This document shows, piece after piece, positions 1 through 59,092 of a stretch of DNA of 59,092 bases. Every line of letters starts with the position of its first letter. Position 1 is the stretch's first letter. The stretch is from Oscillospiraceae bacterium (GTDB taxonomy: Bacteria > Bacillota > Clostridia > Oscillospirales > Ruminococcaceae). A model generated the notes under the pieces. That model was not told the origin of the DNA, did no database searches, and worked only from the letters and a program-made list of their open reading frames with translations. The translations under genes and the position numbers were made by a program. Location: the NCBI GenBank assembly GCA_017462785.1, contig JAFTQJ010000053.1, forward strand, positions 1 through 59,092, given 5' to 3'.

Positions 1-78
1 AAAAGGACTTGAACCTTCACCCCCTTGCGAGGACTAGCACCTGAAGCTAGCGCGTCTGCCTATTCCGCCATATCCGCA
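1..78 (-). tRNA. tRNA-Leu (CAG), 3' end cut by window edge
   Basis: The minus strand folds as a class II tRNA with a long variable arm. Anticodon stem CTAGC/GCTAG encloses loop TTCAGGT, giving anticodon CAG (reads CUG). The 5' acceptor strand TGCGGAT is present, but its seven-base 3' partner and the CCA lie outside the window. The visible 78 bases are identical to the second copy at 115-199. Confidence 0.93.
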
Positions 79-114
79 GCACCACATATGCAATTGTCTG
101 AATCAGGGAAATGG

Positions 115-199
115 TGCGGATAAAAGGACTTGAACCTTCACCCCCTTGCGAGGACTAGCACCTGAAGCTAGCGCGTCTGCCTATTCCGCCATATCCGCA
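115..199 (-). tRNA. tRNA-Leu (CAG)
   Basis: Complete 85-nt class II tRNA. The acceptor stem TGCGGAT/ATCCGCA, anticodon CAG and long variable arm are all visible. CCA is encoded in the DNA (tgg on the plus strand at 112-114). It is a tandem duplicate of the preceding tRNA with a 36-bp spacer (33 bp excluding the encoded CCA), so both are probably cut from one transcript. Confidence 0.96.
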
Positions 200-323
200 T
201 CGAGGTTTCCGTGACTCAACAAAAGCTATTATATCACATCCTGAAGCATTTGTCAAGTGTTTTTTGCATTTTTTTCAAAAAATATTTTTTTCTGCCGAAA
301 CGTGACTTTTTTCAGAAAAACTA

Positions 324-352
324 TGGTCAAATCCCTGAAAATATGTTATAAT
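324..352 (+). promoter_or_regulatory. Sigma-A promoter of the nifS-thiI run
   Basis: TGGTCA (324-329), a 17-bp spacer and TATAAT (347-352) preceded by TGT, an extended -10. Predicted transcription start is near 359. That would leave almost no leader for an ATG at 363 and so favours the start at 393. Confidence 0.75.
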
Positions 353-392
353 AAAAATAACTATGCAGAAATCAACGGAAAGAAGTGAAAAC

Positions 393-1526
393 ATGGCAAT
401 CTATCTGGATAATGCCGCAACGACCAGACCATCCTCCGCCGTGATCGGAGCAGTGACGCACTGCATGTTGGAGGTCTACGGCAACCCCTCGTCCCTTCAC
501 CGCATGGGACTTGATGCACAGCTCCTCATGGACGGAGCAAGAAAAACCGTCGCCTCCGCACTCGGCTGCGATATGAACTGCATCCTCTTCACCTCCGGTG
601 CAACGGAAAGCAGCAACCTCGCCCTGCGTGGTGCGGCGGCAGCTTACGGCAAACGCCGCCCCCATATCGTGACATCCGCTGTTGAGCATGCCTCCGTCAG
701 AAGCACGGTCGATGCACTCGAAGCACAGGGCTTCCGTGTGACGAGGATCCTCCCGAATGCGGAAGGGGAGTTCGATGCAAAGGACTTCATCAACGCTGTG
801 ACCGAGGAAACCTGCCTTGTGAGCATGATGCTCACAGAAAACGAAACCGGCAGGATCCTGCCCGTGCAGAGAGCATTCCGCACGATCAAGAAGCGTTTCC
901 CCGATGTGATCACGCATTGTGACGCAGTACAGGCGTTCATGAAGCTGCCGGTTCGGGTGAATGACCTGAATGCCGATCTGATCTCCATCAGTGCCCACAA
1001 GATCCACGGACCGAAGGGCGTGGGGGCACTGTACATCCGCAAGGGGGTCCGTCTGCTCCCCATTGTGACCGGCGGCAAGCAGGAACGCTCCATCCGCCCC
1101 GGCACTGAAGCAATGCCCCTGATTGCCGGATTCGGTGCGGCAGTTGAGGAAATGCAGCCCAGCATTTCTGACCGCTTCGCCCATGCAAAGCATATGAAGG
1201 AATGCCTGCTTGAAAAGCTCGCAAAGATCGAGGGGATCAGCATCAACAGCTCCCCCGAGGGTACGCCCTACATCCTGAACCTTTCCGTGCAGGGTATCCG
1301 TTCCGAGATTATGCTGCATTTTCTGGAAAGCAAGGGCATCTATGTTTCCAGCGGTTCTGCCTGCTCCAAGGGAGCCAAAAGTCAGGTGCTCTCCGCCTAT
1401 GGCATCCCCGATGACCGTGCGGACAGTGCTCTCCGCATCAGCTTTTCCGCAGAAACTACGGAGGACGAGCTGACCGCCCTGACCGAGGCGATCGCACAGG
1501 GAAGAGCACAGCTCATCCATAAATAA
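393..1526 (+). CDS. nifS: Cysteine desulfurase (NifS/IscS family)
   Basis: PLP-dependent enzyme that takes sulfur from L-cysteine as a protein-bound persulfide. The 377-residue protein starts MAIYLDNAATTRPS, the usual family N-terminus. The PLP lysine sits in SAHKIHGPKG (about K203) and the catalytic cysteine in SSGSACSKG (about C324). The ATG at 393 has AGAAGTGA upstream; an in-frame ATG at 363 would add ten unusual residues. It lies 39 bp before thiI. In Firmicutes such a dedicated desulfurase feeds ThiI for tRNA 4-thiouridine, so that role is inferred in preference to general Fe-S assembly. No IscU gene is nearby. Confidence 0.93.
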   Translation: MAIYLDNAATTRPSSAVIGAVTHCMLEVYGNPSSLHRMGLDAQLLMDGARKTVASALGCDMNCILFTSGATESSNLALRGAAAAYGKRRPHIVTSAVEHASVRSTVDALEAQGFRVTRILPNAEGEFDAKDFINAVTEETCLVSMMLTENETGRILPVQRAFRTIKKRFPDVITHCDAVQAFMKLPVRVNDLNADLISISAHKIHGPKGVGALYIRKGVRLLPIVTGGKQERSIRPGTEAMPLIAGFGAAVEEMQPSISDRFAHAKHMKECLLEKLAKIEGISINSSPEGTPYILNLSVQGIRSEIMLHFLESKGIYVSSGSACSKGAKSQVLSAYGIPDDRADSALRISFSAETTEDELTALTEAIAQGRAQLIHK

Positions 1527-1565
1527 CGACGGAATGATACATTATATATGAAAGGATTTTTTGAA

Positions 1566-2744
1566 ATGAATGAATTGATTCTGGTAAAATTTGGTGAAAT
1601 GGCACTGAAAGGTCTGAACAAGCGGACATTTGAGAGCATCCTCATGAAGCGGATCAAGTACCGCCTGAACAAGCTCGGCAAATTCACATACACCAGTGCC
1701 CAGTCCACGATCTATATTGATCCGCAGGAGGACGGCATTGACCTCGATGAAGCCATCAGCCGCCTGCAAAAGATCTTCGGCATTGCCTCCATCTGCCGTG
1801 CCTGCGTCTGCGAGAAGGATTTTGCGGATATTACAGCGAAAGCCAAGGTCTATCTGGAGGAAACACTGGAGGATGCACGCACATTCAAGGTGGATGCCAA
1901 GCGTGCGGATAAGACCTTCTGCATGAAAACCCCCGAGATCTGTGCGGAGCTGGGCGGCATCCTGCTGGCACAGCATCCCCATCTGAAAGTAGACGTGAGA
2001 AATCCGGAGATCACCGTCATGGTCGAGATCCGTGACACCAACGCCTATGTCCATGCACGCAAGCTCAAGGGTGCCGGCGGTCTGCCCGTGGGATGCAGCG
2101 GCAAGGCAATGCTCCTGCTCTCCGGCGGCATCGACAGCCCCGTTGCCGGCTATATGATGGCAAAGCGTGGCATTTCCGTTTCTGCCATTCACTTCGTCAG
2201 CCCGCCCTATACCTCCGACAGAGCACTGCTCAAAGTGGAGCAGCTCTGCCAGAAGATCACCGACTACTGCGGCGACATCAATTTCTACTGTGTGCCCTTT
2301 ACTGAGATTCAGGAAGAGCTGAAACGCCGCTGTCCGGAGGAGTATTTCACCATTATCATGCGTCGTCTGATGATGGAGATCGCCCAGCGGATCTGTGAAA
2401 AGGAGGAATGCCTTGCCCTCATCACCGGTGAGAGTGTCGGACAGGTGGCAAGCCAGACACTCCATGCAATGGTCTGCACCGATGCAGCCTGCCGGATTCC
2501 GGTGTTCCGTCCCCTGATCGGCATGGATAAGACCGAGATCATTGAAATTGCAAGAAAGATCGACACATTCGACATTTCCATCCTGCCCTATGAGGACTGC
2601 TGCACGGTATTCACGCCCAAGCATCCCAAGATCCGCCCCCAGCTCTCCGAGATCGAGGAGGCACAGAATGCGGCTGGCTTTGAGGAGCTGATCGAGCAGG
2701 CAGTTTCTGAAACCGTTCTCAAACGCTTCCGTCTGGAAGTCTAA
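1566..2744 (+). CDS. thiI: tRNA 4-thiouridine synthase ThiI
   Basis: Adenylates and thiolates U8 of tRNA; in some species it also serves thiamine thiazole synthesis. The 392-residue protein has the N-terminal ferredoxin-like/THUMP part (FGEMALKGLNKRTFE) and the PP-loop ATP site SGGIDSPVAGYMM from about residue 186. It ends without a C-terminal rhodanese domain, as in most Firmicutes, so sulfur must come from a partner; the desulfurase just upstream fits. AAAGGA at 1551-1556 suits the ATG at 1566 better than an in-frame ATG at 1548. MNELILVKFGE is the normal start. Confidence 0.95.
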   Translation: MNELILVKFGEMALKGLNKRTFESILMKRIKYRLNKLGKFTYTSAQSTIYIDPQEDGIDLDEAISRLQKIFGIASICRACVCEKDFADITAKAKVYLEETLEDARTFKVDAKRADKTFCMKTPEICAELGGILLAQHPHLKVDVRNPEITVMVEIRDTNAYVHARKLKGAGGLPVGCSGKAMLLLSGGIDSPVAGYMMAKRGISVSAIHFVSPPYTSDRALLKVEQLCQKITDYCGDINFYCVPFTEIQEELKRRCPEEYFTIIMRRLMMEIAQRICEKEECLALITGESVGQVASQTLHAMVCTDAACRIPVFRPLIGMDKTEIIEIARKIDTFDISILPYEDCCTVFTPKHPKIRPQLSEIEEAQNAAGFEELIEQAVSETVLKRFRLEV

Positions 2745-2768
2745 GACAACATCTTTGGTGAAAATGCT

Positions 2769-3323
2769 ATGTTTGAGCGATATGAATTTATTGAAGTTGT
2801 TGAATTCTCAGAATATTGTGCTGTGAATCTTGACAAAACAGTTACAGATGTTGTAAAATTATTAAAGCAAAGGCACGAAACCATTGCGACAGCCGAAAGC
2901 TGTACGGGTGGAATGCTTTCTGCATACCTGACATCAGTCGATGGTGCATCAGCAGTTTTTGAATGCGGTATTTGCACCTATGCGAACAGAATCAAGGAAA
3001 TGCTGGTTCATGTACCGCATTCCGTACTCGAGGAATACGGTGCTGTGAGCAGGCAGACTGCAAGTGCCATGGTGCAAGGGATCCGGGAGCTGACAGGTGC
3101 AGACCTGTGCGTATCAGTGACCGGAATCGCAGGACCGCAGGGCGGCACACCGGATAAGCCGGTCGGCACGGTGTTTGTCGGGTTCTGTTATCATGAAAAG
3201 CAGTGGGTTTATCTACTCAAGCTTTGGCATGCAGATGGTCACGGACGCAGCTTCAACAGAGAAACAACGGCTGCATTCGTGATGAAAACCGCAGAGAAAA
3301 TTCTGATGGAGGAAGATTCATGA
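2769..3323 (+). CDS. pncC: CinA C-terminal-type nicotinamide-nucleotide amidase
   Basis: Stand-alone CinA C-terminal domain of 184 residues, expected to deamidate nicotinamide mononucleotide to recycle NAD. The signature TAESCTGG (nucleophile about S44) and SVTGIAGPQGGTPDKPVGT are both present. The MoaB/COG1058-like N-terminal half of full CinA is absent. About 20 extra N-terminal residues precede the family start, and the ribosome site at 2769 is weak, so the true start could be internal. Its stop overlaps the sortase start (ATGA), so the two are translationally coupled. Confidence 0.88.
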   Translation: MFERYEFIEVVEFSEYCAVNLDKTVTDVVKLLKQRHETIATAESCTGGMLSAYLTSVDGASAVFECGICTYANRIKEMLVHVPHSVLEEYGAVSRQTASAMVQGIRELTGADLCVSVTGIAGPQGGTPDKPVGTVFVGFCYHEKQWVYLLKLWHADGHGRSFNRETTAAFVMKTAEKILMEEDS

Positions 3324-4924
3324 GCAAAGAAACGGAAGAACTGATCGGTTCCGAGGACATGGATGCTTCTGCTGTGCCTGACTCCGATGCGGACGAGGCA
3401 ACCCGAACTGCCGAGGAGATGCCGGTAACGGAGGCACCCGAGGAAAAGCCGGAAGAAACGGAAGATCCTGACGAGGAGGATTCCGAAGAAACGGAAGAGT
3501 CCGACGAAGAGGAGGATTCCGAGGAAACGGAAGAGTCCGACGAAGAGGAAGTATCCGAGGAAACGGAAGAGTCCGACGAAGAGGAAGAATCCGAAGAAAC
3601 GGAAGAGTCCGACGAAGAGGAAGAATCCGAAGAAACGGAAGAGTCCGACGAAGCGGAAGAATCCGAAAAGCCGACAGAAAACGCACCATTGAATGAAAAG
3701 ATCATGGCGATCAAATCCGCACTCTGGGTGCAGGAGGATGAACGCCAGCAAGCGGAAACCAAGCTCCAGATCGCAGACAAAGTAAAAAAGTACAAAAGCG
3801 GCATTGAAACCGGTGAACAGCCGGAGCATGACGCAGCGGTACCGGTGCAGGATGCACAGAAGTCTGCAAAGGAAGCGGCTCCGGACAAGAAACACGGAAA
3901 GAAGAAATCCAAAAAGAAAAAAGCAAAGAAAAAGCAGAAGAATTCAGTATTCCCCCGTAAGGGCGACAAACCCCTCGATGTAGTGCGGAAATGCGTATTT
4001 CTCGCATCCTCAGCGATCTTTGTGCTCTGTCTTGCACTGATCGTGGAGTACTTCTGGAACAACCATTATAACAGCAACCTCAACGAAAACCTGAGCAATA
4101 TGTATCAGGAAACAAAGCCGCCGAAGGAGCAGGAACAGGAAACAACTGAACCGCCGGCGGAAGAGTATGAGTATTTTGGTTTCCTTCCGAATGCAGAACG
4201 CCTTCTGGAGATCAATCCGGACGTAGCAGGCTGGATCTCGATCCCCGGAACGGATGTCAGCTATCCGGTACTCCAGCGAAGAGGCAACCCCGACGGCAAC
4301 GAATACTATCTGAAGCGGAATATTTACCTTGAAGATGCACATGCAGGCTCAATTTTCATGGATTACAGAAATGATTTTGATTATGTCATTGATGGAAAGA
4401 AGCAGCTTGCCAATTCTGCCAACCTGATCATCTATGGTCACAACATGCATGACTACAGCATGTTCGGCAGTCTGAAGCATTATATCAACGATGCAAATTA
4501 CTACGGCGAGCATCCGATCGTCGAGCTGAATTCCAACTACCGGAAGTACCAGTACAAGATCTTTGCAATGATCATTGTGGACATCAATGACCAGTCCGAC
4601 ACAAGATTTGACTACTGGAATCAGCTTGAATTTGCAGATGAAAAGGCATTTTACGATTATGTGAATGAGATCAAGCGGAGAACCATCCGTCTGAATGACG
4701 TGGATGTGAAGTACGGCGATGAGCTGCTCACACTTTCCACATGCAACAGCACATTCAGCGACGGCCGTCTTGTAGTCTTTGCCCGTAAGGTCAGAGAGGG
4801 AGAGGATCTGTATGCAGGTACGCAGACAAGTACTGCCAATCCGAACATCAAATGGCCGAACAGCTACTACAGATGGAATAAGAGCACTTATGATCCGGAA
4901 GCTGAATTTGTGCCGTACGGCTGA
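3320..4924 (+). CDS. Class B sortase with long acidic/lysine-rich cytoplasmic tail
   Basis: 534-residue membrane transpeptidase. GGAGGAAG precedes the ATG at 3320, which overlaps the pncC stop. Residues 1-220 are predicted cytoplasmic: an acidic part with five 12-residue repeats (SEETEESDEEE-type), then a lysine-rich stretch. One membrane helix lies near 225-245 (SSAIFVLCLALIVEYFW). The sortase domain follows, with His in YGHNMHD (about H374), Cys in TLSTCNS (about C475) and Arg in DGRLVVFA (about R483). Sortases link sorting-signal proteins to the wall. The tail is far longer than in usual SrtB; its role is unknown. No substrate with a sorting signal was recognised in the window. Confidence 0.9.
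   Translation: MSKETEELIGSEDMDASAVPDSDADEATRTAEEMPVTEAPEEKPEETEDPDEEDSEETEESDEEEDSEETEESDEEEVSEETEESDEEEESEETEESDEEEESEETEESDEAEESEKPTENAPLNEKIMAIKSALWVQEDERQQAETKLQIADKVKKYKSGIETGEQPEHDAAVPVQDAQKSAKEAAPDKKHGKKKSKKKKAKKKQKNSVFPRKGDKPLDVVRKCVFLASSAIFVLCLALIVEYFWNNHYNSNLNENLSNMYQETKPPKEQEQETTEPPAEEYEYFGFLPNAERLLEINPDVAGWISIPGTDVSYPVLQRRGNPDGNEYYLKRNIYLEDAHAGSIFMDYRNDFDYVIDGKKQLANSANLIIYGHNMHDYSMFGSLKHYINDANYYGEHPIVELNSNYRKYQYKIFAMIIVDINDQSDTRFDYWNQLEFADEKAFYDYVNEIKRRTIRLNDVDVKYGDELLTLSTCNSTFSDGRLVVFARKVREGEDLYAGTQTSTANPNIKWPNSYYRWNKSTYDPEAEFVPYG
3482..3661 (+). repeat. Five tandem 36-bp repeats encoding an acidic tail
   Basis: Five in-frame 36-bp units (starts 3482, 3518, 3554, 3590, 3626), each encoding SEETEESDEEE plus a variable residue. 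The units are nearly identical in DNA, suggesting recent expansion and copy-number variability. They lie inside the sortase gene's cytoplasmic tail. Confidence 0.9.
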
Positions 4925-5037
4925 TCCGGCGGACAGGGAAGAGCATTGATCCCGAACAGAAGAAAAGACAATTGAGAAAACAGGCAGCATCCTCGCAAGA
5001 GGAAATAAAACCGAGTAATCGGCAAGATGGAGTTCAG

Positions 5038-6591
5038 ATGATGAAGATTCGAATACCGAAGAAACATGTTGCAGCAGGACTTGCAGCGATCCTGATGGTC
5101 AATGGCTATCAGCTCAATGCAGCCATTGCGGAAACAGTGACCGAGTCCGATACAACGGAAATGACCTCGGTCAGCACAACAGCACAGACAGAGGAATCCG
5201 AAGCAGAGTCAGATAACCTCAGCAGCATCACGATCGTGCATACTGCCGAGATCACCGAAGAAAATTATGAGGCAGCCGACTGGTGGAAAGCAGATCTGGA
5301 TGAATACAGCGACAGCTTTTCCCTCGTCAGCTATGAAGCAGTCACAGGCACCGGCACCGCCGAGCCTGTGGATCTGGACGGGGACGGCATACCGGATGAT
5401 CCGGAGCTGACTCCGGAAGAAGCGGTTCTGATCGCACAGGGACAGAGCAGCGGCATGCTGGTGTCCTCCGGTCAGGCAAGTTCCGCTGTTTCAAGCGTGG
5501 AGAACGGCATGTTTGCGTTCACGACCTATGGCTATGGTCATGGCGTCGGTCTGAGCCAGAATGGTGCCAACTTCTACGCCAAATACGCCGGCTGGAACTA
5601 TCAGGACATTCTGTTCCACTACTACCCCGGTACGGCACTGATGAACACCGGCACAGCGGAAACAGAGATCGTCACCGTCAAGGGCGTTCCCGGCAATGTG
5701 CTGATGCAGGTTGCAGAGATCGTCAACCTTGAGATCGGTCCTTCCTTCCATGAGGAGGCGATCAAGGCACAGGCTGTTGCGATCTATTCCTACATGAAGT
5801 ATTACGGCAATGATGCCCACGACCTCAAGGGCAAGAAGAACCCCTCCCAGAAGATCATTGATGCCTGTGCATCCGTGCTGGGTGAGGCTCTGTACTACAA
5901 CGGCAACTATGCAATGACCATGTTCTATGCATCCAGCGGCGGCATTACTGCAAACTGCTATGATGTATTCTCTGCTGATCTGCCGTATCTGAGAAGTGTT
6001 TCCAGTGATTTTGATGCATCCTACGATCCGCATTACGGTGATGTGGTGTATTACACTGTGGATGAGATCCGCAGAAAGCTCCAGAATGCATACGGCATCA
6101 CGCTTTCTCCCAATCCTGCCAACTGGATCCGGATCGTGGAGGGCAACGGCGGCTATGTCAACAAGGTCGTAATCGACGATCAGGTCACAGTACGAGGCAA
6201 TTCCTTCCGTGCGGTGATGGATCTCAAATCCCCGAAATTTACTTATATCTGCTCCGTATCCGGAGTAGAACTGCCGCAGGAAACCACCCCTGCAGTGACC
6301 GAACCTCCGGCAACTGTACCGGTGCAGACCGCACCGCCCGTGGTGAATACAACACCCACACAGGAAACGCCCAAGGAGACCTCTGCACCTGCCTCCACCG
6401 CAGCATCTGCGGCATCGACCACCACTACTACTACAACGACCGTGGTCAAGGATACCGAAACCGTGCAGAATACTGAAACAGAACCCCAGCCCGCACCGAC
6501 CGAGGCACCTGCTGAAACCGCAGCACCTGCGGTAACGGATGCCCCTGCTGAGGAACCTGTCATTGACGATGATTCCGAGATTTTCGGCTGA
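5038..6591 (+). CDS. Secreted SpoIID/LytB-domain protein with permuted motif order
   Basis: 517 residues. The ATG at 5038 follows GATGGAGT and starts a signal peptide (MMKIRIPKKHVAAGLAA). A calcium-binding-like DLDGDGIPDD segment lies near residue 110. GHGVGLSQNGA (about 166) and YYPGT (about 194) come before the SpoIID core EIVNLEIGPSFHEEAIKAQA (about 227) and YASSGG (about 296). In classical SpoIID the GHGVGMSQ block follows the core, so this looks circularly permuted. SpoIID-family members are lytic transglycosylases acting on denuded glycan. The last 100 residues are a Pro/Thr-rich linker or wall-spanning tail. It may share a transcript with the sortase, 113 bp upstream. Confidence 0.82.
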   Translation: MMKIRIPKKHVAAGLAAILMVNGYQLNAAIAETVTESDTTEMTSVSTTAQTEESEAESDNLSSITIVHTAEITEENYEAADWWKADLDEYSDSFSLVSYEAVTGTGTAEPVDLDGDGIPDDPELTPEEAVLIAQGQSSGMLVSSGQASSAVSSVENGMFAFTTYGYGHGVGLSQNGANFYAKYAGWNYQDILFHYYPGTALMNTGTAETEIVTVKGVPGNVLMQVAEIVNLEIGPSFHEEAIKAQAVAIYSYMKYYGNDAHDLKGKKNPSQKIIDACASVLGEALYYNGNYAMTMFYASSGGITANCYDVFSADLPYLRSVSSDFDASYDPHYGDVVYYTVDEIRRKLQNAYGITLSPNPANWIRIVEGNGGYVNKVVIDDQVTVRGNSFRAVMDLKSPKFTYICSVSGVELPQETTPAVTEPPATVPVQTAPPVVNTTPTQETPKETSAPASTAASAASTTTTTTTTVVKDTETVQNTETEPQPAPTEAPAETAAPAVTDAPAEEPVIDDDSEIFG

Positions 6592-6607
6592 TTCTGATAC
6601 AAACAAA

Positions 6608-6647
6608 GCTGCTCCGCTGAAAAGCGGAGCAGCTCTTATTTTTTCTC
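6608..6647. terminator. Shared hairpin between convergent genes
   Basis: AGCTGCTCCGC (6608-6618) pairs with GCGGAGCAGCT (6624-6634) and is followed by TTATTTTTTCT. It lies between the SpoIID-like stop and the recombinase stop on the opposite strand, overlapping the latter's last codon. Confidence 0.85.
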
Positions 6648-7643
6648 AAGATCAAGTCGTTTTTCTCCTGCAAGAGGGGAGTGGTCCATCGCTTCCTGCA
6701 CTGCCGTATCCGATAAATGCGTGTAGATCTCCGTCGTAGCGGTGCTCTCATGTCCAAGGATGCTTTTGAGCGTGAGGATGTCCACATGCCCGTGCTGGTA
6801 CATGAGCGTTGCCGCTGTATGCCGGAGCTTGTGCGTGGATAGCCCACGACCCTGCAAACCAGCCGCAGCCAGCGATTCCTCCACGATCTGCTGCACACGC
6901 CGGCGGCTGATCCTTTTTTTCTGGTTGCTCAGGAAGAGGGCTGTGTCATCCGTTTCGATCTGCGAGCGTTCAAAAAGGTATTCCCGCAGTGCACTCATGC
7001 ATGCACTGTTGAGGTACACAATGCGTTCTTTACTGCCCTTGCCGAGCACACGCATCTTGGATTCATTGAGGTCGAGCGAAGAAAGATTCAGCCCCACCAG
7101 CTCACTCAGACGGATGCCGCAGTTGAGAAAGAGCGTCAGGATGCAGTAATCCCGTATGTGTGCACGGTGGTTTTCCTGCGTTGTCAGCGTCCGGAGAAGC
7201 TTCAGGCTTTCGTCCAGATTCAGGTATTTCGGCAGGGCACGTTTCGGGGAGGAAAGCTCCAGATTGACCGTGGGATCCTGTCTGACCAGATGTGCCTGCT
7301 TTGTCAGATAACTGAAAAAACTGCGGAGTGATGAGGCTTTCCGTGAACGTGCCTTGTCGTGATTTTTGCACTCCACCGCCAGAAAGCTGTAGTATTCATA
7401 GATCTCACGCAGCGTGACTGCATCCAGCTGCTCCGGTTTCATGTCACAGATCGGAAGATCCATGAGCATTTCCGCAGTCGGCTGCACATCGGGCTGCATT
7501 TCACGGAACTGCAAAAACCGCAGAAACTGGCGGATATCCTGATAATACCCCATCACAGTACTGTCCGAAAGGCATTTCACAACGGAAAGGTGCGTCAGGT
7601 ATTCGTTCACAAAAAACGGATTCTCTTTTTTATTGATCTTCAT
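6636..7643 (-). CDS. XerC/XerD-like tyrosine recombinase
   Basis: 335-residue site-specific recombinase. A SAM-like core-binding domain (residues 5-110) precedes the catalytic domain. Catalytic residues are visible: Arg in GIRLSELVGL, Lys in KGSKERIVYL, HxxR in THKLRHTAAT, His in LGHESTATTEIYTH and the nucleophile Tyr in that same block. Length and motifs match Xer proteins that resolve chromosome dimers rather than phage integrases. No att sites or phage genes adjoin it. The ATG at 7643 overlaps the upstream AraC stop by 14 bp; an in-frame ATG at 7679 with a GGCAGGG site is an alternative. Confidence 0.85.
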   Translation of the reverse strand: MKINKKENPFFVNEYLTHLSVVKCLSDSTVMGYYQDIRQFLRFLQFREMQPDVQPTAEMLMDLPICDMKPEQLDAVTLREIYEYYSFLAVECKNHDKARSRKASSLRSFFSYLTKQAHLVRQDPTVNLELSSPKRALPKYLNLDESLKLLRTLTTQENHRAHIRDYCILTLFLNCGIRLSELVGLNLSSLDLNESKMRVLGKGSKERIVYLNSACMSALREYLFERSQIETDDTALFLSNQKKRISRRRVQQIVEESLAAAGLQGRGLSTHKLRHTAATLMYQHGHVDILTLKSILGHESTATTEIYTHLSDTAVQEAMDHSPLAGEKRLDLEKK

Positions 7644-8553
7644 CCTGCACGCTCCGTTCGTGTCCGCTGGCAGCAGCATTTGCCCTGCCGCTGTGCCTGA
7701 GCCGGTACTGTTTGGGCGTAATGCCCCTGTATTTCTTGAAATTGCGGATCATGTGGCTGCAATCAGAAAAGCCCGTTTCCTGACTGATGTAGTTGAGGTC
7801 AAAGTCCGTGAACAGCAGATAATCCTCCACCTTGAATATGCGGATTTTCACAATGTATTCCTTGCAGGAAACGCCGTAGATCATATGGAATTTCTTGGCG
7901 AAGCAGGAATAGCTCATATTGCATTTCTGTGCAATATCGCTGACCTGAATCGGGTCACGGATGTGAGCTTCGATGTACTCCGTGATGGAATCGATGTCGT
8001 AGGACACATTGGCATGCATCTCCTCGTTTTCGATCGAGAAATCAAGGCTCTGCCACTGCCGCACGATCTGCATCAGCAGGCTGTAGAGATGGGACTGGAT
8101 CATCAGATCATAGCCGTACGCCTTCTCCGTGACCTCCTGCACACAGCTGAGGAAAACAGTGCGGCTGTTCATTTTCGAGGCAATGCTGCTGCTGAAAAAA
8201 ACAGGCATCTGCTTCTGCTCCGCATGCTTGAACAGCTCTTTGAGCTTGGGGGCATAGGCGGGTTTGAGATTGAGCTGGCTGAGGTCAAATTTCAGCACGG
8301 CATACCGCAGGGGAGCACCGTCTGCGGAGAAAATGGAGTGGATGGACTTGGGATGGAACAGAATGCAGTCGCCGCTTCGCACAATGTAACGTGTGCCGCT
8401 GTCAAACATTTCAGCAGTTCCATCGAGCATGTAGATCATTTCCATAAAATAATGCCAGTGCGGTCTGACCGGAAATACTTCATTGCGGGAATCGAAAATG
8501 AAGCACTCAAAAGGCATGTTGAGTGAATCACTTGCTTCAAATAAGGAATGCAT
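7630..8553 (-). CDS. AraC-family regulator with cupin sensor
   Basis: 307 residues. The N-terminal half is a cupin-like sugar-sensing fold (VRPHWHYFMEMIYMLDG, then GDCILFHPKSIHSI). The C-terminal 100 residues hold two helix-turn-helix motifs ending TGFSDCSHMIRNFKKYRGIT and the typical P-x-x-YR tail. It would bind DNA next to its target genes on sensing a ligand. It is transcribed divergently from the SDR gene and shares one promoter region with it, so control of both is likely. The recombinase start overlaps its stop. Confidence 0.9.
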   Translation of the reverse strand: MHSLFEASDSLNMPFECFIFDSRNEVFPVRPHWHYFMEMIYMLDGTAEMFDSGTRYIVRSGDCILFHPKSIHSIFSADGAPLRYAVLKFDLSQLNLKPAYAPKLKELFKHAEQKQMPVFFSSSIASKMNSRTVFLSCVQEVTEKAYGYDLMIQSHLYSLLMQIVRQWQSLDFSIENEEMHANVSYDIDSITEYIEAHIRDPIQVSDIAQKCNMSYSCFAKKFHMIYGVSCKEYIVKIRIFKVEDYLLFTDFDLNYISQETGFSDCSHMIRNFKKYRGITPKQYRLRHSGRANAAASGHERSVQDEDQ

Positions 8554-8595
8554 AGGAACCTCCGGAATAGATTTTTACGATTTTCTTACATGTTC

Positions 8596-8628
8596 ATTAT
8601 AGCATAAAAACATGAAAAATGCTACAAT
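8596..8628. promoter_or_regulatory. Back-to-back extended -10 elements in a divergent promoter
   Basis: The minus strand reads TGCTATAAT (8604-8596) toward the AraC gene; the plus strand reads TGCTACAAT (8620-8628) toward the SDR gene. Together they form a dyad (TAGCAT 8600-8605, ATGCTA 8619-8624). Neither has a good -35; each -35 position falls on the other's -10. Mutual exclusion or joint regulator control is inferred. Confidence 0.6.
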
Positions 8629-8681
8629 ATATTTGAATAGACCGTAAATTTTTTTGCAAAAAAATGCAGGAGGAAATGAAT

Positions 8682-9431
8682 ATGCTTGAAATCAAAGGAA
8701 AATGGGCACTTGTTACAGGTGCCAGCCGTGGCATCGGCAGACTTGCAGCAAAGTGTCTTGCACAGCAGGGCTGCAATATCGTAGCACAGAGCCGTGAGCT
8801 TTCCCACACGGAGGATCTGCTTGCAGAGCTGCGGGAAATGGGCGTTGAGGCATGTGCCGTGGCTGCGGAGCTGTCGGATACGGAGCAGGTATATGCGATG
8901 CTGCGGGAGATCGACGCAATGGGCATGCAGATCGACATCGTGCTGAACAACGCAGCTGTGCAGATCGCCTACCGCACGGATTATTTCACCACCCCCGTGG
9001 AGGATTATACCAGGAGCTTCCAGATCAACACCATCGCCCCCATGCTCATCTGCTACCACTATCTTCCGAAGATGATCGAACGGGGCTTCGGCAGAATCGT
9101 GAACACCACCAGCGGCATCCGGCTCGAACCCGAACAGGCAGGCTATTCCGCAAGCAAGGCGGCACTTGATAAGGTGACCATCGACATCGGCTCCAAGCTT
9201 GAGGGCACGGATGTCATCATCAGCCTGACCGATCCCGGCTGGTGCAGAACCGACCTCGGCGGTCCGAATGCTCCGAATGCACCGGAATCCGCCATCCCCG
9301 GCGTTGTCGTGGGTGCATTTGTCAACGATGGCAGATCCGGCAGACTTTTCTGTGCCGGCGATTTCGCAGGCATGAGCCTTGCGGATGCTGTCGCAAAGGC
9401 AGAAGCGGAAATTGCTTCTCCCTACGCATGA
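8682..9431 (+). CDS. Short-chain dehydrogenase/reductase
   Basis: 249-residue classical SDR with a Rossmann fold. Cofactor motif TGASRGIGR, NNAA after strand 4, and the catalytic Tyr-x-x-x-Lys in YSASKAALDK are all present; the catalytic Ser is in TTSGI. AGGAGG (8668-8673) sits 8 bp before the ATG at 8682, deciding the start. Substrate is unknown: family members reduce 3-oxoacyl chains or interconvert sugars and keto-sugars. Its divergence from a cupin-AraC regulator suggests a sugar-related role. A hairpin terminator follows. Confidence 0.9.
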   Translation: MLEIKGKWALVTGASRGIGRLAAKCLAQQGCNIVAQSRELSHTEDLLAELREMGVEACAVAAELSDTEQVYAMLREIDAMGMQIDIVLNNAAVQIAYRTDYFTTPVEDYTRSFQINTIAPMLICYHYLPKMIERGFGRIVNTTSGIRLEPEQAGYSASKAALDKVTIDIGSKLEGTDVIISLTDPGWCRTDLGGPNAPNAPESAIPGVVVGAFVNDGRSGRLFCAGDFAGMSLADAVAKAEAEIASPYA

Positions 9432-9440
9432 TTTTCACAG

Positions 9441-9470
9441 GCTGCTGCATGTTTTGTGCAGCAGCTTTTC
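9441..9470 (+). terminator. Terminator after the SDR gene
   Basis: GCTGCTGCA (9441-9449) pairs with TGCAGCAGC (9457-9465), followed by TTTTCTTTG. Confidence 0.85.
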
Positions 9471-9520
9471 TTTGTATTGCATTTTATGCTGCTTTCAGTA
9501 GATTTTTTGCAATTCCTACA

Positions 9521-9549
9521 TTGACCTCTGACGTTTTTTGTGTTATAAT
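9521..9549 (+). promoter_or_regulatory. Sigma-A promoter of the hybrid regulator
   Basis: TTGACC (9521-9526), 17 bp, then TATAAT (9544-9549) with an upstream TGT. Transcription should start near 9556, giving a short leader to the ATG at 9580. Confidence 0.85.
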
Positions 9550-9579
9550 GAAGTAAATGAATGATCAATGAGGTGAAAT

Positions 9580-11796
9580 ATGGAATTACAGCGACGAATC
9601 GGTATTATCATGGGCAAGGTCTACAAAGAGGTGAACCATGCCCAGCTCTGCGGCATCCTCGAACAGGCATATGCACGGGGCTTCAGTGCCTTTGTGTTCA
9701 CCCTGACCGCCGAAAATGGTGAAGCAAGGATCATGCAGGGGGAGGAAAACCTCTTCAGCCTGATTAATTTTTCCATGCTTGACGGCATCATTTACCTGCC
9801 CTACACCTTCTCTGCCGACGAGTACCGTGAATACATCGAAGCATTCCTCATGCAGCACTGCCCAAAACCGATGATCTCCATCAGCATGGAGTCCGGATTC
9901 TGTCCGAACATCTGGTATGATGACCGCCTCGAATTTTCCGAAGTCGTAAACCACCTGATCGAAGAGCACGGATGCCGGAAGATCCACTGCCTGACCGGAA
10001 ATCAGGGTCAGCCCGTTGCCGAACAGCGGCTTGCAGGCTATCGGGATGCAATGGAACGGGCAGGGCTTCCGGTCGGGGAGGAGGATGTTACATACGGTGA
10101 TTTCTGGAAATATGCAGCCCTCCAGCTTGCCGAGGAATTTGCCTGCGGTGCAAGACAAATGCCCGATGCAGTGGTATGTGCCAATGACATTATGGCGATC
10201 GCACTCTGCGATGCCTTCAAGGAATACGGCATTTCCGTGCCGGAGGATGTGCTCGTGGCTGGCTATGACGGAACACTCGAATCAAGGATCCACAGCCTTC
10301 CCGTGACGACCTACAGCACTTCATGGAAGCAGCTCGGAAGAAATGCAATGTGCATGCTGTATGAGATGATCACCGGCGAGCCGTCCCCCTGCGAACAGTT
10401 TGAGCAGGGTAAACTCTTCTGCCGCAAGAGCTGCGGCTGTGTCAAGGATATGGAGCTGACGGGCGGCGAACGCTTTGACTATCAGCGGCTGGAGGACAAT
10501 TTCACGGACAGCAACCTCTCCACGCAGTTCCTGACCGCCGACAGCCTGCACAGCTTCATCCAGAAAACCTACCACATGACCTATGTATTCCTGAAACTCG
10601 AACAGTGCGGCAATGAGATGCTCACGCTTTGTTTCTGCGAGGACTGGGACAGGGCGGAAATTGACGGTTATACAAGGTCATACCGTACAAAGGGCTATTC
10701 TGACCGGATGATCTGGATCGACTTTGAGGGCACCCGACGCATGTTCCTGACCGCACAGATGGTGCCGGAACAGGTGCTGGAGATCAAGGAGCCGTCAGTG
10801 ACATTTTTCACCGCCATGCATTTTCAGGATCGCTGCTTCGGCTATGCCCTGCTGACCCTCAAGGGAATGGCGGACGGCTTCAACCAGCACTACCTGCACT
10901 TCTGCCGTGAGATCAACAACGGACTCGAATTCCTCTGCATCCAGAACGAGCTGAAAAGCCTTGCTTACCGGCGTTATCTCTCACAGATCCGTGATGAGCT
11001 GACGGGACTTTACAACCGCAGCAGCTTCAATGAGAAATGGAAGCAGCTGAGAGAAAAAGCGAAAACCTACCACGAAGAATGCTTCATCCTCGGTTTTTCC
11101 CTCAGCGGACTGCATCGCATCAAGGAAACCTGCGGCAGTCTGGAGCGTGACAAATATCTGGTGGAATTTTCGGATATTCTGCGGAATTGCTGCCAGAATC
11201 AGGAAATGTGCTTCCGTGCACGGGAGGGCGAGTTCCTCGTCATCGGCAGTCAGAAAGCCGGAGGACAGCTCCACCAGACCGTCCTTTCCAGAATCACCAT
11301 GCAGTTTGACAAGCAGTACCAGCCGACGGAATATTCCTTCCGTCCTCGCCTGTACCATGTGACCGTGACCGACTGCACGGAGCTTTCGGACGGGGAGCAG
11401 ACGATTCGCATGATCGCAGAAATGCTCCAGAATGCCCAGAAGGGGACACTGACCTACTCCGAGCAGATGCATTATGATGATCTTGCAATGCTCCGCAATG
11501 AGATCTACCAGTTCCCCGAAAATGACTGGTCGGTGACGCTCTGCTGCCAGAAGCTGAACATCAGCTCCTCCTATTTCCAGCGAATCTACCGCAATACGTT
11601 CGGCGTGAGCTGTGCCCACGACATCCAGAAGAGCAAGCTCGACCATGCCAAAAAGCTGCTTCTGAATACGACCGATACCCTCCAGACCATCGCCCGCAAA
11701 TGCGGATATGACTATTCCCATTTCATGCGGACGTTCAAAAAGGAGATCGGCATGACCCCCACAGAATACCGGCGTGGCAAAATGACCGGAAAATAG
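9580..11796 (+). CDS. Hybrid regulator: periplasmic-binding-like sensor, degenerate GGDEF, AraC DNA-binding domain
   Basis: 738 residues with three parts. Residues 1-280 resemble the LacI/GalR sugar-binding core (VVCANDIMAIALCDAFKEYG, VAGYDGTLESR) without the usual N-terminal LacI HTH. A segment from about 467 begins RDELTGLYNRSSFNEK like a GGDEF domain, but its active site reads REGEF (about 548), so cyclase activity is unlikely. Residues 643-737 are an AraC double HTH (CGYDYSHFMRTFKKEIGMTP). There is no signal peptide, so it is cytoplasmic. It has its own promoter and terminator directly before the pectate lyase operon; control of that operon by a pectin sugar is inferred. Confidence 0.85.
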   Translation: MELQRRIGIIMGKVYKEVNHAQLCGILEQAYARGFSAFVFTLTAENGEARIMQGEENLFSLINFSMLDGIIYLPYTFSADEYREYIEAFLMQHCPKPMISISMESGFCPNIWYDDRLEFSEVVNHLIEEHGCRKIHCLTGNQGQPVAEQRLAGYRDAMERAGLPVGEEDVTYGDFWKYAALQLAEEFACGARQMPDAVVCANDIMAIALCDAFKEYGISVPEDVLVAGYDGTLESRIHSLPVTTYSTSWKQLGRNAMCMLYEMITGEPSPCEQFEQGKLFCRKSCGCVKDMELTGGERFDYQRLEDNFTDSNLSTQFLTADSLHSFIQKTYHMTYVFLKLEQCGNEMLTLCFCEDWDRAEIDGYTRSYRTKGYSDRMIWIDFEGTRRMFLTAQMVPEQVLEIKEPSVTFFTAMHFQDRCFGYALLTLKGMADGFNQHYLHFCREINNGLEFLCIQNELKSLAYRRYLSQIRDELTGLYNRSSFNEKWKQLREKAKTYHEECFILGFSLSGLHRIKETCGSLERDKYLVEFSDILRNCCQNQEMCFRAREGEFLVIGSQKAGGQLHQTVLSRITMQFDKQYQPTEYSFRPRLYHVTVTDCTELSDGEQTIRMIAEMLQNAQKGTLTYSEQMHYDDLAMLRNEIYQFPENDWSVTLCCQKLNISSSYFQRIYRNTFGVSCAHDIQKSKLDHAKKLLLNTTDTLQTIARKCGYDYSHFMRTFKKEIGMTPTEYRRGKMTGK

Positions 11797-11800
11797 CCCT

Positions 11801-11835
11801 ATCCCCCTGCTGTGTATGCGGCAGGGGGATTTTTG
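11801..11835 (+). terminator. Terminator after the hybrid regulator
   Basis: ATCCCCCTGC (11801-11810) pairs with GCAGGGGGAT (11821-11830), followed by TTTTTGG. Confidence 0.9.
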
Positions 11836-11870
11836 GATAGAAAATGCAATAAAGTTAAAGAAATTTGCAA

Positions 11871-11899
11871 TTGTTTTCTTTTTGAGGATGTGCTATAAT
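11871..11899 (+). promoter_or_regulatory. Promoter of the pectate lyase operon
   Basis: TTGTTT (11871-11876), 17 bp, TATAAT (11894-11899) with TGC before it. The -35 is poor (3 of 6) while the -10 is perfect, a pattern common at activator-dependent promoters; activation by the upstream AraC-type regulator is inferred. Confidence 0.7.
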
Positions 11900-11971
11900 A
11901 TTTAAAAAGTACATCTTCTGTTAATAATTATGAGCGAAAATGCAGAGAAACAGATAACGGGGGGAATCGTT

Positions 11972-14900
11972 ATGAAGAAGAGAAATTTCATCCGCAAAAC
12001 CGCAGCATGGCTCAGTGCACTGGCAATGCTCACCGGTGCAGTACCTGCACTCGACCTGAATGCACCGGAGATCAGCGTTTCTGCGTCCGACACGGGCAGC
12101 CGCATTCTGGTTGACCTGAACAAGAATGACGGCAGAAAGGCATCCTATGCGAGAAATGCCAACAACTGGATCGTTGTCGGCGAAACCAGTGCCACGACCA
12201 CCATCAACGGCGTATCTCTGGAGCTGAGTGCCAGCGGCGGCTCGCTCCGCATGGAGAACAACAAGAAGCTCCAGAAGCAGAGTCTGGAATACTCCTATCT
12301 GACCATGGACGGTGCGACCGTGGATACCACCGGCGGCGGTACACTGACCCTGAAGATCAGCGGTCTGTCCAACGGCACACATACCGTCAAGACCTACCAC
12401 AGTGCAACGGGCAACGAGTCCGTCAGCGGTATTTCCGTCAGTGCCAGCGGCGGCACATCCCAGAGCGGCATCAGCTGCCCGAATCAGGTGAAAAATCCCG
12501 ATGATGCGGGTATCGGCTATGTTACATTCACCGGCACCTCCACCACCATCACCATCAAGGCATCCAGCGGCAATGCATGGCTTAACGCCTTTGAGATCGA
12601 CGGCGGCGACCCGATCAAGGGCGTGAACCATGTGTACCCCGAGGATCAGGAGCTGCACCACCTGCGTGAAGAGGGTCTGAGCTGGAAGGCAGGCAGCGGT
12701 GCCGCAAGCCATAATGTTTATATCGGCACAAGCTGTGCGAGCGTGGAAAATGCGACCACATCCTCGCCGGAATTCAAGGGCAGTCAGACCGGAACGACCT
12801 ATGCACTGGACGAAACCTACCAGTCCTATGTGACCTACTACTGGCGTGTCGATACCGTTGACAGCAGCGGCAATGTCATCAAGGGTTCTGTGAATTCCTT
12901 CAACGTGGCAAGACTTGCGTTCCCCACAGCCGAGGGCTACGGCAGATTCGCAAGAGGCGGTCAGGGCGGTGTGGTCGTGCATGTCACCAACCTCAAGGAT
13001 GACGGCAGCGAAGGCTCCCTCCGCTGGGCACTCTGCGATGCAAAGTGGCAGACTGCGGACTGGAGGGGCGTTCCGAGAATCGTGGTATTTGATGTCGGCG
13101 GTGTCATTGAGCTGACGGATACGCTCTGTATTCCGGATAACGCAGGTCAGGTCTATATTGCAGGTCAGACCGCACCCGGTGACGGCATCACGCTCATCAA
13201 GCACGACTTCGGTGCAATGGGAACATCCGATGTCATCATCCGTGACATCCGTGTCCGTGTCGGTGATTCCAACGGCGTATCCACCGGCGGTATGGGACTT
13301 GCAAGCTGCAACAATGCCATCGTTGATCACTGCTCCATTTCGTGGGCGACCGATGAGGGTTTCAGCTCCAGAAATGCAGCAAATATCACATTCCAGTGGA
13401 ACATCATCGGTGAATCCCTGAATGAATCCGTACATTACAATGCAGACAACAGAAATGAAACCGAACCTCATTCATTTGCAGCCTCCATCGGCGGCTACAC
13501 GGGCAGCTATCATCACAATCTGCTGATCGACTGTACCGGACGCAACTGGTCGCTTGCCGGTGCAATGGAGCAGGATGCAGTGACCTACGGCGGTCACACG
13601 GACATCCGCAACAATGTTGTCTACAACTGGCGTGACCGAACCACGGACGGCGGTGTCCGCAGACTGAACTTTGTCAACAACTACTACAAGGCGGGCGAAG
13701 TCAGCAATACCAACATGCATGTTGTTTCCATTGACGGCAACGAGCTGAACACCTCCGATATGCAGAAAATGTATGTTTCCGGCAATATGATGGTTGCAAA
13801 GAACGGCTCTGTTCTCCTCGCATCCACCGATAATGCATGGGATAAGGGCAAGGCAGTTTCCGGCGGCAAGAATTCCACCAATGCCGATGTCCGCAGCGAT
13901 TCTCCGTTCTTTGAATCCTATGTCAATACACAGTCCGCAGAGGATGCTTATAAGAGCGTCATTGCAGGCGTAGGTGCCGGCGGCGGCTCCGCAGCAGGCT
14001 GGGACTACATCGACAGCCGCTATATCAACGAAGTATCCAAGACCACCTATACCTTTACCGGCAGCAAGGCAGGTCTGAAGGGCATCATCGACAGCCAGAA
14101 CGATGCCGGCGGTTATCCCAGCAGCTCTAATTTTGCACACAGCAGTGACGGCGTTTGCAATGCGGCAAATGATACCGACCGTGACGGTATGCCCAATACA
14201 TGGGAGGAGGCACACGGTCTGAACCCGAACGATGCCTCAGACGGCAGCATCAACAGCCTTTCTCCGGACGGCTACACCAACGTGGAAATGTTCCTCAATG
14301 AGCTTTGCGGTGACGAAGTGAACTACGGCGAACCGCCCGTGATCGGAAAGACCGGTGCTGTGATCGACACCGCACACAAGTACACCATCACCAATGTCGG
14401 CTCCGGTCTGCCGCTGGCAGCTGCCGGAAGCGTGGCAGAGGCTGGAACGGACGTACAGCAGACCAAGAACGGTGCGGACGGCTGGACACTGGAGGATGCA
14501 GGAAACGGCTATTACAGAGTTTACTCCGAGCTGGGCGACGGCAAGACCTATCTGCTTGACCTTGCAATGGGCGATCCGGCAAACGGCACCAACATCGGCA
14601 TCTGGACGGATACCGCATGTGATGCACAGCTCTTCAAATTCGTGGACAACGGCGACGGCACCTATACCATCTGCACCAAGGCAACCGCCGATGAAAGCGG
14701 TCTTGGCATCGCATCAGGTTCCACCGAGGACGGTGCATCCGTCATCCAGTGGGCATGTGACGGCACGGACAACCAGAAGTGGACACTCACCATCAAGGTT
14801 GACCCCATCAGCGGCAGACTGGTGCAGGATCTCATCGTGAAAGATCTGACCTATAACAAGGACAGATGGAACTACAAGGACTGGGCACTGGATACTGAAA

Positions 14901-15610
14901 CCGCAGCGGGGGACCTCGTATACGGTGACAGAGATGCGACCTATGTGACACTTCCGGAGGAAGTCCTCGGCGGTGAGCACATCCTGACCGCATGCGACCA
15001 TAAGTTTGCAGCAGGCACACTGGCAGCATTCACAGCCGGTGCGGATATGACCGTATATGCAGCATTTGACCAGCGTGTCGCCGCTGCTCCTGCATGGCTC
15101 TCCGGCTGGACGCTGACCGATCTGACCGCAGTCAACAGCAATGATGTGACCTTTGTATTCTATGCAAAGGAAGTCAAAGCCGGCGATACCGTAACACTCG
15201 GTGAGAACGGACAGTCCGCATCCTGCGTGAACTATACCGTATTTGCCGCAGAAGCAAAGGCAGCGGAAACAACAACTGAGCCGACAGAAGCCACCGCAGC
15301 TCCGACAGAAACCACCGCAGCACCGACAGAAACCACCGCAGCACCGACAGAAACAACACCCGAACCCACGGAAACCACTACGAGCGAACAGCCGGATGTG
15401 ACACCGACATTGTGCGGTGATGCGAACTGTGATGGTGCAGTCAGCATTGCGGATGTACTTGCACTCAATAGAAATCTGATGACGGGCGAAAAACTGACCG
15501 AGCAGGGTGCACTGAATGCGGACACGGACGGCGATGGAAAGCCCACCTCCGCAGATGCAATGAACATTCTCAAACATGCCATCGGCATCATTAAAAGCCT
15601 TCCCCTCTAA
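11972..15610 (+). CDS. Multidomain secreted PL1-type pectate lyase with ricin-like domain and type I dockerin
   Basis: 1212 residues. The start at 11972 follows a GGGGGG site and opens a signal peptide. Order: beta-sandwich of galactose-binding type (about 40-215); FnIII-like segment (about 220-310); parallel beta-helix pectate lyase (about 316-690; AEGYGRFARGGQGGV, VDHCSISWATDEGFSSRN); Ca-binding-like DTDRDGMPNTWEEAHGLNP (about 734); ricin-type lectin (about 800-940); a module shared with the next gene (about 947-1096); TEPTE/APTETT linker; dockerin with two loops (GDANCDGAVSIADVLALNRN and DTDGDGKPTSADAMNILK). It should cleave de-esterified homogalacturonan while docked on a scaffoldin cohesin. 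Only 18 bp separate it from the next lyase. Confidence 0.92.
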   Translation: MKKRNFIRKTAAWLSALAMLTGAVPALDLNAPEISVSASDTGSRILVDLNKNDGRKASYARNANNWIVVGETSATTTINGVSLELSASGGSLRMENNKKLQKQSLEYSYLTMDGATVDTTGGGTLTLKISGLSNGTHTVKTYHSATGNESVSGISVSASGGTSQSGISCPNQVKNPDDAGIGYVTFTGTSTTITIKASSGNAWLNAFEIDGGDPIKGVNHVYPEDQELHHLREEGLSWKAGSGAASHNVYIGTSCASVENATTSSPEFKGSQTGTTYALDETYQSYVTYYWRVDTVDSSGNVIKGSVNSFNVARLAFPTAEGYGRFARGGQGGVVVHVTNLKDDGSEGSLRWALCDAKWQTADWRGVPRIVVFDVGGVIELTDTLCIPDNAGQVYIAGQTAPGDGITLIKHDFGAMGTSDVIIRDIRVRVGDSNGVSTGGMGLASCNNAIVDHCSISWATDEGFSSRNAANITFQWNIIGESLNESVHYNADNRNETEPHSFAASIGGYTGSYHHNLLIDCTGRNWSLAGAMEQDAVTYGGHTDIRNNVVYNWRDRTTDGGVRRLNFVNNYYKAGEVSNTNMHVVSIDGNELNTSDMQKMYVSGNMMVAKNGSVLLASTDNAWDKGKAVSGGKNSTNADVRSDSPFFESYVNTQSAEDAYKSVIAGVGAGGGSAAGWDYIDSRYINEVSKTTYTFTGSKAGLKGIIDSQNDAGGYPSSSNFAHSSDGVCNAANDTDRDGMPNTWEEAHGLNPNDASDGSINSLSPDGYTNVEMFLNELCGDEVNYGEPPVIGKTGAVIDTAHKYTITNVGSGLPLAAAGSVAEAGTDVQQTKNGADGWTLEDAGNGYYRVYSELGDGKTYLLDLAMGDPANGTNIGIWTDTACDAQLFKFVDNGDGTYTICTKATADESGLGIASGSTEDGASVIQWACDGTDNQKWTLTIKVDPISGRLVQDLIVKDLTYNKDRWNYKDWALDTETAAGDLVYGDRDATYVTLPEEVLGGEHILTACDHKFAAGTLAAFTAGADMTVYAAFDQRVAAAPAWLSGWTLTDLTAVNSNDVTFVFYAKEVKAGDTVTLGENGQSASCVNYTVFAAEAKAAETTTEPTEATAAPTETTAAPTETTAAPTETTPEPTETTTSEQPDVTPTLCGDANCDGAVSIADVLALNRNLMTGEKLTEQGALNADTDGDGKPTSADAMNILKHAIGIIKSLPL

Positions 15611-15628
15611 CGATAAGGAGTGAATGAT

Positions 15629-18136
15629 ATGCTTCAGAAACTGAAAAGAAGTCTTGCGGTTCTGACCGCAGCATTTACCGCAATTTCCGCAGCGGCTCTG
15701 CTTCCTGAAACCAAGGAAGCAGTACCGGCTGACGCTGCCTCGGCAGTGCTCGCATTCCCCGGTGCAGTCGGCGGCGGCAAATATGCAACCGGCGGCAGGG
15801 GCGGCGAGATCTACCATGTTACCAACCTCAATGACAGCGGTGCAGGCTCCCTGCGTGACGCTGTGAGCCAGTCCAACCGCATCGTTGTATTCGATGTCAG
15901 CGGTACGATCGAGCTGCAAAGCAATATCGTCTGCCAGAGCAATATTACCATTGCCGGACAGACAGCCCCCGGCGGCTCCGGCGTGACCCTGAAAAACTAC
16001 AAGCTGGGTCTGGGCGGCACCAACTGCATCGTCCGCTACCTCAGCTCCCGTCCGGGTCCCTATAAGGCTACCAGCTCCGGCAATGACGCACTCGGCGGTG
16101 CTGGCGGCAGCAACTGCATCCTCGACCATTGCTCCATCGGCTGGGCATCGGATGAACAGTGGGGTCTGTATTCCAAGAATGACAACTACACCCTCCAGTA
16201 CTCCGTCATCGGTCCTGCCAATTCGTGGGGCGGTCACGCAAAGGGCGTGCACGGCTTCGGCATCATGTTCGGACGTGCCAACTTCACCTTTGACCACAAC
16301 CTGATCATCCACTGCGTATCCAGAAACTTCCGTGGCAAGGTCACCGACCAGAATGCAGCGGACTTCACCAACAATGTCATCTATGACTGGGGCTACCAGA
16401 CGACCTATGGCACGGTGGGACATATCAACTATGTCAACAACACCCTCAAGGCTGGTAACTCCACCACCGGAGCCTATCACTATGCACAGGTTTCCGACAA
16501 TGAGAATTTCGCATTCTATCTGAACGGCAACCGCATCCTGAACAAGGACGATTCCGTCCGCAATGCGGAGAACAGCAACTGGTCCGCAATGACCTACAAT
16601 GGCAGCAAATCCGAAGCCACCACCCGTGTGGATAACCATTTCCCGATCAATGTGAACGGTGCGGATGTTTCCACTGTCCTGACAGCGGAGAGTGCGGAGG
16701 ATTCCTACAACCACGTTATCAGCTTTGCCGGCAACGGCATTGCCCCGACACTCCGAACAGCGATCGACCAGCAGTGTGCGGACGAAACCCTCAACGGCAC
16801 AGGCTCCTGCTCCGGCACCGCAGCCTATGATTCCTCCGTTACCGATCTTGACAAGTACAAGATCGCATGCGGCGTGACCTATGACTATCCGGCAGCAGTC
16901 CTGACAAAGACCATCACTGACAGCGACAATGACGGCATGCCCGACGAATGGGAAGAGGCAAGAGGTCTGAACCCCAATGATGCCAGCGATACCAACGGCG
17001 ACTACTGCGGTCAGGGCTACACCAATATTGAATACTACCTCAACGACCTGACCATTGATTCCTTCCCCGTGGGTGTTGTGACACCCTCTCCGGAAACCGC
17101 AGAGCTTGTGACGATCTCCGCATTCGAGCAGATCGAAGCAGAGAATTTCTCCGCACAGTCCGGCATCCTCGCAGAGGATTGTCCCGACGGCGGTCAGAAT
17201 ATCGGCTATGTGGAAAGCGGCGATCATATCATGTTCCGCCGTGTGGATTTTGCAGAGGGAGCAAAGAGCTTTACTGCAAGAGTATCCGGCAATCCGGCAG
17301 CCATTGAGCTGTATACGGATGCACTCGACACCCCCGTGGCGACCTGCCAGTTTGCGGGCACCAGCGGTTATTCCGAGTATCAGGATGTATCCTTCAATAT
17401 CGGTAATCTCACCGGCGTGCATGATCTGTATCTCAGATTCACCGGCGGCGAGGGGTATCTGCTGAATATGAACTGGTTCACCTTCGGCAGGGATGCCATT
17501 CCGATGAACGGCAGACTGTTCACAAATCTCCTTGTCAATGACAGTACCTGTGGCTCCAGCTGGTCCATCGCAGACAATGCACAGGTCGGTTCGCTCCTGT
17601 ACGGCGACCGTGACGCAGTGATCACCGCAATGCCAGAGCTGCTGACGGGTGCAGAAATGATTCAGACTGCATGTGATTCCAAAAACTTTACAGGGGATCA
17701 GGCAGCATTCACCGCAGGTGCGGACATGGATGTCTATGTTGCAATGGATACCCGAGTGACAGCACCTCCTGCGTGGCTCTCCGACTGGAACGCCACCGTT
17801 CTGACACTCACCAACAGCAAGGATGTTACCTTCACGCTCTACAAGAGGATCTGCAAGCAGGGTGAAACCATTACACTCGGCACGAACGGTCAGTCCTCCG
17901 GCTGTGTGAACTACGCTGTGTTTGCGGTGGATGTATCCCAGCCCGAACAGATCACCGGTGACGTTGACCTTGACGGCGATCTCAAGGTACTCGATGTCAT
18001 TCTCTACCAGAAAGTACTGCTCAACCGTGAGAAATTCACCGCCGAACAGTCCGCAATGGCGGATCTGAATGCGGACGGCAGACAGGATGCTTTTGATCTT
18101 GCACACCTGAAGCGTCTGTTGATTACCAAGCCATAA
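15629..18136 (+). CDS. Secreted PL1-type pectate lyase with CBM6-like module and dockerin
   Basis: 835 residues. AAGGAG at 15615-15620 lies 8 bp before the ATG at 15629. Order: signal peptide; beta-helix lyase (about 40-430; FPGAVGGGKYATGGRGGE, LDHCSIGWASDEQWG); DSDNDGMPDEWEEARGLNP linker (about 430); CBM6/35-like beta-sandwich (about 494-620; EQIEAENFSAQSG, ending LLNMNWFTFG); the module shared with the upstream enzyme (about 627-769); dockerin (about 774-835; GDVDLDGDLKVLDVILYQK and ADLNADGRQDAFDLAHLKR). It is the second gene of the operon, and a strong hairpin follows. It likely works with the upstream enzyme on pectin within a cellulosome. Confidence 0.92.
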   Translation: MLQKLKRSLAVLTAAFTAISAAALLPETKEAVPADAASAVLAFPGAVGGGKYATGGRGGEIYHVTNLNDSGAGSLRDAVSQSNRIVVFDVSGTIELQSNIVCQSNITIAGQTAPGGSGVTLKNYKLGLGGTNCIVRYLSSRPGPYKATSSGNDALGGAGGSNCILDHCSIGWASDEQWGLYSKNDNYTLQYSVIGPANSWGGHAKGVHGFGIMFGRANFTFDHNLIIHCVSRNFRGKVTDQNAADFTNNVIYDWGYQTTYGTVGHINYVNNTLKAGNSTTGAYHYAQVSDNENFAFYLNGNRILNKDDSVRNAENSNWSAMTYNGSKSEATTRVDNHFPINVNGADVSTVLTAESAEDSYNHVISFAGNGIAPTLRTAIDQQCADETLNGTGSCSGTAAYDSSVTDLDKYKIACGVTYDYPAAVLTKTITDSDNDGMPDEWEEARGLNPNDASDTNGDYCGQGYTNIEYYLNDLTIDSFPVGVVTPSPETAELVTISAFEQIEAENFSAQSGILAEDCPDGGQNIGYVESGDHIMFRRVDFAEGAKSFTARVSGNPAAIELYTDALDTPVATCQFAGTSGYSEYQDVSFNIGNLTGVHDLYLRFTGGEGYLLNMNWFTFGRDAIPMNGRLFTNLLVNDSTCGSSWSIADNAQVGSLLYGDRDAVITAMPELLTGAEMIQTACDSKNFTGDQAAFTAGADMDVYVAMDTRVTAPPAWLSDWNATVLTLTNSKDVTFTLYKRICKQGETITLGTNGQSSGCVNYAVFAVDVSQPEQITGDVDLDGDLKVLDVILYQKVLLNREKFTAEQSAMADLNADGRQDAFDLAHLKRLLITKP

Positions 18137-18154
18137 CAATTCCATCCTTTCTAT

Positions 18155-18195
18155 ACTGCCATCCCTCGGCTCTTCTTTGAGGGATGGCAGTTTTC
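18155..18195 (+). terminator. Terminator of the pectate lyase operon
   Basis: ACTGCCATCCCTC (18155-18167) pairs with GAGGGATGGCAGT (18179-18191), followed by TTTTCTT. It directly abuts the -35 of the plsY promoter. Confidence 0.92.
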
Positions 18196-18224
18196 TTGAC
18201 ATTTTTTCTCATTTGATGTATAAT
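18196..18224 (+). promoter_or_regulatory. Consensus sigma-A promoter of plsY
   Basis: TTGACA (18196-18201), 17 bp, TATAAT (18219-18224): a perfect consensus. Start of transcription near 18231. Confidence 0.92.
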
Positions 18225-18276
18225 ATAGTAGTGAATCAATATGTTTCGGCATCCAATGCAGAAAGGAGTCAATGGT

Positions 18277-18912
18277 ATGAATGCTGTATGGAGCGTGCTG
18301 CTCGGTTATCTGATCGGAAATGTCAATCCTGCCTATATCGCAGCAAAACGCAGGGGCTTCGACATCCGGAAAAACGGTTCCGGAAATGCGGGTGCCTCCA
18401 ATGCGGTGATTACAATGGGAAAGGGGGTCGGTGCGGCAGCAGCGATCTTTGACATTGTGAAAGCTTATTTCTCTGTGCGGATCGCAGTCTTTCTGTTTCC
18501 GCAGCTCAAACTGGCGGCGGAGCTGTCCGGTACCGCCTGCATTGTCGGGCATATCTTTCCGGCATTCATGGGCTTTCGGGGCGGCAAGGGGCTTGCGAGT
18601 CTTGCAGGCGTAGTGCTTGCATTCAGTCCGGAGCTGTTCTTGCTGATGCTCCTCGGGGCGGTCATTGTGGCATTTCTCACGGACTACATATGTTTTGTCG
18701 CAATCACAGCCTCCATCGCATTTCCGCTGCTCTACGGCATCATGACCGGCTGCACCGCAGGTGTCCTGATCTACGCTGTGATCGCCGTCATCATGCCCTG
18801 CAAGCACATCCATAATCTCCGCCGGATCCAGAACGGCACCGAGGCACATATCAGTTTCCTCTGGAAACGTGACGAAGAACTGGAACGCCTCAAACACAAC
18901 CACCATCACTGA
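18277..18912 (+). CDS. plsY: Acyl-phosphate:glycerol-3-phosphate acyltransferase PlsY
   Basis: 211-residue integral membrane enzyme that makes lysophosphatidate from acyl-phosphate and glycerol-3-phosphate, the first step of phospholipid synthesis. Family motifs: GNVNPAYI near the N-terminus, GSGNAGASN and FRGGKGLAS. Hydrophobic helices alternate through the whole length. AAAGGAG lies 9-10 bp before the ATG at 18277; an in-frame ATG at 18241 has no ribosome site. It is monocistronic between two terminators, with a consensus promoter as expected for a housekeeping gene. Confidence 0.95.
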   Translation: MNAVWSVLLGYLIGNVNPAYIAAKRRGFDIRKNGSGNAGASNAVITMGKGVGAAAAIFDIVKAYFSVRIAVFLFPQLKLAAELSGTACIVGHIFPAFMGFRGGKGLASLAGVVLAFSPELFLLMLLGAVIVAFLTDYICFVAITASIAFPLLYGIMTGCTAGVLIYAVIAVIMPCKHIHNLRRIQNGTEAHISFLWKRDEELERLKHNHHH

Positions 18913-18916
18913 CCCC

Positions 18917-18946
18917 AACCGCCGGCACATTTTCCGGCGGTTTTTA
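18917..18946 (+). terminator. Terminator after plsY
   Basis: AACCGCCGG (18917-18925) pairs with CCGGCGGTT (18934-18942), followed by TTTAT. Confidence 0.9.
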
Positions 18947-18967
18947 TGTAATTTGTGACAAATTCCA

Positions 18968-18996
18968 TTGACAAAAATACGGCGTTGTGGTATAAT
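18968..18996 (+). promoter_or_regulatory. Consensus promoter of the SPFH operon
   Basis: TTGACA (18968-18973), 17 bp, TATAAT (18991-18996). Right at the predicted start is a small hairpin, ACTGTA/TACAGT, at 19003-19020. Confidence 0.92.
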
Positions 18997-19105
18997 ATAT
19001 GTACTGTAGTTTTTTACAGTAAAGCAACGTCAGGATAAAACGCTGTATTCACAGCATGGTATATCTTGCATGCCGCAGCAGCGGCAGTTGAAAGGAGTAA
19101 TTATT

Positions 19106-20500
19106 ATGGGACTTATTAAAGCAGTAGTCGGTGCAGTCGGCGGCGTAATGGCGGATCAGTGGAAGGAATTCTTCTATTGTGATGCGATCGATGATGATGT
19201 GCTGATGCTCAAGGGCAGAAAGCGTACCTCCGACCGTTCTTCCAATACCAAGGGCAGTGACAACGTGATCACCAACGGCAGCGGCATCGCTGTTGCAGAC
19301 GGTCAGTGCGTAGTCATCGTGGATCAGGGCAAGATCGTGGAGATCTGTGCACTCCCCGGCGAGTATACATATGATATGTCCACCGAGCCGAGCATCTTCT
19401 CCGGCAGCCTTGGCTCCAGCATTCTGGAAACCTTCAAGGCAATGGGCAAGCGTATTTCCTATGGCGGCGATACCGGCAAGGATCAGCGTGTGTACTATTT
19501 CAACACCAAGGAGATCAAGGACAATCTGTTCGGTACTCCCAGACCCATGCCGTTCCGCATCGTGGATAAGAACATCGGTCTGGACCTCGACACCACCATC
19601 CGCTGCAACGGCAGATACAGCTATGTGATCTCTGACCCGATCCTGTTCTACACCAATGTAGCAGGCAACGTGAAGGATGAATTCAGAAGAAGCGAGATCG
19701 ACGCAACCCTCAAGGGTGAGTTCATCAACTCCCTCCAGCCGGCACTGGCAAAGATTTCTGCAATGGGCATCCGTTACAGCGAGCTTCCGGCACATACCGA
19801 GGATATTGCTGATGCTATGAACGAGATCCTTTCCAAGAAGTGGGAAGAATCCAGAGGCATCAAGGTCAAGTCCGTTGCGTTCAACCCCATCACACTGTCT
19901 GAGGAGATGGAAGCAACCATCCAGAAGCTCCAGCTCCGTGCAGTTGACCGTGATCCGGGTATGGCAGCAACTGCAATGCTCAATGCACAGACCGAGGCAA
20001 TGAAGCTTGCAGCAGGCAATACTGCAACTGGTCCGATGATGGGCTTCATGAATATGAATATGGCAATGCAGAACACAGGTGCAATGCCTGCACAGAATTT
20101 CTACCAGATGGCTGCACAGCAGCAGGCACAGCAGGCAGCTGCACCGGCAGCAAATACGTGGACCTGCTCCTGCGGCACACCGAATACCGGCAAGTTCTGC
20201 CAGAACTGTGCAAATCCCAAGCCCGCACCGGCAGGGGAGTGGACGTGCAAGTGCGGCACCTCCAACAGCGGCAAGTTCTGCATGAACTGCGGCTCCTCCA
20301 AGCCCACAGCGGACGGCTGGACATGTAAGTGCGGTGCAGTGAACAAGGGCAAGTTCTGCATGGAATGCGGCAGCCCCAAGCCCGCAGGTGCACCTCTCTA
20401 CCGCTGCGACAAGTGCGGCTGGGAACCCGCTGATCCTGCAAATCCTCCGAAGTTCTGTCCGGAGTGTGCAGACCCGTTCGATGAGAACGACAGAAAGTAA
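19106..20500 (+). CDS. SPFH/YdjI-like protein with C-terminal zinc ribbons
   Basis: 464 residues; AAAGGAG precedes the ATG at 19106. Residues 1-300 match the SPFH (virion core protein-like, YdjI) family, e.g. NVKDEFRRSEIDATLKGEF, and an amphipathic glycine-rich N-terminus (MGLIKAVVGAVGG) may touch the membrane. After a Met/Gln/Ala-rich linker come four short zinc ribbons from about residue 351 (CSCGTPNTGKFCQNC, CKCGTSNSGKFCMNC, CKCGAVNKGKFCMEC and CDKC...CPEC). In Bacillus subtilis YdjI recruits PspA to the membrane with YdjG/YdjH. Here it heads a comparable operon, but no pspA is present, so the role is inferred by analogy. Confidence 0.85.
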   Translation: MGLIKAVVGAVGGVMADQWKEFFYCDAIDDDVLMLKGRKRTSDRSSNTKGSDNVITNGSGIAVADGQCVVIVDQGKIVEICALPGEYTYDMSTEPSIFSGSLGSSILETFKAMGKRISYGGDTGKDQRVYYFNTKEIKDNLFGTPRPMPFRIVDKNIGLDLDTTIRCNGRYSYVISDPILFYTNVAGNVKDEFRRSEIDATLKGEFINSLQPALAKISAMGIRYSELPAHTEDIADAMNEILSKKWEESRGIKVKSVAFNPITLSEEMEATIQKLQLRAVDRDPGMAATAMLNAQTEAMKLAAGNTATGPMMGFMNMNMAMQNTGAMPAQNFYQMAAQQQAQQAAAPAANTWTCSCGTPNTGKFCQNCANPKPAPAGEWTCKCGTSNSGKFCMNCGSSKPTADGWTCKCGAVNKGKFCMECGSPKPAGAPLYRCDKCGWEPADPANPPKFCPECADPFDENDRK

Positions 20501-20511
20501 GCAATGATGCA

Positions 20512-20547
20512 AACGGCAGCGGCTCAGAAACTTCCGCTGCCGTTTTC
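20512..20547 (+). terminator. Intra-operon hairpin, probable attenuator
   Basis: AACGGCAGCGG (20512-20522) pairs with CCGCTGCCGTT (20534-20544), followed by TTCTG. The U-run is short and the next gene has no evident promoter, so partial termination that lowers expression of the two downstream genes is likely. Confidence 0.6.
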
Positions 20548-20567
20548 TGAGAAAGGAGAAGGCGGCT

Positions 20568-21653
20568 ATGGCAGGCTTGCTGAATTATGAATGCCCTTGC
20601 TGCGGCGGTAAGATCGAATTTGACAGCACTACCCAGCAGATGAAATGCCCCTACTGCGATACGGAATTTGAAGCCGAAGCACTGAAATCCTTTGATGATG
20701 AGCTGAAGCAGACGCCCCCCGATGATATGAAATGGGATACAAAGGCAGGAACCGAGTGGCAGGAAGGCGAACAGGACAACATGAAAACCTATTTCTGTGA
20801 ATCCTGCGGCGGTGAGATCGTGACGGATATGACCACTTCCGCATCCGCTTGCCCCTACTGCGACAACCCCATCATCATGAAGGGACAGCTCGCAGGTGAA
20901 CTGCGTCCGGATTATGTCATCCCCTTCAAGCTTGATAAAAAGGCAGCCAAGGAAGCCCTCAGCAACCATTTCAAGGGCAAACCTCTGCTCCCAAAGCTCT
21001 TCAAGGACGAAAACCACATTGACGAGATCAAGGGTGTCTATGTCCCTGTCTGGCTGTTCGATGCCGATGTCAACGCACGCATCCGCTACAAGGGCGAGAA
21101 GATCCGCCGCTGGGAGGACCGCAATTACAGATATACCGAGATCAGCTATTTCGCCCTGTTTCGTGGCGGCAGCATTGCTTTCCGTCAGGTGCCCGTGGAC
21201 GGCTCCGAGAAAATGGACGACACCATGATGGAATCCATCGAGCCTTTCCATTTCAAGGATGCGGTGGATTTCCAGACAGCCTATCTTTCCGGCTATCTTG
21301 CGGACAAATATGACGTGGATGCAGAAACCAGCATTCACCGTGCCAACCAGAGGATCCGTCAGAGCACGGTCGATGCCTTTGAACGCACGACCAGCGGCTA
21401 CCATAATGTGCATACCGCAGAAAGCAGCATCCAGCTCTCCGGCGGCAAGGCGAAATATGCCCTCTATCCGGTGTGGCTGCTCAATACCACATGGAACGGC
21501 AAAAAATTCACCTTTGCCATGAACGGACAGACCGGCAAATTTGTCGGTGATCTGCCGGCTGATAAAAGTGCAGCATTCCGCTGGTTTGGCGGAATTGCCG
21601 GCATTGCGGCGGCTGTGACCTTTGCCCTGACATTCCTGTTCTGGCTGCTGTAA
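20568..21653 (+). CDS. YdjG-like zinc-ribbon membrane protein
   Basis: 361 residues after a good AAAGGAG site. Two zinc ribbons open the protein (CPCCGG...CPYC and CESCGG...CPYC). The middle has the VPVWLFDADVNARIRYKGE type strand seen in YdjG and related TFIIB-zinc-ribbon membrane proteins. A single C-terminal helix (AVTFALTFLFWLL) ends the chain as a tail anchor. Second gene of the SPFH operon; 12 bp separate it from the TPM-domain gene. Likely partner of the SPFH protein at the membrane. Confidence 0.78.
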   Translation: MAGLLNYECPCCGGKIEFDSTTQQMKCPYCDTEFEAEALKSFDDELKQTPPDDMKWDTKAGTEWQEGEQDNMKTYFCESCGGEIVTDMTTSASACPYCDNPIIMKGQLAGELRPDYVIPFKLDKKAAKEALSNHFKGKPLLPKLFKDENHIDEIKGVYVPVWLFDADVNARIRYKGEKIRRWEDRNYRYTEISYFALFRGGSIAFRQVPVDGSEKMDDTMMESIEPFHFKDAVDFQTAYLSGYLADKYDVDAETSIHRANQRIRQSTVDAFERTTSGYHNVHTAESSIQLSGGKAKYALYPVWLLNTTWNGKKFTFAMNGQTGKFVGDLPADKSAAFRWFGGIAGIAAAVTFALTFLFWLL

Positions 21654-21665
21654 GGAGGTGCGGAC

Positions 21666-22454
21666 ATGAAACTGAAAACTTTGATTCTCACGGCAATGGC
21701 AGCGGTCTGCTCCATTGCACCGATCACAGCATCCGCACATTCTGCAGTGTTTGCGGATACTGCCGGTACAGTAGAAACCGGAGATTGGGAACCGATTGAC
21801 GATGCCCTCTGGGATGTCCATGTGGAGCATGACTGTGATGTCATGATCAAAACCACGGATGACCTCGAAGGTATGAGCGTCAAGAACTATGCGGATGCCT
21901 ACTATGAGGAGTGGCATGACGATAAAGAGGAGGACGGCATTCTGCTCGTTGTGAGCATGGATACACGGGAGTACTTCATCCTGACCTCCGGCTCATGCAT
22001 CTATTCCTTTACCGATGCCGGACTTGACTATATCGAGGCACGGATCGTCCCCGATATGAGTGACGGCGATTACAAAGCTGCATTTCTGGAATTCGCCGAA
22101 TTATGCGATGATTTTCTCGTGCAGGCGGCATCCGGCAGACCCTATGACGGCAGTCACATGCCCAAGGAGCCGTTCAATGTCGGACTTTCTCTGCTGATCG
22201 CACTCGGCGTGGGTCTTGCGGCAGGCGGCATTGGTCTGCTCATCCTGTTCGGCAACCTCAAGAGCGTCCATCAGCAGCATGGTGCGGCGGATTACACCGT
22301 TCCCAACAGCTTCCGGCTCAATACCCAGCGTGACATTTTCCTTTACAGGAAAGTCAGAAGGGAAGAAAAGCCCGATGATGATGAAAAGCGTGGCAGCAGC
22401 ACCTTCACCGGCGGCTCCGGTGATACACGGGGCGGCAGCGGCGGTACATTCTGA
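21666..22454 (+). CDS. YdjH-like TPM-domain membrane protein
   Basis: 262 residues after AAGGAGGTG. A signal peptide (LILTAMAAVCSIAPITASA) leads to an extracytoplasmic TPM-type domain (about 35-150; YADAYYEEWHDDKEEDGILL, DGDYKAAFLEFAELCDD). One membrane helix follows (about 170-195), then a basic cytoplasmic tail ending in Gly/Ser-rich GGSGDTRGGSGGTF. TPM domains occur in phosphatase-like and photosystem-repair proteins and in YdjH. Its place as third gene fits a YdjGHI-type membrane assembly. Confidence 0.8.
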   Translation: MKLKTLILTAMAAVCSIAPITASAHSAVFADTAGTVETGDWEPIDDALWDVHVEHDCDVMIKTTDDLEGMSVKNYADAYYEEWHDDKEEDGILLVVSMDTREYFILTSGSCIYSFTDAGLDYIEARIVPDMSDGDYKAAFLEFAELCDDFLVQAASGRPYDGSHMPKEPFNVGLSLLIALGVGLAAGGIGLLILFGNLKSVHQQHGAADYTVPNSFRLNTQRDIFLYRKVRREEKPDDDEKRGSSTFTGGSGDTRGGSGGTF

Positions 22455-22459
22455 TACTG

Positions 22460-22487
22460 ATCCCCCTGCGTTTGCAGGGGGATTTCT
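22460..22487 (+). terminator. Terminator of the SPFH operon
   Basis: ATCCCCCTGC (22460-22469) pairs with GCAGGGGGAT (22474-22483), followed by TTCTG. Confidence 0.8.
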
Positions 22488-22726
22488 GTGTCCTCATACC
22501 CTCTCATTCAGCTTTGGATAAAACGTTTAAGCTAATACAATCTGTATTGTAACAAAGCTACACAAAAATAGAACAAACCTCTTTTTAGCTTGAATTAACA
22601 ATCTGCTTGAATATTTTCAGAATGGTCACAATTTGTCAATTTATCACGCTGATGTATACAGGATGTACAAACGAAAACCATTTGTCCAAGCATTGTAAAT
22701 AAAATATAAACTCTACGGATAACGTG
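22488..22726. other. AT-rich gap upstream of the GH9 promoter
   Basis: About 240 bases without an ORF of convincing character. The sequence is clearly more AT-rich than its surroundings. No clean palindrome was picked out by eye. Its place before a regulated cellulase suggests room for activator binding, which is inference only. Confidence 0.5.
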
Positions 22727-22755
22727 TTGACATTTTTTGTAACATGTTGTATACT
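22727..22755 (+). promoter_or_regulatory. Strong promoter of the GH9 cellulase
   Basis: TTGACA (22727-22732), 17 bp, TATACT (22750-22755). The predicted start near 22762 gives an approximately 115-nt leader before the ATG at 22877, unusually long for this window; no known riboswitch was recognised in it. Confidence 0.88.
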
Positions 22756-22876
22756 TAAATTATGAAAGATGTTGACGGAATTTTCAAAAAGAGAAAACCC
22801 GTTCAGAGTAAAAAATGCTTAAAAATCTTTCAGGTTATTTACAAATGGTAGAGTAACATAAAGCGGAGGTAAAGGT

Positions 22877-25630
22877 ATGAAATTCAAAAAAACATTGGCA
22901 GCATTGACAAGTATGTTCATGCTATCGACATCGGTTTGCACTGCAATGACAGCACCCGTTGTGCATGCAGCAGAAACTGACATCAACTATGCAGAAGCAC
23001 TCGCACTTTCCCTGTATTTCTATGACGCAAATGAATGCGGTACAGAGGTGGACGACGGACCGCTGACATGGAGAGGCAACTGCCACACCTATGATGCGTA
23101 TGCATCACTGGACAGTGCAGTTGGTCTGGGCAGCTCTGAAAAGTCCCAGATCAAGGCAATCACAGGCTCCAATACAGTGGACGTATCCGGCGGCTATCAT
23201 GATGCCGGCGACCATGTCAAGTTCAGCCTGACAATGGGCTTCAATGCAACCTCCCTCGGCTGGGCTTACTACGATTACCCCGAGGTGTTCAAGGCAACCG
23301 GCACGGAAGCACACCTGCTCGACATCCTTCAGAACACCTGCGATTACTTCATGAAAACCACCTATCTGGATGCAAACGGTGATGTCATCGCATTTGTATA
23401 TAATGTAGCGGACAGCAGCGACCATAATGAATGGCTCGCACCGGAAATGCAGACCAGCCAGAGAAAAACCTACTGGGCAACCGCATCCGGCAACAACTCC
23501 GTCGTTGCATTTGAAATGGCATCCGCACTCGCTTCCACTGCACATGCATTTGCAGATGTGGATGCAGAGTATGCAGCAAGCTGTCTGAAGTATGCAGAGG
23601 CTCTGTACGAGTTCGGTGCAGAACACCCCGGCAACACACAGGATGGTCAGGGCGACATGTACGGCACCGGCACTTACACCGATGACAAGGCATGGGCTGA
23701 GGTCTGGCTCCATGTTGCAGACAGTGCAAATCATCCGCTGCCCACCCTTAAGCCGAGCAACGGCACTTATAACGGTGAGAATGACTACTGGGTATACTGC
23801 TGGGACAAGGTCTGGGGCGGCTATGCATGCATGATGTATGAGCTGACCGGTGATTCCGTCTATGCAAACGAGATCAAGTTTGAGATGGACAACCTCGTAA
23901 ACAACAAGAATCAGGCATACTACCCGATTTCCGGATGGGGCACATCCCGCTACAACTGTGCATGGCAGAAGTATGCGATCACCTATTCCGAGGGTCAGGA
24001 TAATTACGAATATCTGTATTACGCAAAGAACCAGATGGACTATCTGCTGGGCAATAACCCGACCGGCTACAGCTTCCTGCTTGGCTACGGCGATAAGTCC
24101 CCTGTAAAGATCCATCACCGTGCAGCAAACCCGAACCGTGACAACTGCACATACACACTGTATGGTGCACTGGTCGGCGGTCCGACAACTGCAGACGGCG
24201 ACTATGAGGACAACACTGAGAGATACCAGTATACCGAGCCTGCTCTGGACTACAACGCATGCTTCACACTGGCGATCACAGGTCTGTACTACCACTTCGG
24301 CGGTGACACCACAACAGCAGCTGCTACAATTGCAAATGCATCCGAGATCAAGGATGGCTTTGAATTCACACTCGAAGGCTATGTTCCGGAGGAGATCGAT
24401 CCCCTCGAAACAACAGCAACTACAACCAAGCCTGCAACCGCAGCAACCACAACTACCACAACCGCAGCTCCTGTTGTTGATATGGAGTCCGGCAAGGTAA
24501 CAGCAACCCTCAACACAGCACTCAACTGCAAGGGTACCAACCAGATCCACATGTATCTCGGCGATTATCTCCCCTCCGATGCAGTCCTCAAGAAAGTCAC
24601 TGTAAACCTGAAGAATGGCTCTAACATGGGTACAGTTGTCAGTGCAGCTGGTTTCTCCACCACAAGCGACTGGCAGCAGGTGGACAAGTCCCAGTCCATG
24701 GGCACAAGCGGTACTCTGGTATTCGATGTATCCAGCTTCGGCAGCTCTATCAAGATCGACAGTGAAATGATGTTCGGTCTTTGGTGGTGCGATTCCCAGA
24801 CAGCAACCGTAGAGTCCATCGTTCTGGAATATGAAGCTCCCAGCGAGGCAACCACCGTTACCACAACTACTACTGCAAAGCCTACAACCACTACTACCAC
24901 TACAACTACCACCGCAAAGCCCACAACGACAACTACTACCACCACAACTACCACCGCAAAGCCCACAACAACAACTACTACCACTACAACTACCACCGCA
25001 AAGCCCACAACGACAACTACTACCACCACAACTACCACCGCAAAGCCCACAACGACAACTACTACCACCACAACTACCACCGCAAAGCCCACAACAACTA
25101 CAACAACCACTACTACGACAACCACCACAACAACGACAACTACGACAACAACAACCACAACAACTACAACCACCACCACAACAACAACTACGACAACAAC
25201 AACAACCACAACTACAACTACAACTACCACTACTACAACTACAACCACCCAGCCTGCAACCACCACAACGACGACCACAACCACAGAGGCAACCACACCC
25301 GTACCGGAAACAACCACCACAACCACAGCACCTTCCGGCGGCAATACCGTTGTTCTGACAGACGTTGTTTATGATTCCAGCTACTCTCTGGCAGATTATG
25401 ACTACGGCAGCGTCAAGGAAATCGTTCTCCAGCTTGACGGCAACGTAGGCTACGGCTTCGGCGGCTGCGTAATGCTCGGTAACTGGGCAGCACAGCACTC
25501 CTACAGTGCATCCGATCTGAGTGCGGACAACACCATCACCATTCAGGTGACAAATCCGCAGGATACCATCAAGATCTTCAATTACTGGGGTACAATGAAC
25601 CTTGTGAGTGTAACACTCGTGATGGAATGA
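22877..25630 (+). CDS. Secreted GH9 endoglucanase with poly-threonine linker, no dockerin
   Basis: 917 residues with a signal peptide to about residue 32 (VVHAAET). The GH9 (alpha/alpha)6 domain spans about 35-475: GGYHDAGDHVKF holds the catalytic Asp pair (D109, D112), HHRA the substrate His (about 413) and TEPALDYNACF the acid Glu (E454). A beta-sandwich follows (about 535-655), then about 160 residues of almost pure threonine with AKP breaks, then a 97-residue C-terminal module (from about 821) loosely like the first one. Both are probably carbohydrate-binding; the exact CBM family was not recognised. Unlike the pectate lyases it has no dockerin, so it is free or bound by its own modules. 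Confidence 0.93.
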   Translation: MKFKKTLAALTSMFMLSTSVCTAMTAPVVHAAETDINYAEALALSLYFYDANECGTEVDDGPLTWRGNCHTYDAYASLDSAVGLGSSEKSQIKAITGSNTVDVSGGYHDAGDHVKFSLTMGFNATSLGWAYYDYPEVFKATGTEAHLLDILQNTCDYFMKTTYLDANGDVIAFVYNVADSSDHNEWLAPEMQTSQRKTYWATASGNNSVVAFEMASALASTAHAFADVDAEYAASCLKYAEALYEFGAEHPGNTQDGQGDMYGTGTYTDDKAWAEVWLHVADSANHPLPTLKPSNGTYNGENDYWVYCWDKVWGGYACMMYELTGDSVYANEIKFEMDNLVNNKNQAYYPISGWGTSRYNCAWQKYAITYSEGQDNYEYLYYAKNQMDYLLGNNPTGYSFLLGYGDKSPVKIHHRAANPNRDNCTYTLYGALVGGPTTADGDYEDNTERYQYTEPALDYNACFTLAITGLYYHFGGDTTTAAATIANASEIKDGFEFTLEGYVPEEIDPLETTATTTKPATAATTTTTTAAPVVDMESGKVTATLNTALNCKGTNQIHMYLGDYLPSDAVLKKVTVNLKNGSNMGTVVSAAGFSTTSDWQQVDKSQSMGTSGTLVFDVSSFGSSIKIDSEMMFGLWWCDSQTATVESIVLEYEAPSEATTVTTTTTAKPTTTTTTTTTTAKPTTTTTTTTTTTAKPTTTTTTTTTTTAKPTTTTTTTTTTTAKPTTTTTTTTTTTAKPTTTTTTTTTTTTTTTTTTTTTTTTTTTTTTTTTTTTTTTTTTTTTTTTTTTTTQPATTTTTTTTTEATTPVPETTTTTTAPSGGNTVVLTDVVYDSSYSLADYDYGSVKEIVLQLDGNVGYGFGGCVMLGNWAAQHSYSASDLSADNTITIQVTNPQDTIKIFNYWGTMNLVSVTLVME
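24850..25330 (+). repeat. ACN-codon tract with 42-bp tandem repeats (poly-Thr linker)
   Basis: Threonine codons (aca, acg, act, acc) run almost unbroken. In the first half GCAAAGCC (Ala-Lys-Pro) recurs at 24914, 24956, 24998, 25040 and 25082, an exact 42-bp period. Later the tract is threonine only. Codons are mixed, so it is selected as protein rather than being simple slippage of one triplet, but length polymorphism between strains is likely. Confidence 0.92.
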
Positions 25631-25671
25631 TCTGAACAGGATGTGCAGACAAAAACTGAATAAGTAACAAC

Positions 25672-25718
25672 CTCCCCTTTTCATACGGACGGCACAGTCA
25701 AATGAAAAGGGGAGCATT
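25672..25718 (+). terminator. Terminator of the GH9 gene
   Basis: CTCCCCTTTTCAT (25672-25684) pairs with ATGAAAAGGGGAG (25702-25714), followed by CATTTTG. Confidence 0.85.
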
Positions 25719-25753
25719 TTGTCAGAAAATATGTAAAATTTGCACGAAAAAAC

Positions 25754-25782
25754 TTGCATTTCAGATGAAAATATAGTATAAT
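25754..25782 (+). promoter_or_regulatory. Promoter of the EamA-NhaC pair
   Basis: TTGCAT (25754-25759), 17 bp, TATAAT (25777-25782). Confidence 0.8.
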
Positions 25783-25811
25783 AGAAGCGATGCTAACGGA
25801 AAGGAGATTCT

Positions 25812-26720
25812 ATGATCAAACATTTGCGAGGAAATATTCTGCTGCTCATCACAGCACTGATCTGGGGAACGGCTTTTGTTGCCCAGAGCGAGGGCATGAA
25901 CCATGTGGAACCGTTCACCTACAATGCGATGCGGACATTGCTGGGAGGGATCGTGCTGATACCGGTGATCGCCGGATTCCGGCGATTCGGCAAAAGCGAA
26001 CGCACAGAAAAAGCACCGCTTCGGGTTACTGTCACAGGGGGCGTGGTCTGCGGCATCCTGCTCTGTGTGGCAAGCTCATTCCAGCAAAGCGGCATCAGCA
26101 TGACGACCGCCGGAAAAGCCGGATTCATCACCGCCCTGTACATCATCATTGTCCCGATTCTGGAATTCCTGCTTTTCCGCAGGTCGAATCCGGTCGTGTG
26201 GATCAGCGTCCTGATCGCTGCCGGCGGTTTCTGGCTTCTCTGCATCAAAGAGGGTTTCACAGTGGGAAAGGGCGACTGGCTGGTACTTTGCTGTGCTCTG
26301 TTCTTTGCCATGCACATCATGGTCATCGACCATTTCAACGCCAAGCATGCCGATGCAATGCTCATGTCCTGCATCCAGTTTTTTACGGCAGGCATCCTGA
26401 TGCTGATCTGCATGTTCCTCTTTGAAACGCCCTCACTGAGCAGCATTTTTGATGCGAGGTATACGATCCTGTATGCCGGCATCATGTCCTCCGGCGTGGC
26501 GTACACCCTCCAGATCCTCGGTCAGCGTGACACGGAACCGGCGGCCGCTACGCTTCTGATGAGTCTGGAATCGGTTTTTGCCGCATTATCCGGCTGGCTC
26601 ATCCTGCATGAAGCACTGACCCTGAAAGAGCTGATCGGCTGTGCACTGGTATTTGCCGCCGTGCTTCTCGCACAGCTGAAAGCTCCGCAAGAAAAAACAT
26701 CCAAAGGAGAAACATCATGA
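25812..26720 (+). CDS. EamA/DMT-family transporter
   Basis: 302-residue membrane protein with about ten helices in two EamA repeats. Family features: start LLLITALIWGTAFVAQSEGM, and in the second half YTLQILGQRDTEPAAATLL followed by ESVFAALSGWLILHE. Members export amino acids or metabolites; the substrate cannot be told from sequence. AAAGGAG precedes the ATG. The stop overlaps the next start (ATGA), so it is co-translated with the antiporter. Confidence 0.9.
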   Translation: MIKHLRGNILLLITALIWGTAFVAQSEGMNHVEPFTYNAMRTLLGGIVLIPVIAGFRRFGKSERTEKAPLRVTVTGGVVCGILLCVASSFQQSGISMTTAGKAGFITALYIIIVPILEFLLFRRSNPVVWISVLIAAGGFWLLCIKEGFTVGKGDWLVLCCALFFAMHIMVIDHFNAKHADAMLMSCIQFFTAGILMLICMFLFETPSLSSIFDARYTILYAGIMSSGVAYTLQILGQRDTEPAAATLLMSLESVFAALSGWLILHEALTLKELIGCALVFAAVLLAQLKAPQEKTSKGETS

Positions 26721-28369
26721 ACAAACCAAAAATCGGACAATTCCTGAAATCCAATCTGAAAAATATCATCTTCATCCTGCTGATACTCGCATTCACAGTC
26801 TGCTGTGCAATCAATGCCCCCATCACCGGTGCGGTCGGAACGCTCTGGGCACTGCTTCCGCCCGTTGTGGCGATCGGTCTGGCACTGATGACGAAAGAAG
26901 TCTATTCTTCGCTCTTTGTCGGCATCCTGACCGGCGGCGTGATCTATGCGGCGGCGTCCCAAAGCGGCTTTGAGGGCATGTTCACCGCCATTGTACAGGA
27001 GGGCTTCATCTCCAATCTGGCGGATTCCTACAATGTCGGCATCCTGATCTTTCTGGTCGTTCTCGGCATCATCGTTGTACTGATGAACAAAGCCGGCGGC
27101 AGCAGAGCCTACGGCGAATGGGCATCGACCCACATCAAGAGCCGTGCAGGTGCCTGTCTTTCCACGTTCCTGCTCGGTGTCCTGATCTTCGTGGATGACT
27201 ATTTCAACTGCCTGACCGTCGGTTCTGTAATGCGTCCCGTCACGGACAAGTTCAAGGTATCACGCTCCAAGCTTGCCTATCTGATTGACTCCACAGCCGC
27301 CCCCATCTGCATCATTGCCCCGATCTCCTCATGGGCAGCAGCGGTCAGCGGTACGGTGGACAGCGTGAACGGCATCCAGCTTTTCATCAGCACCATTCCC
27401 TATAACCTCTACGCCCTCCTGACGCTCCTGATGGTCGTATTCATCGCCCTCACCGGTCTGGACTACGGCTCCATGAAGCTGCACGAAATGAATGCTGAGA
27501 AAGGCGACCTCTTCACCACCAGAAGCACCGCCTACGACAAGGACGATACCCCTGCACATTCCAAGGGAAAAGTCATTGATCTGGTTCTTCCGGTCGTGAT
27601 CCTGATCGTTCTCTGTGTGGTCGGCATGGTCTACACCGGCGGTCTGTTCGACGGTACAAACTTCATTGACGCTTTTGCAGGATGTGACGCAGCCTATGGT
27701 CTGTCCCTTGGCTCCATGGGTGCCCTGATCGTCATCATCCTCTACTACCTCTGCCGCCGTGTGCTCACATTCGGCGAATGCATGGACTCCATCGCAGCTG
27801 GCTTCAAGCAGATGGTGCCCGCCATCCTGATCCTGACCTTTGCATGGACCCTCAAGAGCATGACCAACATGCTTGAAGCCGGCACCTTCGTTTCCGGCAT
27901 CGTGGAAAGTGCAACCGCCATCCGTATCCTTCTGCCGCTGCTGCTCTTTGTGGTTGCGATCGGTCTTGCCTTTGCAACCGGTACATCATGGGGTACCTTC
28001 GGCATCCTGATCCCGATCGTGACGAGCGTGTTCTCTGCGGAGATCGCAGACGCAGCCGGAACCGGAACGATCCCTGCCATGGTCATCATCTGCATTTCCG
28101 CATGCCTTGCAGGTGCGGTCTGCGGCGACCATTGTTCACCGATCTCCGACACCACCATCATGGCATCCACCGGAGCACAGTGCGACCATGTGAACCATGT
28201 ATCCACGCAGCTTCCCTACGCCCTGACCGTTGCAGCCGTGAGTGCCGCAGGTTATCTGCTCGCCGGCTTTGTACAGAATGTGTTCGCAGTCCTCGGCTTC
28301 TCCATCGTTCTGATGCTCGCAGTACTCCTTGTGCTCCGTTATGTGCAGAATCGGAAAACTGTAAAATAA
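26717..28369 (+). CDS. NhaC-family Na+/H+ antiporter-like transporter
   Basis: 550 residues with about twelve helices. Conserved NhaC-like motifs: FVDDYFNCLTVGSVMRPVTD, APICIIAPISSWAAAVSG, FATGTSWGTFGILIPI and GDHCSPISDTTIMAS. This subgroup includes sodium/proton antiporters and amino-acid exchangers, so the substrate is open. Coupled by ATGA overlap to the EamA gene; together they could form an efflux or ion-homeostasis unit. Confidence 0.88.
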   Translation: MNKPKIGQFLKSNLKNIIFILLILAFTVCCAINAPITGAVGTLWALLPPVVAIGLALMTKEVYSSLFVGILTGGVIYAAASQSGFEGMFTAIVQEGFISNLADSYNVGILIFLVVLGIIVVLMNKAGGSRAYGEWASTHIKSRAGACLSTFLLGVLIFVDDYFNCLTVGSVMRPVTDKFKVSRSKLAYLIDSTAAPICIIAPISSWAAAVSGTVDSVNGIQLFISTIPYNLYALLTLLMVVFIALTGLDYGSMKLHEMNAEKGDLFTTRSTAYDKDDTPAHSKGKVIDLVLPVVILIVLCVVGMVYTGGLFDGTNFIDAFAGCDAAYGLSLGSMGALIVIILYYLCRRVLTFGECMDSIAAGFKQMVPAILILTFAWTLKSMTNMLEAGTFVSGIVESATAIRILLPLLLFVVAIGLAFATGTSWGTFGILIPIVTSVFSAEIADAAGTGTIPAMVIICISACLAGAVCGDHCSPISDTTIMASTGAQCDHVNHVSTQLPYALTVAAVSAAGYLLAGFVQNVFAVLGFSIVLMLAVLLVLRYVQNRKTVK

Positions 28370-28381
28370 ACGCAATCACCA

Positions 28382-28410
28382 GCCGCCGCAGCAATGCGGC
28401 GGTACTTTTC
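28382..28410 (+). terminator. Hairpin between nhaC-like gene and fruK
   Basis: GCCGCCGCA (28382-28390) pairs with TGCGGCGG (28395-28402), then TACTTTTC. Moderate U-run, so possibly leaky into the kinase gene, which has no evident own promoter. Confidence 0.65.
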
Positions 28411-28427
28411 AGAGAAAGGAATCCATC

Positions 28428-29333
28428 ATGATCTATACAGTCACTTTTAATCCAGCCATTGACTATGTGGTGCATACCAGCGGCATGCAGCTTGGCATGG
28501 TCAACCGCACACAGAAAGAGGCGCTATACATCGGCGGCAAGGGCATCAACGTGTCCTTCGTCCTCAAGGAACTTGGCATTCCCTCCAAAGCCCTCGGCTT
28601 CACCGCCGGTTTCACGGGCGAAGCGATCGAACGGGGCGTGCAGGAAAAGGGAATTGAAGCGGATTTTATCCAGCTTCCTGAGGGCTTTTCACGCATCAAT
28701 CTTAAGATCCATGCCGCCGAGGAAACCGAGCTGAACGGGCAGGGCCCCCGTATTACGGAAGAAGCATTTGCACAGCTCCTGCTAAAGCTCGATGCACTCA
28801 CGGCAGGCGACACCCTCGTGCTTGCCGGCAGCATCCCGAACACGCTCCCAGCCGATGTCTATGAACAGATCCTCCGCCGCCTTTCCGGAAAGCACCTCCG
28901 CATTGCCGTGGATGCTTCCGGCGAACTCCTGCGGCGTGTGCTGCCCTACAAGCCCTTTCTCATCAAGCCTAACCATCACGAGCTGGGTGAGCTGTTCGGC
29001 GTGACACTCACGCAGACGGAGGAGATCGCAGTTTATGCTGGAAAATTGCAGGAAATGGGAGCACGGAACGTCCTCGTTTCGAGAGCCGGTGAGGGGGCAG
29101 TCCTCCTTGATGCAAATGGTCAGCTCCATGTCTGCGGTGTCTGCAAGGGCACAGTGAAAAACTCGGTCGGGGCAGGGGACTCCATGCTTGCCGGATTCCT
29201 CGCAGGACTTGAAAGCGGCGATTACGCCCACGCTCTCCGCCTCGGCACAGCCGCCGGCGGTGCAACCGCATTTTCGGACGGGCTTGCAAAAGGGGAGGAG
29301 GTATTCCGTTTACTGGAAGAGCTGCAAGCATGA
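28428..29333 (+). CDS. fruK: 1-phosphofructokinase (PfkB family)
   Basis: 301 residues. The start MIYTVTFNPAIDYVV and GGKGINVSFVLKELG are typical of the FruK/LacC branch. The active-site block NSVGAGDSMLAGFLAG carries the anion-hole glycines and catalytic Asp. It would convert fructose-1-phosphate to fructose-1,6-bisphosphate; tagatose-6-phosphate kinase is the close alternative. No fructose PTS or FruR gene adjoins it, so the source of substrate is unclear. AGAAAGGA precedes the ATG. Confidence 0.85.
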   Translation: MIYTVTFNPAIDYVVHTSGMQLGMVNRTQKEALYIGGKGINVSFVLKELGIPSKALGFTAGFTGEAIERGVQEKGIEADFIQLPEGFSRINLKIHAAEETELNGQGPRITEEAFAQLLLKLDALTAGDTLVLAGSIPNTLPADVYEQILRRLSGKHLRIAVDASGELLRRVLPYKPFLIKPNHHELGELFGVTLTQTEEIAVYAGKLQEMGARNVLVSRAGEGAVLLDANGQLHVCGVCKGTVKNSVGAGDSMLAGFLAGLESGDYAHALRLGTAAGGATAFSDGLAKGEEVFRLLEELQA

Positions 29334-29340
29334 TGCACAA

Positions 29341-29375
29341 AAATCCCTGCATTCTCAGAATGCAGGGATCTTTCG
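29341..29375. terminator. Bidirectional terminator between fruK and tyrS
   Basis: ATCCCTGCATTCT (29343-29355) pairs with AGAATGCAGGGAT (29357-29369). T-rich flanks occur on both strands, matching the convergent genes. Confidence 0.9.
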
Positions 29376-29385
29376 TTGATACCAG

Positions 29386-30603
29386 TTATGCCAGTACCAC
29401 CTTATGGAATACCTTCTTGCCCTTCTTGATGATGACTTCACCGTCAACAGCGATCATGGCATTGGGGTCTGTGACCTTTTCGTTGTTCACGCTCACGCCG
29501 CCCTGCTGGACAAGTCGTCTGCCCTCGGACTTTGTGGGGATGAGCTTTGCAGCAAGCATCATGTCCAGAATGTTCATTGCACCGTCGGTGAGCTGGTCAG
29601 CGGTCAGCTCAGTGGTCGGCATGTTGTCGGAATTGCCGCCGCCTGCGAATACTGCCTTTGCAGCCTCCAGAGCCTTCTTTGCTTCCTCCTCGCCATGTAC
29701 GAGAGCTGTCAGCTCATATGCAAGGATTTCCTTTGCCTTGTTGAATGCTGCACCTTCCATGGTCTTTTCCATCTCCTCGATCTCCTCGATCGGAACGAAA
29801 GTCAGCATCTTCAGGCACTTGATGACGTCAGCATCCGCAACATTTCTCCAGTACTGGAAGAAATCATAGGGACTTGTCTTTTCGGGATCCAGCCATACTG
29901 CACCCTTTTCGGTCTTGCCCATCTTCTTGCCCTCGGAGTTGAGCAGGAGCGTGATGGTCATTGCATACGCATCCTTGCCCAGCTTTCTGCGGATCAGCTC
30001 CGTACCGCCGAGCATATTTGCCCACTGGTCATCGCCGCCGAACTGCATGTTGCAGCCGTACTTCTGGAACAGTTCGAGGAAGTCATAGCTCTGCATGATC
30101 ATGTAGTTGAATTCGAGGAAGGTCAGACCTCTCTCCATTCTCTGCTTGTAGCACTCATGGGAGAGCATTCTGTTGACGCTGAAATGTGCACCGACATCAC
30201 GCAGCAGCTCCACATAGTTCAGGTTCATCAGCCAGTCCGCATTGTTTACGATGATCGCCTTGTCATCTGCAAAGTCGATGAAACGGCTCATCTGCTTCTT
30301 GAAGCATTCTACATTGTGCTGAATGGTTTCGAGGGTCATCATTTTACGCATGTCTGTCTTGCCGGACGGGTCGCCGATCATTGCAGTACCGCCGCCGATC
30401 AGAACGATGGGCTTGTTGCCAGCCATCTGGAGTCTTTTCATCAGGCACATTGCCATGAAGTGACCTACATGCAGACTGTCCGCTGTCGGATCAAAGCCGA
30501 TGTAGAAAGTCGCTTTGCCCTCGTTGATCAGTTCCTTGATCTCTTCTTCGTCTGTCAGCTGTGCCAGCAGACCTCTTCTTTGCAGTTCTTCAAATACAGT
30601 CAT
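29386..30603 (-). CDS. tyrS: Tyrosyl-tRNA synthetase
   Basis: 405-residue class I synthetase charging tRNA-Tyr. [14 protein letters not shown] is the HIGH-type motif, [10 protein letters not shown] the KMSKS loop, and [13 protein letters not shown] binds tyrosine. The C-terminus is an S4-like RNA-binding domain ([19 protein letters not shown]). AAAGGAG lies 8 bp before the ATG at 30603; a longer in-frame reading to 30684 runs through the upstream gene's end and is rejected. It is expressed from a T-box-controlled promoter, with a small membrane gene in between. Confidence 0.97.
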
Positions 30604-30625
30604 TGTTTTTACTCCTTTATGTATA

Positions 30626-30907
30626 TTAAATATTAGACAAAATATAAACGGCAAGTGCAAACAAGATAAGACTGGCTGCACCATAAACCGCAGTCACACC
30701 GTTCATTAAGAATTGGCGTGTTCCTTTTTGGGGTTCTTTTTCATATAATCCCATGATTTTCAGAGTCAGAAAGGGCAGTACAAAGGATATGCCGCACAGC
30801 AGCAGGGAACACCACAATGCCAACTCGTATCCGAAGTACATTTCGAAAACAAAGTATCCAAAAAAATACTCCGAAAGCAGTACAATAAAGAACGTAATTG
30901 GATTCAC
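30626..30907 (-). CDS. Small membrane protein between the T-box and tyrS
   Basis: Unrecognised 93-residue protein, probable start GTG at 30907 with GGAGGT (30918-30913) 5 bp ahead. Three hydrophobic helices: [37 protein letters not shown] and a C-terminal [17 protein letters not shown], with a basic loop (EKEPQKGTR). Its ribosome site starts right after the T-box terminator, and its stop lies 22 bp before tyrS. It should therefore be induced by uncharged tRNA-Tyr together with tyrS. A role linked to tyrosine is only inference. A longer reading into the T-box is rejected. Confidence 0.65.
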
Positions 30908-30919
30908 AGCACACCTCCC

Positions 30920-31166
30920 AAAAGAAAACCGCCCCCTGCCAAAAAGCAGAGGACGATCGTGTTCGTGGTACCACCTCAGTTTGTCATTTCCGAAGAAATA
31001 ACCTCTTGGTGCGGTAACGTGCACCACTCCGTATCTCCCTACTGCGGTTCAGGAGATCCGCTCCGAAATGTATTTCCCGTAGTTCGCTTAATCCCTCACA
31101 CCAGCCGGAATCTCTCTGAAAGCGAATGATACGGTACTTCTTTTCTTCCCTGCGTTTCTCTTATTT
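30920..31166 (-). promoter_or_regulatory. Tyrosine T-box riboswitch
   Basis: Leader that senses uncharged tRNA-Tyr. Minus-strand landmarks: AG-bulge-like CAGAGAGAT and the GGTGTGAG distal loop of stem I; tyrosine codons TAC at 31081-31079 and 31072-31070 as specifier candidates; and T-box core AGGTGGTACCACG near 30983-30963. The core's UGGU suits a tRNA with discriminator A. The terminator CCTCTGC/GCAGGGG (30952-30933) is followed by TTTTCTTTT. Downstream are the small membrane gene and tyrS. Confidence 0.93.
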
Positions 31167-31172
31167 TTTTAT

Positions 31173-31201
31173 AGTATACCATAGATTTCCCCATTTGTCA
31201 A
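31173..31201 (-). promoter_or_regulatory. Promoter of the T-box transcript
   Basis: Minus strand TTGACA (31201-31196), 17 bp, TATACT (31178-31173). Predicted start near 31166. Confidence 0.9.
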
Positions 31202-31230
31202 GGGCAAAACTGTCTGAATTTCAGGAAATT

Positions 31231-32421
31231 TTATACAGAACCCTGTGCAGATTTCCGTTCTTTTCTGTACAATGCGATGCCGGCAAGCAGAATGACCGGA
31301 AAAACCGTGCCCGCAAGGATGCCGGAATGCAGGTTTTCTCCTGCTGCATCCGTCACAAAACCCACCAGTGTCGGACCGCCGGCACAGCCCACATCACCGG
31401 CAAGAGCGAGCAGTGCAAACATTCCGGCACCGCCCCTCCGCAGGGATGCAGCCGCAAGGCTGAACACCCCCGGCCAGAGGATCCCGACAGAAAAACCGCA
31501 GATGCCGCAGCCAACCAGACCGAGCAGGGGAATTTCCGAAAGCCCCGTCAGCAGGTAGGCAAACACGCAGAGGATGCCGCTTGCAAGAATGAATTTCAGC
31601 AGGTCGATGCGTTCCCCGAATTTTCCGTACAGCAGTCTTGCCGTGCCCATCAGCAGTGCGAACATCATCGGGCCTGCAAGATCACCCATCGCCTTGCTGA
31701 TGCCGAACGCCTTTTCCACGAACGCCGAAGCCCACTGGCTCACCGAAAGCTCGCAGGCTCCTGCACAGCCCATCAGCAGGAGAAAGATCCAGAACAGCCT
31801 GTTTTGAAACAGCTCACGCATGGTCATTGCGGATTCATTTTCGTCCAGCAGGGAAGTGATCGGCACTTTCAGAAAGAGGATGCCGTTCACTGCCGGAATG
31901 CATGCCCAGACCAGTGCAGGGATCCTCCAGTTTTCGATCCCGAACAAAAGGAAAAACAGAGTCGAAAGCAGCACTACGCCAGCCTGCCCCCAGCAGTAGA
32001 AGGAATGCAGCATGCTCATGGTCTTTTCCTTGTGCTCGGTCGGACATGCCTCCACGATCGGGCTGACCAGCACCTCCAGCAAGCCGCCGCCGACAGCGTA
32101 GATGATGACGGAAAGCAGCAGCCCGATGTAGGCATCCGGCAGGAGCTGCGGCAGAAAAGTCAGACCGGCAAGTCCGGCAGCCGCTGTAAAATGAGCTGCC
32201 ACGATCCCACGCCGGTACCCGATCTTCTCAACATAGCTTGCCGAAATCAGATCCACAGTGAACTGCACAGCAAAATTGACCGTGATCAGGGAAGTGATCT
32301 GCGGCAGCGAAAGCCCCAGCTCCGCTTGCAGCGTCAGAAAAAGCAGCGGCACAAAATTGTTGACGATCGCCTGCACAATGTAGCCAACAAAACAGCACCG
32401 GACAGTATGTGTATGATTCAT
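31231..32421 (-). CDS. MFS transporter
   Basis: 396 residues with about twelve hydrophobic helices in two halves (N-terminal YIVQAIVNNFVPLLFLTLQ; the second half restarts near MTMRELFQNRLFWIFLLLMG). It resembles the sugar/drug MFS carriers of Firmicutes; the substrate is not predictable. AAAGGAG precedes the ATG at 32421. It lies downstream of the class B sortase on the same strand, with a weak hairpin between. Confidence 0.85.
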   Translation of the reverse strand: MNHTHTVRCCFVGYIVQAIVNNFVPLLFLTLQAELGLSLPQITSLITVNFAVQFTVDLISASYVEKIGYRRGIVAAHFTAAAGLAGLTFLPQLLPDAYIGLLLSVIIYAVGGGLLEVLVSPIVEACPTEHKEKTMSMLHSFYCWGQAGVVLLSTLFFLLFGIENWRIPALVWACIPAVNGILFLKVPITSLLDENESAMTMRELFQNRLFWIFLLLMGCAGACELSVSQWASAFVEKAFGISKAMGDLAGPMMFALLMGTARLLYGKFGERIDLLKFILASGILCVFAYLLTGLSEIPLLGLVGCGICGFSVGILWPGVFSLAAASLRRGGAGMFALLALAGDVGCAGGPTLVGFVTDAAGENLHSGILAGTVFPVILLAGIALYRKERKSAQGSV

Positions 32422-32442
32422 AAAATGCTCCTTTCCAGAAGA

Positions 32443-32465
32443 ATGCCCCGCATGAAGCGGGGCAT
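32443..32465. terminator. GC-rich hairpin between sortase and MFS genes
   Basis: ATGCCCCGC (32443-32451) pairs with GCGGGGCAT (32457-32465). Neither strand has a good T-run, so termination would be weak. Confidence 0.45.
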
Positions 32466-32471
32466 GTGGTA

Positions 32472-33326
32472 TTATCGCTCACCGATGCACTGTGCAAAGA
32501 GGATGCAACGCATTCCGTCATTTGCACCGGAATTGCAGGTCTGGAGGCTGATGATGCGGTCTTTTCCGTATTCCGGAAGCTTTTCCGCATCTCCGTACCA
32601 GACATCGGAGGTTTCATAGATGTTCTGCACGAACCATTCAAATTTCGGGCGTGTCATATTCACGCAGTTCCAGTAATCGAACTCCGCACCCGCTTCACCG
32701 TAGAGGACATTCAGCGAAAGTGCCTTGTAGAGGTAACGCTTGCCGAGCGTGGCAACCTCAAAATAGAGGTGCTCATTGCCCCATTCCGCATCCTTGTAGT
32801 ACTTCACCGCATGGAACATGGTGCCGTTTCCCATGTTGTGTCCATAGAGCAGGGAATTCTGACTCAGCGGAATATTGCACTGGTAATCGGCAAAAATACA
32901 GCCGCTGAAGCTGTACTGCCCCTGCCAGTTCTTGTCCATATAGTAGGCATTGTCACTGTACTGCACGACCGGATAATTGATGGGCGTGTCCTGGATGTAC
33001 ACCCAGCCGATCACATCGGGATTGACTGCATGGTGATCCTGCACCTTCTGCAGGTCGATCTGCATTTCATAGGTGATCGGTTCCGTCGGAGGTTCGGTGG
33101 GCGGCTCCGTCGGCGGATCGGTTTCCTTGAAGAAAATGGATTCCTCCGGATGGGCTTCCGCTGTGACACAGTGCACCGGAAACGGCTCCTCCTCCTGATG
33201 GAGATAAAGGAACAGTCCCACGATTCCGCCGCCCGACAGAAGTCCTGCCAGCACGGAAAGGAGGATCGTCCGCACGGATGGTAATTTTTTCTTTTTCGGG
33301 GTTTTCTGCTGTTCTTCGTTGTTCAT
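32472..33326 (-). CDS. Class B sortase (second copy)
   Basis: 284 residues. A short basic tail (TPKKKKLPSVRT) and one membrane helix (LLSVLAGLLSGGGIVGLFLY) precede a TEPPTEPPTEP spacer and the sortase domain. The catalytic His is in LYGHNMGNGTMF and Cys in ISLQTCNSGANDGMR; an Arg follows in that block. It lacks the acidic tail of the sortase at 3320 and is much shorter. It likely anchors or links surface proteins; no sorting-signal substrate is adjacent. Two different SrtB proteins suggest separate substrates. Confidence 0.92.
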   Translation of the reverse strand: MNNEEQQKTPKKKKLPSVRTILLSVLAGLLSGGGIVGLFLYLHQEEEPFPVHCVTAEAHPEESIFFKETDPPTEPPTEPPTEPITYEMQIDLQKVQDHHAVNPDVIGWVYIQDTPINYPVVQYSDNAYYMDKNWQGQYSFSGCIFADYQCNIPLSQNSLLYGHNMGNGTMFHAVKYYKDAEWGNEHLYFEVATLGKRYLYKALSLNVLYGEAGAEFDYWNCVNMTRPKFEWFVQNIYETSDVWYGDAEKLPEYGKDRIISLQTCNSGANDGMRCILFAQCIGER

Positions 33327-33456
33327 GGTATCGCCTCGATCATCTGGGATAGGTCATGCAAAAATGCACACTATTGCAATAATTATACTAAAAATGCTGC
33401 ATTTTGTCAAGTGCTTCCGGCTCACATTTCTGAATATTTTGTGAACAATGCACAAA

Positions 33457-33488
33457 GAAAGCTCCGGCACGAGTCCGGAGCTTTTCTT
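33457..33488 (-). terminator. Terminator of the SASP gene
   Basis: AAAGCTCCGG (33458-33467) pairs with CCGGAGCTTT (33475-33484). On the minus strand the hairpin ends in a T-rich TTTCTTTG. Confidence 0.8.
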
Positions 33489-33506
33489 GTTGGGATCGGA
33501 AGATCG

Positions 33507-33686
33507 TTACTGCATCTTATATGCGTCGATCATCTTCTTGACCATCTGACCGCCGATGGAACCAGCCTGTCTTGCAGTCAGGTCACCGTTGTAGCCCTGC
33601 TTGAGGGTAACGCCTACTTCGTTAGCAGACTCCATCTTGAAACGCTCCATTGCCTCTTTGCCCTTCTGTGTGAATTCGCCCTTCAT
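33507..33686 (-). CDS. Alpha/beta-type small acid-soluble spore protein
   Basis: 59-residue protein read directly from the minus strand, ATG at 33686 with GGAG upstream and TAA at 33507. It carries the family signature: EVGVTLKQGYNGDLTARQAG, preceded by the ESAN cleavage-site type motif and followed by SIGGQMVKKMIDAY. These proteins coat and protect spore DNA. The gene is monocistronic with its own terminator. It is direct evidence that the organism has, or recently had, endospore formation. Expression by sigma-G is expected from the family. Confidence 0.95.
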   Translation of the reverse strand: MKGEFTQKGKEAMERFKMESANEVGVTLKQGYNGDLTARQAGSIGGQMVKKMIDAYKMQ

Positions 33687-33865
33687 AACAATTCTCCTTT
33701 TATTGAAAAGTTTTTTTCGATTTGTTCAGTGCAGCTTTCCGCTGCAAAAGTAGTATGAGCAAACGCACAGGAATTATCATAGGGAATTTGTGGTCAAAAT
33801 ATTTTTCAGCGGACGCTTTTCTTTTCATGCCGGATGTGCTATAATGAGAAAAAGGAGGAATTTTT

Positions 33866-34456
33866 ATGAAATGCAAACACTGCGGAAAACCAATGGTAAT
33901 GTATGAGGACGAATTCATCAGAGATTTCAGCTGTGAAGCATGCGGCGAATCCGTCCGGTTCTGCATGCTTTGCAAAGCCGAGGCAGTGAGCAGGACGGAG
34001 CAGCATGACGGATATGTGAATGCAGGCGTGTATTGTCCGCAATGCAGAAAATGGCTGATGGTCACGAGCCTGCCGGTACTGTCGGAAAAAGAATCCCTGC
34101 AAACCATCAGAAAGGAGATCACCGCACACTGCCTTACCTATGAAAATGTCTATGAGGACTATCCTTTTCACGACCAGAACTGGTGCGTCATCCGCCACAA
34201 AGAAAATAAGAAAATTTTTGCGTGGATCTTCGAGCGAAATGAACAGATCTGGGTGAATCTCAAATGCGATCCCCAGTGGACAAGCTTCTGGAGATCCGCC
34301 TTTCCCTCCGTCATTCCAGCCTACCACCTGAACAAGACCCACTGGAATTCCGTGATCCTCGATGGCAGTATACCGGATCGGGATGTGCACAGGATGGTGC
34401 AGGAGAGCTATGAGCTGACGAAGCCGCATAAAACAAAAGCCGATCAAAGAACATAA
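33866..34456 (+). CDS. Zinc-ribbon protein fused to a MmcQ/YjbR domain
   Basis: 196 residues after AAAGGAGG. The N-terminal 65 residues hold three CxxC pairs (CKHCGK, CEACGE with CMLC, and CPQC), a metal-binding ribbon. Residues 80-185 match the MmcQ/YjbR fold (VNLKCDPQWTSFWRSAFPSV, then HLNKTHWNSVILDGSIPD), a small CyaY-like DNA-binding-type domain of unclear function. The zinc-ribbon fusion is less usual than stand-alone YjbR. A terminator follows. Confidence 0.8.
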   Translation: MKCKHCGKPMVMYEDEFIRDFSCEACGESVRFCMLCKAEAVSRTEQHDGYVNAGVYCPQCRKWLMVTSLPVLSEKESLQTIRKEITAHCLTYENVYEDYPFHDQNWCVIRHKENKKIFAWIFERNEQIWVNLKCDPQWTSFWRSAFPSVIPAYHLNKTHWNSVILDGSIPDRDVHRMVQESYELTKPHKTKADQRT

Positions 34457-34466
34457 CAGCAGAGAA

Positions 34467-34501
34467 AGTTTGCATAGGAGATTTCTATGCAGACTTTTTT
34501 A
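34467..34501 (+). terminator. Terminator after the YjbR-like gene
   Basis: AGTTTGCATAG (34467-34477) pairs with CTATGCAGACT (34485-34495), followed by TTTTT. Confidence 0.88.
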
Positions 34502-34590
34502 TCATATTTGCAAAATGACTGCGAAAAAACAGGCTCTGCTGTGTCTAATAAGTGAAAAGCAAATTTGCAAAGCCGAAAGGAGGGAATCAA

Positions 34591-35123
34591 ATGGGCAACG
34601 ATGCGGATCGCTACCGCCGTTTCCTTGATGGTGATGATGAAGAACTGGTTGTAATCATTGATACCTATTATCAGGGCTTGTCGCTCTATCTGAACAGTAT
34701 TGTGAAAAATATCTGCGAAGCGGAAGAAATCATGCAGGAAACTTTTGTGAAGCTTGCCATCAAAAAACCAAGATTCAATGGAAAAAGCACATTCAAAACA
34801 TGGCTTTACGCCATCGCCCGCAACTGTGCAATGAACTATCTGCGTGAGCGTTCACGCTATGCAGACCGCCCGATCGACGAAGCATTTCAGCTTTCCGATG
34901 AAACAGACATTGAACAGCAGTATCTGATTGAAGAGCGAAAGATTCAGCTGCATTCAGCAATGCAGAAACTGCATTCTATATCGGTGAAGCAACAGCCGCA
35001 GAGATCGCACGGGCATTCGGCATCGAAGCGGCGGACACACCAATTCCCACGGACACTGATGCAGCCGTGCAGACGACACCGGCGAATGAGGTGATTGCCG
35101 GGGAAATGGCAATAGAATCCTAA
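34591..35123 (+). pseudogene. Decayed ECF sigma factor gene
   Basis: The ATG at 34591 has AGGAGG upstream and opens a good ECF sigma-70 region 2 (ICEAEEIMQETFVKLAIKK, FKTWLYAIARNCAMNYLRER) to about 34971. The reading then becomes unrelated (QQPQRSHGHSASKRR) and runs to 35094. In another frame 34965-35123 reads ETAFYIGEATAAEIARAFGI, like the start of a region 4 helix-turn-helix, but with no recognition helix and a foreign tail ending in TAA at 35123. An indel plus loss of part of region 4 is the simplest explanation, so the product probably cannot bind -35 DNA. Confidence 0.65.
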
Positions 35124-35202
35124 GCCCAAGCCGATGAAGGGGAGTGATAAAAAACGGAGGACATGCGGCCAAAGATAAGCTTAATTGAAAAGGAGGATCA
35201 TT

Positions 35203-35379
35203 ATGAAAAAGAAAATTGCGATGATACTGTCACTGGTTCTGGCAGCATCCTCTGCACCGCTGACAGCGTATGCTAATCAGCTGACCGCAATTCCTGCTCA
35301 TGCCATATCCAGTATGAAAAAAATCGCCCCCACCAAGGAGCGATTTTTTGATAACAGCTTTTCGATCAAAGCTTCATAA
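35203..35379 (+). pseudogene. Truncated secreted-protein gene (signal peptide only)
   Basis: AGGAGG precedes an ATG at 35203 that starts a clean signal peptide (KKKIAMILSLVLAASSAPLT, AYA). About 12 residues later the frame runs through a rho-independent hairpin and into the 3' end of the opposite-strand symporter gene. The mature protein has evidently been deleted. With the broken sigma gene upstream it looks like the remains of an ECF-sigma/secreted-protein unit. Confidence 0.6.
35317..35349 (-). terminator. Terminator of the SLC6-type symporter gene
   Basis: AAAAATCGC (35319-35327) pairs with GCGATTTTT (35340-35348); both strands have T-runs, so it can also stop plus-strand transcripts. 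Confidence 0.82.
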
Positions 35380-36727
35380 ACAGGGAAGAGAACAGGATCA
35401 CCAGCATGCAGATGGGGCAGATATACTTGACCATCACTCTGTACAGAACCTTGGACTTGAACGGACCGTTCACCTCAACCTCGTCCTCAACAAACTTTGT
35501 CTTTGCAATGAATCCGATCAGGACGCAGGTAACCAGTGCTACGATCGGCATCATAATGTTGTTGCTCACAAAATCGAAGAAGTCAAGGAACTGGTAGCCG
35601 AAGATGGTAACCTCGCTCCAGTTGCTGTAGCCCAGTACGGAGAGCATGCCCACCAGCAGAGAAACACCCACAACGATCAGACATGCCGGAATTCTCTTAA
35701 TGCCGAACTTCTCGGTGATAATGGAAACCACCGTTTCCATCAGGGAGATGGAGGAGGTCAGTGCAGCGAGAGAAACGAGAACGAAGAATGCAGTACCTAC
35801 GATCTGACCGCCGACCATGGATTCAAATACATTCGGCAGTGTGATGAACATCAGGGAAGGACCTGCATTCAGTGCGGATGCGTCACCGCCGGAGAATACA
35901 AACACGGACGGTACAATGATCAGACCGGCAAGGAATGCCACCGCAGTGTCGAAAATCTCGATGTTGCGGACAGAACCCTCCAGATGATCTTCTTTTCTCA
36001 TGTAGGAGCCATAGGTGATCATGATACCCATTGCAAGGGACATGGAGTAGAACAGCTGACCCATTGCTGCAATGACTGTCTTGATGGAGAATGCACTGAA
36101 ATCGGGCTTCACATAGTAGATCAGACCGTCGATCGCACCGGGGAGCGTCAGTGTGTAGATGCCGATTCCGATGATGAGAACGAAGAGCACCGGCATCATG
36201 ACCTTGCTCACACGCTCAATACCCTTGTCAACACCGAGCATAACAACAAGTGCCGTCAATGCCACAAAAATGCAGAAGAAGATCGTGGGCTGTGCGGCAT
36301 GACCAATGAAATTGGAGAAGTATGAGCCGTCACCGGCAGCCGCTGTACCGTTTCCGGTGATGAATGCGGTCATGTACTTGAGCACCCATCCGCCGATCAC
36401 GCAGTAGTAGGGGAGGATGATGACCGGAACCGCTGCCGCCAGCCATCCGAGGGGTGCAAAATGCTTGTTGATGGAGGAGTACGCACCAATGACGCTCTTG
36501 CCGGTCTTTCGCCCGATGCCGATCTCTGTCGTCATCAGTGCAAAACCGAAGGTCACCGTCAGAATGAGGTAGACCAGCAGGAAAATGCCGCCTCCGTACT
36601 TTGCCGCCAGATACGGGAAACGCCAGATGTTTCCCAGTCCGACCGCCGAGCCAGCCGCCGCAAGGATGAAGCCAAGCCTCGATCCAAAGCCGCCTTTCTC
36701 GGCAGTCACAGTTTTTTCTTCACTCAT
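35366..36727 (-). CDS. SLC6/NSS-family sodium-dependent symporter
   Basis: 453 residues with about eleven or twelve helices. GGFGSRLGFILAAAGSAVGL then NIWRFPYLAAKYGGG is the hallmark helix 1 that binds Na+ and substrate. Bacterial members carry amino acids (Leu, Tyr, Trp) or similar amines. The ATG at 36727 follows GGAAAGGTG. It has its own consensus promoter and a 210-nt structured leader, which suggests metabolite or stress control of uptake; ligand and substrate are unknown. Confidence 0.93.
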   Translation of the reverse strand: MSEEKTVTAEKGGFGSRLGFILAAAGSAVGLGNIWRFPYLAAKYGGGIFLLVYLILTVTFGFALMTTEIGIGRKTGKSVIGAYSSINKHFAPLGWLAAAVPVIILPYYCVIGGWVLKYMTAFITGNGTAAAGDGSYFSNFIGHAAQPTIFFCIFVALTALVVMLGVDKGIERVSKVMMPVLFVLIIGIGIYTLTLPGAIDGLIYYVKPDFSAFSIKTVIAAMGQLFYSMSLAMGIMITYGSYMRKEDHLEGSVRNIEIFDTAVAFLAGLIIVPSVFVFSGGDASALNAGPSLMFITLPNVFESMVGGQIVGTAFFVLVSLAALTSSISLMETVVSIITEKFGIKRIPACLIVVGVSLLVGMLSVLGYSNWSEVTIFGYQFLDFFDFVSNNIMMPIVALVTCVLIGFIAKTKFVEDEVEVNGPFKSKVLYRVMVKYICPICMLVILFSSLFMKL

Positions 36728-36739
36728 GAAAACACACCT

Positions 36740-36939
36740 TTCCGCAGTCTGCCTTGCATTTAGGTCTTATTACTCCGGCAATTCAATATAGATACTTTTT
36801 TCTTGGGTTGGCACTCCAAAACTGCCCCCACGCCAAAGGCTATCGCCTTTTGAATCCATTATCGACCTTTCATTGCCGAAGTAATCATGAATTGTTTGTG
36901 TCAGCGGACTGCATTTTATTTGTCATTCGGAACACGAAT
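36740..36939 (-). promoter_or_regulatory. Long structured 5' leader of the symporter gene (unassigned riboswitch or small RNA)
   Basis: From the predicted start near 36939 about 210 nt precede the ATG. An 11-bp stem forms between plus-strand 36772-36782 (ACTCCGGCAAT) and 36872-36882 (ATTGCCGAAGT), with one G-U pair in the RNA. Nested inside are AAAGGC/GCCTTT with a 4-nt loop (36835-36850) and GGCA/TGCC. Outside, GCAGTC near 36910 can pair with GACTGC near 36750. Riboswitch landmarks I know (T-box, glycine, SAM, lysine, TPP, c-di-GMP) were not found. A 6S-like rod with a central bulge is an alternative. Confidence 0.55.
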
Positions 36940-36945
36940 ACTTTA

Positions 36946-36974
36946 ATTGTACACGAAAATGCAGAAATTGTCAA
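36946..36974 (-). promoter_or_regulatory. Promoter of the symporter leader
   Basis: Minus strand TTGACA (36974-36969), 17 bp, TACAAT (36951-36946). Confidence 0.88.
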
Positions 36975-37049
36975 GCAAATCCGCAGTGCGGAGTGCGTTT
37001 TTATGCAAAAAACACAATTTCCATAGCGGTTTATCGGCAGAATGCAAGT

Positions 37050-37071
37050 AACCCCCGCCGAAGCGGGGGGA
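37050..37071 (-). terminator. Terminator of the GntR-ABC-CPBP operon
   Basis: CCCCCGC (37052-37058) pairs with GCGGGGG (37063-37069), just past the CPBP stop on the minus strand. The T-run is poor. Confidence 0.6.
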
Positions 37072-37076
37072 ACTGT

Positions 37077-37973
37077 TTATGCAGCAGTTTTTTCTTTTTT
37101 TGCCTCTCTGCAAAGGATTACAAAGCAGACTGCACCAATGATCACTTCCGGAATGAGCAGGAGTGCCATGCTTTCCGGCGTATTCAGTTTGTCTGCATAC
37201 TCGTTCAGCTCTTCTGCACCGAACAGCATGAGAAATACCCCAAAACCCATCTGGTTGTTGATGCCGTGCATAATGGCGGCAGGAAAAACAGACTGTGCAC
37301 GTTTTGTCAGCAGTGTCAGGATCGCTCCCATCGCCGTACACATGATACACATCATCAGAATGCCCAGAAACGGAAAACCAGGATAATCCAGCCCGAAATT
37401 ATGTCCCTGCACAGTCAGCGGTGCATGCCAGACACCCCAGAGGATGCCGCCCACAACCAGAGCCGCCGGCATGGGCAGAATCTCTTCAAGTTTGGGAGTC
37501 ATGTAGGCTCTCCAGCCGAATTCCTCACCGAAGAACGGCAGGATCAAAACCAGCGTTGAGCCGATCTGTCCGAAATACATCCAGAAGCTTGTGACTGTGC
37601 CTTCTGTCGAAAACCAGTGTTCCGCATCACGGCAGTATACCAGCAGCACCAGAAATACAGTGATGATCATGTAGAACAGCGGAATGCCGAATGCCAGCAG
37701 GTAGTATTTCCATTTGCCGTTTTTCATTTCAAGCTTTAAGTAGGAATCCTTCAGTCCCTCACGGGTGATGAGTCTTGTCAGGACATTCGCAAGGGTGGGG
37801 GCACACATACCGATCATGCCCCATGTTGTGGTAATCTGGCTTGCTGCCGCCTCGCCCGTGAACATCGGTTCTCCGAGCAGATCGGAGAAAATGGGCGTGA
37901 AGATGGCAAGGGGCAGAATCGCCAGTGTGTAGAAGATCACAAGCCGGATGATCGTCAGTTTCTTATTGTTCAA
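37077..37973 (-). CDS. CPBP-family intramembrane protease (CAAX/Abi-like)
   Basis: 298 residues with about eight helices. The signature FFGEEFGWRAYMTPKLEE carries the EExxxR metal and catalytic residues; a His follows in GVWHAPLTVQGHNFG. Family members cleave within membranes; bacterial ones are often bacteriocin immunity or maturation proteins. The probable start is TTG at 37973 with AAAGGAG 9 bp upstream, overlapping the permease stop by 11 bp. Last gene of the GntR-ABC operon, which supports a peptide-export or immunity role. Confidence 0.85.
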   Translation of the reverse strand: MNNKKLTIIRLVIFYTLAILPLAIFTPIFSDLLGEPMFTGEAAASQITTTWGMIGMCAPTLANVLTRLITREGLKDSYLKLEMKNGKWKYYLLAFGIPLFYMIITVFLVLLVYCRDAEHWFSTEGTVTSFWMYFGQIGSTLVLILPFFGEEFGWRAYMTPKLEEILPMPAALVVGGILWGVWHAPLTVQGHNFGLDYPGFPFLGILMMCIMCTAMGAILTLLTKRAQSVFPAAIMHGINNQMGFGVFLMLFGAEELNEYADKLNTPESMALLLIPEVIIGAVCFVILCREAKKEKTAA

Positions 37974-38712
37974 GCTGTTCCACTCCTTTCAGATAGAGTT
38001 TGCAGGAAAGCAGATAGGAAAGATAGTACGCTCCAAGTGTAATCAGGGGCAGGAGTGCGGAGAGAGCGAGCAGCGTTGTACCGCCCTTTTTGCCGTTCAT
38101 GACATCAACGAGGAACTGAAGAAAATCATCAAACGAACCAAACATGGAAATATCGCCGAACAGGAAATAGATGCCTGCCGCTGCGAGAATGCTGATGAAA
38201 ATCGCAGACTTGAGATTCGCACCCTTCTTCACGCCAAAGCGGAACATGAAGGGCAGCTCGATGGAATTGAGCAGGATGATCACCTGAAACAGCATCATAA
38301 TCATGCTGATGAATGAAGTCGGTGCGACTTCATCCGTGCGGACATCCACAATAGCAGCAGCGATCAGATCTGTAAACAGGGAGATGCACATGAGTCCGAA
38401 GGGAAGAATGAGATTGGAGAGATATTTAGACTTCACATAGCCCTTGACACCTGCCGGAGATGCAATCGCAAAGCAGACCGGCAGCCGTTTTTCATCCCCC
38501 TTGTGCATTTCGTTCTGTACGAAAAACGCAAAAAACATGTTCATACCATAGCAGATAAAACAGATGAGGTTATTGCTTGTAAGATCTTCCTGACCGCTGG
38601 AAAGATTCAGTGCACCAAAGATGGGGGCAAGTATGGTGTAGAAGAGCATGATTGCCGACGCAATCAGCATCGGACGTGCGATCCGCAGATCACGATATAA
38701 AAATCCGTACAT
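37963..38712 (-). CDS. ABC transporter permease (ABC-2 type), second subunit
   Basis: 249 residues with six hydrophobic helices (start MYGFLYRDLRIARPMLIASA; later LNSIELPFMFRFG and LLALSALLPLITLGAYYLS). The ATG at 38712 overlaps the upstream stop in TAATG and has GGAGG before it. It resembles permeases of GntR-linked ABC exporters such as the Ytr/Bcr-type systems. It should pair with the neighbouring permease and ATPase; the cargo is unknown. Confidence 0.8.
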   Translation of the reverse strand: MYGFLYRDLRIARPMLIASAIMLFYTILAPIFGALNLSSGQEDLTSNNLICFICYGMNMFFAFFVQNEMHKGDEKRLPVCFAIASPAGVKGYVKSKYLSNLILPFGLMCISLFTDLIAAAIVDVRTDEVAPTSFISMIMMLFQVIILLNSIELPFMFRFGVKKGANLKSAIFISILAAAGIYFLFGDISMFGSFDDFLQFLVDVMNGKKGGTTLLALSALLPLITLGAYYLSYLLSCKLYLKGVEQLEQ

Positions 38713-39482
38713 TATTTTTCCCTCCTTTTTGCAAGCAATGCACAGAGTACCCAGCCAAGCCACAGCACAGCGATGATGCAGGGGACGGAGAACGGCAGGA
38801 ATGCAGTCGAGAAGTCCGTAATATCCTCTAAAATAAGCGAAACTGCGTCCATTTCGTTTTCTGTGGCAAGCTGTTCGATCTCCTCAAAATGCGGAACCAT
38901 CCATCCAATCACCACACCATACATCACGACCAGATAGGCAATGACCGCCGCCATGGGGCTGCGGAACAGATAGTTGAAGAGGTAAAGACCAGCACAGACA
39001 ATGGACACACCCACCGCACAGAGCAGAAGATTGGCAATGATGGTTTTGTCAAATGCAACATCATAAATACTGCACATAATGGCGGCATTGAGGAAGGCTG
39101 CCAGAATGCCGACAACCAGAATGGAGGCGGATGTGAGGAATTTCACGCCGACAAATTTCCATTCGCTCACCGGAATGGATGCGGTAAAACAGCGGAATTT
39201 CGGTGTCATCTCAAACTGAAAAGCACTCATGGAACCATTGACCTCTGCCATGAACAATACGCCCGGCAGATAGATGGCATAGCCGGGGAGCGTCATTTTC
39301 AGCATTTCCAGATTCCCACCGGACATATTTGCAAGATTGCCGATCTCCATGCTGAGCTTGATCAGGTAAAAGACGATGCACAATGCAATGCCAACCGCAT
39401 AGCAGGCAACGAGTTCTTTCAGAGTCGGATAGAATTCCCGATAGAACAGTCCCCAGATGGGGGCGGATTTTCTCTTTTCCAT
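38712..39482 (-). CDS. ABC transporter permease (ABC-2 type), first subunit
   Basis: 256 residues with about six helices (VACYAVGIALCIVFYLIKL near the start, SASILVVGILAAFLNAAIM in the middle). The ATG at 39482 overlaps the ATPase stop as TGATG, with AAGGAG 9 bp upstream; a GTG 9 bp earlier is an alternative. It is sequence-unlike the second permease, so the pair is probably a heterodimeric membrane channel. Confidence 0.8.
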   Translation of the reverse strand: MEKRKSAPIWGLFYREFYPTLKELVACYAVGIALCIVFYLIKLSMEIGNLANMSGGNLEMLKMTLPGYAIYLPGVLFMAEVNGSMSAFQFEMTPKFRCFTASIPVSEWKFVGVKFLTSASILVVGILAAFLNAAIMCSIYDVAFDKTIIANLLLCAVGVSIVCAGLYLFNYLFRSPMAAVIAYLVVMYGVVIGWMVPHFEEIEQLATENEMDAVSLILEDITDFSTAFLPFSVPCIIAVLWLGWVLCALLAKRREK

Positions 39483-40360
39483 CAGTTCCACTCCTTCTTT
39501 GCAGCGTTGACATAGAACAGCATGATTTCTTCAAGCGTGGTCTTTTCAATCAGTGCACCGCTGTATTTCTTCTTGGCAGCTTCTCTGTCAGCGACCATCA
39601 CCTCAGCCCCGAAATCCGTCAGTCTTGCACTGATGAAATCCGCCTTGTCGATCTCCGCATAATCGGACTTGGAACAGCGGATCATGGCGTGGGTATCGAG
39701 GACATCGTCCTTGTAACCGGAGAGCAGGAGCTTGCCCCTGTCGATGAATGTCACGCTGTCAGCGATTTTTTCCAGATCGGATGTGATATGGGACGACATG
39801 AGGATGCTGCGTTCCTCGTTCTGTAAGTACTCACGGAAAATATCGAGGATCTCGTTTCTTACAACGGGGTCAAGTCCCGTGGTGGCTTCGTCCATGATCA
39901 GGAGCTTTGCATTGTGGGAAAGTGCAGCCGCAATTTGCAGCTTCATCTTCATGCCCTTGGAGAATTTGCCGCATTTCTTTCTTGCAGGCAGCTGGAAACG
40001 GTCGAGGTACTTCTCAAACGTCACCTTATCCCAGTCCCTGTAAATGCCGCCCATCATGATACTCAGCTGTTTTGCGGTGAACATCTCCTGAAACGGCAGC
40101 TCGTCAAAGACTGCGGCGATCTGTTCCTTGATCTCGTATTCATGCTCCCGATTGTCAAGTCCGAGCATATTGATGCTGCCGGAATCGAACCGGATAATGC
40201 CCAGCAGTGCACGGATGGTCGTTGTCTTGCCGGCACCGTTCTGCCCGATAAAGCCCATGATGCTGCCCTTCGGCACGTTGAAGCTGATATTGTCCAGCGT
40301 GAAGCCGTCGTATTTCTTCGTCAGCCCCTTGATTTCAATTGCATTCTCATAATTTGCCAT
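39482..40360 (-). CDS. ABC transporter ATP-binding protein
   Basis: 292 residues. Walker A GQNGAGKTTTIRALLG, a signature-like FSKGMKMKLQIAAALSH and Walker B LLIMDEATTGLDP with the catalytic Glu, then the H-loop in ILMSSHITSDLEKIAD. The signature reads FSKGM rather than LSGGQ, a common change in DrrA/YtrB-like exporters. The start is 5 bp after the GntR stop. It powers the two permeases downstream. Confidence 0.93.
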   Translation of the reverse strand: MANYENAIEIKGLTKKYDGFTLDNISFNVPKGSIMGFIGQNGAGKTTTIRALLGIIRFDSGSINMLGLDNREHEYEIKEQIAAVFDELPFQEMFTAKQLSIMMGGIYRDWDKVTFEKYLDRFQLPARKKCGKFSKGMKMKLQIAAALSHNAKLLIMDEATTGLDPVVRNEILDIFREYLQNEERSILMSSHITSDLEKIADSVTFIDRGKLLLSGYKDDVLDTHAMIRCSKSDYAEIDKADFISARLTDFGAEVMVADREAAKKKYSGALIEKTTLEEIMLFYVNAAKKEWN

Positions 40361-40365
40361 ATGTC

Positions 40366-40737
40366 CTAACCTCCATACATTAAGTCCAGCATTTCCTTGA
40401 GATCTTCCAGCGAAAGATCACAGACCTTTGCCTGTTCGCAGACCTTTTCCAGCAGGGTTTCGATCTGCCGCATGTGTTCTTCACGCAGAAAATCCGTATT
40501 CTGCATCTTGACAAAACAGCCCTTTCCAGCGACTGTTTCAATGAAACCGTCACGCTCCAGCTCTTCATACGCACGTTTCGTGGTGATAACGCTGATCCGG
40601 AGCTGTGTGGCAAGCATACGCATGGAAGGCAGAGCGTCCCCCGACTTCAGCGTACCATTCATGATCAGAGCCTTGATCTGCGTTGCAATCTGTGCATAGA
40701 TCGGCTCATCCGATGAATTACTCAAAATAATATCCAT
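40366..40737 (-). CDS. GntR-family repressor (YtrA type)
   Basis: 123 residues: an N-terminal winged HTH (PIYAQIATQIKALIMNGTLK, then LPSMRMLATQLRISVITTKR, YEELERDGFIETVAGKGCF) with only about 50 residues after it, as in the short YtrA subfamily. These repress their own ABC operon and respond to antibiotics or peptides. A large dyad covers its -10 and start, consistent with autorepression. First gene of the five-gene operon. Confidence 0.92.
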   Translation of the reverse strand: MDIILSNSSDEPIYAQIATQIKALIMNGTLKSGDALPSMRMLATQLRISVITTKRAYEELERDGFIETVAGKGCFVKMQNTDFLREEHMRQIETLLEKVCEQAKVCDLSLEDLKEMLDLMYGG

Positions 40738-40752
40738 AGTGCACCTCTGTTT

Positions 40753-40805
40753 ATACTGTGTATATACGTTATATACAGTATAGCACAGATATACCCAGTT
40801 GTCAA
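40753..40805 (-). promoter_or_regulatory. Promoter and GntR operator
   Basis: Minus strand TTGACA (40805-40800), 17 bp, TATACT (40782-40777). The dyad ATACTGT (40753-40759) ... ACAGTAT (40775-40781) with matching GTATATA/TATAT inner arms spans the -10 and the start site. This is the expected position for a repressor site. Confidence 0.85.
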
Positions 40806-40830
40806 TAGGTTTTCGGAAATTTTTTGAAAA

Positions 40831-40860
40831 AAAGAAAAATCCCTGTCGGGTGACAGGGGA
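40831..40860 (-). terminator. Terminator after the 40867-41553 gene
   Basis: CCCTGTC (40841-40847) pairs with GACAGGG (40852-40858); the minus strand continues ATTTTTCTTTTTT. Confidence 0.88.
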
Positions 40861-40866
40861 GAATGT

Positions 40867-41553
40867 CTATTCTGCTTTCTTTTTCCGTTTCTGTTCTTTT
40901 CTGGCAATTTCCCATGGGTCGTTCTTGGAGCTGACAAACAGATCATCAATTGTCCATATCCGGTGATACAAAGGTTCCAGCCAGATTTCTTTTTCAGTTG
41001 TTCTGTGCAGGAACCAGCAGAATTGTTCAGCCTGTTCATTGTGCAGAGCGACACGGAGTTTTCGTTTTCCGATCTGCACAATCAGATAATTCCACTGTAC
41101 ATCTTTGGCAGTCCAGATGGAAAGAACGGAGCGTCTGCCAAGCGGAGAGCTTTGAGCTGGCGAGCCGTCAAGTGTATAGCCGGAGCGTGCCGGCAGTTTA
41201 CAGCGGATCTCCAGAATCCGAATCGAACTGATTTCATCTGTAAGGTAGGAACGGTGTGTCAGCATGGTATTGACAATGAACGCTCTTTGTTTTTCGCTGA
41301 AAAGGATCGCAAAGCGGTAATACCTCCAGAAAAACAGGAGCAAAAGAAGCATAATCAGAAACCAAATCCAGAATCCACGCAGAGCGAGCAGGGAAGTACC
41401 TTCGAGCAATAAAAACAGCATCATTGTGCAGAAAATGACAGCCGCACTGATTCCGGTAAAAACGCAGACCGGTGCGTGGCTGCGGTATTTTACCGTTCCG
41501 GCGATTGACTGTTTTTTCTCATTCTTTTGCTGTTTTTTCTTCAAAATAATCAC
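40867..41553 (-). CDS. Two-helix membrane protein of unknown function
   Basis: 228 residues, not recognised. Two adjacent helices near 30-75 (CVFTGISAAVIFCTMMLFLL and GFWIWFLIMLLLLLFFW) are followed by a soluble domain of about 150 residues, with an overall topology like bPH/YcxB proteins, and a very basic end (ARKEQKRKKKAE). Start is taken as GTG at 41553, only 3 bp after the mntP stop; its ribosome site is weak (AGGAC). It is last in the tgt-mntP transcript and followed by a terminator. Confidence 0.6.
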   Translation of the reverse strand: MIILKKKQQKNEKKQSIAGTVKYRSHAPVCVFTGISAAVIFCTMMLFLLLEGTSLLALRGFWIWFLIMLLLLLFFWRYYRFAILFSEKQRAFIVNTMLTHRSYLTDEISSIRILEIRCKLPARSGYTLDGSPAQSSPLGRRSVLSIWTAKDVQWNYLIVQIGKRKLRVALHNEQAEQFCWFLHRTTEKEIWLEPLYHRIWTIDDLFVSSKNDPWEIARKEQKRKKKAE

Positions 41554-41556
41554 GTC

Positions 41557-42120
41557 CTACGCAAAAAACATATGCTCCACAAAAATCTTCACTCCGATTC
41601 CCACAAGGATCACGCCGCCGATGAGCGTTGCACGGCTGCCGAGCTTTTCGCCGCAGAGCCTGCCGCATCTCACGCCCAGCACGGAAAAGAAAAACGTCAC
41701 CAGTGCAATGAGCGAAGCCGCCGAGAGGATGTTGACATTGGGCAGTGCCGCCAGACTGACACCCACTGCCAGTGCATCAATGCTCGTTGCAATGCCCTGC
41801 ACCAGCAGCAGGGAAGCGGTCAGCGAGGCAGAGGATGCCTCCTGATGTCCGCTGCGTGAATCCACGATCATACTGCCCCCGATGTAGCCGAGCAGAATGA
41901 GTGCAATGTAGTGGTCAGCCGATGTGATGAACGATGCAAACGCCATGCCGAGAAAATACCCGATGGTCGGCATCATGCCCTGAAATCCGCCGAAGCACAT
42001 CCCGACGGAGATCACCTGAGAATACTTCAGCTTCTGGGAATACATCCCGTTTGTGAGGGACACTGCAAACGCATCCATTGAAAGACCGAACGCAAGCAGA
42101 AATAATTCAAGAAATGACAT
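41557..42120 (-). CDS. mntP: MntP-family manganese efflux pump
   Basis: 187 residues with six helices in two repeats. Each repeat has the family Asp-containing motif: FGLSMDAFAVSLTNGM and GIATSIDALAVGVSLAALP. It exports Mn2+. AAAGGAG stands before the ATG at 42120. No manganese riboswitch (yybP-ykoY) precedes it; instead it follows tgt by 30 bp and is probably read from the tgt promoter. Confidence 0.9.
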   Translation of the reverse strand: MSFLELFLLAFGLSMDAFAVSLTNGMYSQKLKYSQVISVGMCFGGFQGMMPTIGYFLGMAFASFITSADHYIALILLGYIGGSMIVDSRSGHQEASSASLTASLLLVQGIATSIDALAVGVSLAALPNVNILSAASLIALVTFFFSVLGVRCGRLCGEKLGSRATLIGGVILVGIGVKIFVEHMFFA

Positions 42121-42150
42121 AGCAGCTCCTTTCACAGGGGGGCAGTACGA

Positions 42151-43311
<1,161 letters not shown>

Positions 43312-43324
43312 TTATAATCATTTC

Positions 43325-43353
43325 ATTATACCACATTTCCTGCGAAAAGTAAA
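43325..43353 (-). promoter_or_regulatory. Promoter of tgt-mntP
   Basis: Minus strand TTTACT (43353-43348), 17 bp, TATAAT (43330-43325). Confidence 0.75.
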
Positions 43354-43368
43354 GGGTTTTGCAAAAGA

Positions 43369-43394
43369 AAAACGCCCCGCAGCTTTGCGGGGCA
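43369..43394 (-). terminator. Terminator after the 43399-43725 gene
   Basis: GCCCCGC (43374-43380) pairs with GCGGGGC (43387-43393), and the minus strand continues GTTTTTC. Confidence 0.88.
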
Positions 43395-43398
43395 AACT

Positions 43399-43725
43399 TT
43401 ATGAAAAGTCAATGGAAGAGATCCTGTATTCTGCCTCCGGATTAATTTTGTCCGCAAGCTTGGAATAATGTTCGGGATATGCTCTCTGCAAAAAAGCCGC
43501 AAGATTTTTTCCTGTAAGATAAATGCAGCAGTTAAACGGATAATCCCTTTCCGTGCGTTCAGCCTCCGGAATCTCTCTGGAGCATACCATGTCATAGATC
43601 TTCTGGCAGTCGGTGAATCCGGCACCGAGCAGGTATGATTCGATGCCATCACCAAACAGCCGGATGCTTCTGACAAAATCGGGGAACAGCTCGTACTCTT
43701 CTTCCAGTTCTTCGTCAATGCTCAT
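43399..43725 (-). CDS. Small acidic protein of unknown function
   Basis: 108 residues, unrecognised. Acidic N-terminus (SIDEELEEEYELFPDF), no membrane segment. AAAGGAG precedes the ATG at 43725, which overlaps the glycosyltransferase stop in ATGA, so it is made with that enzyme. Three cysteines are scattered without a metal motif. A helper of the glycosyltransferase is possible but unsupported. Confidence 0.7.
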   Translation of the reverse strand: MSIDEELEEEYELFPDFVRSIRLFGDGIESYLLGAGFTDCQKIYDMVCSREIPEAERTERDYPFNCCIYLTGKNLAAFLQRAYPEHYSKLADKINPEAEYRISSIDFS

Positions 43726-44894
43726 AATGTTGCTCCTTTCTTCGCCAGACTCTCCAAAAATTCCCTCGCCAACGCCGTACCGCCGCATGCCTTGAAGCTC
43801 TGCGAGATCTGCTTTGCAGCGTCCCTGTACTGTGGCTCCTGCATCAGCTGTTCTGCTGCCCTGCGGATGCCGGCAGGCTGCTGATCCGTCAGCCGGATGC
43901 CTGCACCAAGCTCCTCGGTACGCATTGCAACTGCACCCTGTTCCGGTGTCTGCGGCACGAGTACCAGCGGCACCTCATAATACAGACCCTCGGAGGCGGA
44001 GTTCATGCCGCAGTGGGTGATGAATACATCCGCAATATCCAGCACCGCCATCTGGTCAACAGAATCATACACCTGAATATTGGGCGGCAGCTCTCCCAGA
44101 CCAACCTCATTCGTTCCCAGCGACAGGATGACCTGATAGGGCGTATCACGGAACGCCTCCACGCAATTGCGGTAGAACGCCTCATTCTTCACCACAGTTC
44201 CCATGGAGATGTAGATGGTCTTTTCTGCGGTCTTTTCCATGGGCGTTTCGATCGGTCGGATGGACGGACCAATGAAGCGGTACTTGTCGGAAAAGGTATC
44301 CGCACAGGGCTGGAAATGCTTGGAGGTGTACACAATGGTGTTGGTGTCGTTGTCGTTCTGTACGATCTCCAGAATGCTCTTGACCGGATAGCCCTTATCC
44401 TGCAAGCGTCGGAGCTGTTTGTTGATCTTCGGCATGGAAAACAGCATCTTGAACAGCTCGCCCAGACTCTGCTTCATATAGCGTGAAGAGTGCTGGTTAA
44501 AGGCAAAGGTCGTCGTGGAGGAAACAAACGGGATCTTGTACTTCATCGCTGTCAGCTTACCCCAGTGTGCAACGGAGTCGGACACAATGAGATCGGGCTG
44601 GATCTCTTTGACCTTCTCAGCAGCCATGCCGTCAAGTGCAAGGGTGGAGCTGACCATCAGCTCCGTGGAGTACGCCAGATCCTTGCCCACTCTGTCCGCA
44701 TTGCCGCCGTCCTCCATTTCAAATTCATAGCTGTCACAGCCGATGAATACCGCACCGGCACGCTCGATTTTCTCACGGAATGCCTCAAATGAAAAATAAT
44801 ATACCTGATGTCCTGCATCCGTCAGCTCCTTCACCAATGCCAGCGTGGGATTGGTGTGACCGTGTGCAGGAATACAAAACCATGCGATTTTCAT
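43722..44894 (-). CDS. MGT-type (macrolide-family) glycosyltransferase
   Basis: 390-residue GT1/GT-B enzyme. The N-terminus MKIAWFCIPAHGHTNPTLA has the acceptor-side His typical of the family, and the donor-binding block is ITHCGMNSASEGLYYEVPLV then PQTPEQGAVAMR. Members move a sugar from UDP- or dTDP-sugar to macrolides, lipids or flavonoids. No biosynthetic cluster is present, so detoxification of a foreign compound is as likely as synthesis. Coupled to a small downstream gene. Confidence 0.9.
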   Translation of the reverse strand: MKIAWFCIPAHGHTNPTLALVKELTDAGHQVYYFSFEAFREKIERAGAVFIGCDSYEFEMEDGGNADRVGKDLAYSTELMVSSTLALDGMAAEKVKEIQPDLIVSDSVAHWGKLTAMKYKIPFVSSTTTFAFNQHSSRYMKQSLGELFKMLFSMPKINKQLRRLQDKGYPVKSILEIVQNDNDTNTIVYTSKHFQPCADTFSDKYRFIGPSIRPIETPMEKTAEKTIYISMGTVVKNEAFYRNCVEAFRDTPYQVILSLGTNEVGLGELPPNIQVYDSVDQMAVLDIADVFITHCGMNSASEGLYYEVPLVLVPQTPEQGAVAMRTEELGAGIRLTDQQPAGIRRAAEQLMQEPQYRDAAKQISQSFKACGGTALAREFLESLAKKGATL

Positions 44895-44932
44895 ATGTTC
44901 CTCCTTTGCAGTCTGCCTGTAGTTCCGGAAAG

Positions 44933-45850
44933 TTACCCGACTTTCACAATTGAAAATTGTTTTTTCTGTGTTGACAATTCATGTATCGCTACTACAATCG
45001 TTCCGACAACTGCGGCACCTGTCATGAGGATACAGTTGTGATAGTAGCTGCCCATTGCATCTGCAATCTGCATGATTTCCTTTGCGTGCAGAAATGAGTG
45101 CATGAAATCCAAGTCCGTAGATGCTGCAATGCGCATTGCCATATCAAGTCTGAATACCAGATAGGAGTAAATTGCCGACATTGCAATACAAAAAACGGAG
45201 CTGATTATGGAAAGCCGGATACCCTTCCATTTGTATCCCAGTACAAGTCCAGCACCCAATAATGCAGTAGTCAGGCTGCTGATGTAGCCAAGCCGTGCAA
45301 CCAGAAACACCAAAACCGAGGCAAGAACTGCCCAAAAACATGCTCCGAGCATTCCGGCAATAAAATTTTCTTTTTTTGCAGCGTCTGCTTTCTTGCTATC
45401 TATGAGAGCATTTTGGATGCATTCGGCAGATGCGACAGTCAGAAAAGCATATTCTCCCTTTACAGTATAAATTTCTGGAATCCCCTCAATGCCAAGTTCA
45501 TCACAATTTCGAAAATCGTTTGCCGCAAGGAATGTTGTCAGTCGGTTCAGAAATCCAATGATGCTTTCGACGTTGAGTTGATGACTACCCTTGATTGGCA
45601 TATAGATACTGCTTTTGTATTTTACGGTCTGTAGGCTGCATCCTTTGGGGAGTATTGTTTGCAGCGTGGTCTGACGCTCGGATTTGGCACAGAACAGGAT
45701 ATTGACATGCTGTCTGCTGTCCGAAAAACTGCTTCCCATAATGAGAAAAAGGTAATTTTGATAGTAACCGTATATCAGACAATCTTTTTTTCTGAAAGTT
45801 AGATTGAGATTTTCAGCTATCTCATGAAGAATTTTTGCATTAGATGCCAT
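44933..45850 (-). CDS. Membrane protein of unknown function
   Basis: 305 residues, not recognised. About 165 N-terminal residues are soluble (NAKILHEIAENLNLTFRKKD), then four hydrophobic helices (LGACFWAVLASVLVFLVARL, YISSLTTALLGAGLVLG, LSIISSVFCIAMSAIYSYLV and CILMTGAAVVGTIVVAI). GGGGTG lies 6 bp before the ATG at 45850. Codon use is more AT-rich than its neighbours, a mild sign of different origin. Confidence 0.7.
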   Translation of the reverse strand: MASNAKILHEIAENLNLTFRKKDCLIYGYYQNYLFLIMGSSFSDSRQHVNILFCAKSERQTTLQTILPKGCSLQTVKYKSSIYMPIKGSHQLNVESIIGFLNRLTTFLAANDFRNCDELGIEGIPEIYTVKGEYAFLTVASAECIQNALIDSKKADAAKKENFIAGMLGACFWAVLASVLVFLVARLGYISSLTTALLGAGLVLGYKWKGIRLSIISSVFCIAMSAIYSYLVFRLDMAMRIAASTDLDFMHSFLHAKEIMQIADAMGSYYHNCILMTGAAVVGTIVVAIHELSTQKKQFSIVKVG

Positions 45851-45900
45851 AATTTTCACCCCATTGATGATACATGATCAGATTCAGACATGTTCTGATT

Positions 45901-47055
45901 TCATAATATTTCTTCCGGCACTTCCTCCGCCATTCTCTGATATGCCGCCTGACTCGGATGCAAGTGGTCACCGCTGTCGTATCCTGTGCCGAACGCCGCC
46001 GGATTTGCCGGATCACAGACCGCCCTGTCAAAGTCAATGCAGCCGTCCGCTTCATCCGTTGTCCTGATCCAATCATTGACCGCACACCGCAGCTCCTCAC
46101 GGAAATCTGCATAGGTACGCCAGCCCTCGATCGGGAGAAGCGTTCCGAGATAAACTTTCAGCCCGTACTCCCTCGCTTTCCGGATGTAGAAACGCAGTCC
46201 TTCGATCATTTCCTCCGCTGTCGGCAGATCGCTCCACGGACGGAACGGATTGACATCCTCGCCGACGGGGTGTATAATATCATTGATGCCATGCTGGATG
46301 ATCACCGTGTCCGCACCGGAAACCAGACATTCCCTCGGAAATCTTGTTTCACCCTTCAGACCGTAGGAATCATAGGTGATATTGTCGTACTGCCGCAGGA
46401 TCCTCGTACCGCTTGCCGCCTTGCGGATGACAGCGGTTTTGCCGTCACCAAGCTCCAGCGTGCGGAGCATCAGGAAATCAGGCCATGCCTGTGCTGTGAT
46501 GGAATCGCCGTAGCAGATCACCGCACGGCTGTCATGACTTGCGGCAACCTCGATGTCACTCAGAAAATAGACCCAGTTCGTTTTTCTGGAAAGATCCATC
46601 GGGAGCTGTACAGCATCGGCATAATCACCGGCTGCAAAATAGCCGCCGGAGAGGGGACCGGTAATGTTCACCGCAGAACGCAGCTCCGTAAAATCGGCGA
46701 AATACAGGCTCACTGCAATGGTTTCACCGGCATTGACGGAAAAATCCGCCGCATCGCTGCGGATCCGTGCACCGGCAGGAATGGTTGCGGAAAGCTGACC
46801 GCCGAATGTGAGGGGGAGGGAAGTGCCCTCCACGATTCCGGAATCCATTCCGGCTTTCGCAATATAGGCAGCTGTGATGCGGACAGCCTCCGTTCCGCAG
46901 AAATTGTCCAGCGTGATGCGGACAGCGGATCCGGACAGCAGCATTTTCACAGGATAGCGGAGTGTCAGATTTTTGCCGTAATTTTCAGGACGGCGGTCAT
47001 TGATGGAAATGGCATTACCCCATGCGGCAACCCATTTTTGATTCGTTTCTGTCAT
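45901..47055 (-). CDS. GDSL/SGNH-family hydrolase
   Basis: 384 residues. A beta-rich N-terminal domain (about 1-165) precedes an SGNH core: block I VICYGDSITAQAWPDF (Ser nucleophile), block III IIQHGINDIIHP (Asn) and block V SGDHLHPSQAAY (Asp-His). Such two-domain enzymes are often esterases removing acetyl groups from plant polysaccharides. There is no signal peptide, so this one acts in the cytoplasm, perhaps on imported oligosaccharides. AGAGGA is 6 bp before the ATG at 47055. Confidence 0.88.
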   Translation of the reverse strand: MTETNQKWVAAWGNAISINDRRPENYGKNLTLRYPVKMLLSGSAVRITLDNFCGTEAVRITAAYIAKAGMDSGIVEGTSLPLTFGGQLSATIPAGARIRSDAADFSVNAGETIAVSLYFADFTELRSAVNITGPLSGGYFAAGDYADAVQLPMDLSRKTNWVYFLSDIEVAASHDSRAVICYGDSITAQAWPDFLMLRTLELGDGKTAVIRKAASGTRILRQYDNITYDSYGLKGETRFPRECLVSGADTVIIQHGINDIIHPVGEDVNPFRPWSDLPTAEEMIEGLRFYIRKAREYGLKVYLGTLLPIEGWRTYADFREELRCAVNDWIRTTDEADGCIDFDRAVCDPANPAAFGTGYDSGDHLHPSQAAYQRMAEEVPEEIL

Positions 47056-47146
47056 GTGCATTCCTCTTTCTTTTGGTCGTTACCTGTTAATCATACCATT
47101 TCTATGGTGATTTGTCAATATCCAGCAAACAGAAAGGAAAAACAAA

Positions 47147-47319
47147 ATGGATTATTTTATCATAGGCATCCTCGTTTCACTGTTCTGCATTGCCCTCTTT
47201 GTGATCATCATCATTCGTTTTGCGAACAGCGAACCGCCTGCTATGATCCGTACTATGACGAAATCAATGACCTGATGATACAGAAGCTTCAGGCAGAACC
47301 GCTGCCCATTCCAAAATAA
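47147..47319 (+). pseudogene. Small membrane-protein gene with a frameshift
   Basis: AAAGGAAA precedes an ATG at 47147. The frame encodes one helix (YFIIGILVSLFCIALFVIII, RFANSEPP) and would stop at 47275. From 47242 a second frame reads YDPYYDEINDLMIQKLQAEP and ends LPIPK with TAA at 47319, directly before a terminator. The second part looks like the natural tail, so a one-base change near 47239-47243 (mutation or sequence error) is likely. Intact length would be about 57 residues. No function known. Confidence 0.55.
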
Positions 47320-47354
47320 GATCCTCCTCCGCATCATCACGGAGGAGGATCATT
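47320..47354 (+). terminator. Terminator after the small membrane gene
   Basis: GATCCTCCTCCG (47320-47331) pairs with CGGAGGAGGATC (47340-47351). It overlaps the end of the second frame, supporting that frame as the real 3' end. Confidence 0.8.
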
Positions 47355-47389
47355 GAATCAATAGGGCATCTCTGAAACCGGAACACATT

Positions 47390-47552
47390 GGGTCGTGTTG
47401 ACACTAAGCCTAACAACACATCTTTTCGGCAAAATTTCACGCATCCTACGTTGAAAAGGTTTGACAGGCGACAGCCTGCCTGCACCTTTTCGCCTTGCCT
47501 GCATAAAATTTTTGCTCGAAAATCTGCGTATTATTTTAGTGTCAACACTCCC
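47390..47552. mobile_element. MITE-like 163-bp inverted-repeat element
   Basis: Perfect 13-bp inverted repeats GTGTTGACACTAA (47395-47407) and TTAGTGTCAACAC (47536-47548), extended by GGG/CCC at the outer ends. Inner arms also pair imperfectly (TTTTCGGCAAAATTT against AAAATTTTTGCTCGAAAA), so the whole element can fold as one hairpin. It has no coding capacity. The element's last bases supply the stop of the adjacent minus-strand gene. No clear target duplication was found. Confidence 0.65.
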
Positions 47553-48121
47553 TAAAAGAATTCAACATTGTCCAAAGCCATCGCATACTTATGCCCGTTG
47601 CCAAGGGTGATGCAAAGCATCTCCACGCCGATCTCAGCATGCTTATAGTCCAGAAATACAGGGCAGATGCACGGTTCTCCGAGTTCATCGAAGATCCGGT
47701 AGGGATGCTTGGTGCATCCGGCATCCACGCCGCTGACTCTCATCGTATGGCAGATATATTTCTGCTTTGCAACACAGTAATAATCGGAACCTGCACCGAA
47801 CTGCCTGCCGATTCCGCTCAGGAACAGGAACAGAAACAGAATCATGTCGATCACCCATGAGATAAACAGGGAGCCGGGGATATACCTGTACCTGCCGTAA
47901 CGCCCTGCAAGCAGCATCTCCATATCCGGCAGGGGCACAGCACCGCCGTCCATTTTGAGGTTGCCCATGTCATAGATCGCCAAAGGTGCCCCCAGAACCG
48001 CTGCGGCTCCGGAGAGATACAATGTCATCATAAAGCGGTAACGCCTGTCGGCAACATAATCAAGCAGCTTTTTCTCACGCTTGGGGTCGAGCCAGATGCG
48101 GTATTTATCAAACTGTTCCAT
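47552..48121 (-). CDS. Two-helix membrane protein, possibly shortened by the MITE
   Basis: 189 residues, unrecognised. A basic start (LDPKREKKLLDYVADRRYR), two helices (about 26-45 and 85-110, LFISWVIDMILFLFLFLSG) and a soluble C-terminal part. Its architecture resembles the gene just upstream. The TAG stop at 47552-47554 uses a base of the inverted-repeat element, so the natural C-terminus may have been longer. The ATG at 48121 lies 7 bp after the upstream stop. Confidence 0.65.
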   Translation of the reverse strand: MEQFDKYRIWLDPKREKKLLDYVADRRYRFMMTLYLSGAAAVLGAPLAIYDMGNLKMDGGAVPLPDMEMLLAGRYGRYRYIPGSLFISWVIDMILFLFLFLSGIGRQFGAGSDYYCVAKQKYICHTMRVSGVDAGCTKHPYRIFDELGEPCICPVFLDYKHAEIGVEMLCITLGNGHKYAMALDNVEFF

Positions 48122-48128
48122 CGCCGCC

Positions 48129-48704
48129 TCAATTCTTCGGTGCTGTGACCGCTGTTCTGGGCAGGATGAAAATGGAATGGTTATCCAGCTCAATACACGG
48201 ACGGTAGGAATTGTCGATCAGCTCGCCCGTCAGGTTCAGGGCATGCACGGATCTTCCGCTGACAGTGCCGATGGCATAGTCCTTGTGCCCCTCCAGCAGG
48301 GATTTGATCGCCGTTGTGCCGAAGCCCCTGCCTCTCGGACGGTAGGCACCGGCTACATAGATCGTATCGACTTTGAAGCCGCCCCTCTTGATGACGGTCA
48401 GGTCGGAGCCTTTGCTCAGCTGCTTGCGGTAGCCGCTGTGCAGCAGCATGCAGAATGCCATCAATGCCAGAAATGCAAATAATGCAGAGAATGGTGCAAG
48501 CTCGGGCAGATACTCGCCGTAGGGAATACGATCCAGCAGCTGCGGGATAAAGCACACAGCCGTCAGTCCTCCGCAGAGGACGAACCAGAATACCGCACCC
48601 CAGAGCTTTCGGATATACCGGCGGCGTTCCTGCACAATATACTGTTTCACCAGCTGCCGCCCAAGCATGGATAGTTTGTAGGAGCAAAAGTTGTCACGTT
48701 TCAT
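48129..48704 (-). CDS. Two-helix membrane protein of unknown function
   Basis: 191 residues, unrecognised. Basic start, two helices (AVFWFVLCGGLTAVCFIPQL and LAPFSALFAFLALMAFCML), then a soluble domain (TVIKRGGFKVDTIYVAGAYR) ending LDNHSIFILPRTA. GGAG precedes the ATG at 48704. It forms a two-gene unit with the next gene, which has the same layout; an old duplication is possible. Confidence 0.7.
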   Translation of the reverse strand: MKRDNFCSYKLSMLGRQLVKQYIVQERRRYIRKLWGAVFWFVLCGGLTAVCFIPQLLDRIPYGEYLPELAPFSALFAFLALMAFCMLLHSGYRKQLSKGSDLTVIKRGGFKVDTIYVAGAYRPRGRGFGTTAIKSLLEGHKDYAIGTVSGRSVHALNLTGELIDNSYRPCIELDNHSIFILPRTAVTAPKN

Positions 48705-48882
48705 TCGTTCATCTCCAGTTCGTTTGTTCACTCGTCATTTATTATAACATATGATTCAGCTAAAATCAAGTTAATTTCAAATTAAAGCCACTTTTGTCAG
48801 CCTTTTTTGGTGAAATAGACAGTGCACTGAAAACCTTTTTGAGCGTTTCGACGAAAAAAGTAAAAAAAATCAAAAAAAGTAC

Positions 48883-48911
48883 TTGCAATATTTGTTCAAA
48901 TCGTGTATAAT
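48883..48911 (+). promoter_or_regulatory. Promoter of the patatin-like gene
   Basis: TTGCAA (48883-48888), 17 bp, TATAAT (48906-48911). Confidence 0.82.
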
Positions 48912-48945
48912 AAGAATGATGGTGTATCCGGAAAGGAGGCATGGC

Positions 48946-49818
48946 ATGAAACTCGGTCTGGTGCTGGAAGGCGGTGCACATCGTACTGTTTTTTCCTGCG
49001 GCGTGATGGATGCCTTGCTGGATGCTGGGATCAGGGCGGATTATGTGATCGGCTCCTCCGCTGGCATTACCTACGGAATATCCTATGTTTCCGGTCAGAA
49101 GGGCAGAAACCGTGAAATGCTGCGGCGTTATGCCGGAGACATTCGTTATGCCGGATTGCTGCATTGGCTCAATCCGTGGAATCGCTCCTATTATAATGTG
49201 CGTTTCCTGTTTGACACGATCCCGAACAAGCTTCTTCCCTATGATTATGCGGCACTGGAAGCCTTTGAAGGCGAAGTGCTTGCGGCTGTGACGAACGTCC
49301 ACACAGGACGTGCGGAATATCTTCCCGTTACTGCTGAGGACAGAAAATGGAAGGTGCTGCAGGCGACCTGTTCGCTTCCCCTGATGTTTCATCCTGTGAC
49401 GGTGGACGGAGTACTCTATGCGGACGGCGGCATTGCAGATTCAGTCCCATTTGAAAAGGCGTTGGAGGACGGCTGCGACAAGCTGATCGCCGTGCTGACA
49501 CGGGTACGGGATTATCACAAGGAAGCGGAAAGCGTCATGAATTTTGCGGCTTCCCTCCAGAAACGAAAGCATCCGGAATATGCTAAAACCATGCTGGAAT
49601 GGCACGAAAAGTACAATGAGAGCATGGATAAGCTCAGAGAACTGGAGCAGGCTGGCGTAGTCTATTGCATTGTACCGGAGGACACGCTCGGTGTCGGCCG
49701 GACGGACAAGCGGATCGATCCGCTGATGTCATTGTACGCACAGGGCTATGCACTGACGATGCAGCAGATGCCTGCACTGCGTAGTTATCTGACACAATCC
49801 CCTACAGAAAAGAAATGA
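48946..49818 (+). CDS. Patatin-like phospholipase
   Basis: 290 residues. The oxyanion motif LVLEGGAHRTVFSCGVMDAL, nucleophile in IGSSAGITYG (GxSxG) and DGG catalytic Asp in LYADGGIADSVPFEKAL form the Ser-Asp dyad of patatins. It resembles the YjjU/RssA-type cytoplasmic lipases of bacteria. AAGGAGG is placed for the ATG at 48946; upstream in-frame ATGs lie at or before the promoter. Eleven bases separate it from the YdbC-like gene. Confidence 0.92.
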   Translation: MKLGLVLEGGAHRTVFSCGVMDALLDAGIRADYVIGSSAGITYGISYVSGQKGRNREMLRRYAGDIRYAGLLHWLNPWNRSYYNVRFLFDTIPNKLLPYDYAALEAFEGEVLAAVTNVHTGRAEYLPVTAEDRKWKVLQATCSLPLMFHPVTVDGVLYADGGIADSVPFEKALEDGCDKLIAVLTRVRDYHKEAESVMNFAASLQKRKHPEYAKTMLEWHEKYNESMDKLRELEQAGVVYCIVPEDTLGVGRTDKRIDPLMSLYAQGYALTMQQMPALRSYLTQSPTEKK

Positions 49819-49828
49819 GGCAAACAAA

Positions 49829-50080
49829 ATGGCAGAACTGAAATTTGAAATCACAGAACATATCGGCGTAGTCGGCGAGAATGCAAGAGGCTGGTCAAGA
49901 GAGCTGAACATGGTCAGCTGGAATGACCGTGAGCCGAAGTACGACCTGCGTGACTGGTCACCGGATCACTCTAAGATGGGCAAGGGTCTGACAATGACAG
50001 CGGACGAGCTGGTAGCTCTCAAGGAACTGCTCGACGGTCTTGGTCTGGATGATTTCGGCGACGACATGATGGAAGAATAA
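49829..50080 (+). CDS. YdbC/PC4-like single-stranded DNA-binding protein
   Basis: 83 residues. [20 protein letters not shown] followed by [11 protein letters not shown] is the conserved strand region of the YdbC (PC4-like) family, small dimers that bind single-stranded nucleic acid. The C-terminus is very acidic ([10 protein letters not shown]). GAGG precedes the ATG. It lies between the patatin gene and smpB; its role is thought to be in transcription or repair but is not established. Confidence 0.88.
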
Positions 50081-50132
50081 TTCCGTTTTCAGGATTACAG
50101 CACAATCTATTGTAAAGAATCGAGGTGGAAAT

Positions 50133-50597
50133 ATGCGTACAAAGGGCACGAAGCTCATTACAGAAAACCGCAAGGCACGGCACGAATATTTTGTGCTGGA
50201 GGATTTTGAGGCAGGCATTGAGCTGACGGGAACGGAGGTCAAGTCCATCCGGCAGGGCAATGTGAATCTGAAAGACAGCTGGTGCAGCATTGAGAACGGC
50301 GAGCTGTTCATCAAGCAGATGCATATTTCACCTTATGAAAAGGGCAATATTTTCAATCGTGATCCGCTGCGTGTACGCAGGCTCCTGATGCACAAAAAAG
50401 AGATCATGCGGCTCTACGGTAAGCAGAAGCAGGATGGGCTGGCACTTGTTCCGCTTTCGATGTATTTCAAGGATTCGAGAGTCAAGATCCAGCTGGGGCT
50501 TTGCAAAGGTAAGAAGCTGTATGACAAGCGTGAGGATGCCGCCAAGCGTGACGCAAAGCGGAGCATTGACAGGGCACTGAAAGCCCAGAATCAGTAA
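50133..50597 (+). CDS. smpB: SsrA-binding protein SmpB
   Basis: 154 residues. Binds tmRNA and brings it to stalled ribosomes. Conserved blocks: [40 protein letters not shown] and [16 protein letters not shown]; a basic C-terminal tail ([20 protein letters not shown]) that enters the mRNA channel is present. It sits 28 bp upstream of the tmRNA gene it serves, a common arrangement. Confidence 0.97.
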
Positions 50598-50625
50598 ATA
50601 TCGCAGGTTTTCCTGTGAAATATGT

Positions 50626-50994
50626 GGGGGCGTACCGGTTTCGACGGGGGCTTTGCACTATGATAAGCGAGTAGAGGTCTGCTGCATCTCTTAAAACTGC
50701 GGCACGTTTAAATATAAACGCTAACAAGAACATTACTGTAAGCTCCAGAAGCCTGCAGGTTGCTGCCTAAGTCAGCATCTGTCCTGTAATCGAGGACCAC
50801 GGCCTTTACAGGGCATCGACGAGTGGTGAACGTTTCTCTGACCCGTCCATGTCATTGAAATGTATTTGGACTACCTGCCCGCACAGCCTGTTTGTCGGCG
50901 GTGCGGATGGGGAATTTTAATAGATAAACTACACTCGTAGAAAGTTGTAGGAATGGGCTTTCGGACAGGGGTTCGATTCCCCTCGCCTCCACCA
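50626..50994 (+). ncRNA. ssrA: tmRNA (ssrA)
   Basis: Transfer-messenger RNA of about 369 nt. The 5' GGGGGCG and 3' CGCCTCC close the acceptor stem, and GGTTCGATTCC is the T-arm; CCA is encoded (50992-50994). The tag frame starts at GCT 50720 and ends TAA 50770, giving ANKNITVSSRSLQVAA. The Ala-Ala end is the usual protease signal, but 16 residues with a Ser/Arg-rich middle is unusual. The resume codon is assigned by context (ATAAAC before GCT). Confidence 0.93.
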
Positions 50995-51026
50995 ATCAAA
51001 AATGCGTAACCGCAAAGGTTGCACAA

Positions 51027-51067
51027 ATCCCGAAACACCGTTACGATACGGGATTTCGGGATTTTTT
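51027..51067 (+). terminator. Terminator after tmRNA
   Basis: ATCCCGAAA (51027-51035) pairs with TTTCGGGAT (51054-51062), followed by TTTTTG. Confidence 0.88.
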
Positions 51068-51277
51068 GCATCTTGATTTTTGTGGGTTAGACACGATGAA
51101 TGACATTTTTAAGAGGAAAATACAAGATCAATCCTGCATTCTCTCTTATGAAAAAGAGTGAGGAGAATGGGGTGATGGATACTAACTACCTTTGAATGAG
51201 AGCATTTCGCAAATGCGTGCGAATCAAAACAGAATCGCTCGAAAAGCAGAAGTATATGAAATACTTGGAGGTGCACA

Positions 51278-53053
51278 ATGAAAGCAAGAACTTACAAAAA
51301 GACAATTTCCTACATCATCAGCGTATCGCTCGGAACGGGCTGTTACCGTCATATCCGGGTGTCCGGCAAGAAAACACTGGACGATCTCGCATTTTATATC
51401 CTTGATGCGTTTGATTTTGAAATGGATCACCTGTATTCATTCTTCATGGACAATTGCTGGTGGTCGGATGACGACAGTTACAACAGCCCCTATGACGAAG
51501 AACCGCCCTATGCTGACCGGATCAAGCTGGCAAAGCTGAACCTGCAAAAAGGACAGGCATTCAAGTTTCTGTTTGATTATGGCGATGAATGGCGGTTTCA
51601 GTGCAAGGTGTTACAGGTGTTGGACGAGGAAACTTCCGGTGCACTGATCGTTCGTGCAAAGGGAGAGGCACCGCCGCAGTATCCGGTCTATGATGAGGAT
51701 ATGGATGAGGATTACTGTCCTGATTCATATGATGAGGATATGGATGAGGATTACTGTCCTGATTCAGCGGATGAAATGCCGGAAAGACCGCAGATCCAAA
51801 TGACAAGCCGCTGTGATGTGCAGGGTTCCGGTTCTGATGACGAACTGGAGTTCAAGCCCGAACCTCCGGAGATTCCGGACGAACTGATGGAGGCAGCATT
51901 CCGCTTCCGCAGTGAAAAGCTCTGGAAAAAGCTCTATGATACGGATATTTTTGCAGTCAAGCTCTCCAATGGTGAGATCGGGTATTGCTGTGTCATGGGC
52001 AATCTGGGCGAATGTCTTGCACTGTCATTGTACATTGGTGAGGAGGGATTGTTTTCTCTGCGATTCATCAACGAAATCGCACCGCAAATGAACTCCTCTT
52101 TTGCAATTTTGCTGGAACAGAACTGTCTGCAGCTTGGGCTGGACAACAAGTCCGACATGATGGATGAAACGATCCCGCCGGTACAGGCATACGCCAAAGC
52201 ACATGGGATCAGTCTGAAAGGTCGGAAGTCCTATCCCAATTTCATGAAGTTTCAGCGATTCTGTGCACCGTGGTACATTACCGCACAGGATGACTGCAAA
52301 TATCTGCTGGAGGCACTTCATGCGGCACATGAGGTCGCACAGCAATTGAAGGCTACAAACAAGGTGAAGCTCGGTCTGGGGGATGCACCGGAACGGATTC
52401 CACTTCTCACCCCCAATGGCAGCGGGTACAAGTGGACATTGATGGCACTGCCGGAAATGCCGCAGGACGTTTATCCTGCACCGCTCTTTGAGAACGCCCT
52501 GCTGCTCACGCAATTGCAAACGCTCAAGAAACAAGGCACATGGGAATGTGCACATTTCATCACAAGTCACCCATATCCGGATCATGGAATGCAGAAGCTT
52601 GTGTATCCGTCGCTGATGCTGATTGGTGACAGGGGCAAGAAGAAGGAAATGCAGTTTGAAAATGCCGGTTATTATCCTGAAATTGCGTCCGATCTGCTCA
52701 ATGAGCTGGCGATCAGAATCGTGCAGTATGGAACTTGCCCGAAAACCATTCTGACAAAATCGCATCGTTCCCTTGCACTGCTTTCCGATTTCTGCGAGAA
52801 GTGCGGCATTACCCTGAAATTGACGGAATCGTTCACCATGATCGACCAAATGCTTGACAAGGCATTGGCGAACAATTCTGCTCCGTTCGGAGACGAACGG
52901 CTGCTTGAGCTGTTTGCAATGCTCGACGCTCTGAGCGTGGCTGAGCTTCGCACCATGCCGCAGGAGATGATGGCAGATCTCTCCGAACTGATCGGCGAAG
53001 GCATTCTGCCGGCTACGCTGGAGAAGAAGCTGAAGGCGATTATGGGGAAGTGA
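51278..53053 (+). CDS. Plasmid pRiA4b ORF-3-like protein with long C-terminal extension
   Basis: 591 residues after TTGGAGGTG. Residues 1-135 match the pRiA4b ORF-3/TnpR-like domain found as a passenger on mobile elements (YIISVSLGTGCYRHIRVSGK, HLYSFFMDNCWWSDD, FLFDYGDEWRFQCKVL). An acidic hinge contains two copies of DEDMDEDYCPDS (from about 138). The remaining 390 residues are not recognised; they are soluble and mostly helical by eye. The family's function is unknown. It follows tmRNA and precedes an IS remnant, fitting a mobile region. Confidence 0.8.
   Translation: MKARTYKKTISYIISVSLGTGCYRHIRVSGKKTLDDLAFYILDAFDFEMDHLYSFFMDNCWWSDDDSYNSPYDEEPPYADRIKLAKLNLQKGQAFKFLFDYGDEWRFQCKVLQVLDEETSGALIVRAKGEAPPQYPVYDEDMDEDYCPDSYDEDMDEDYCPDSADEMPERPQIQMTSRCDVQGSGSDDELEFKPEPPEIPDELMEAAFRFRSEKLWKKLYDTDIFAVKLSNGEIGYCCVMGNLGECLALSLYIGEEGLFSLRFINEIAPQMNSSFAILLEQNCLQLGLDNKSDMMDETIPPVQAYAKAHGISLKGRKSYPNFMKFQRFCAPWYITAQDDCKYLLEALHAAHEVAQQLKATNKVKLGLGDAPERIPLLTPNGSGYKWTLMALPEMPQDVYPAPLFENALLLTQLQTLKKQGTWECAHFITSHPYPDHGMQKLVYPSLMLIGDRGKKKEMQFENAGYYPEIASDLLNELAIRIVQYGTCPKTILTKSHRSLALLSDFCEKCGITLKLTESFTMIDQMLDKALANNSAPFGDERLLELFAMLDALSVAELRTMPQEMMADLSELIGEGILPATLEKKLKAIMGK
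51689..51766 (+). repeat. Perfect 39-bp tandem duplication in frame
   Basis: 51689-51727 and 51728-51766 are identical 39-bp copies, each encoding YDEDMDEDYCPDS. Identity at all positions suggests a very recent duplication. Confidence 0.95.
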
Positions 53054-53176
53054 TGGATGGGGGTTGTTTTGTATCCGTGCTTGAATCGCATGATTTGATT
53101 AAAAATAGATGTAACGTAACTATTCAGTCCTCCCCAAACATCCACAAAGTTGAAAACAAAATTCCGATATAAAAAA

Positions 53177-53366
53177 CCTGATTCCGCAAAGTTCACAACT
53201 CCCAAACCACTAAGAAGCAACATGATTACAGAATTCTTGCCTCTTTTTATAATGCTCTGCGACTTCATCCACTGGGTGAAGTGGAATATGACTTATAAAC
53301 GAGGCTTTTATTCTATATAATCTGGTCTTTTCGGTTGTTTATCAATTTAAGTTTTGCGGAATCAGG
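53177..53366. mobile_element. IS remnant bounded by 14-bp inverted repeats
   Basis: CCTGATTCCGCAAA (53177-53190) and its exact reverse complement TTTGCGGAATCAGG (53353-53366) enclose 162 bp. On the plus strand near 53245-53295 the frame reads SFYNALRLHPLGEVEYDL then a stop, recalling the C-terminus of IS3-type transposases (FYN...R.H..LG). It is best read as a deletion derivative of an insertion sequence. The rest of the 53054-53398 gap holds no gene I can support. Confidence 0.6.
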
Positions 53367-53398
53367 CTTTACAAACAATTTTAAAGTTAAGAAACAAC

Positions 53399-53427
53399 TT
53401 GACAATAGAAAGAAAACGGTGTATAAT
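53399..53427 (+). promoter_or_regulatory. Consensus promoter of the SIR2-like cluster
   Basis: TTGACA (53399-53404), 17 bp, TATAAT (53422-53427), followed at once by AAGGAGG (53431-53437). It lies 33 bp past the inverted repeat of the IS remnant. Confidence 0.88.
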
Positions 53428-53528
53428 CAAAAGGAGGAATGTCGTTTTTCATCAGAAAGGGAGGGATGCTGATGCACAATTAACTCATTTGTTTTATCGA
53501 TGTACGAAGATCAACTATTGCAGGAGGA

Positions 53529-53820
53529 GTGCACAGCTGTGTCGTACTTATCATTGCAGTGTTTGTGTCTAAAGGACATCGTGGTCTTGGTATGTTGCTC
53601 GCAGTTACAAACTTTGTACTTCCGGACGCATTGCCGTTGGTGGATGCTGAACAAGTCTGTAGGTTTTATGGAATCTGAAACTGGTCAGAACATCATTAAG
53701 GTTGGTAAGGCTGTTGGTCAGATCGGCGTAGCCTTATTCCAAGCCAATGCAAATCGAAAAGCTAACCAGTCTTCGTATAATAATTATGATTCCTATGACT
53801 ACTATGATGATGAATATTAA
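53529..53820 (+). pseudogene. Possible frameshifted small membrane protein
   Basis: One frame (53529-53678) reads VVLIIAVFVSKGHRGLGMLL, AVTNFVLPDALPLVDAEQ, a natural-looking membrane segment, but has no ATG; AGGAGG at 53522-53527 is too close to its GTG. Another frame, from an ATG at 53668, gives ESETGQNIIKVGKAVGQIGV and an acidic Tyr/Asp-rich end to 53820. The two may be halves of one gene joined by an indel, or two tiny genes. An ATG at 53500 has no ribosome site. Function unknown. Confidence 0.35.
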
Positions 53821-53833
53821 AGAGGAGAATTGT

Positions 53834-54115
53834 ATGAGTATTAAAGCAATTGGTGTTATTACAAAATTCAACACATCGGGAAAGATCTGCATCAGAACGG
53901 AGAATACCTGCTATCATAATGGAAAGGCGTATAATTTCGCAATATCGGAAGATGCAGCTTTTGAGATTAAAGCTTTGTCACCCGACATGGAATTTGGATT
54001 TAACGAATCATTGGCTGTATTTTTGAGCATGATCGCACTGCAGGGAGCTAAGGCTATATTTGAGTTCGACAAGGACCTCAAAAAAATTGTTGCTGTGGAG
54101 ATCCATAATGAGTGA
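53834..54115 (+). CDS. Small protein coupled to the SIR2-like gene
   Basis: 93 residues, unrecognised. AGAGGAG lies 7 bp before the ATG at 53834. The N-terminal half looks like a small beta-barrel (KAIGVITKFNTSGKICIRTE) and the rest is mixed (GFNESLAVFLSMIALQGAKA). No membrane segment or catalytic motif. It overlaps the SIR2-like start by 8 bp, so the two are made together. A regulator, sensor or partner of the SIR2-like protein is inferred from context only. Confidence 0.75.
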   Translation: MSIKAIGVITKFNTSGKICIRTENTCYHNGKAYNFAISEDAAFEIKALSPDMEFGFNESLAVFLSMIALQGAKAIFEFDKDLKKIVAVEIHNE

Positions 54116-55463
54116 TAGAACTGTTATCTTTTTTGGTGCAGGCACTACAACAGCCTGTGATATGCCGGCAACAGTCAAACAAGGAAAACTGTTTTCTTCG
54201 TTTTTCTTTAATAATGATACGGTATTCAGAGAATGGATCCACAACAATGTGAAGATACTAAAGGATGAAGATATAGACGTACTTACCGCACTAAAACAAG
54301 AACCACAAATACAAAAGCTCAAACAGTTTGTCAACGACACATTTACATCGGATTCCTTTGACATGATGTCTTTCTATAATCTTGTGGACATGTCGATCAC
54401 CGAAAGACGTGGATTTCGTTGCGGTGAAAAGGTTTATTCGGTTGATGAAATACAAAATTTTCGCAGCATCTTGCTGGTTCTTCTGCAAACGCTTTTTGGT
54501 TTGCTTGAAAACAATATACTCCGGGATAAGGAACAGGAATTCAACAAACTGAAGCGTTTTTTCAAAGCAATCGCCAAGAAAGAGCTGAACAAACGAAGAA
54601 TGCAGTACATCAATGATTCTGTGGATTTACAGTCACGCAAATTCTTATTTACAGATGTGGAGTATATCAGTCTCAACTGGGATGTATTGGTACTTTGGGC
54701 AATGATGCTCGCACACAAGGAACTAAACAACAGTAACAGTAATTATATTTCTGACAAATATGGAATTTCTAAGCTGAAGGTATTCAACGAGTTTTTTGCA
54801 TATCTGAACTCAAGCGATACCGGCAGTGAAAAGAATAAGGATTGGTTCCCGTACAGTCAGCCTGTTGCTTTCAGACTGAATGATACAGAACACCCATCGG
54901 ATAAGCGGGTGGTTCTATTTCCCACCTATTTCCCGCATGGGCAGACACATTGGCTGGAATGTCCGATATGCGGTAAGCTCACAATGTACCTTGACAAACA
55001 ATTCAGGGTATATTCACAAAATTTTGCAATGAGTCCCAAACGGCAGTACCGGTGTTCTCATTGTGATCAGCGGCTTAATCTTGAAAATTCGGCAATGCTG
55101 CTTCAAACAAGTTATAAGGTAAAATCGCCATATAACGAGGAGATTCAGCGTTCTATGAGAATCGCAATCAACAACGCAAAGCGATTAGTTTTCATCGGGT
55201 ATTCTCTGCCGAATGATGATATTGAATACAGAAGTATTTTCAGAATCAGCAGCAGCGAGCCGAAAAAAGTATATGTTGTACTTTATCAAAGCGGGGCACC
55301 TAACAAATTCATACCCGCTAAGGAAGTTTTAAAGAATAATAATGGTAACAATGAGGAGATTAAACGATACTGCGACATCTTTGGTGAAGAAAATGTACAG
55401 GTGAATTATGCTGGCTTTCCTGATGCATCGGATAAAGTCTTGGAAATCCTGAAACAGGAATAA
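54108..55463 (+). CDS. SIR2-like NAD-binding protein with zinc ribbon (putative defence effector)
   Basis: 451 residues. TVIFFGAGTTTACDMP is the NAD-binding loop of the SIR2 fold. SLNWDVLVLWAM (N190, D192) matches the TxNxD-type motif. FPHGQTHWLECPICG places a catalytic-type His (H277) before a zinc ribbon (CPIC about 285; CSHC about 315), and RLVFIGYSLPNDDIEYRSIF is the late Rossmann strand. This is the SIR2_2 class found in many anti-phage systems, where it destroys NAD+, though some members may do other chemistry. A helical insert (about 100-180) is unassigned. AT-rich codon use and an adjacent IS remnant suggest transfer. Confidence 0.82.
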   Translation: MSDRTVIFFGAGTTTACDMPATVKQGKLFSSFFFNNDTVFREWIHNNVKILKDEDIDVLTALKQEPQIQKLKQFVNDTFTSDSFDMMSFYNLVDMSITERRGFRCGEKVYSVDEIQNFRSILLVLLQTLFGLLENNILRDKEQEFNKLKRFFKAIAKKELNKRRMQYINDSVDLQSRKFLFTDVEYISLNWDVLVLWAMMLAHKELNNSNSNYISDKYGISKLKVFNEFFAYLNSSDTGSEKNKDWFPYSQPVAFRLNDTEHPSDKRVVLFPTYFPHGQTHWLECPICGKLTMYLDKQFRVYSQNFAMSPKRQYRCSHCDQRLNLENSAMLLQTSYKVKSPYNEEIQRSMRIAINNAKRLVFIGYSLPNDDIEYRSIFRISSSEPKKVYVVLYQSGAPNKFIPAKEVLKNNNGNNEEIKRYCDIFGEENVQVNYAGFPDASDKVLEILKQE

Positions 55464-55586
55464 TTCCCCTCTCACAGCATCTGCGAAATTGGATGTAAAA
55501 AAGGTGCAAGGTTAAAATTGCTCCTCCAAGCCCAAAGATACAGCAATCCATATCTGAAATCAATATAATATTTGAAAGTGCAAAAT

Positions 55587-55618
55587 CGGCAGGGGAGTGA
55601 TCCTCTGCCGGTTTTTTC
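55587..55618 (+). terminator. Terminator of the SIR2-like cluster
   Basis: CGGCAGGGGA (55587-55596) pairs with TCCTCTGCCG (55601-55610), followed by GTTTTTT. Confidence 0.88.
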
Positions 55619-55641
55619 TCATACTATGTAACTATATCATT

Positions 55642-56607
55642 TCAATACAGATTCCTCATCTTCTCAATTTCTCCTCTTAGCTTCTCCACAAACGGAGCAG
55701 GGGAGAGTACCCTTGCAAATTCTCCCAGCGACAGCAGGTACATGATGATGCCCCGCCCGTCGTTCACCTCTGCCTCGATTACATTCACATCCCCACGCTT
55801 TTCAATGACCTTCGCCGTCGGGATCCTGTCGAGAACCGCTTGGAGCGATGAACCCCAGAACTCAAAGCGGATCTTGATGTTCTCGCCGGGGAACATGAAC
55901 TGGTTTCGCTCACGCAATGCTCCCTCATCAAAATCCTGTTCCCTCGTCAGCTCAAAATGCTCCCGATGCTCCGTGATGCCCACGATCCGGTCAATGCGGA
56001 AATGCTGTGCCCTGAACGTTGGATCATCCGCAATATAGGCAATTAAGTAGAAATAGTACTCACTGAACATGACCGCTGCCGGCAGAAGCTTTACCCTCAC
56101 ACGATCTCGGCTTTTCCGGAAATAGTCAATACTCAGCATCCGCTTGTCCTCGATCGCCCCGATGACTTTCCAGAGGTTGTCGATCACGCTCGGACAATCC
56201 GCCTTGACTTCGTGGTAGTGGTACACCTCCTTGCGGATGATGTGCTCCAGTGACTCCTTGTCACCGGTGGTGGTGAAAGATTTCAGCTTTTCGATGATCC
56301 GCAGCATATCATCCCGATTCAGACTGCGGCTGCCGAGCAGAATTTTCACAAGTGCGAAAAGCTCTTTGTTTTTGAGGAATTCCTCATTGTCAAAGTGATA
56401 TGTCCGGTCGCTTCGTGAATACTCCAGCTTCGCATGATGCACCAGCTCCGGATGCTCATGCAGGAAATTCTGAATCCGTGCAATATCCCTGCTGATGCTC
56501 TTGGTCGAAACATCGTATTCCTCCGCAAGCCTTTTCGGCGAGATGCGTTCGCCACGCAGACAGCGGATGAGGATCTCCAGCATCCGGTCGTTTTTATCAA
56601 AGTCCAT
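55642..56607 (-). CDS. WYL-domain transcriptional regulator
   Basis: 321 residues. An N-terminal DeoR-type winged HTH (ISPKRLAEEYDVSTKSISRD), a WYL domain in the middle (about 140-215; LSIDYFRKSRDRVRVKLLPA, YFYLIAYIADDPTFRAQHFR, IDRI) and a C-terminal extension (WCX-like). WYL domains sense nucleotides or nucleic acid; relatives regulate phage-defence islands, DNA repair and metabolism. It converges on the SIR2-like gene rather than facing its promoter, so a link is uncertain. Confidence 0.93.
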   Translation of the reverse strand: MDFDKNDRMLEILIRCLRGERISPKRLAEEYDVSTKSISRDIARIQNFLHEHPELVHHAKLEYSRSDRTYHFDNEEFLKNKELFALVKILLGSRSLNRDDMLRIIEKLKSFTTTGDKESLEHIIRKEVYHYHEVKADCPSVIDNLWKVIGAIEDKRMLSIDYFRKSRDRVRVKLLPAAVMFSEYYFYLIAYIADDPTFRAQHFRIDRIVGITEHREHFELTREQDFDEGALRERNQFMFPGENIKIRFEFWGSSLQAVLDRIPTAKVIEKRGDVNVIEAEVNDGRGIIMYLLSLGEFARVLSPAPFVEKLRGEIEKMRNLY

Positions 56608-56681
56608 AGTTGTACCCCCTTTCCTCTATTATACCATATCCAGCGGACAAACGGGTGTCTTTCTGAAAATATTTTTCAAAC

Positions 56682-56716
56682 AAAAGGGCGGCCGTTCCTG
56701 AACAGCCGCCCTTAAT
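56682..56716 (-). terminator. Terminator after the GNAT gene
   Basis: AAGGGCGGC (56684-56692) pairs with GCCGCCCTT (56705-56713), with TTTTG on the minus strand. Confidence 0.88.
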
Positions 56717-56717
56717 G

Positions 56718-56975
56718 TTATGAAACCTGATGCTTTTCCAGCCAGTGCTGTGCATAGGAGCAGGTCGCTGTGACCTTGCCGTTCCTGCTCTGGATCTCCT
56801 CCACAGCCATTTTCACGAGCTTGCCGGCAACGCCCTGCCCACGCAGGGAGTCATCCACAAATGTGTGGTCGATGCAGAAGATGCCGGATTCCGTTTCAGG
56901 AAATGTGATCTCTGCGATAACCTGTCCGGCTTCGTTTTCGCAGTAAATGCGGTTGGTTTCTTTCTGGAATTCCAT
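56718..56975 (-). CDS. Small GNAT acetyltransferase (YjdJ type)
   Basis: 85 residues, the short COG2388/YjdJ-type GNAT fold. CIDHTFVDDSLRGQGVAGKL is the acetyl-CoA pyrophosphate loop (R/QxxGxA), and VTATCSYAQHWLEKH is the conserved C-terminal Cys motif. AAAGGAG precedes the ATG at 56975; the longer in-frame reading lacks a ribosome site. Substrate unknown. Lies downstream of the hydrolase gene on the same strand. Confidence 0.88.
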   Translation of the reverse strand: MEFQKETNRIYCENEAGQVIAEITFPETESGIFCIDHTFVDDSLRGQGVAGKLVKMAVEEIQSRNGKVTATCSYAQHWLEKHQVS

Positions 56976-57063
56976 TGTATCAGCTCCTTTGGGGATAGTA
57001 TGTGGATGGGGGAGGGGAATATACAGTTTTTCTGCATCTGCGAAAACAGCATGACGAAATACT

Positions 57064-58167
57064 TTATTCTCCCAGCCCATCAATGAAGTCCTTGACGAGC
57101 ATGCCGCATTCTTCCGGTTTCTGCTGATAGATCATGTGGTCACCTGCAAGACAGACAACGCTGCAATTCCCCATCTTCTCGGCGTAGGGGTAAATGGTAT
57201 CCTGACGGGATTCCTCATACGCCGCAAGGATCTCTTCGAGGGTTTCTGCATCATATTCCAGTTTCGGCAGCGGCATGTCCAATTGATTGATCTCGATCTG
57301 ACGGCGGATCCATTGATTCTTTTCAATCAGGTCTTCTTCCGTCTGAATGCCCCAGCTCGCACAGATATAGAGCTTGGGTATCTCGTTTGTTACGATGGAA
57401 GCAAACGCCTGCTGTGCGTTCTCCGCAAGATTGGCATCTTCCGAAACCGGTGCAATGGAATCCATTGTCATCAGCATCAGTGCATCACCGAGAGCCTGTT
57501 CTTCCTCCGTGTAATTGTCAGGGTAATGGTAGAAATAATCACGCAGGACATAGCGGCTGAAACCCATCTTCGCAAGAAATGCGAGCATTTTGTCAGATAC
57601 CCCAACCTCATCGCTTTCCCAATCGGAAAAAGCATCCTCGCACAGCTGTGATCCGTCCACAAAGACGATCGCCTCAATTTCCTCGGGGTACTGGCTCGAC
57701 CAGTAATTGGCATATGCACCGCCGATGGAGTGGGGCATGAGGACATAGGGTGCTTCAATGCCTGCATTTTGCAGTGCTTTGCGGTAGTCCTCCACGATGT
57801 ACGAAAGCGTCATTTCGTTCTCCGTATCATCACTGAAACCATAGCCTGCACGATCAACGAACACCACGAGGTTGTCCTCCTCCAGACGGGCGGTCATCTG
57901 CCTTGCGGCGAGGGAATAATCCCCCGTGCCGTTTCCGGCAAGCCCGACAATGGTGTGCTTTCCGTTCTCATTGCCGAATGCGGCGACATTCAGGGAATAA
58001 TCTCCCACAGAAACAGGGTGATAATACCCCTTTTCTTTCAGAAGCTCCATTTCCTGTGCTGTTTTATTCCGGTGAACGATGCAGGTCACAAGCGTGAACA
58101 AAATGAGCAGTGCAAACAGGAGCAGCAATACCCGTCCGATCCATTTCAGAACTCGTTTGATTTTCAT
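57064..58167 (-). CDS. Membrane-anchored alpha/beta hydrolase
   Basis: 367 residues. One N-terminal helix (IGRVLLLLFALLILFTLVTC) anchors the enzyme, with the catalytic domain outside. The fold motifs are VFVDRAGYGFSDD, the nucleophile elbow MPHSIGGAYANYW (Ser; the first Gly of GxSxG is replaced by Pro) and the late His in LAGDHMIYQQKPEE. It would hydrolyse an ester or amide; the substrate is not predictable. Confidence 0.88.
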   Translation of the reverse strand: MKIKRVLKWIGRVLLLLFALLILFTLVTCIVHRNKTAQEMELLKEKGYYHPVSVGDYSLNVAAFGNENGKHTIVGLAGNGTGDYSLAARQMTARLEEDNLVVFVDRAGYGFSDDTENEMTLSYIVEDYRKALQNAGIEAPYVLMPHSIGGAYANYWSSQYPEEIEAIVFVDGSQLCEDAFSDWESDEVGVSDKMLAFLAKMGFSRYVLRDYFYHYPDNYTEEEQALGDALMLMTMDSIAPVSEDANLAENAQQAFASIVTNEIPKLYICASWGIQTEEDLIEKNQWIRRQIEINQLDMPLPKLEYDAETLEEILAAYEESRQDTIYPYAEKMGNCSVVCLAGDHMIYQQKPEECGMLVKDFIDGLGE

Positions 58168-58361
58168 AAATCGTCACCTCAGGATTTGTTATTCTTCATT
58201 TACATTATAGCACATGTCCTGAAGGATGTCAACACAAAAGCTTTGTCCGATGGCTGATTGTAAGTCGAAGAAAAACGCTTGCAGATGTGATTGTTCTGAA
58301 ATTTATTTTTTCAGGGACAGGCATTTGTCCCTCTCATTTGTTATAATGGGGGAGTGGGCGG

Positions 58362-58697
58362 CTATTTCTGGAAATCGTCAGAGAGCATGTCCATGAACGC
58401 AACAGCAAGGCGTTTGTTGTCCGGAGAAAGTGCTGCAAATCTTTTCAGGACAGCCGCATCATCCTCGGCATACTCAGTCTGGCGGACGGAGCCGAGGAGG
58501 ATCTGGTCGGGGGTTGATTCAAGGGCGGTGCAAAGCCGCAGAAACACCTCAAGGCTTGGGATGGAACGGGCGGTTTCAATGCAGGATAGGTATTTGTCAT
58601 TGATTTCAGCCCGTTCACAGACCTCTGCCTGTTTCAGTTTCAGCTCCTTACGCCGCCTTGCAAGATTCTTTCCGATCTGTTTGTAGTCAAGTATCAT
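58362..58697 (-). CDS. XRE-family HTH regulator
   Basis: 111 residues. A Cro/CI-type HTH fills the first 65 residues (IGKNLARRRKELKLKQAEVC, INDKYLSCIETARSIPSLEV). The short C-terminal helix region (FAALSPDNKRLAVAFMDML) is like that of many single-domain repressors. It is monocistronic, with no obvious target beside it. Confidence 0.92.
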   Translation of the reverse strand: MILDYKQIGKNLARRRKELKLKQAEVCERAEINDKYLSCIETARSIPSLEVFLRLCTALESTPDQILLGSVRQTEYAEDDAAVLKRFAALSPDNKRLAVAFMDMLSDDFQK

Positions 58698-58820
58698 TTT
58701 ATCACCTCTCTATTAAGAGTATACGGGATTTCAGATGATGTAAACAATACAAAAGTAGGAATATCACTTTAAGTGGGATGAAACAGAGCGAGGCACTTTA
58801 CGAAAAAATGAAATTAAGAA

Positions 58821-58876
58821 ACAGTCCATCCAAAACTTCAATTCCAGCAAAGGAATCAGAGCTTTGGATGGACTGT
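58821..58876. repeat. Long perfect hairpin of unknown nature
   Basis: ACAGTCCATCCAAA (58821-58834) and TTTGGATGGACTGT (58863-58876) form a 14-bp perfect stem; inside, ATTCC/GGAAT adds a second stem. No T-run follows on either side, so it is not a simple terminator. A small mobile repeat or RNA-processing site near the tRNA genes is possible. Confidence 0.6.
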
Positions 58877-58912
58877 ACTTGTTTTGCACTTTCTGAAAGT
58901 GACAGATAAAAC

Positions 58913-58953
58913 AAAAATCCGAACACTCTCAATCTCAAAGTGTTCGGATTTTT
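58913..58953. terminator. Bidirectional terminator next to tRNA-Glu
   Basis: AAAAATCCGAACACT (58913-58927) pairs with AGTGTTCGGATTTTT (58939-58953). It lies just past the 3' end of the minus-strand tRNA genes and probably ends their transcript. Confidence 0.88.
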
Positions 58954-58962
58954 ACTGTTTGG

Positions 58963-59034
58963 TGACCCGTACGGGAATTGAACCCATGATTCCGCCGTGA
59001 AAGGGCGGTGTCTTAACCTCTTGACCAACGGGCC
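58963..59034 (-). tRNA. tRNA-Glu (TTC)
   Basis: 72 nt without CCA. Acceptor stem GGCCCGT/ACGGGTC, anticodon stem CCGCC/GGCGG with loop CTTTCAC (anticodon TTC), T-loop GTTCAATTC. CCA is encoded at 58960-58962 on the plus strand as tgg. It is cotranscribed with the tRNA upstream on the minus strand, 3 bp from that gene's CCA. Confidence 0.96.
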
Positions 59035-59040
59035 ATATGG

Positions 59041-59092
59041 TAGCGGCAGCAGGATTCGAACCAGCGACCAATCGGGTATGAACCGAGTACTC
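59041..59092 (-). tRNA. tRNA-Met (CAT), 5' part cut by window edge
   Basis: The visible 3' part includes loop TTCATAC (anticodon CAT) in an arm reading CGGTTCATACCCG as in elongator tRNA-Met, T-arm GGTTCGAATCC and 3' strand TGCCGCTA with encoded CCA (59038-59040). A tRNA-Ile2 with a modified CAT anticodon is less likely. The D-arm and 5' acceptor strand lie outside the window. Confidence 0.85.

What the first reader, a model, noticed from the sequence alone, without database searches (positions are those of the whole stretch)
53399..55618. Promoter-driven cluster ending in a 93-residue protein translationally coupled to a SIR2-like zinc-ribbon protein
A consensus promoter, a possibly broken membrane gene, an unrecognised 93-residue protein and a SIR2_2-type protein sit between an IS remnant and a terminator, with AT-rich codon use. 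The SIR2 motifs (GAG loop, NxD at 190-192, His277 before CPIC/CSHC) are readable. SIR2-like NADases are effectors in several anti-phage systems, but I know of none with this small overlapping partner. It could be an undescribed two- or three-gene defence unit.
Basis: partly seen in the sequence, partly recalled or inferred. Interest (0 to 1): 0.72.

Follow-up and report, generated by a model that had tools for sequence, protein, structure and literature searches.

The report
SIR2 enzyme with coupled small partner
A bacterium carries a two-gene unit, a very small protein made together with an enzyme of an NAD-cutting family, whose distant relatives sit among anti-virus genes, so it is probably an undescribed kind of bacterial virus defence.

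Summary
A perfect-consensus promoter, a 93-aa gene (53834-54115), a 451-aa SIR2-type gene (54108-55463) overlapping it by 8 bp, and a strong terminator form a low-GC stretch. As a group these small proteins and the 93-aa one are more alike than control ORFs (0-2 of 300 as good), though single comparisons are weak. Each of the four has defence-type genes nearby. In a 19-row SIR2 clade every deep branch has a partnered row (5 of 19); Sporolactobacillus and Clostridium-type rows lack the partner, which fits one gain and two losses. Papers I could search describe no such pair. Most likely it is a two-gene NAD-depleting defence module with a small regulatory/sensor subunit. Structure prediction was off; no activity is shown.

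The parts
53399..53427 (+). sigma-70 consensus promoter TTGACA-17-TATAAT
   Evidence: 12 of 12 matches
53834..54115 (+). 93-aa small partner protein (P0001)
   Evidence: four divergent counterparts directly upstream of SIR2 in L021, L023, L034, L080
54108..54115 (+). 8-bp overlap ATGAGTGA of the small gene's end and the SIR2 start (likely translational coupling)
   Evidence: spacing of -8, -4, -26, 0 and -1 bp in the five pairs
54108..55463 (+). 451-aa SIR2-type protein with zinc ribbon (P0002)
54135..54143 (+). GAG loop of the NAD-binding fold (residues 10-12)
   Evidence: G10 and G12 invariant in 24 of 24 rows, A11 in 90% or more
54675..54683 (+). N190-W191-D192 motif
   Evidence: invariant in 24 of 24 rows
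54936..54938 (+). His277, presumed catalytic
   Evidence: invariant in 24 of 24 rows
54960..55064 (+). zinc ribbon CPIC (285-288) ... CSHC (316-319)
   Evidence: four Cys invariant in 24 of 24 rows
55582..55615 (+). intrinsic terminator hairpin with a T run at its 3' side
   Evidence: -23.9 kcal/mol, z -6.15
53114..53370 (.). insertion-sequence end remnant bounding the unit on the left
53472..53820 (+). frame-shifted small ORFs (hydrophobic stretch plus a 50-residue tail); probably not part of the module
   Evidence: no convincing homologue in 61 genomes (best other E 0.008); no counterpart seen upstream of the related pairs

Best explanation
It is a two-gene, horizontally acquired anti-phage module. 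Gene 2 is a SIR2-type NAD+-cleaving effector that keeps a zinc ribbon. Gene 1 is a small, fast-diverging cognate subunit, encoded first and coupled to the effector so that the two are made together. In the resting cell the small subunit and SIR2 form a complex that is off; a phage signal read by the complex, most likely through the small subunit, switches SIR2 on, NAD+ is destroyed and the infection aborts. Shown: operon anatomy, conserved catalytic residues, a coupled small gene on each deep branch of the clade, defence-type genes near the four related pairs. Inferred: complex formation, NADase activity, the phage trigger, horizontal origin, and the small subunit's role as sensor/regulator.
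For: Anatomy. Catalytic and Cys residues invariant in 24 of 24 rows. Seven of 10 wider relatives given pass Pfam SIR2_2. The best solved-structure match of the 9-row profile is the KomC SIR2 NADase, E 0.0007, through three short collinear pieces at the GAG, N-x-D and GYSL motifs. A coupled small gene is found in 5 of 19 clade rows, on every deep branch. The small proteins are alike as a group: sum of z exceeded by 1, 0, 0, 0 and 2 of 300 control ORFs. SIR2-only genomes show no second copy: 10 searched, 0 at E<0.01, one marginal match at 0.04. Defence-type genes lie near all four related pairs, in neighbours I picked: L080 has AbiEi, AbiH, DRT reverse transcriptase and a PLD-like PDC-S05 match; L034 has Mrr/PDC-S02 and a DruM-type methylase; L021 has NERD+UvrD; L023 has an Mrr nuclease. 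The distribution is sporadic: 1 of 247, 3 of 394, 7 of 391 (E 1e-5) and 2 of 398 genomes (profile, E 1e-20), window included.
Against: No biochemical or phage data. P0002 is below the Pfam SIR2_2 cut-off (15.4 against 24.5 bits); of 6 clade relatives scanned, 5 give no SIR2_2 match and L022 one at E 0.17. PADLOC SIR2 models match P0002 at E 0.006, L023 at 0.0006, L080 at 7.5e-6 and the other 4 scanned not at all. The KomC match rests on short pieces, none significant alone. The window's own neighbours are not clear defence genes. In a leave-one-out HMM test P0001 ranks only 15 of 427, and its local-alignment z with L021, L023 and L034 is 1.0-1.8. Twelve Clostridium-type rows keep SIR2 without the partner; 11 of them look, by eye, like ordinary chromosomal loci, which suggests another or independent role there. 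No phage or plasmid record matched the L021 or L080 SIR2 at E 1e-5; P0002 matched only two distant Rhizobium plasmids.
Confidence: 0.55

Rival explanations
1. Toxin-antitoxin form: SIR2 is a constitutively active NAD-destroying toxin and the small protein is simply its neutralising antitoxin, encoded first; defence is a by-product of antitoxin loss.
For: Order small-first and abutting or overlapping genes. A small antidote protein next to a defence toxin is known, AS1 of Sofic (PMC12249575, abstract and outline seen).
Against: Fourteen of 19 clade rows keep a full-length SIR2 ORF without the partner, so the enzyme need not be lethal without it.
Confidence: 0.25
2. The SIR2 protein works alone; the 93-aa gene is an unrelated passenger and the small genes in the other four loci are chance neighbours.
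For: The small proteins are only 15-26% identical to P0001. P0001 ranks only 15 of 427 in the leave-one-out HMM test. Partner-less SIR2 genes exist.
Against: Five of five deep branches have a 93-135-aa gene at -26 to 0 bp from SIR2, and the group similarity is matched by at most 2 of 300 controls.
Confidence: 0.15
3. A sirtuin-like protein-modifying enzyme (deacylase or ADP-ribosyl transferase) with a small adaptor, with a physiological rather than defence role, as the stable Clostridium loci might suggest.
For: The Cys pairs directly after the His match canonical sirtuins: the profile's PHG...CPxCGK stretch is the part that weakly matches SIRT1, HST2 and other deacetylases (E 0.2-0.9). Clostridium loci are syntenic beside spore-protein-like, heavy-metal-domain-like or thiW-like genes (names by eye).
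Against: No PF02146 match for P0002 up to E 1. The solved protein closest to the profile is described as an NADase. All four partnered relatives have defence-type genes nearby.
Confidence: 0.15

Closest known systems
SIR2_2-type NADase effectors (PF13289) of SIR2-HerA/Nezha, SPARSA and DSR1/DSR2
   Same: GAG loop, N-x-D, catalytic His, GYS motif (motif equivalence recalled for these systems); SIR2-type effector in a defence context
   Different: Partner is a 93-135-aa protein, not HerA or pAgo, and there is no long C-terminal sensor; it keeps a CxxC-CxxC zinc ribbon after the His (absence of the ribbon in the others is recalled, not tested)
Kongming (KomA, KomB, KomC)
   Same: KomC, a SIR2 NADase of 264 aa, is the best solved-structure match to the profile
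   Different: No KomA- or KomB-like gene recognised next to it; 451-538 aa in the window and the partnered relatives, with zinc ribbon and inserts; a different small partner
Sofic with AS1
   Same: A small co-located protein controlling a defence toxin
   Different: A FIC enzyme, not SIR2; the small gene is downstream, not upstream
Thoeris ThsA/ThsB
   Same: SIR2 NADase switched on by a partner's signal
   Different: No SLOG match in P0002 and no TIR gene recognised next to it

Membership tests
Pfam SIR2_2 (PF13289) | gathering score 24.5 bits | tested here: not met
   P0002 15.4 bits, E 0.02; 0 of 6 clade relatives pass; 7 of 10 wider relatives given do pass
SIR2 superfamily NAD-binding fold | GAG loop, N-x-D, catalytic His, GxS-type motif | tested here: met
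   invariant or nearly so in 24 of 24 rows; collinear with KomC motifs
SIR2 superfamily NAD-binding fold | three-dimensional fold | not testable with these tools
   structure prediction not available
Canonical sirtuin deacylase (PF02146) | Pfam match | tested here: not met
   no match for P0002 up to E 1; of 10 wider relatives only L018 passes
SIR2-HerA (Nezha) | adjacent HerA ATPase | tested here: not met
   neighbours scanned are P0001, the 106-aa ORF, DUF7309, WYL, GNAT, hydrolase and HTH genes; no ATPase match
SPARSA | short pAgo partner and APAZ | tested here: not met
   no pAgo or APAZ match for P0001 or P0002
DSR1/DSR2 | single long protein, SIR2 plus C-terminal sensor (recalled) | tested here: not met
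   451 aa, ending about 85 residues after the GYS motif; PADLOC gave only weak SIR2 and PD-T7-4 matches
Thoeris | ThsB TIR partner and SLOG domain | tested here: not met
   no TIR or SLOG match in P0002 or the neighbours scanned
Kongming | KomA and KomB genes | tested here: not met
   neighbours scanned are DUF7309, P0001, WYL, GNAT, hydrolase and HTH genes
Abortive-infection defence system | phage protection with NAD+ loss | not testable with these tools
   needs experiment
Abortive-infection defence system | relatives cluster with defence genes | tested here: met
   4 of 4 partnered relatives, in picked neighbours; not the window itself; SIR2-only rows not scanned alike

The most novel reading that the evidence does not exclude
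A new, ancient two-gene immune module: a zinc-ribbon SIR2 NADase gated by a dedicated small, possibly OB-like protein that is the infection sensor, spread sparsely over Bacillota and Cloacimonadota, with the small sensor lost in lineages where the SIR2 became a resident gene.
Probability: 0.4. Interest if true: 0.75.

Novelty: new variant of a known kind. Interest (0 to 1): 0.62.

Why it matters
In several known systems SIR2 NADases are the effector, and what gates them sets one system apart from another. A module reduced to the enzyme plus a roughly 100-residue partner would be a very small gated SIR2 system, convenient for studying how gating works. The pair does not reach the Pfam or NCBIfam cut-offs and matches PADLOC only weakly, so annotation by these libraries would miss such units.

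Tried and rejected
Rejected: (a) a P0001 match in G176 (E 0.0078): it lies antisense inside what look like transporter genes, with stops in the reading frame. (b) Weak P0001 matches at E 0.007-0.08 in three other genus genomes and a second one in the own genome: short or with stops, and no SIR2 in those fetched loci. (c) A membrane ORF as third component: no convincing homologue and no counterpart seen in the related pairs. (d) Integration by a repeat of the tmRNA end: no second exact copy of its 3' end in the window down to 12 bases. (e) Site comparison in the genus: 8 of 38 genomes, the own one included, have the WYL gene at E 1e-40. I fetched the region in 6 of the other 7 (not G1009). Only G1013 shows it near tmRNA; there it is inverted and without the DUF7309 or SIR2 genes. 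Contig ends limit the others.

Led nowhere: P0001 in phages, plasmids, viral contigs and genome contigs; P0002, L021, L080 or profile searches of viral contigs, phages and plasmids (exceptions: two distant Rhizobium hits and one distant viral-contig locus); PDB searches with single proteins or the small-protein profile; a second SIR2-profile draw in the order of G1286, 1 of 38 genomes, G1286 itself.

Limits: control ORFs are mechanical ORFs of 80-150 aa, not all genes. Neighbours of the 12 Clostridium-type and 2 Sporolactobacillus rows were read by eye; only the L012 patatin gene and one L022 ORF were family-scanned. The Chou-Fasman strings are crude; they give two N-terminal strands in 4 of 5 and no clear OB order, so 'OB-like' is a guess by eye.

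Full report
What is there. The unit lies at 53399-55615: a 12-of-12 sigma-70 promoter, a 93-aa ORF with a good ribosome-binding site, a 451-aa ORF starting 8 bp inside it, and a hairpin terminator. The pair is 39.2% GC in a 50.8% window; its third-position GC is about 42% against 58-66% in the DUF7309, smpB and WYL genes nearby. Left of it is the end of an insertion sequence, also found as two inverted copies on contig C32. Further left is the DUF7309/PRiA4/DUF6930 gene and then tmRNA. In one genus mate (G1013, L072) tmRNA (5444-5815) is followed at 6509 by the WYL gene in the other orientation, without the DUF7309 or SIR2 genes, so this stretch varies; that is one genome only.

The SIR2 protein. 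P0002 is only a sub-threshold Pfam SIR2_2 match (E 0.02), and none of 6 clade relatives passes. The wider family supports the assignment. Aligned with 8 relatives and then with 23, N190, D192, H277 and the four Cys are invariant; so are G10, G12, G278 and S366. Seven of 10 wider relatives pass the SIR2_2 cut-off, and a Rhizobium plasmid relative is annotated 'SIR2 family protein'. The 9-row profile picks the KomC SIR2 NADase first among solved structures (E 0.0007), through three short pieces in the right order: GAG loop, N-x-D, GYSL; no piece is significant alone. The fold itself could not be modelled.

The small protein. P0001 has no match up to E 1 in Pfam, PADLOC, NCBIfam or PHROGs, none in phages or plasmids, and no relative in the viral or genome contig scans, which see close relatives only. 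In 38 genus genomes the window's own is the only strong match; three others have weak ones, the best E 0.007 over 34 residues. The SIR2 alignment A2 gave 27 loci from genome contigs. Mapping them showed a small gene ending at or inside the SIR2 start in L021 (126 aa, Massilibacillus MAG), L023 (110 aa, Cloacimonetes MAG) and L034 (122-127 aa depending on the start, Peptococcaceae). A search of 398 phylum genomes with profile A3 added L080 in G1286 (135 aa). Spacings are -8 (window), -4, -26, 0 and -1 bp. By eye the proteins share a start like '(T/A)IGxI' (TKGTI in L080), a hydrophobic segment in the last half and a strand-like end.

Is that homology? Single pairs are weak (end-gap-free z: P0001-L023 4.7, with L021 2.5, with L034 1.7; L023-L034 0.1; local z of P0001 1.0-1.8). 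Leave-one-out HMMs rank the members 15, 1, 1, 3 and 1 (P0001, L023, L021, L034, L080) among 418-434 scored ORFs. Summed over the other four, the alignment z is 9.3, 12.5, 12.7, 7.1 and 7.5, reached by 1, 0, 0, 0 and 2 of 300 control ORFs. I read this as probable common descent, not proof. A profile of the five found no second copy in the 5 partnered genomes and none in 10 SIR2-only genomes, apart from one match at E 0.04 in G1439 (the five themselves match by construction).

Phylogeny. In a 27-row tree the window, L021, L022, L023, L024, L034, L080 and 12 Clostridium-type rows form one clade (100/99). The partner is in 5 of these 19 rows. Every deep branch (window; L023; L080; L021 with L022/L024; L034 with the 12) has a partnered row; the 14 without are two Sporolactobacillus and the 12 Clostridium-type rows. 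The tree needs 3 changes, which may be one gain and two losses (13 of 500 label shuffles as low). The window and L023 rows have long branches and the fork between the window and the rest is not fully supported (94/95), so their exact places are unsure.

Context. PADLOC and Pfam scans of neighbours that I picked gave: L080/L082 AbiEi, AbiH, UG5-nitrilase reverse transcriptase (DRT) and a PLD-like PDC-S05 match; L034 Mrr_cat/PDC-S02 and a DruM-type C5 methylase; L021 NERD plus UvrD helicase; L023 Mrr_cat. Some neighbours in the same calls had no match. The window's own neighbours gave WYL and HTH regulators and one weak PDC-M16B match (E 0.007) to the hydrolase. In Clostridium the gene sits in stable, non-defence-looking surroundings (by eye), except L012, where a patatin phospholipase gene matching PADLOC phospholipase effectors precedes it.

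Mechanism. The best reading is an NAD-depleting abortive-infection pair. The partner diverges at least as fast as the enzyme (window against L080: 15% small, and 29% SIR2), as sensors often do, and SIR2 without the partner persists in two groups, so I favour sensor/regulator over a plain antitoxin. This step is inference.

Known systems. SIR2 systems listed in PMC10952713 (passages seen: Thoeris, SPARSA, DSR1, DSR2, Sir2-HerA, Avast V, PD-T7-2) and PMC12948488 (passages: Nezha, Thoeris, Kongming) do not include such a pair; nor did the passages seen of PMC11514479 and PMC12322248 or the abstract and outline of PMC11559045. Searches of the held library: (listings). Only open-licence papers are held, so it may be described elsewhere.

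Noticed in passing
L037, L038, L039, L041, L042 (upstream of SIR2); partly L018, L040, L043: Another SIR2_2 subfamily in a repeated gene set: a SocA/Panacea-like protein (below the Pfam cut-off in L037), a roughly 150-aa protein, a roughly 446-aa protein without Pfam or PADLOC match in L037, then SIR2; an 8-bp overlap before SIR2 in L037, L038 and L041. Looks like a second undescribed SIR2 module.
   Followed up: partly
L012:516-1451: Patatin-like phospholipase gene (PADLOC phospholipase effector match) ending 19 bp before a SIR2 of the same clade.
   Followed up: partly
window 51278-53053: 591-aa PRiA4_ORF3 + DUF7309 + DUF6930 protein just downstream of tmRNA; not found near tmRNA in the genus mate G1013.
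   Followed up: no
window 53472-53820: Frame-shifted small ORFs with a hydrophobic stretch and a Tyr/Asp-rich tail; no convincing homologue found.
   Followed up: partly
L021:2923-6060 and L022:3-9215: In two genomes the SIR2 gene lies near flagellin and other flagellar-looking genes (by eye), perhaps a variable spot.
   Followed up: no
L011:1165-1848: Truncated second copy of the SIR2 gene in G578, 35% identical to the window's over residues 186-306.
   Followed up: no
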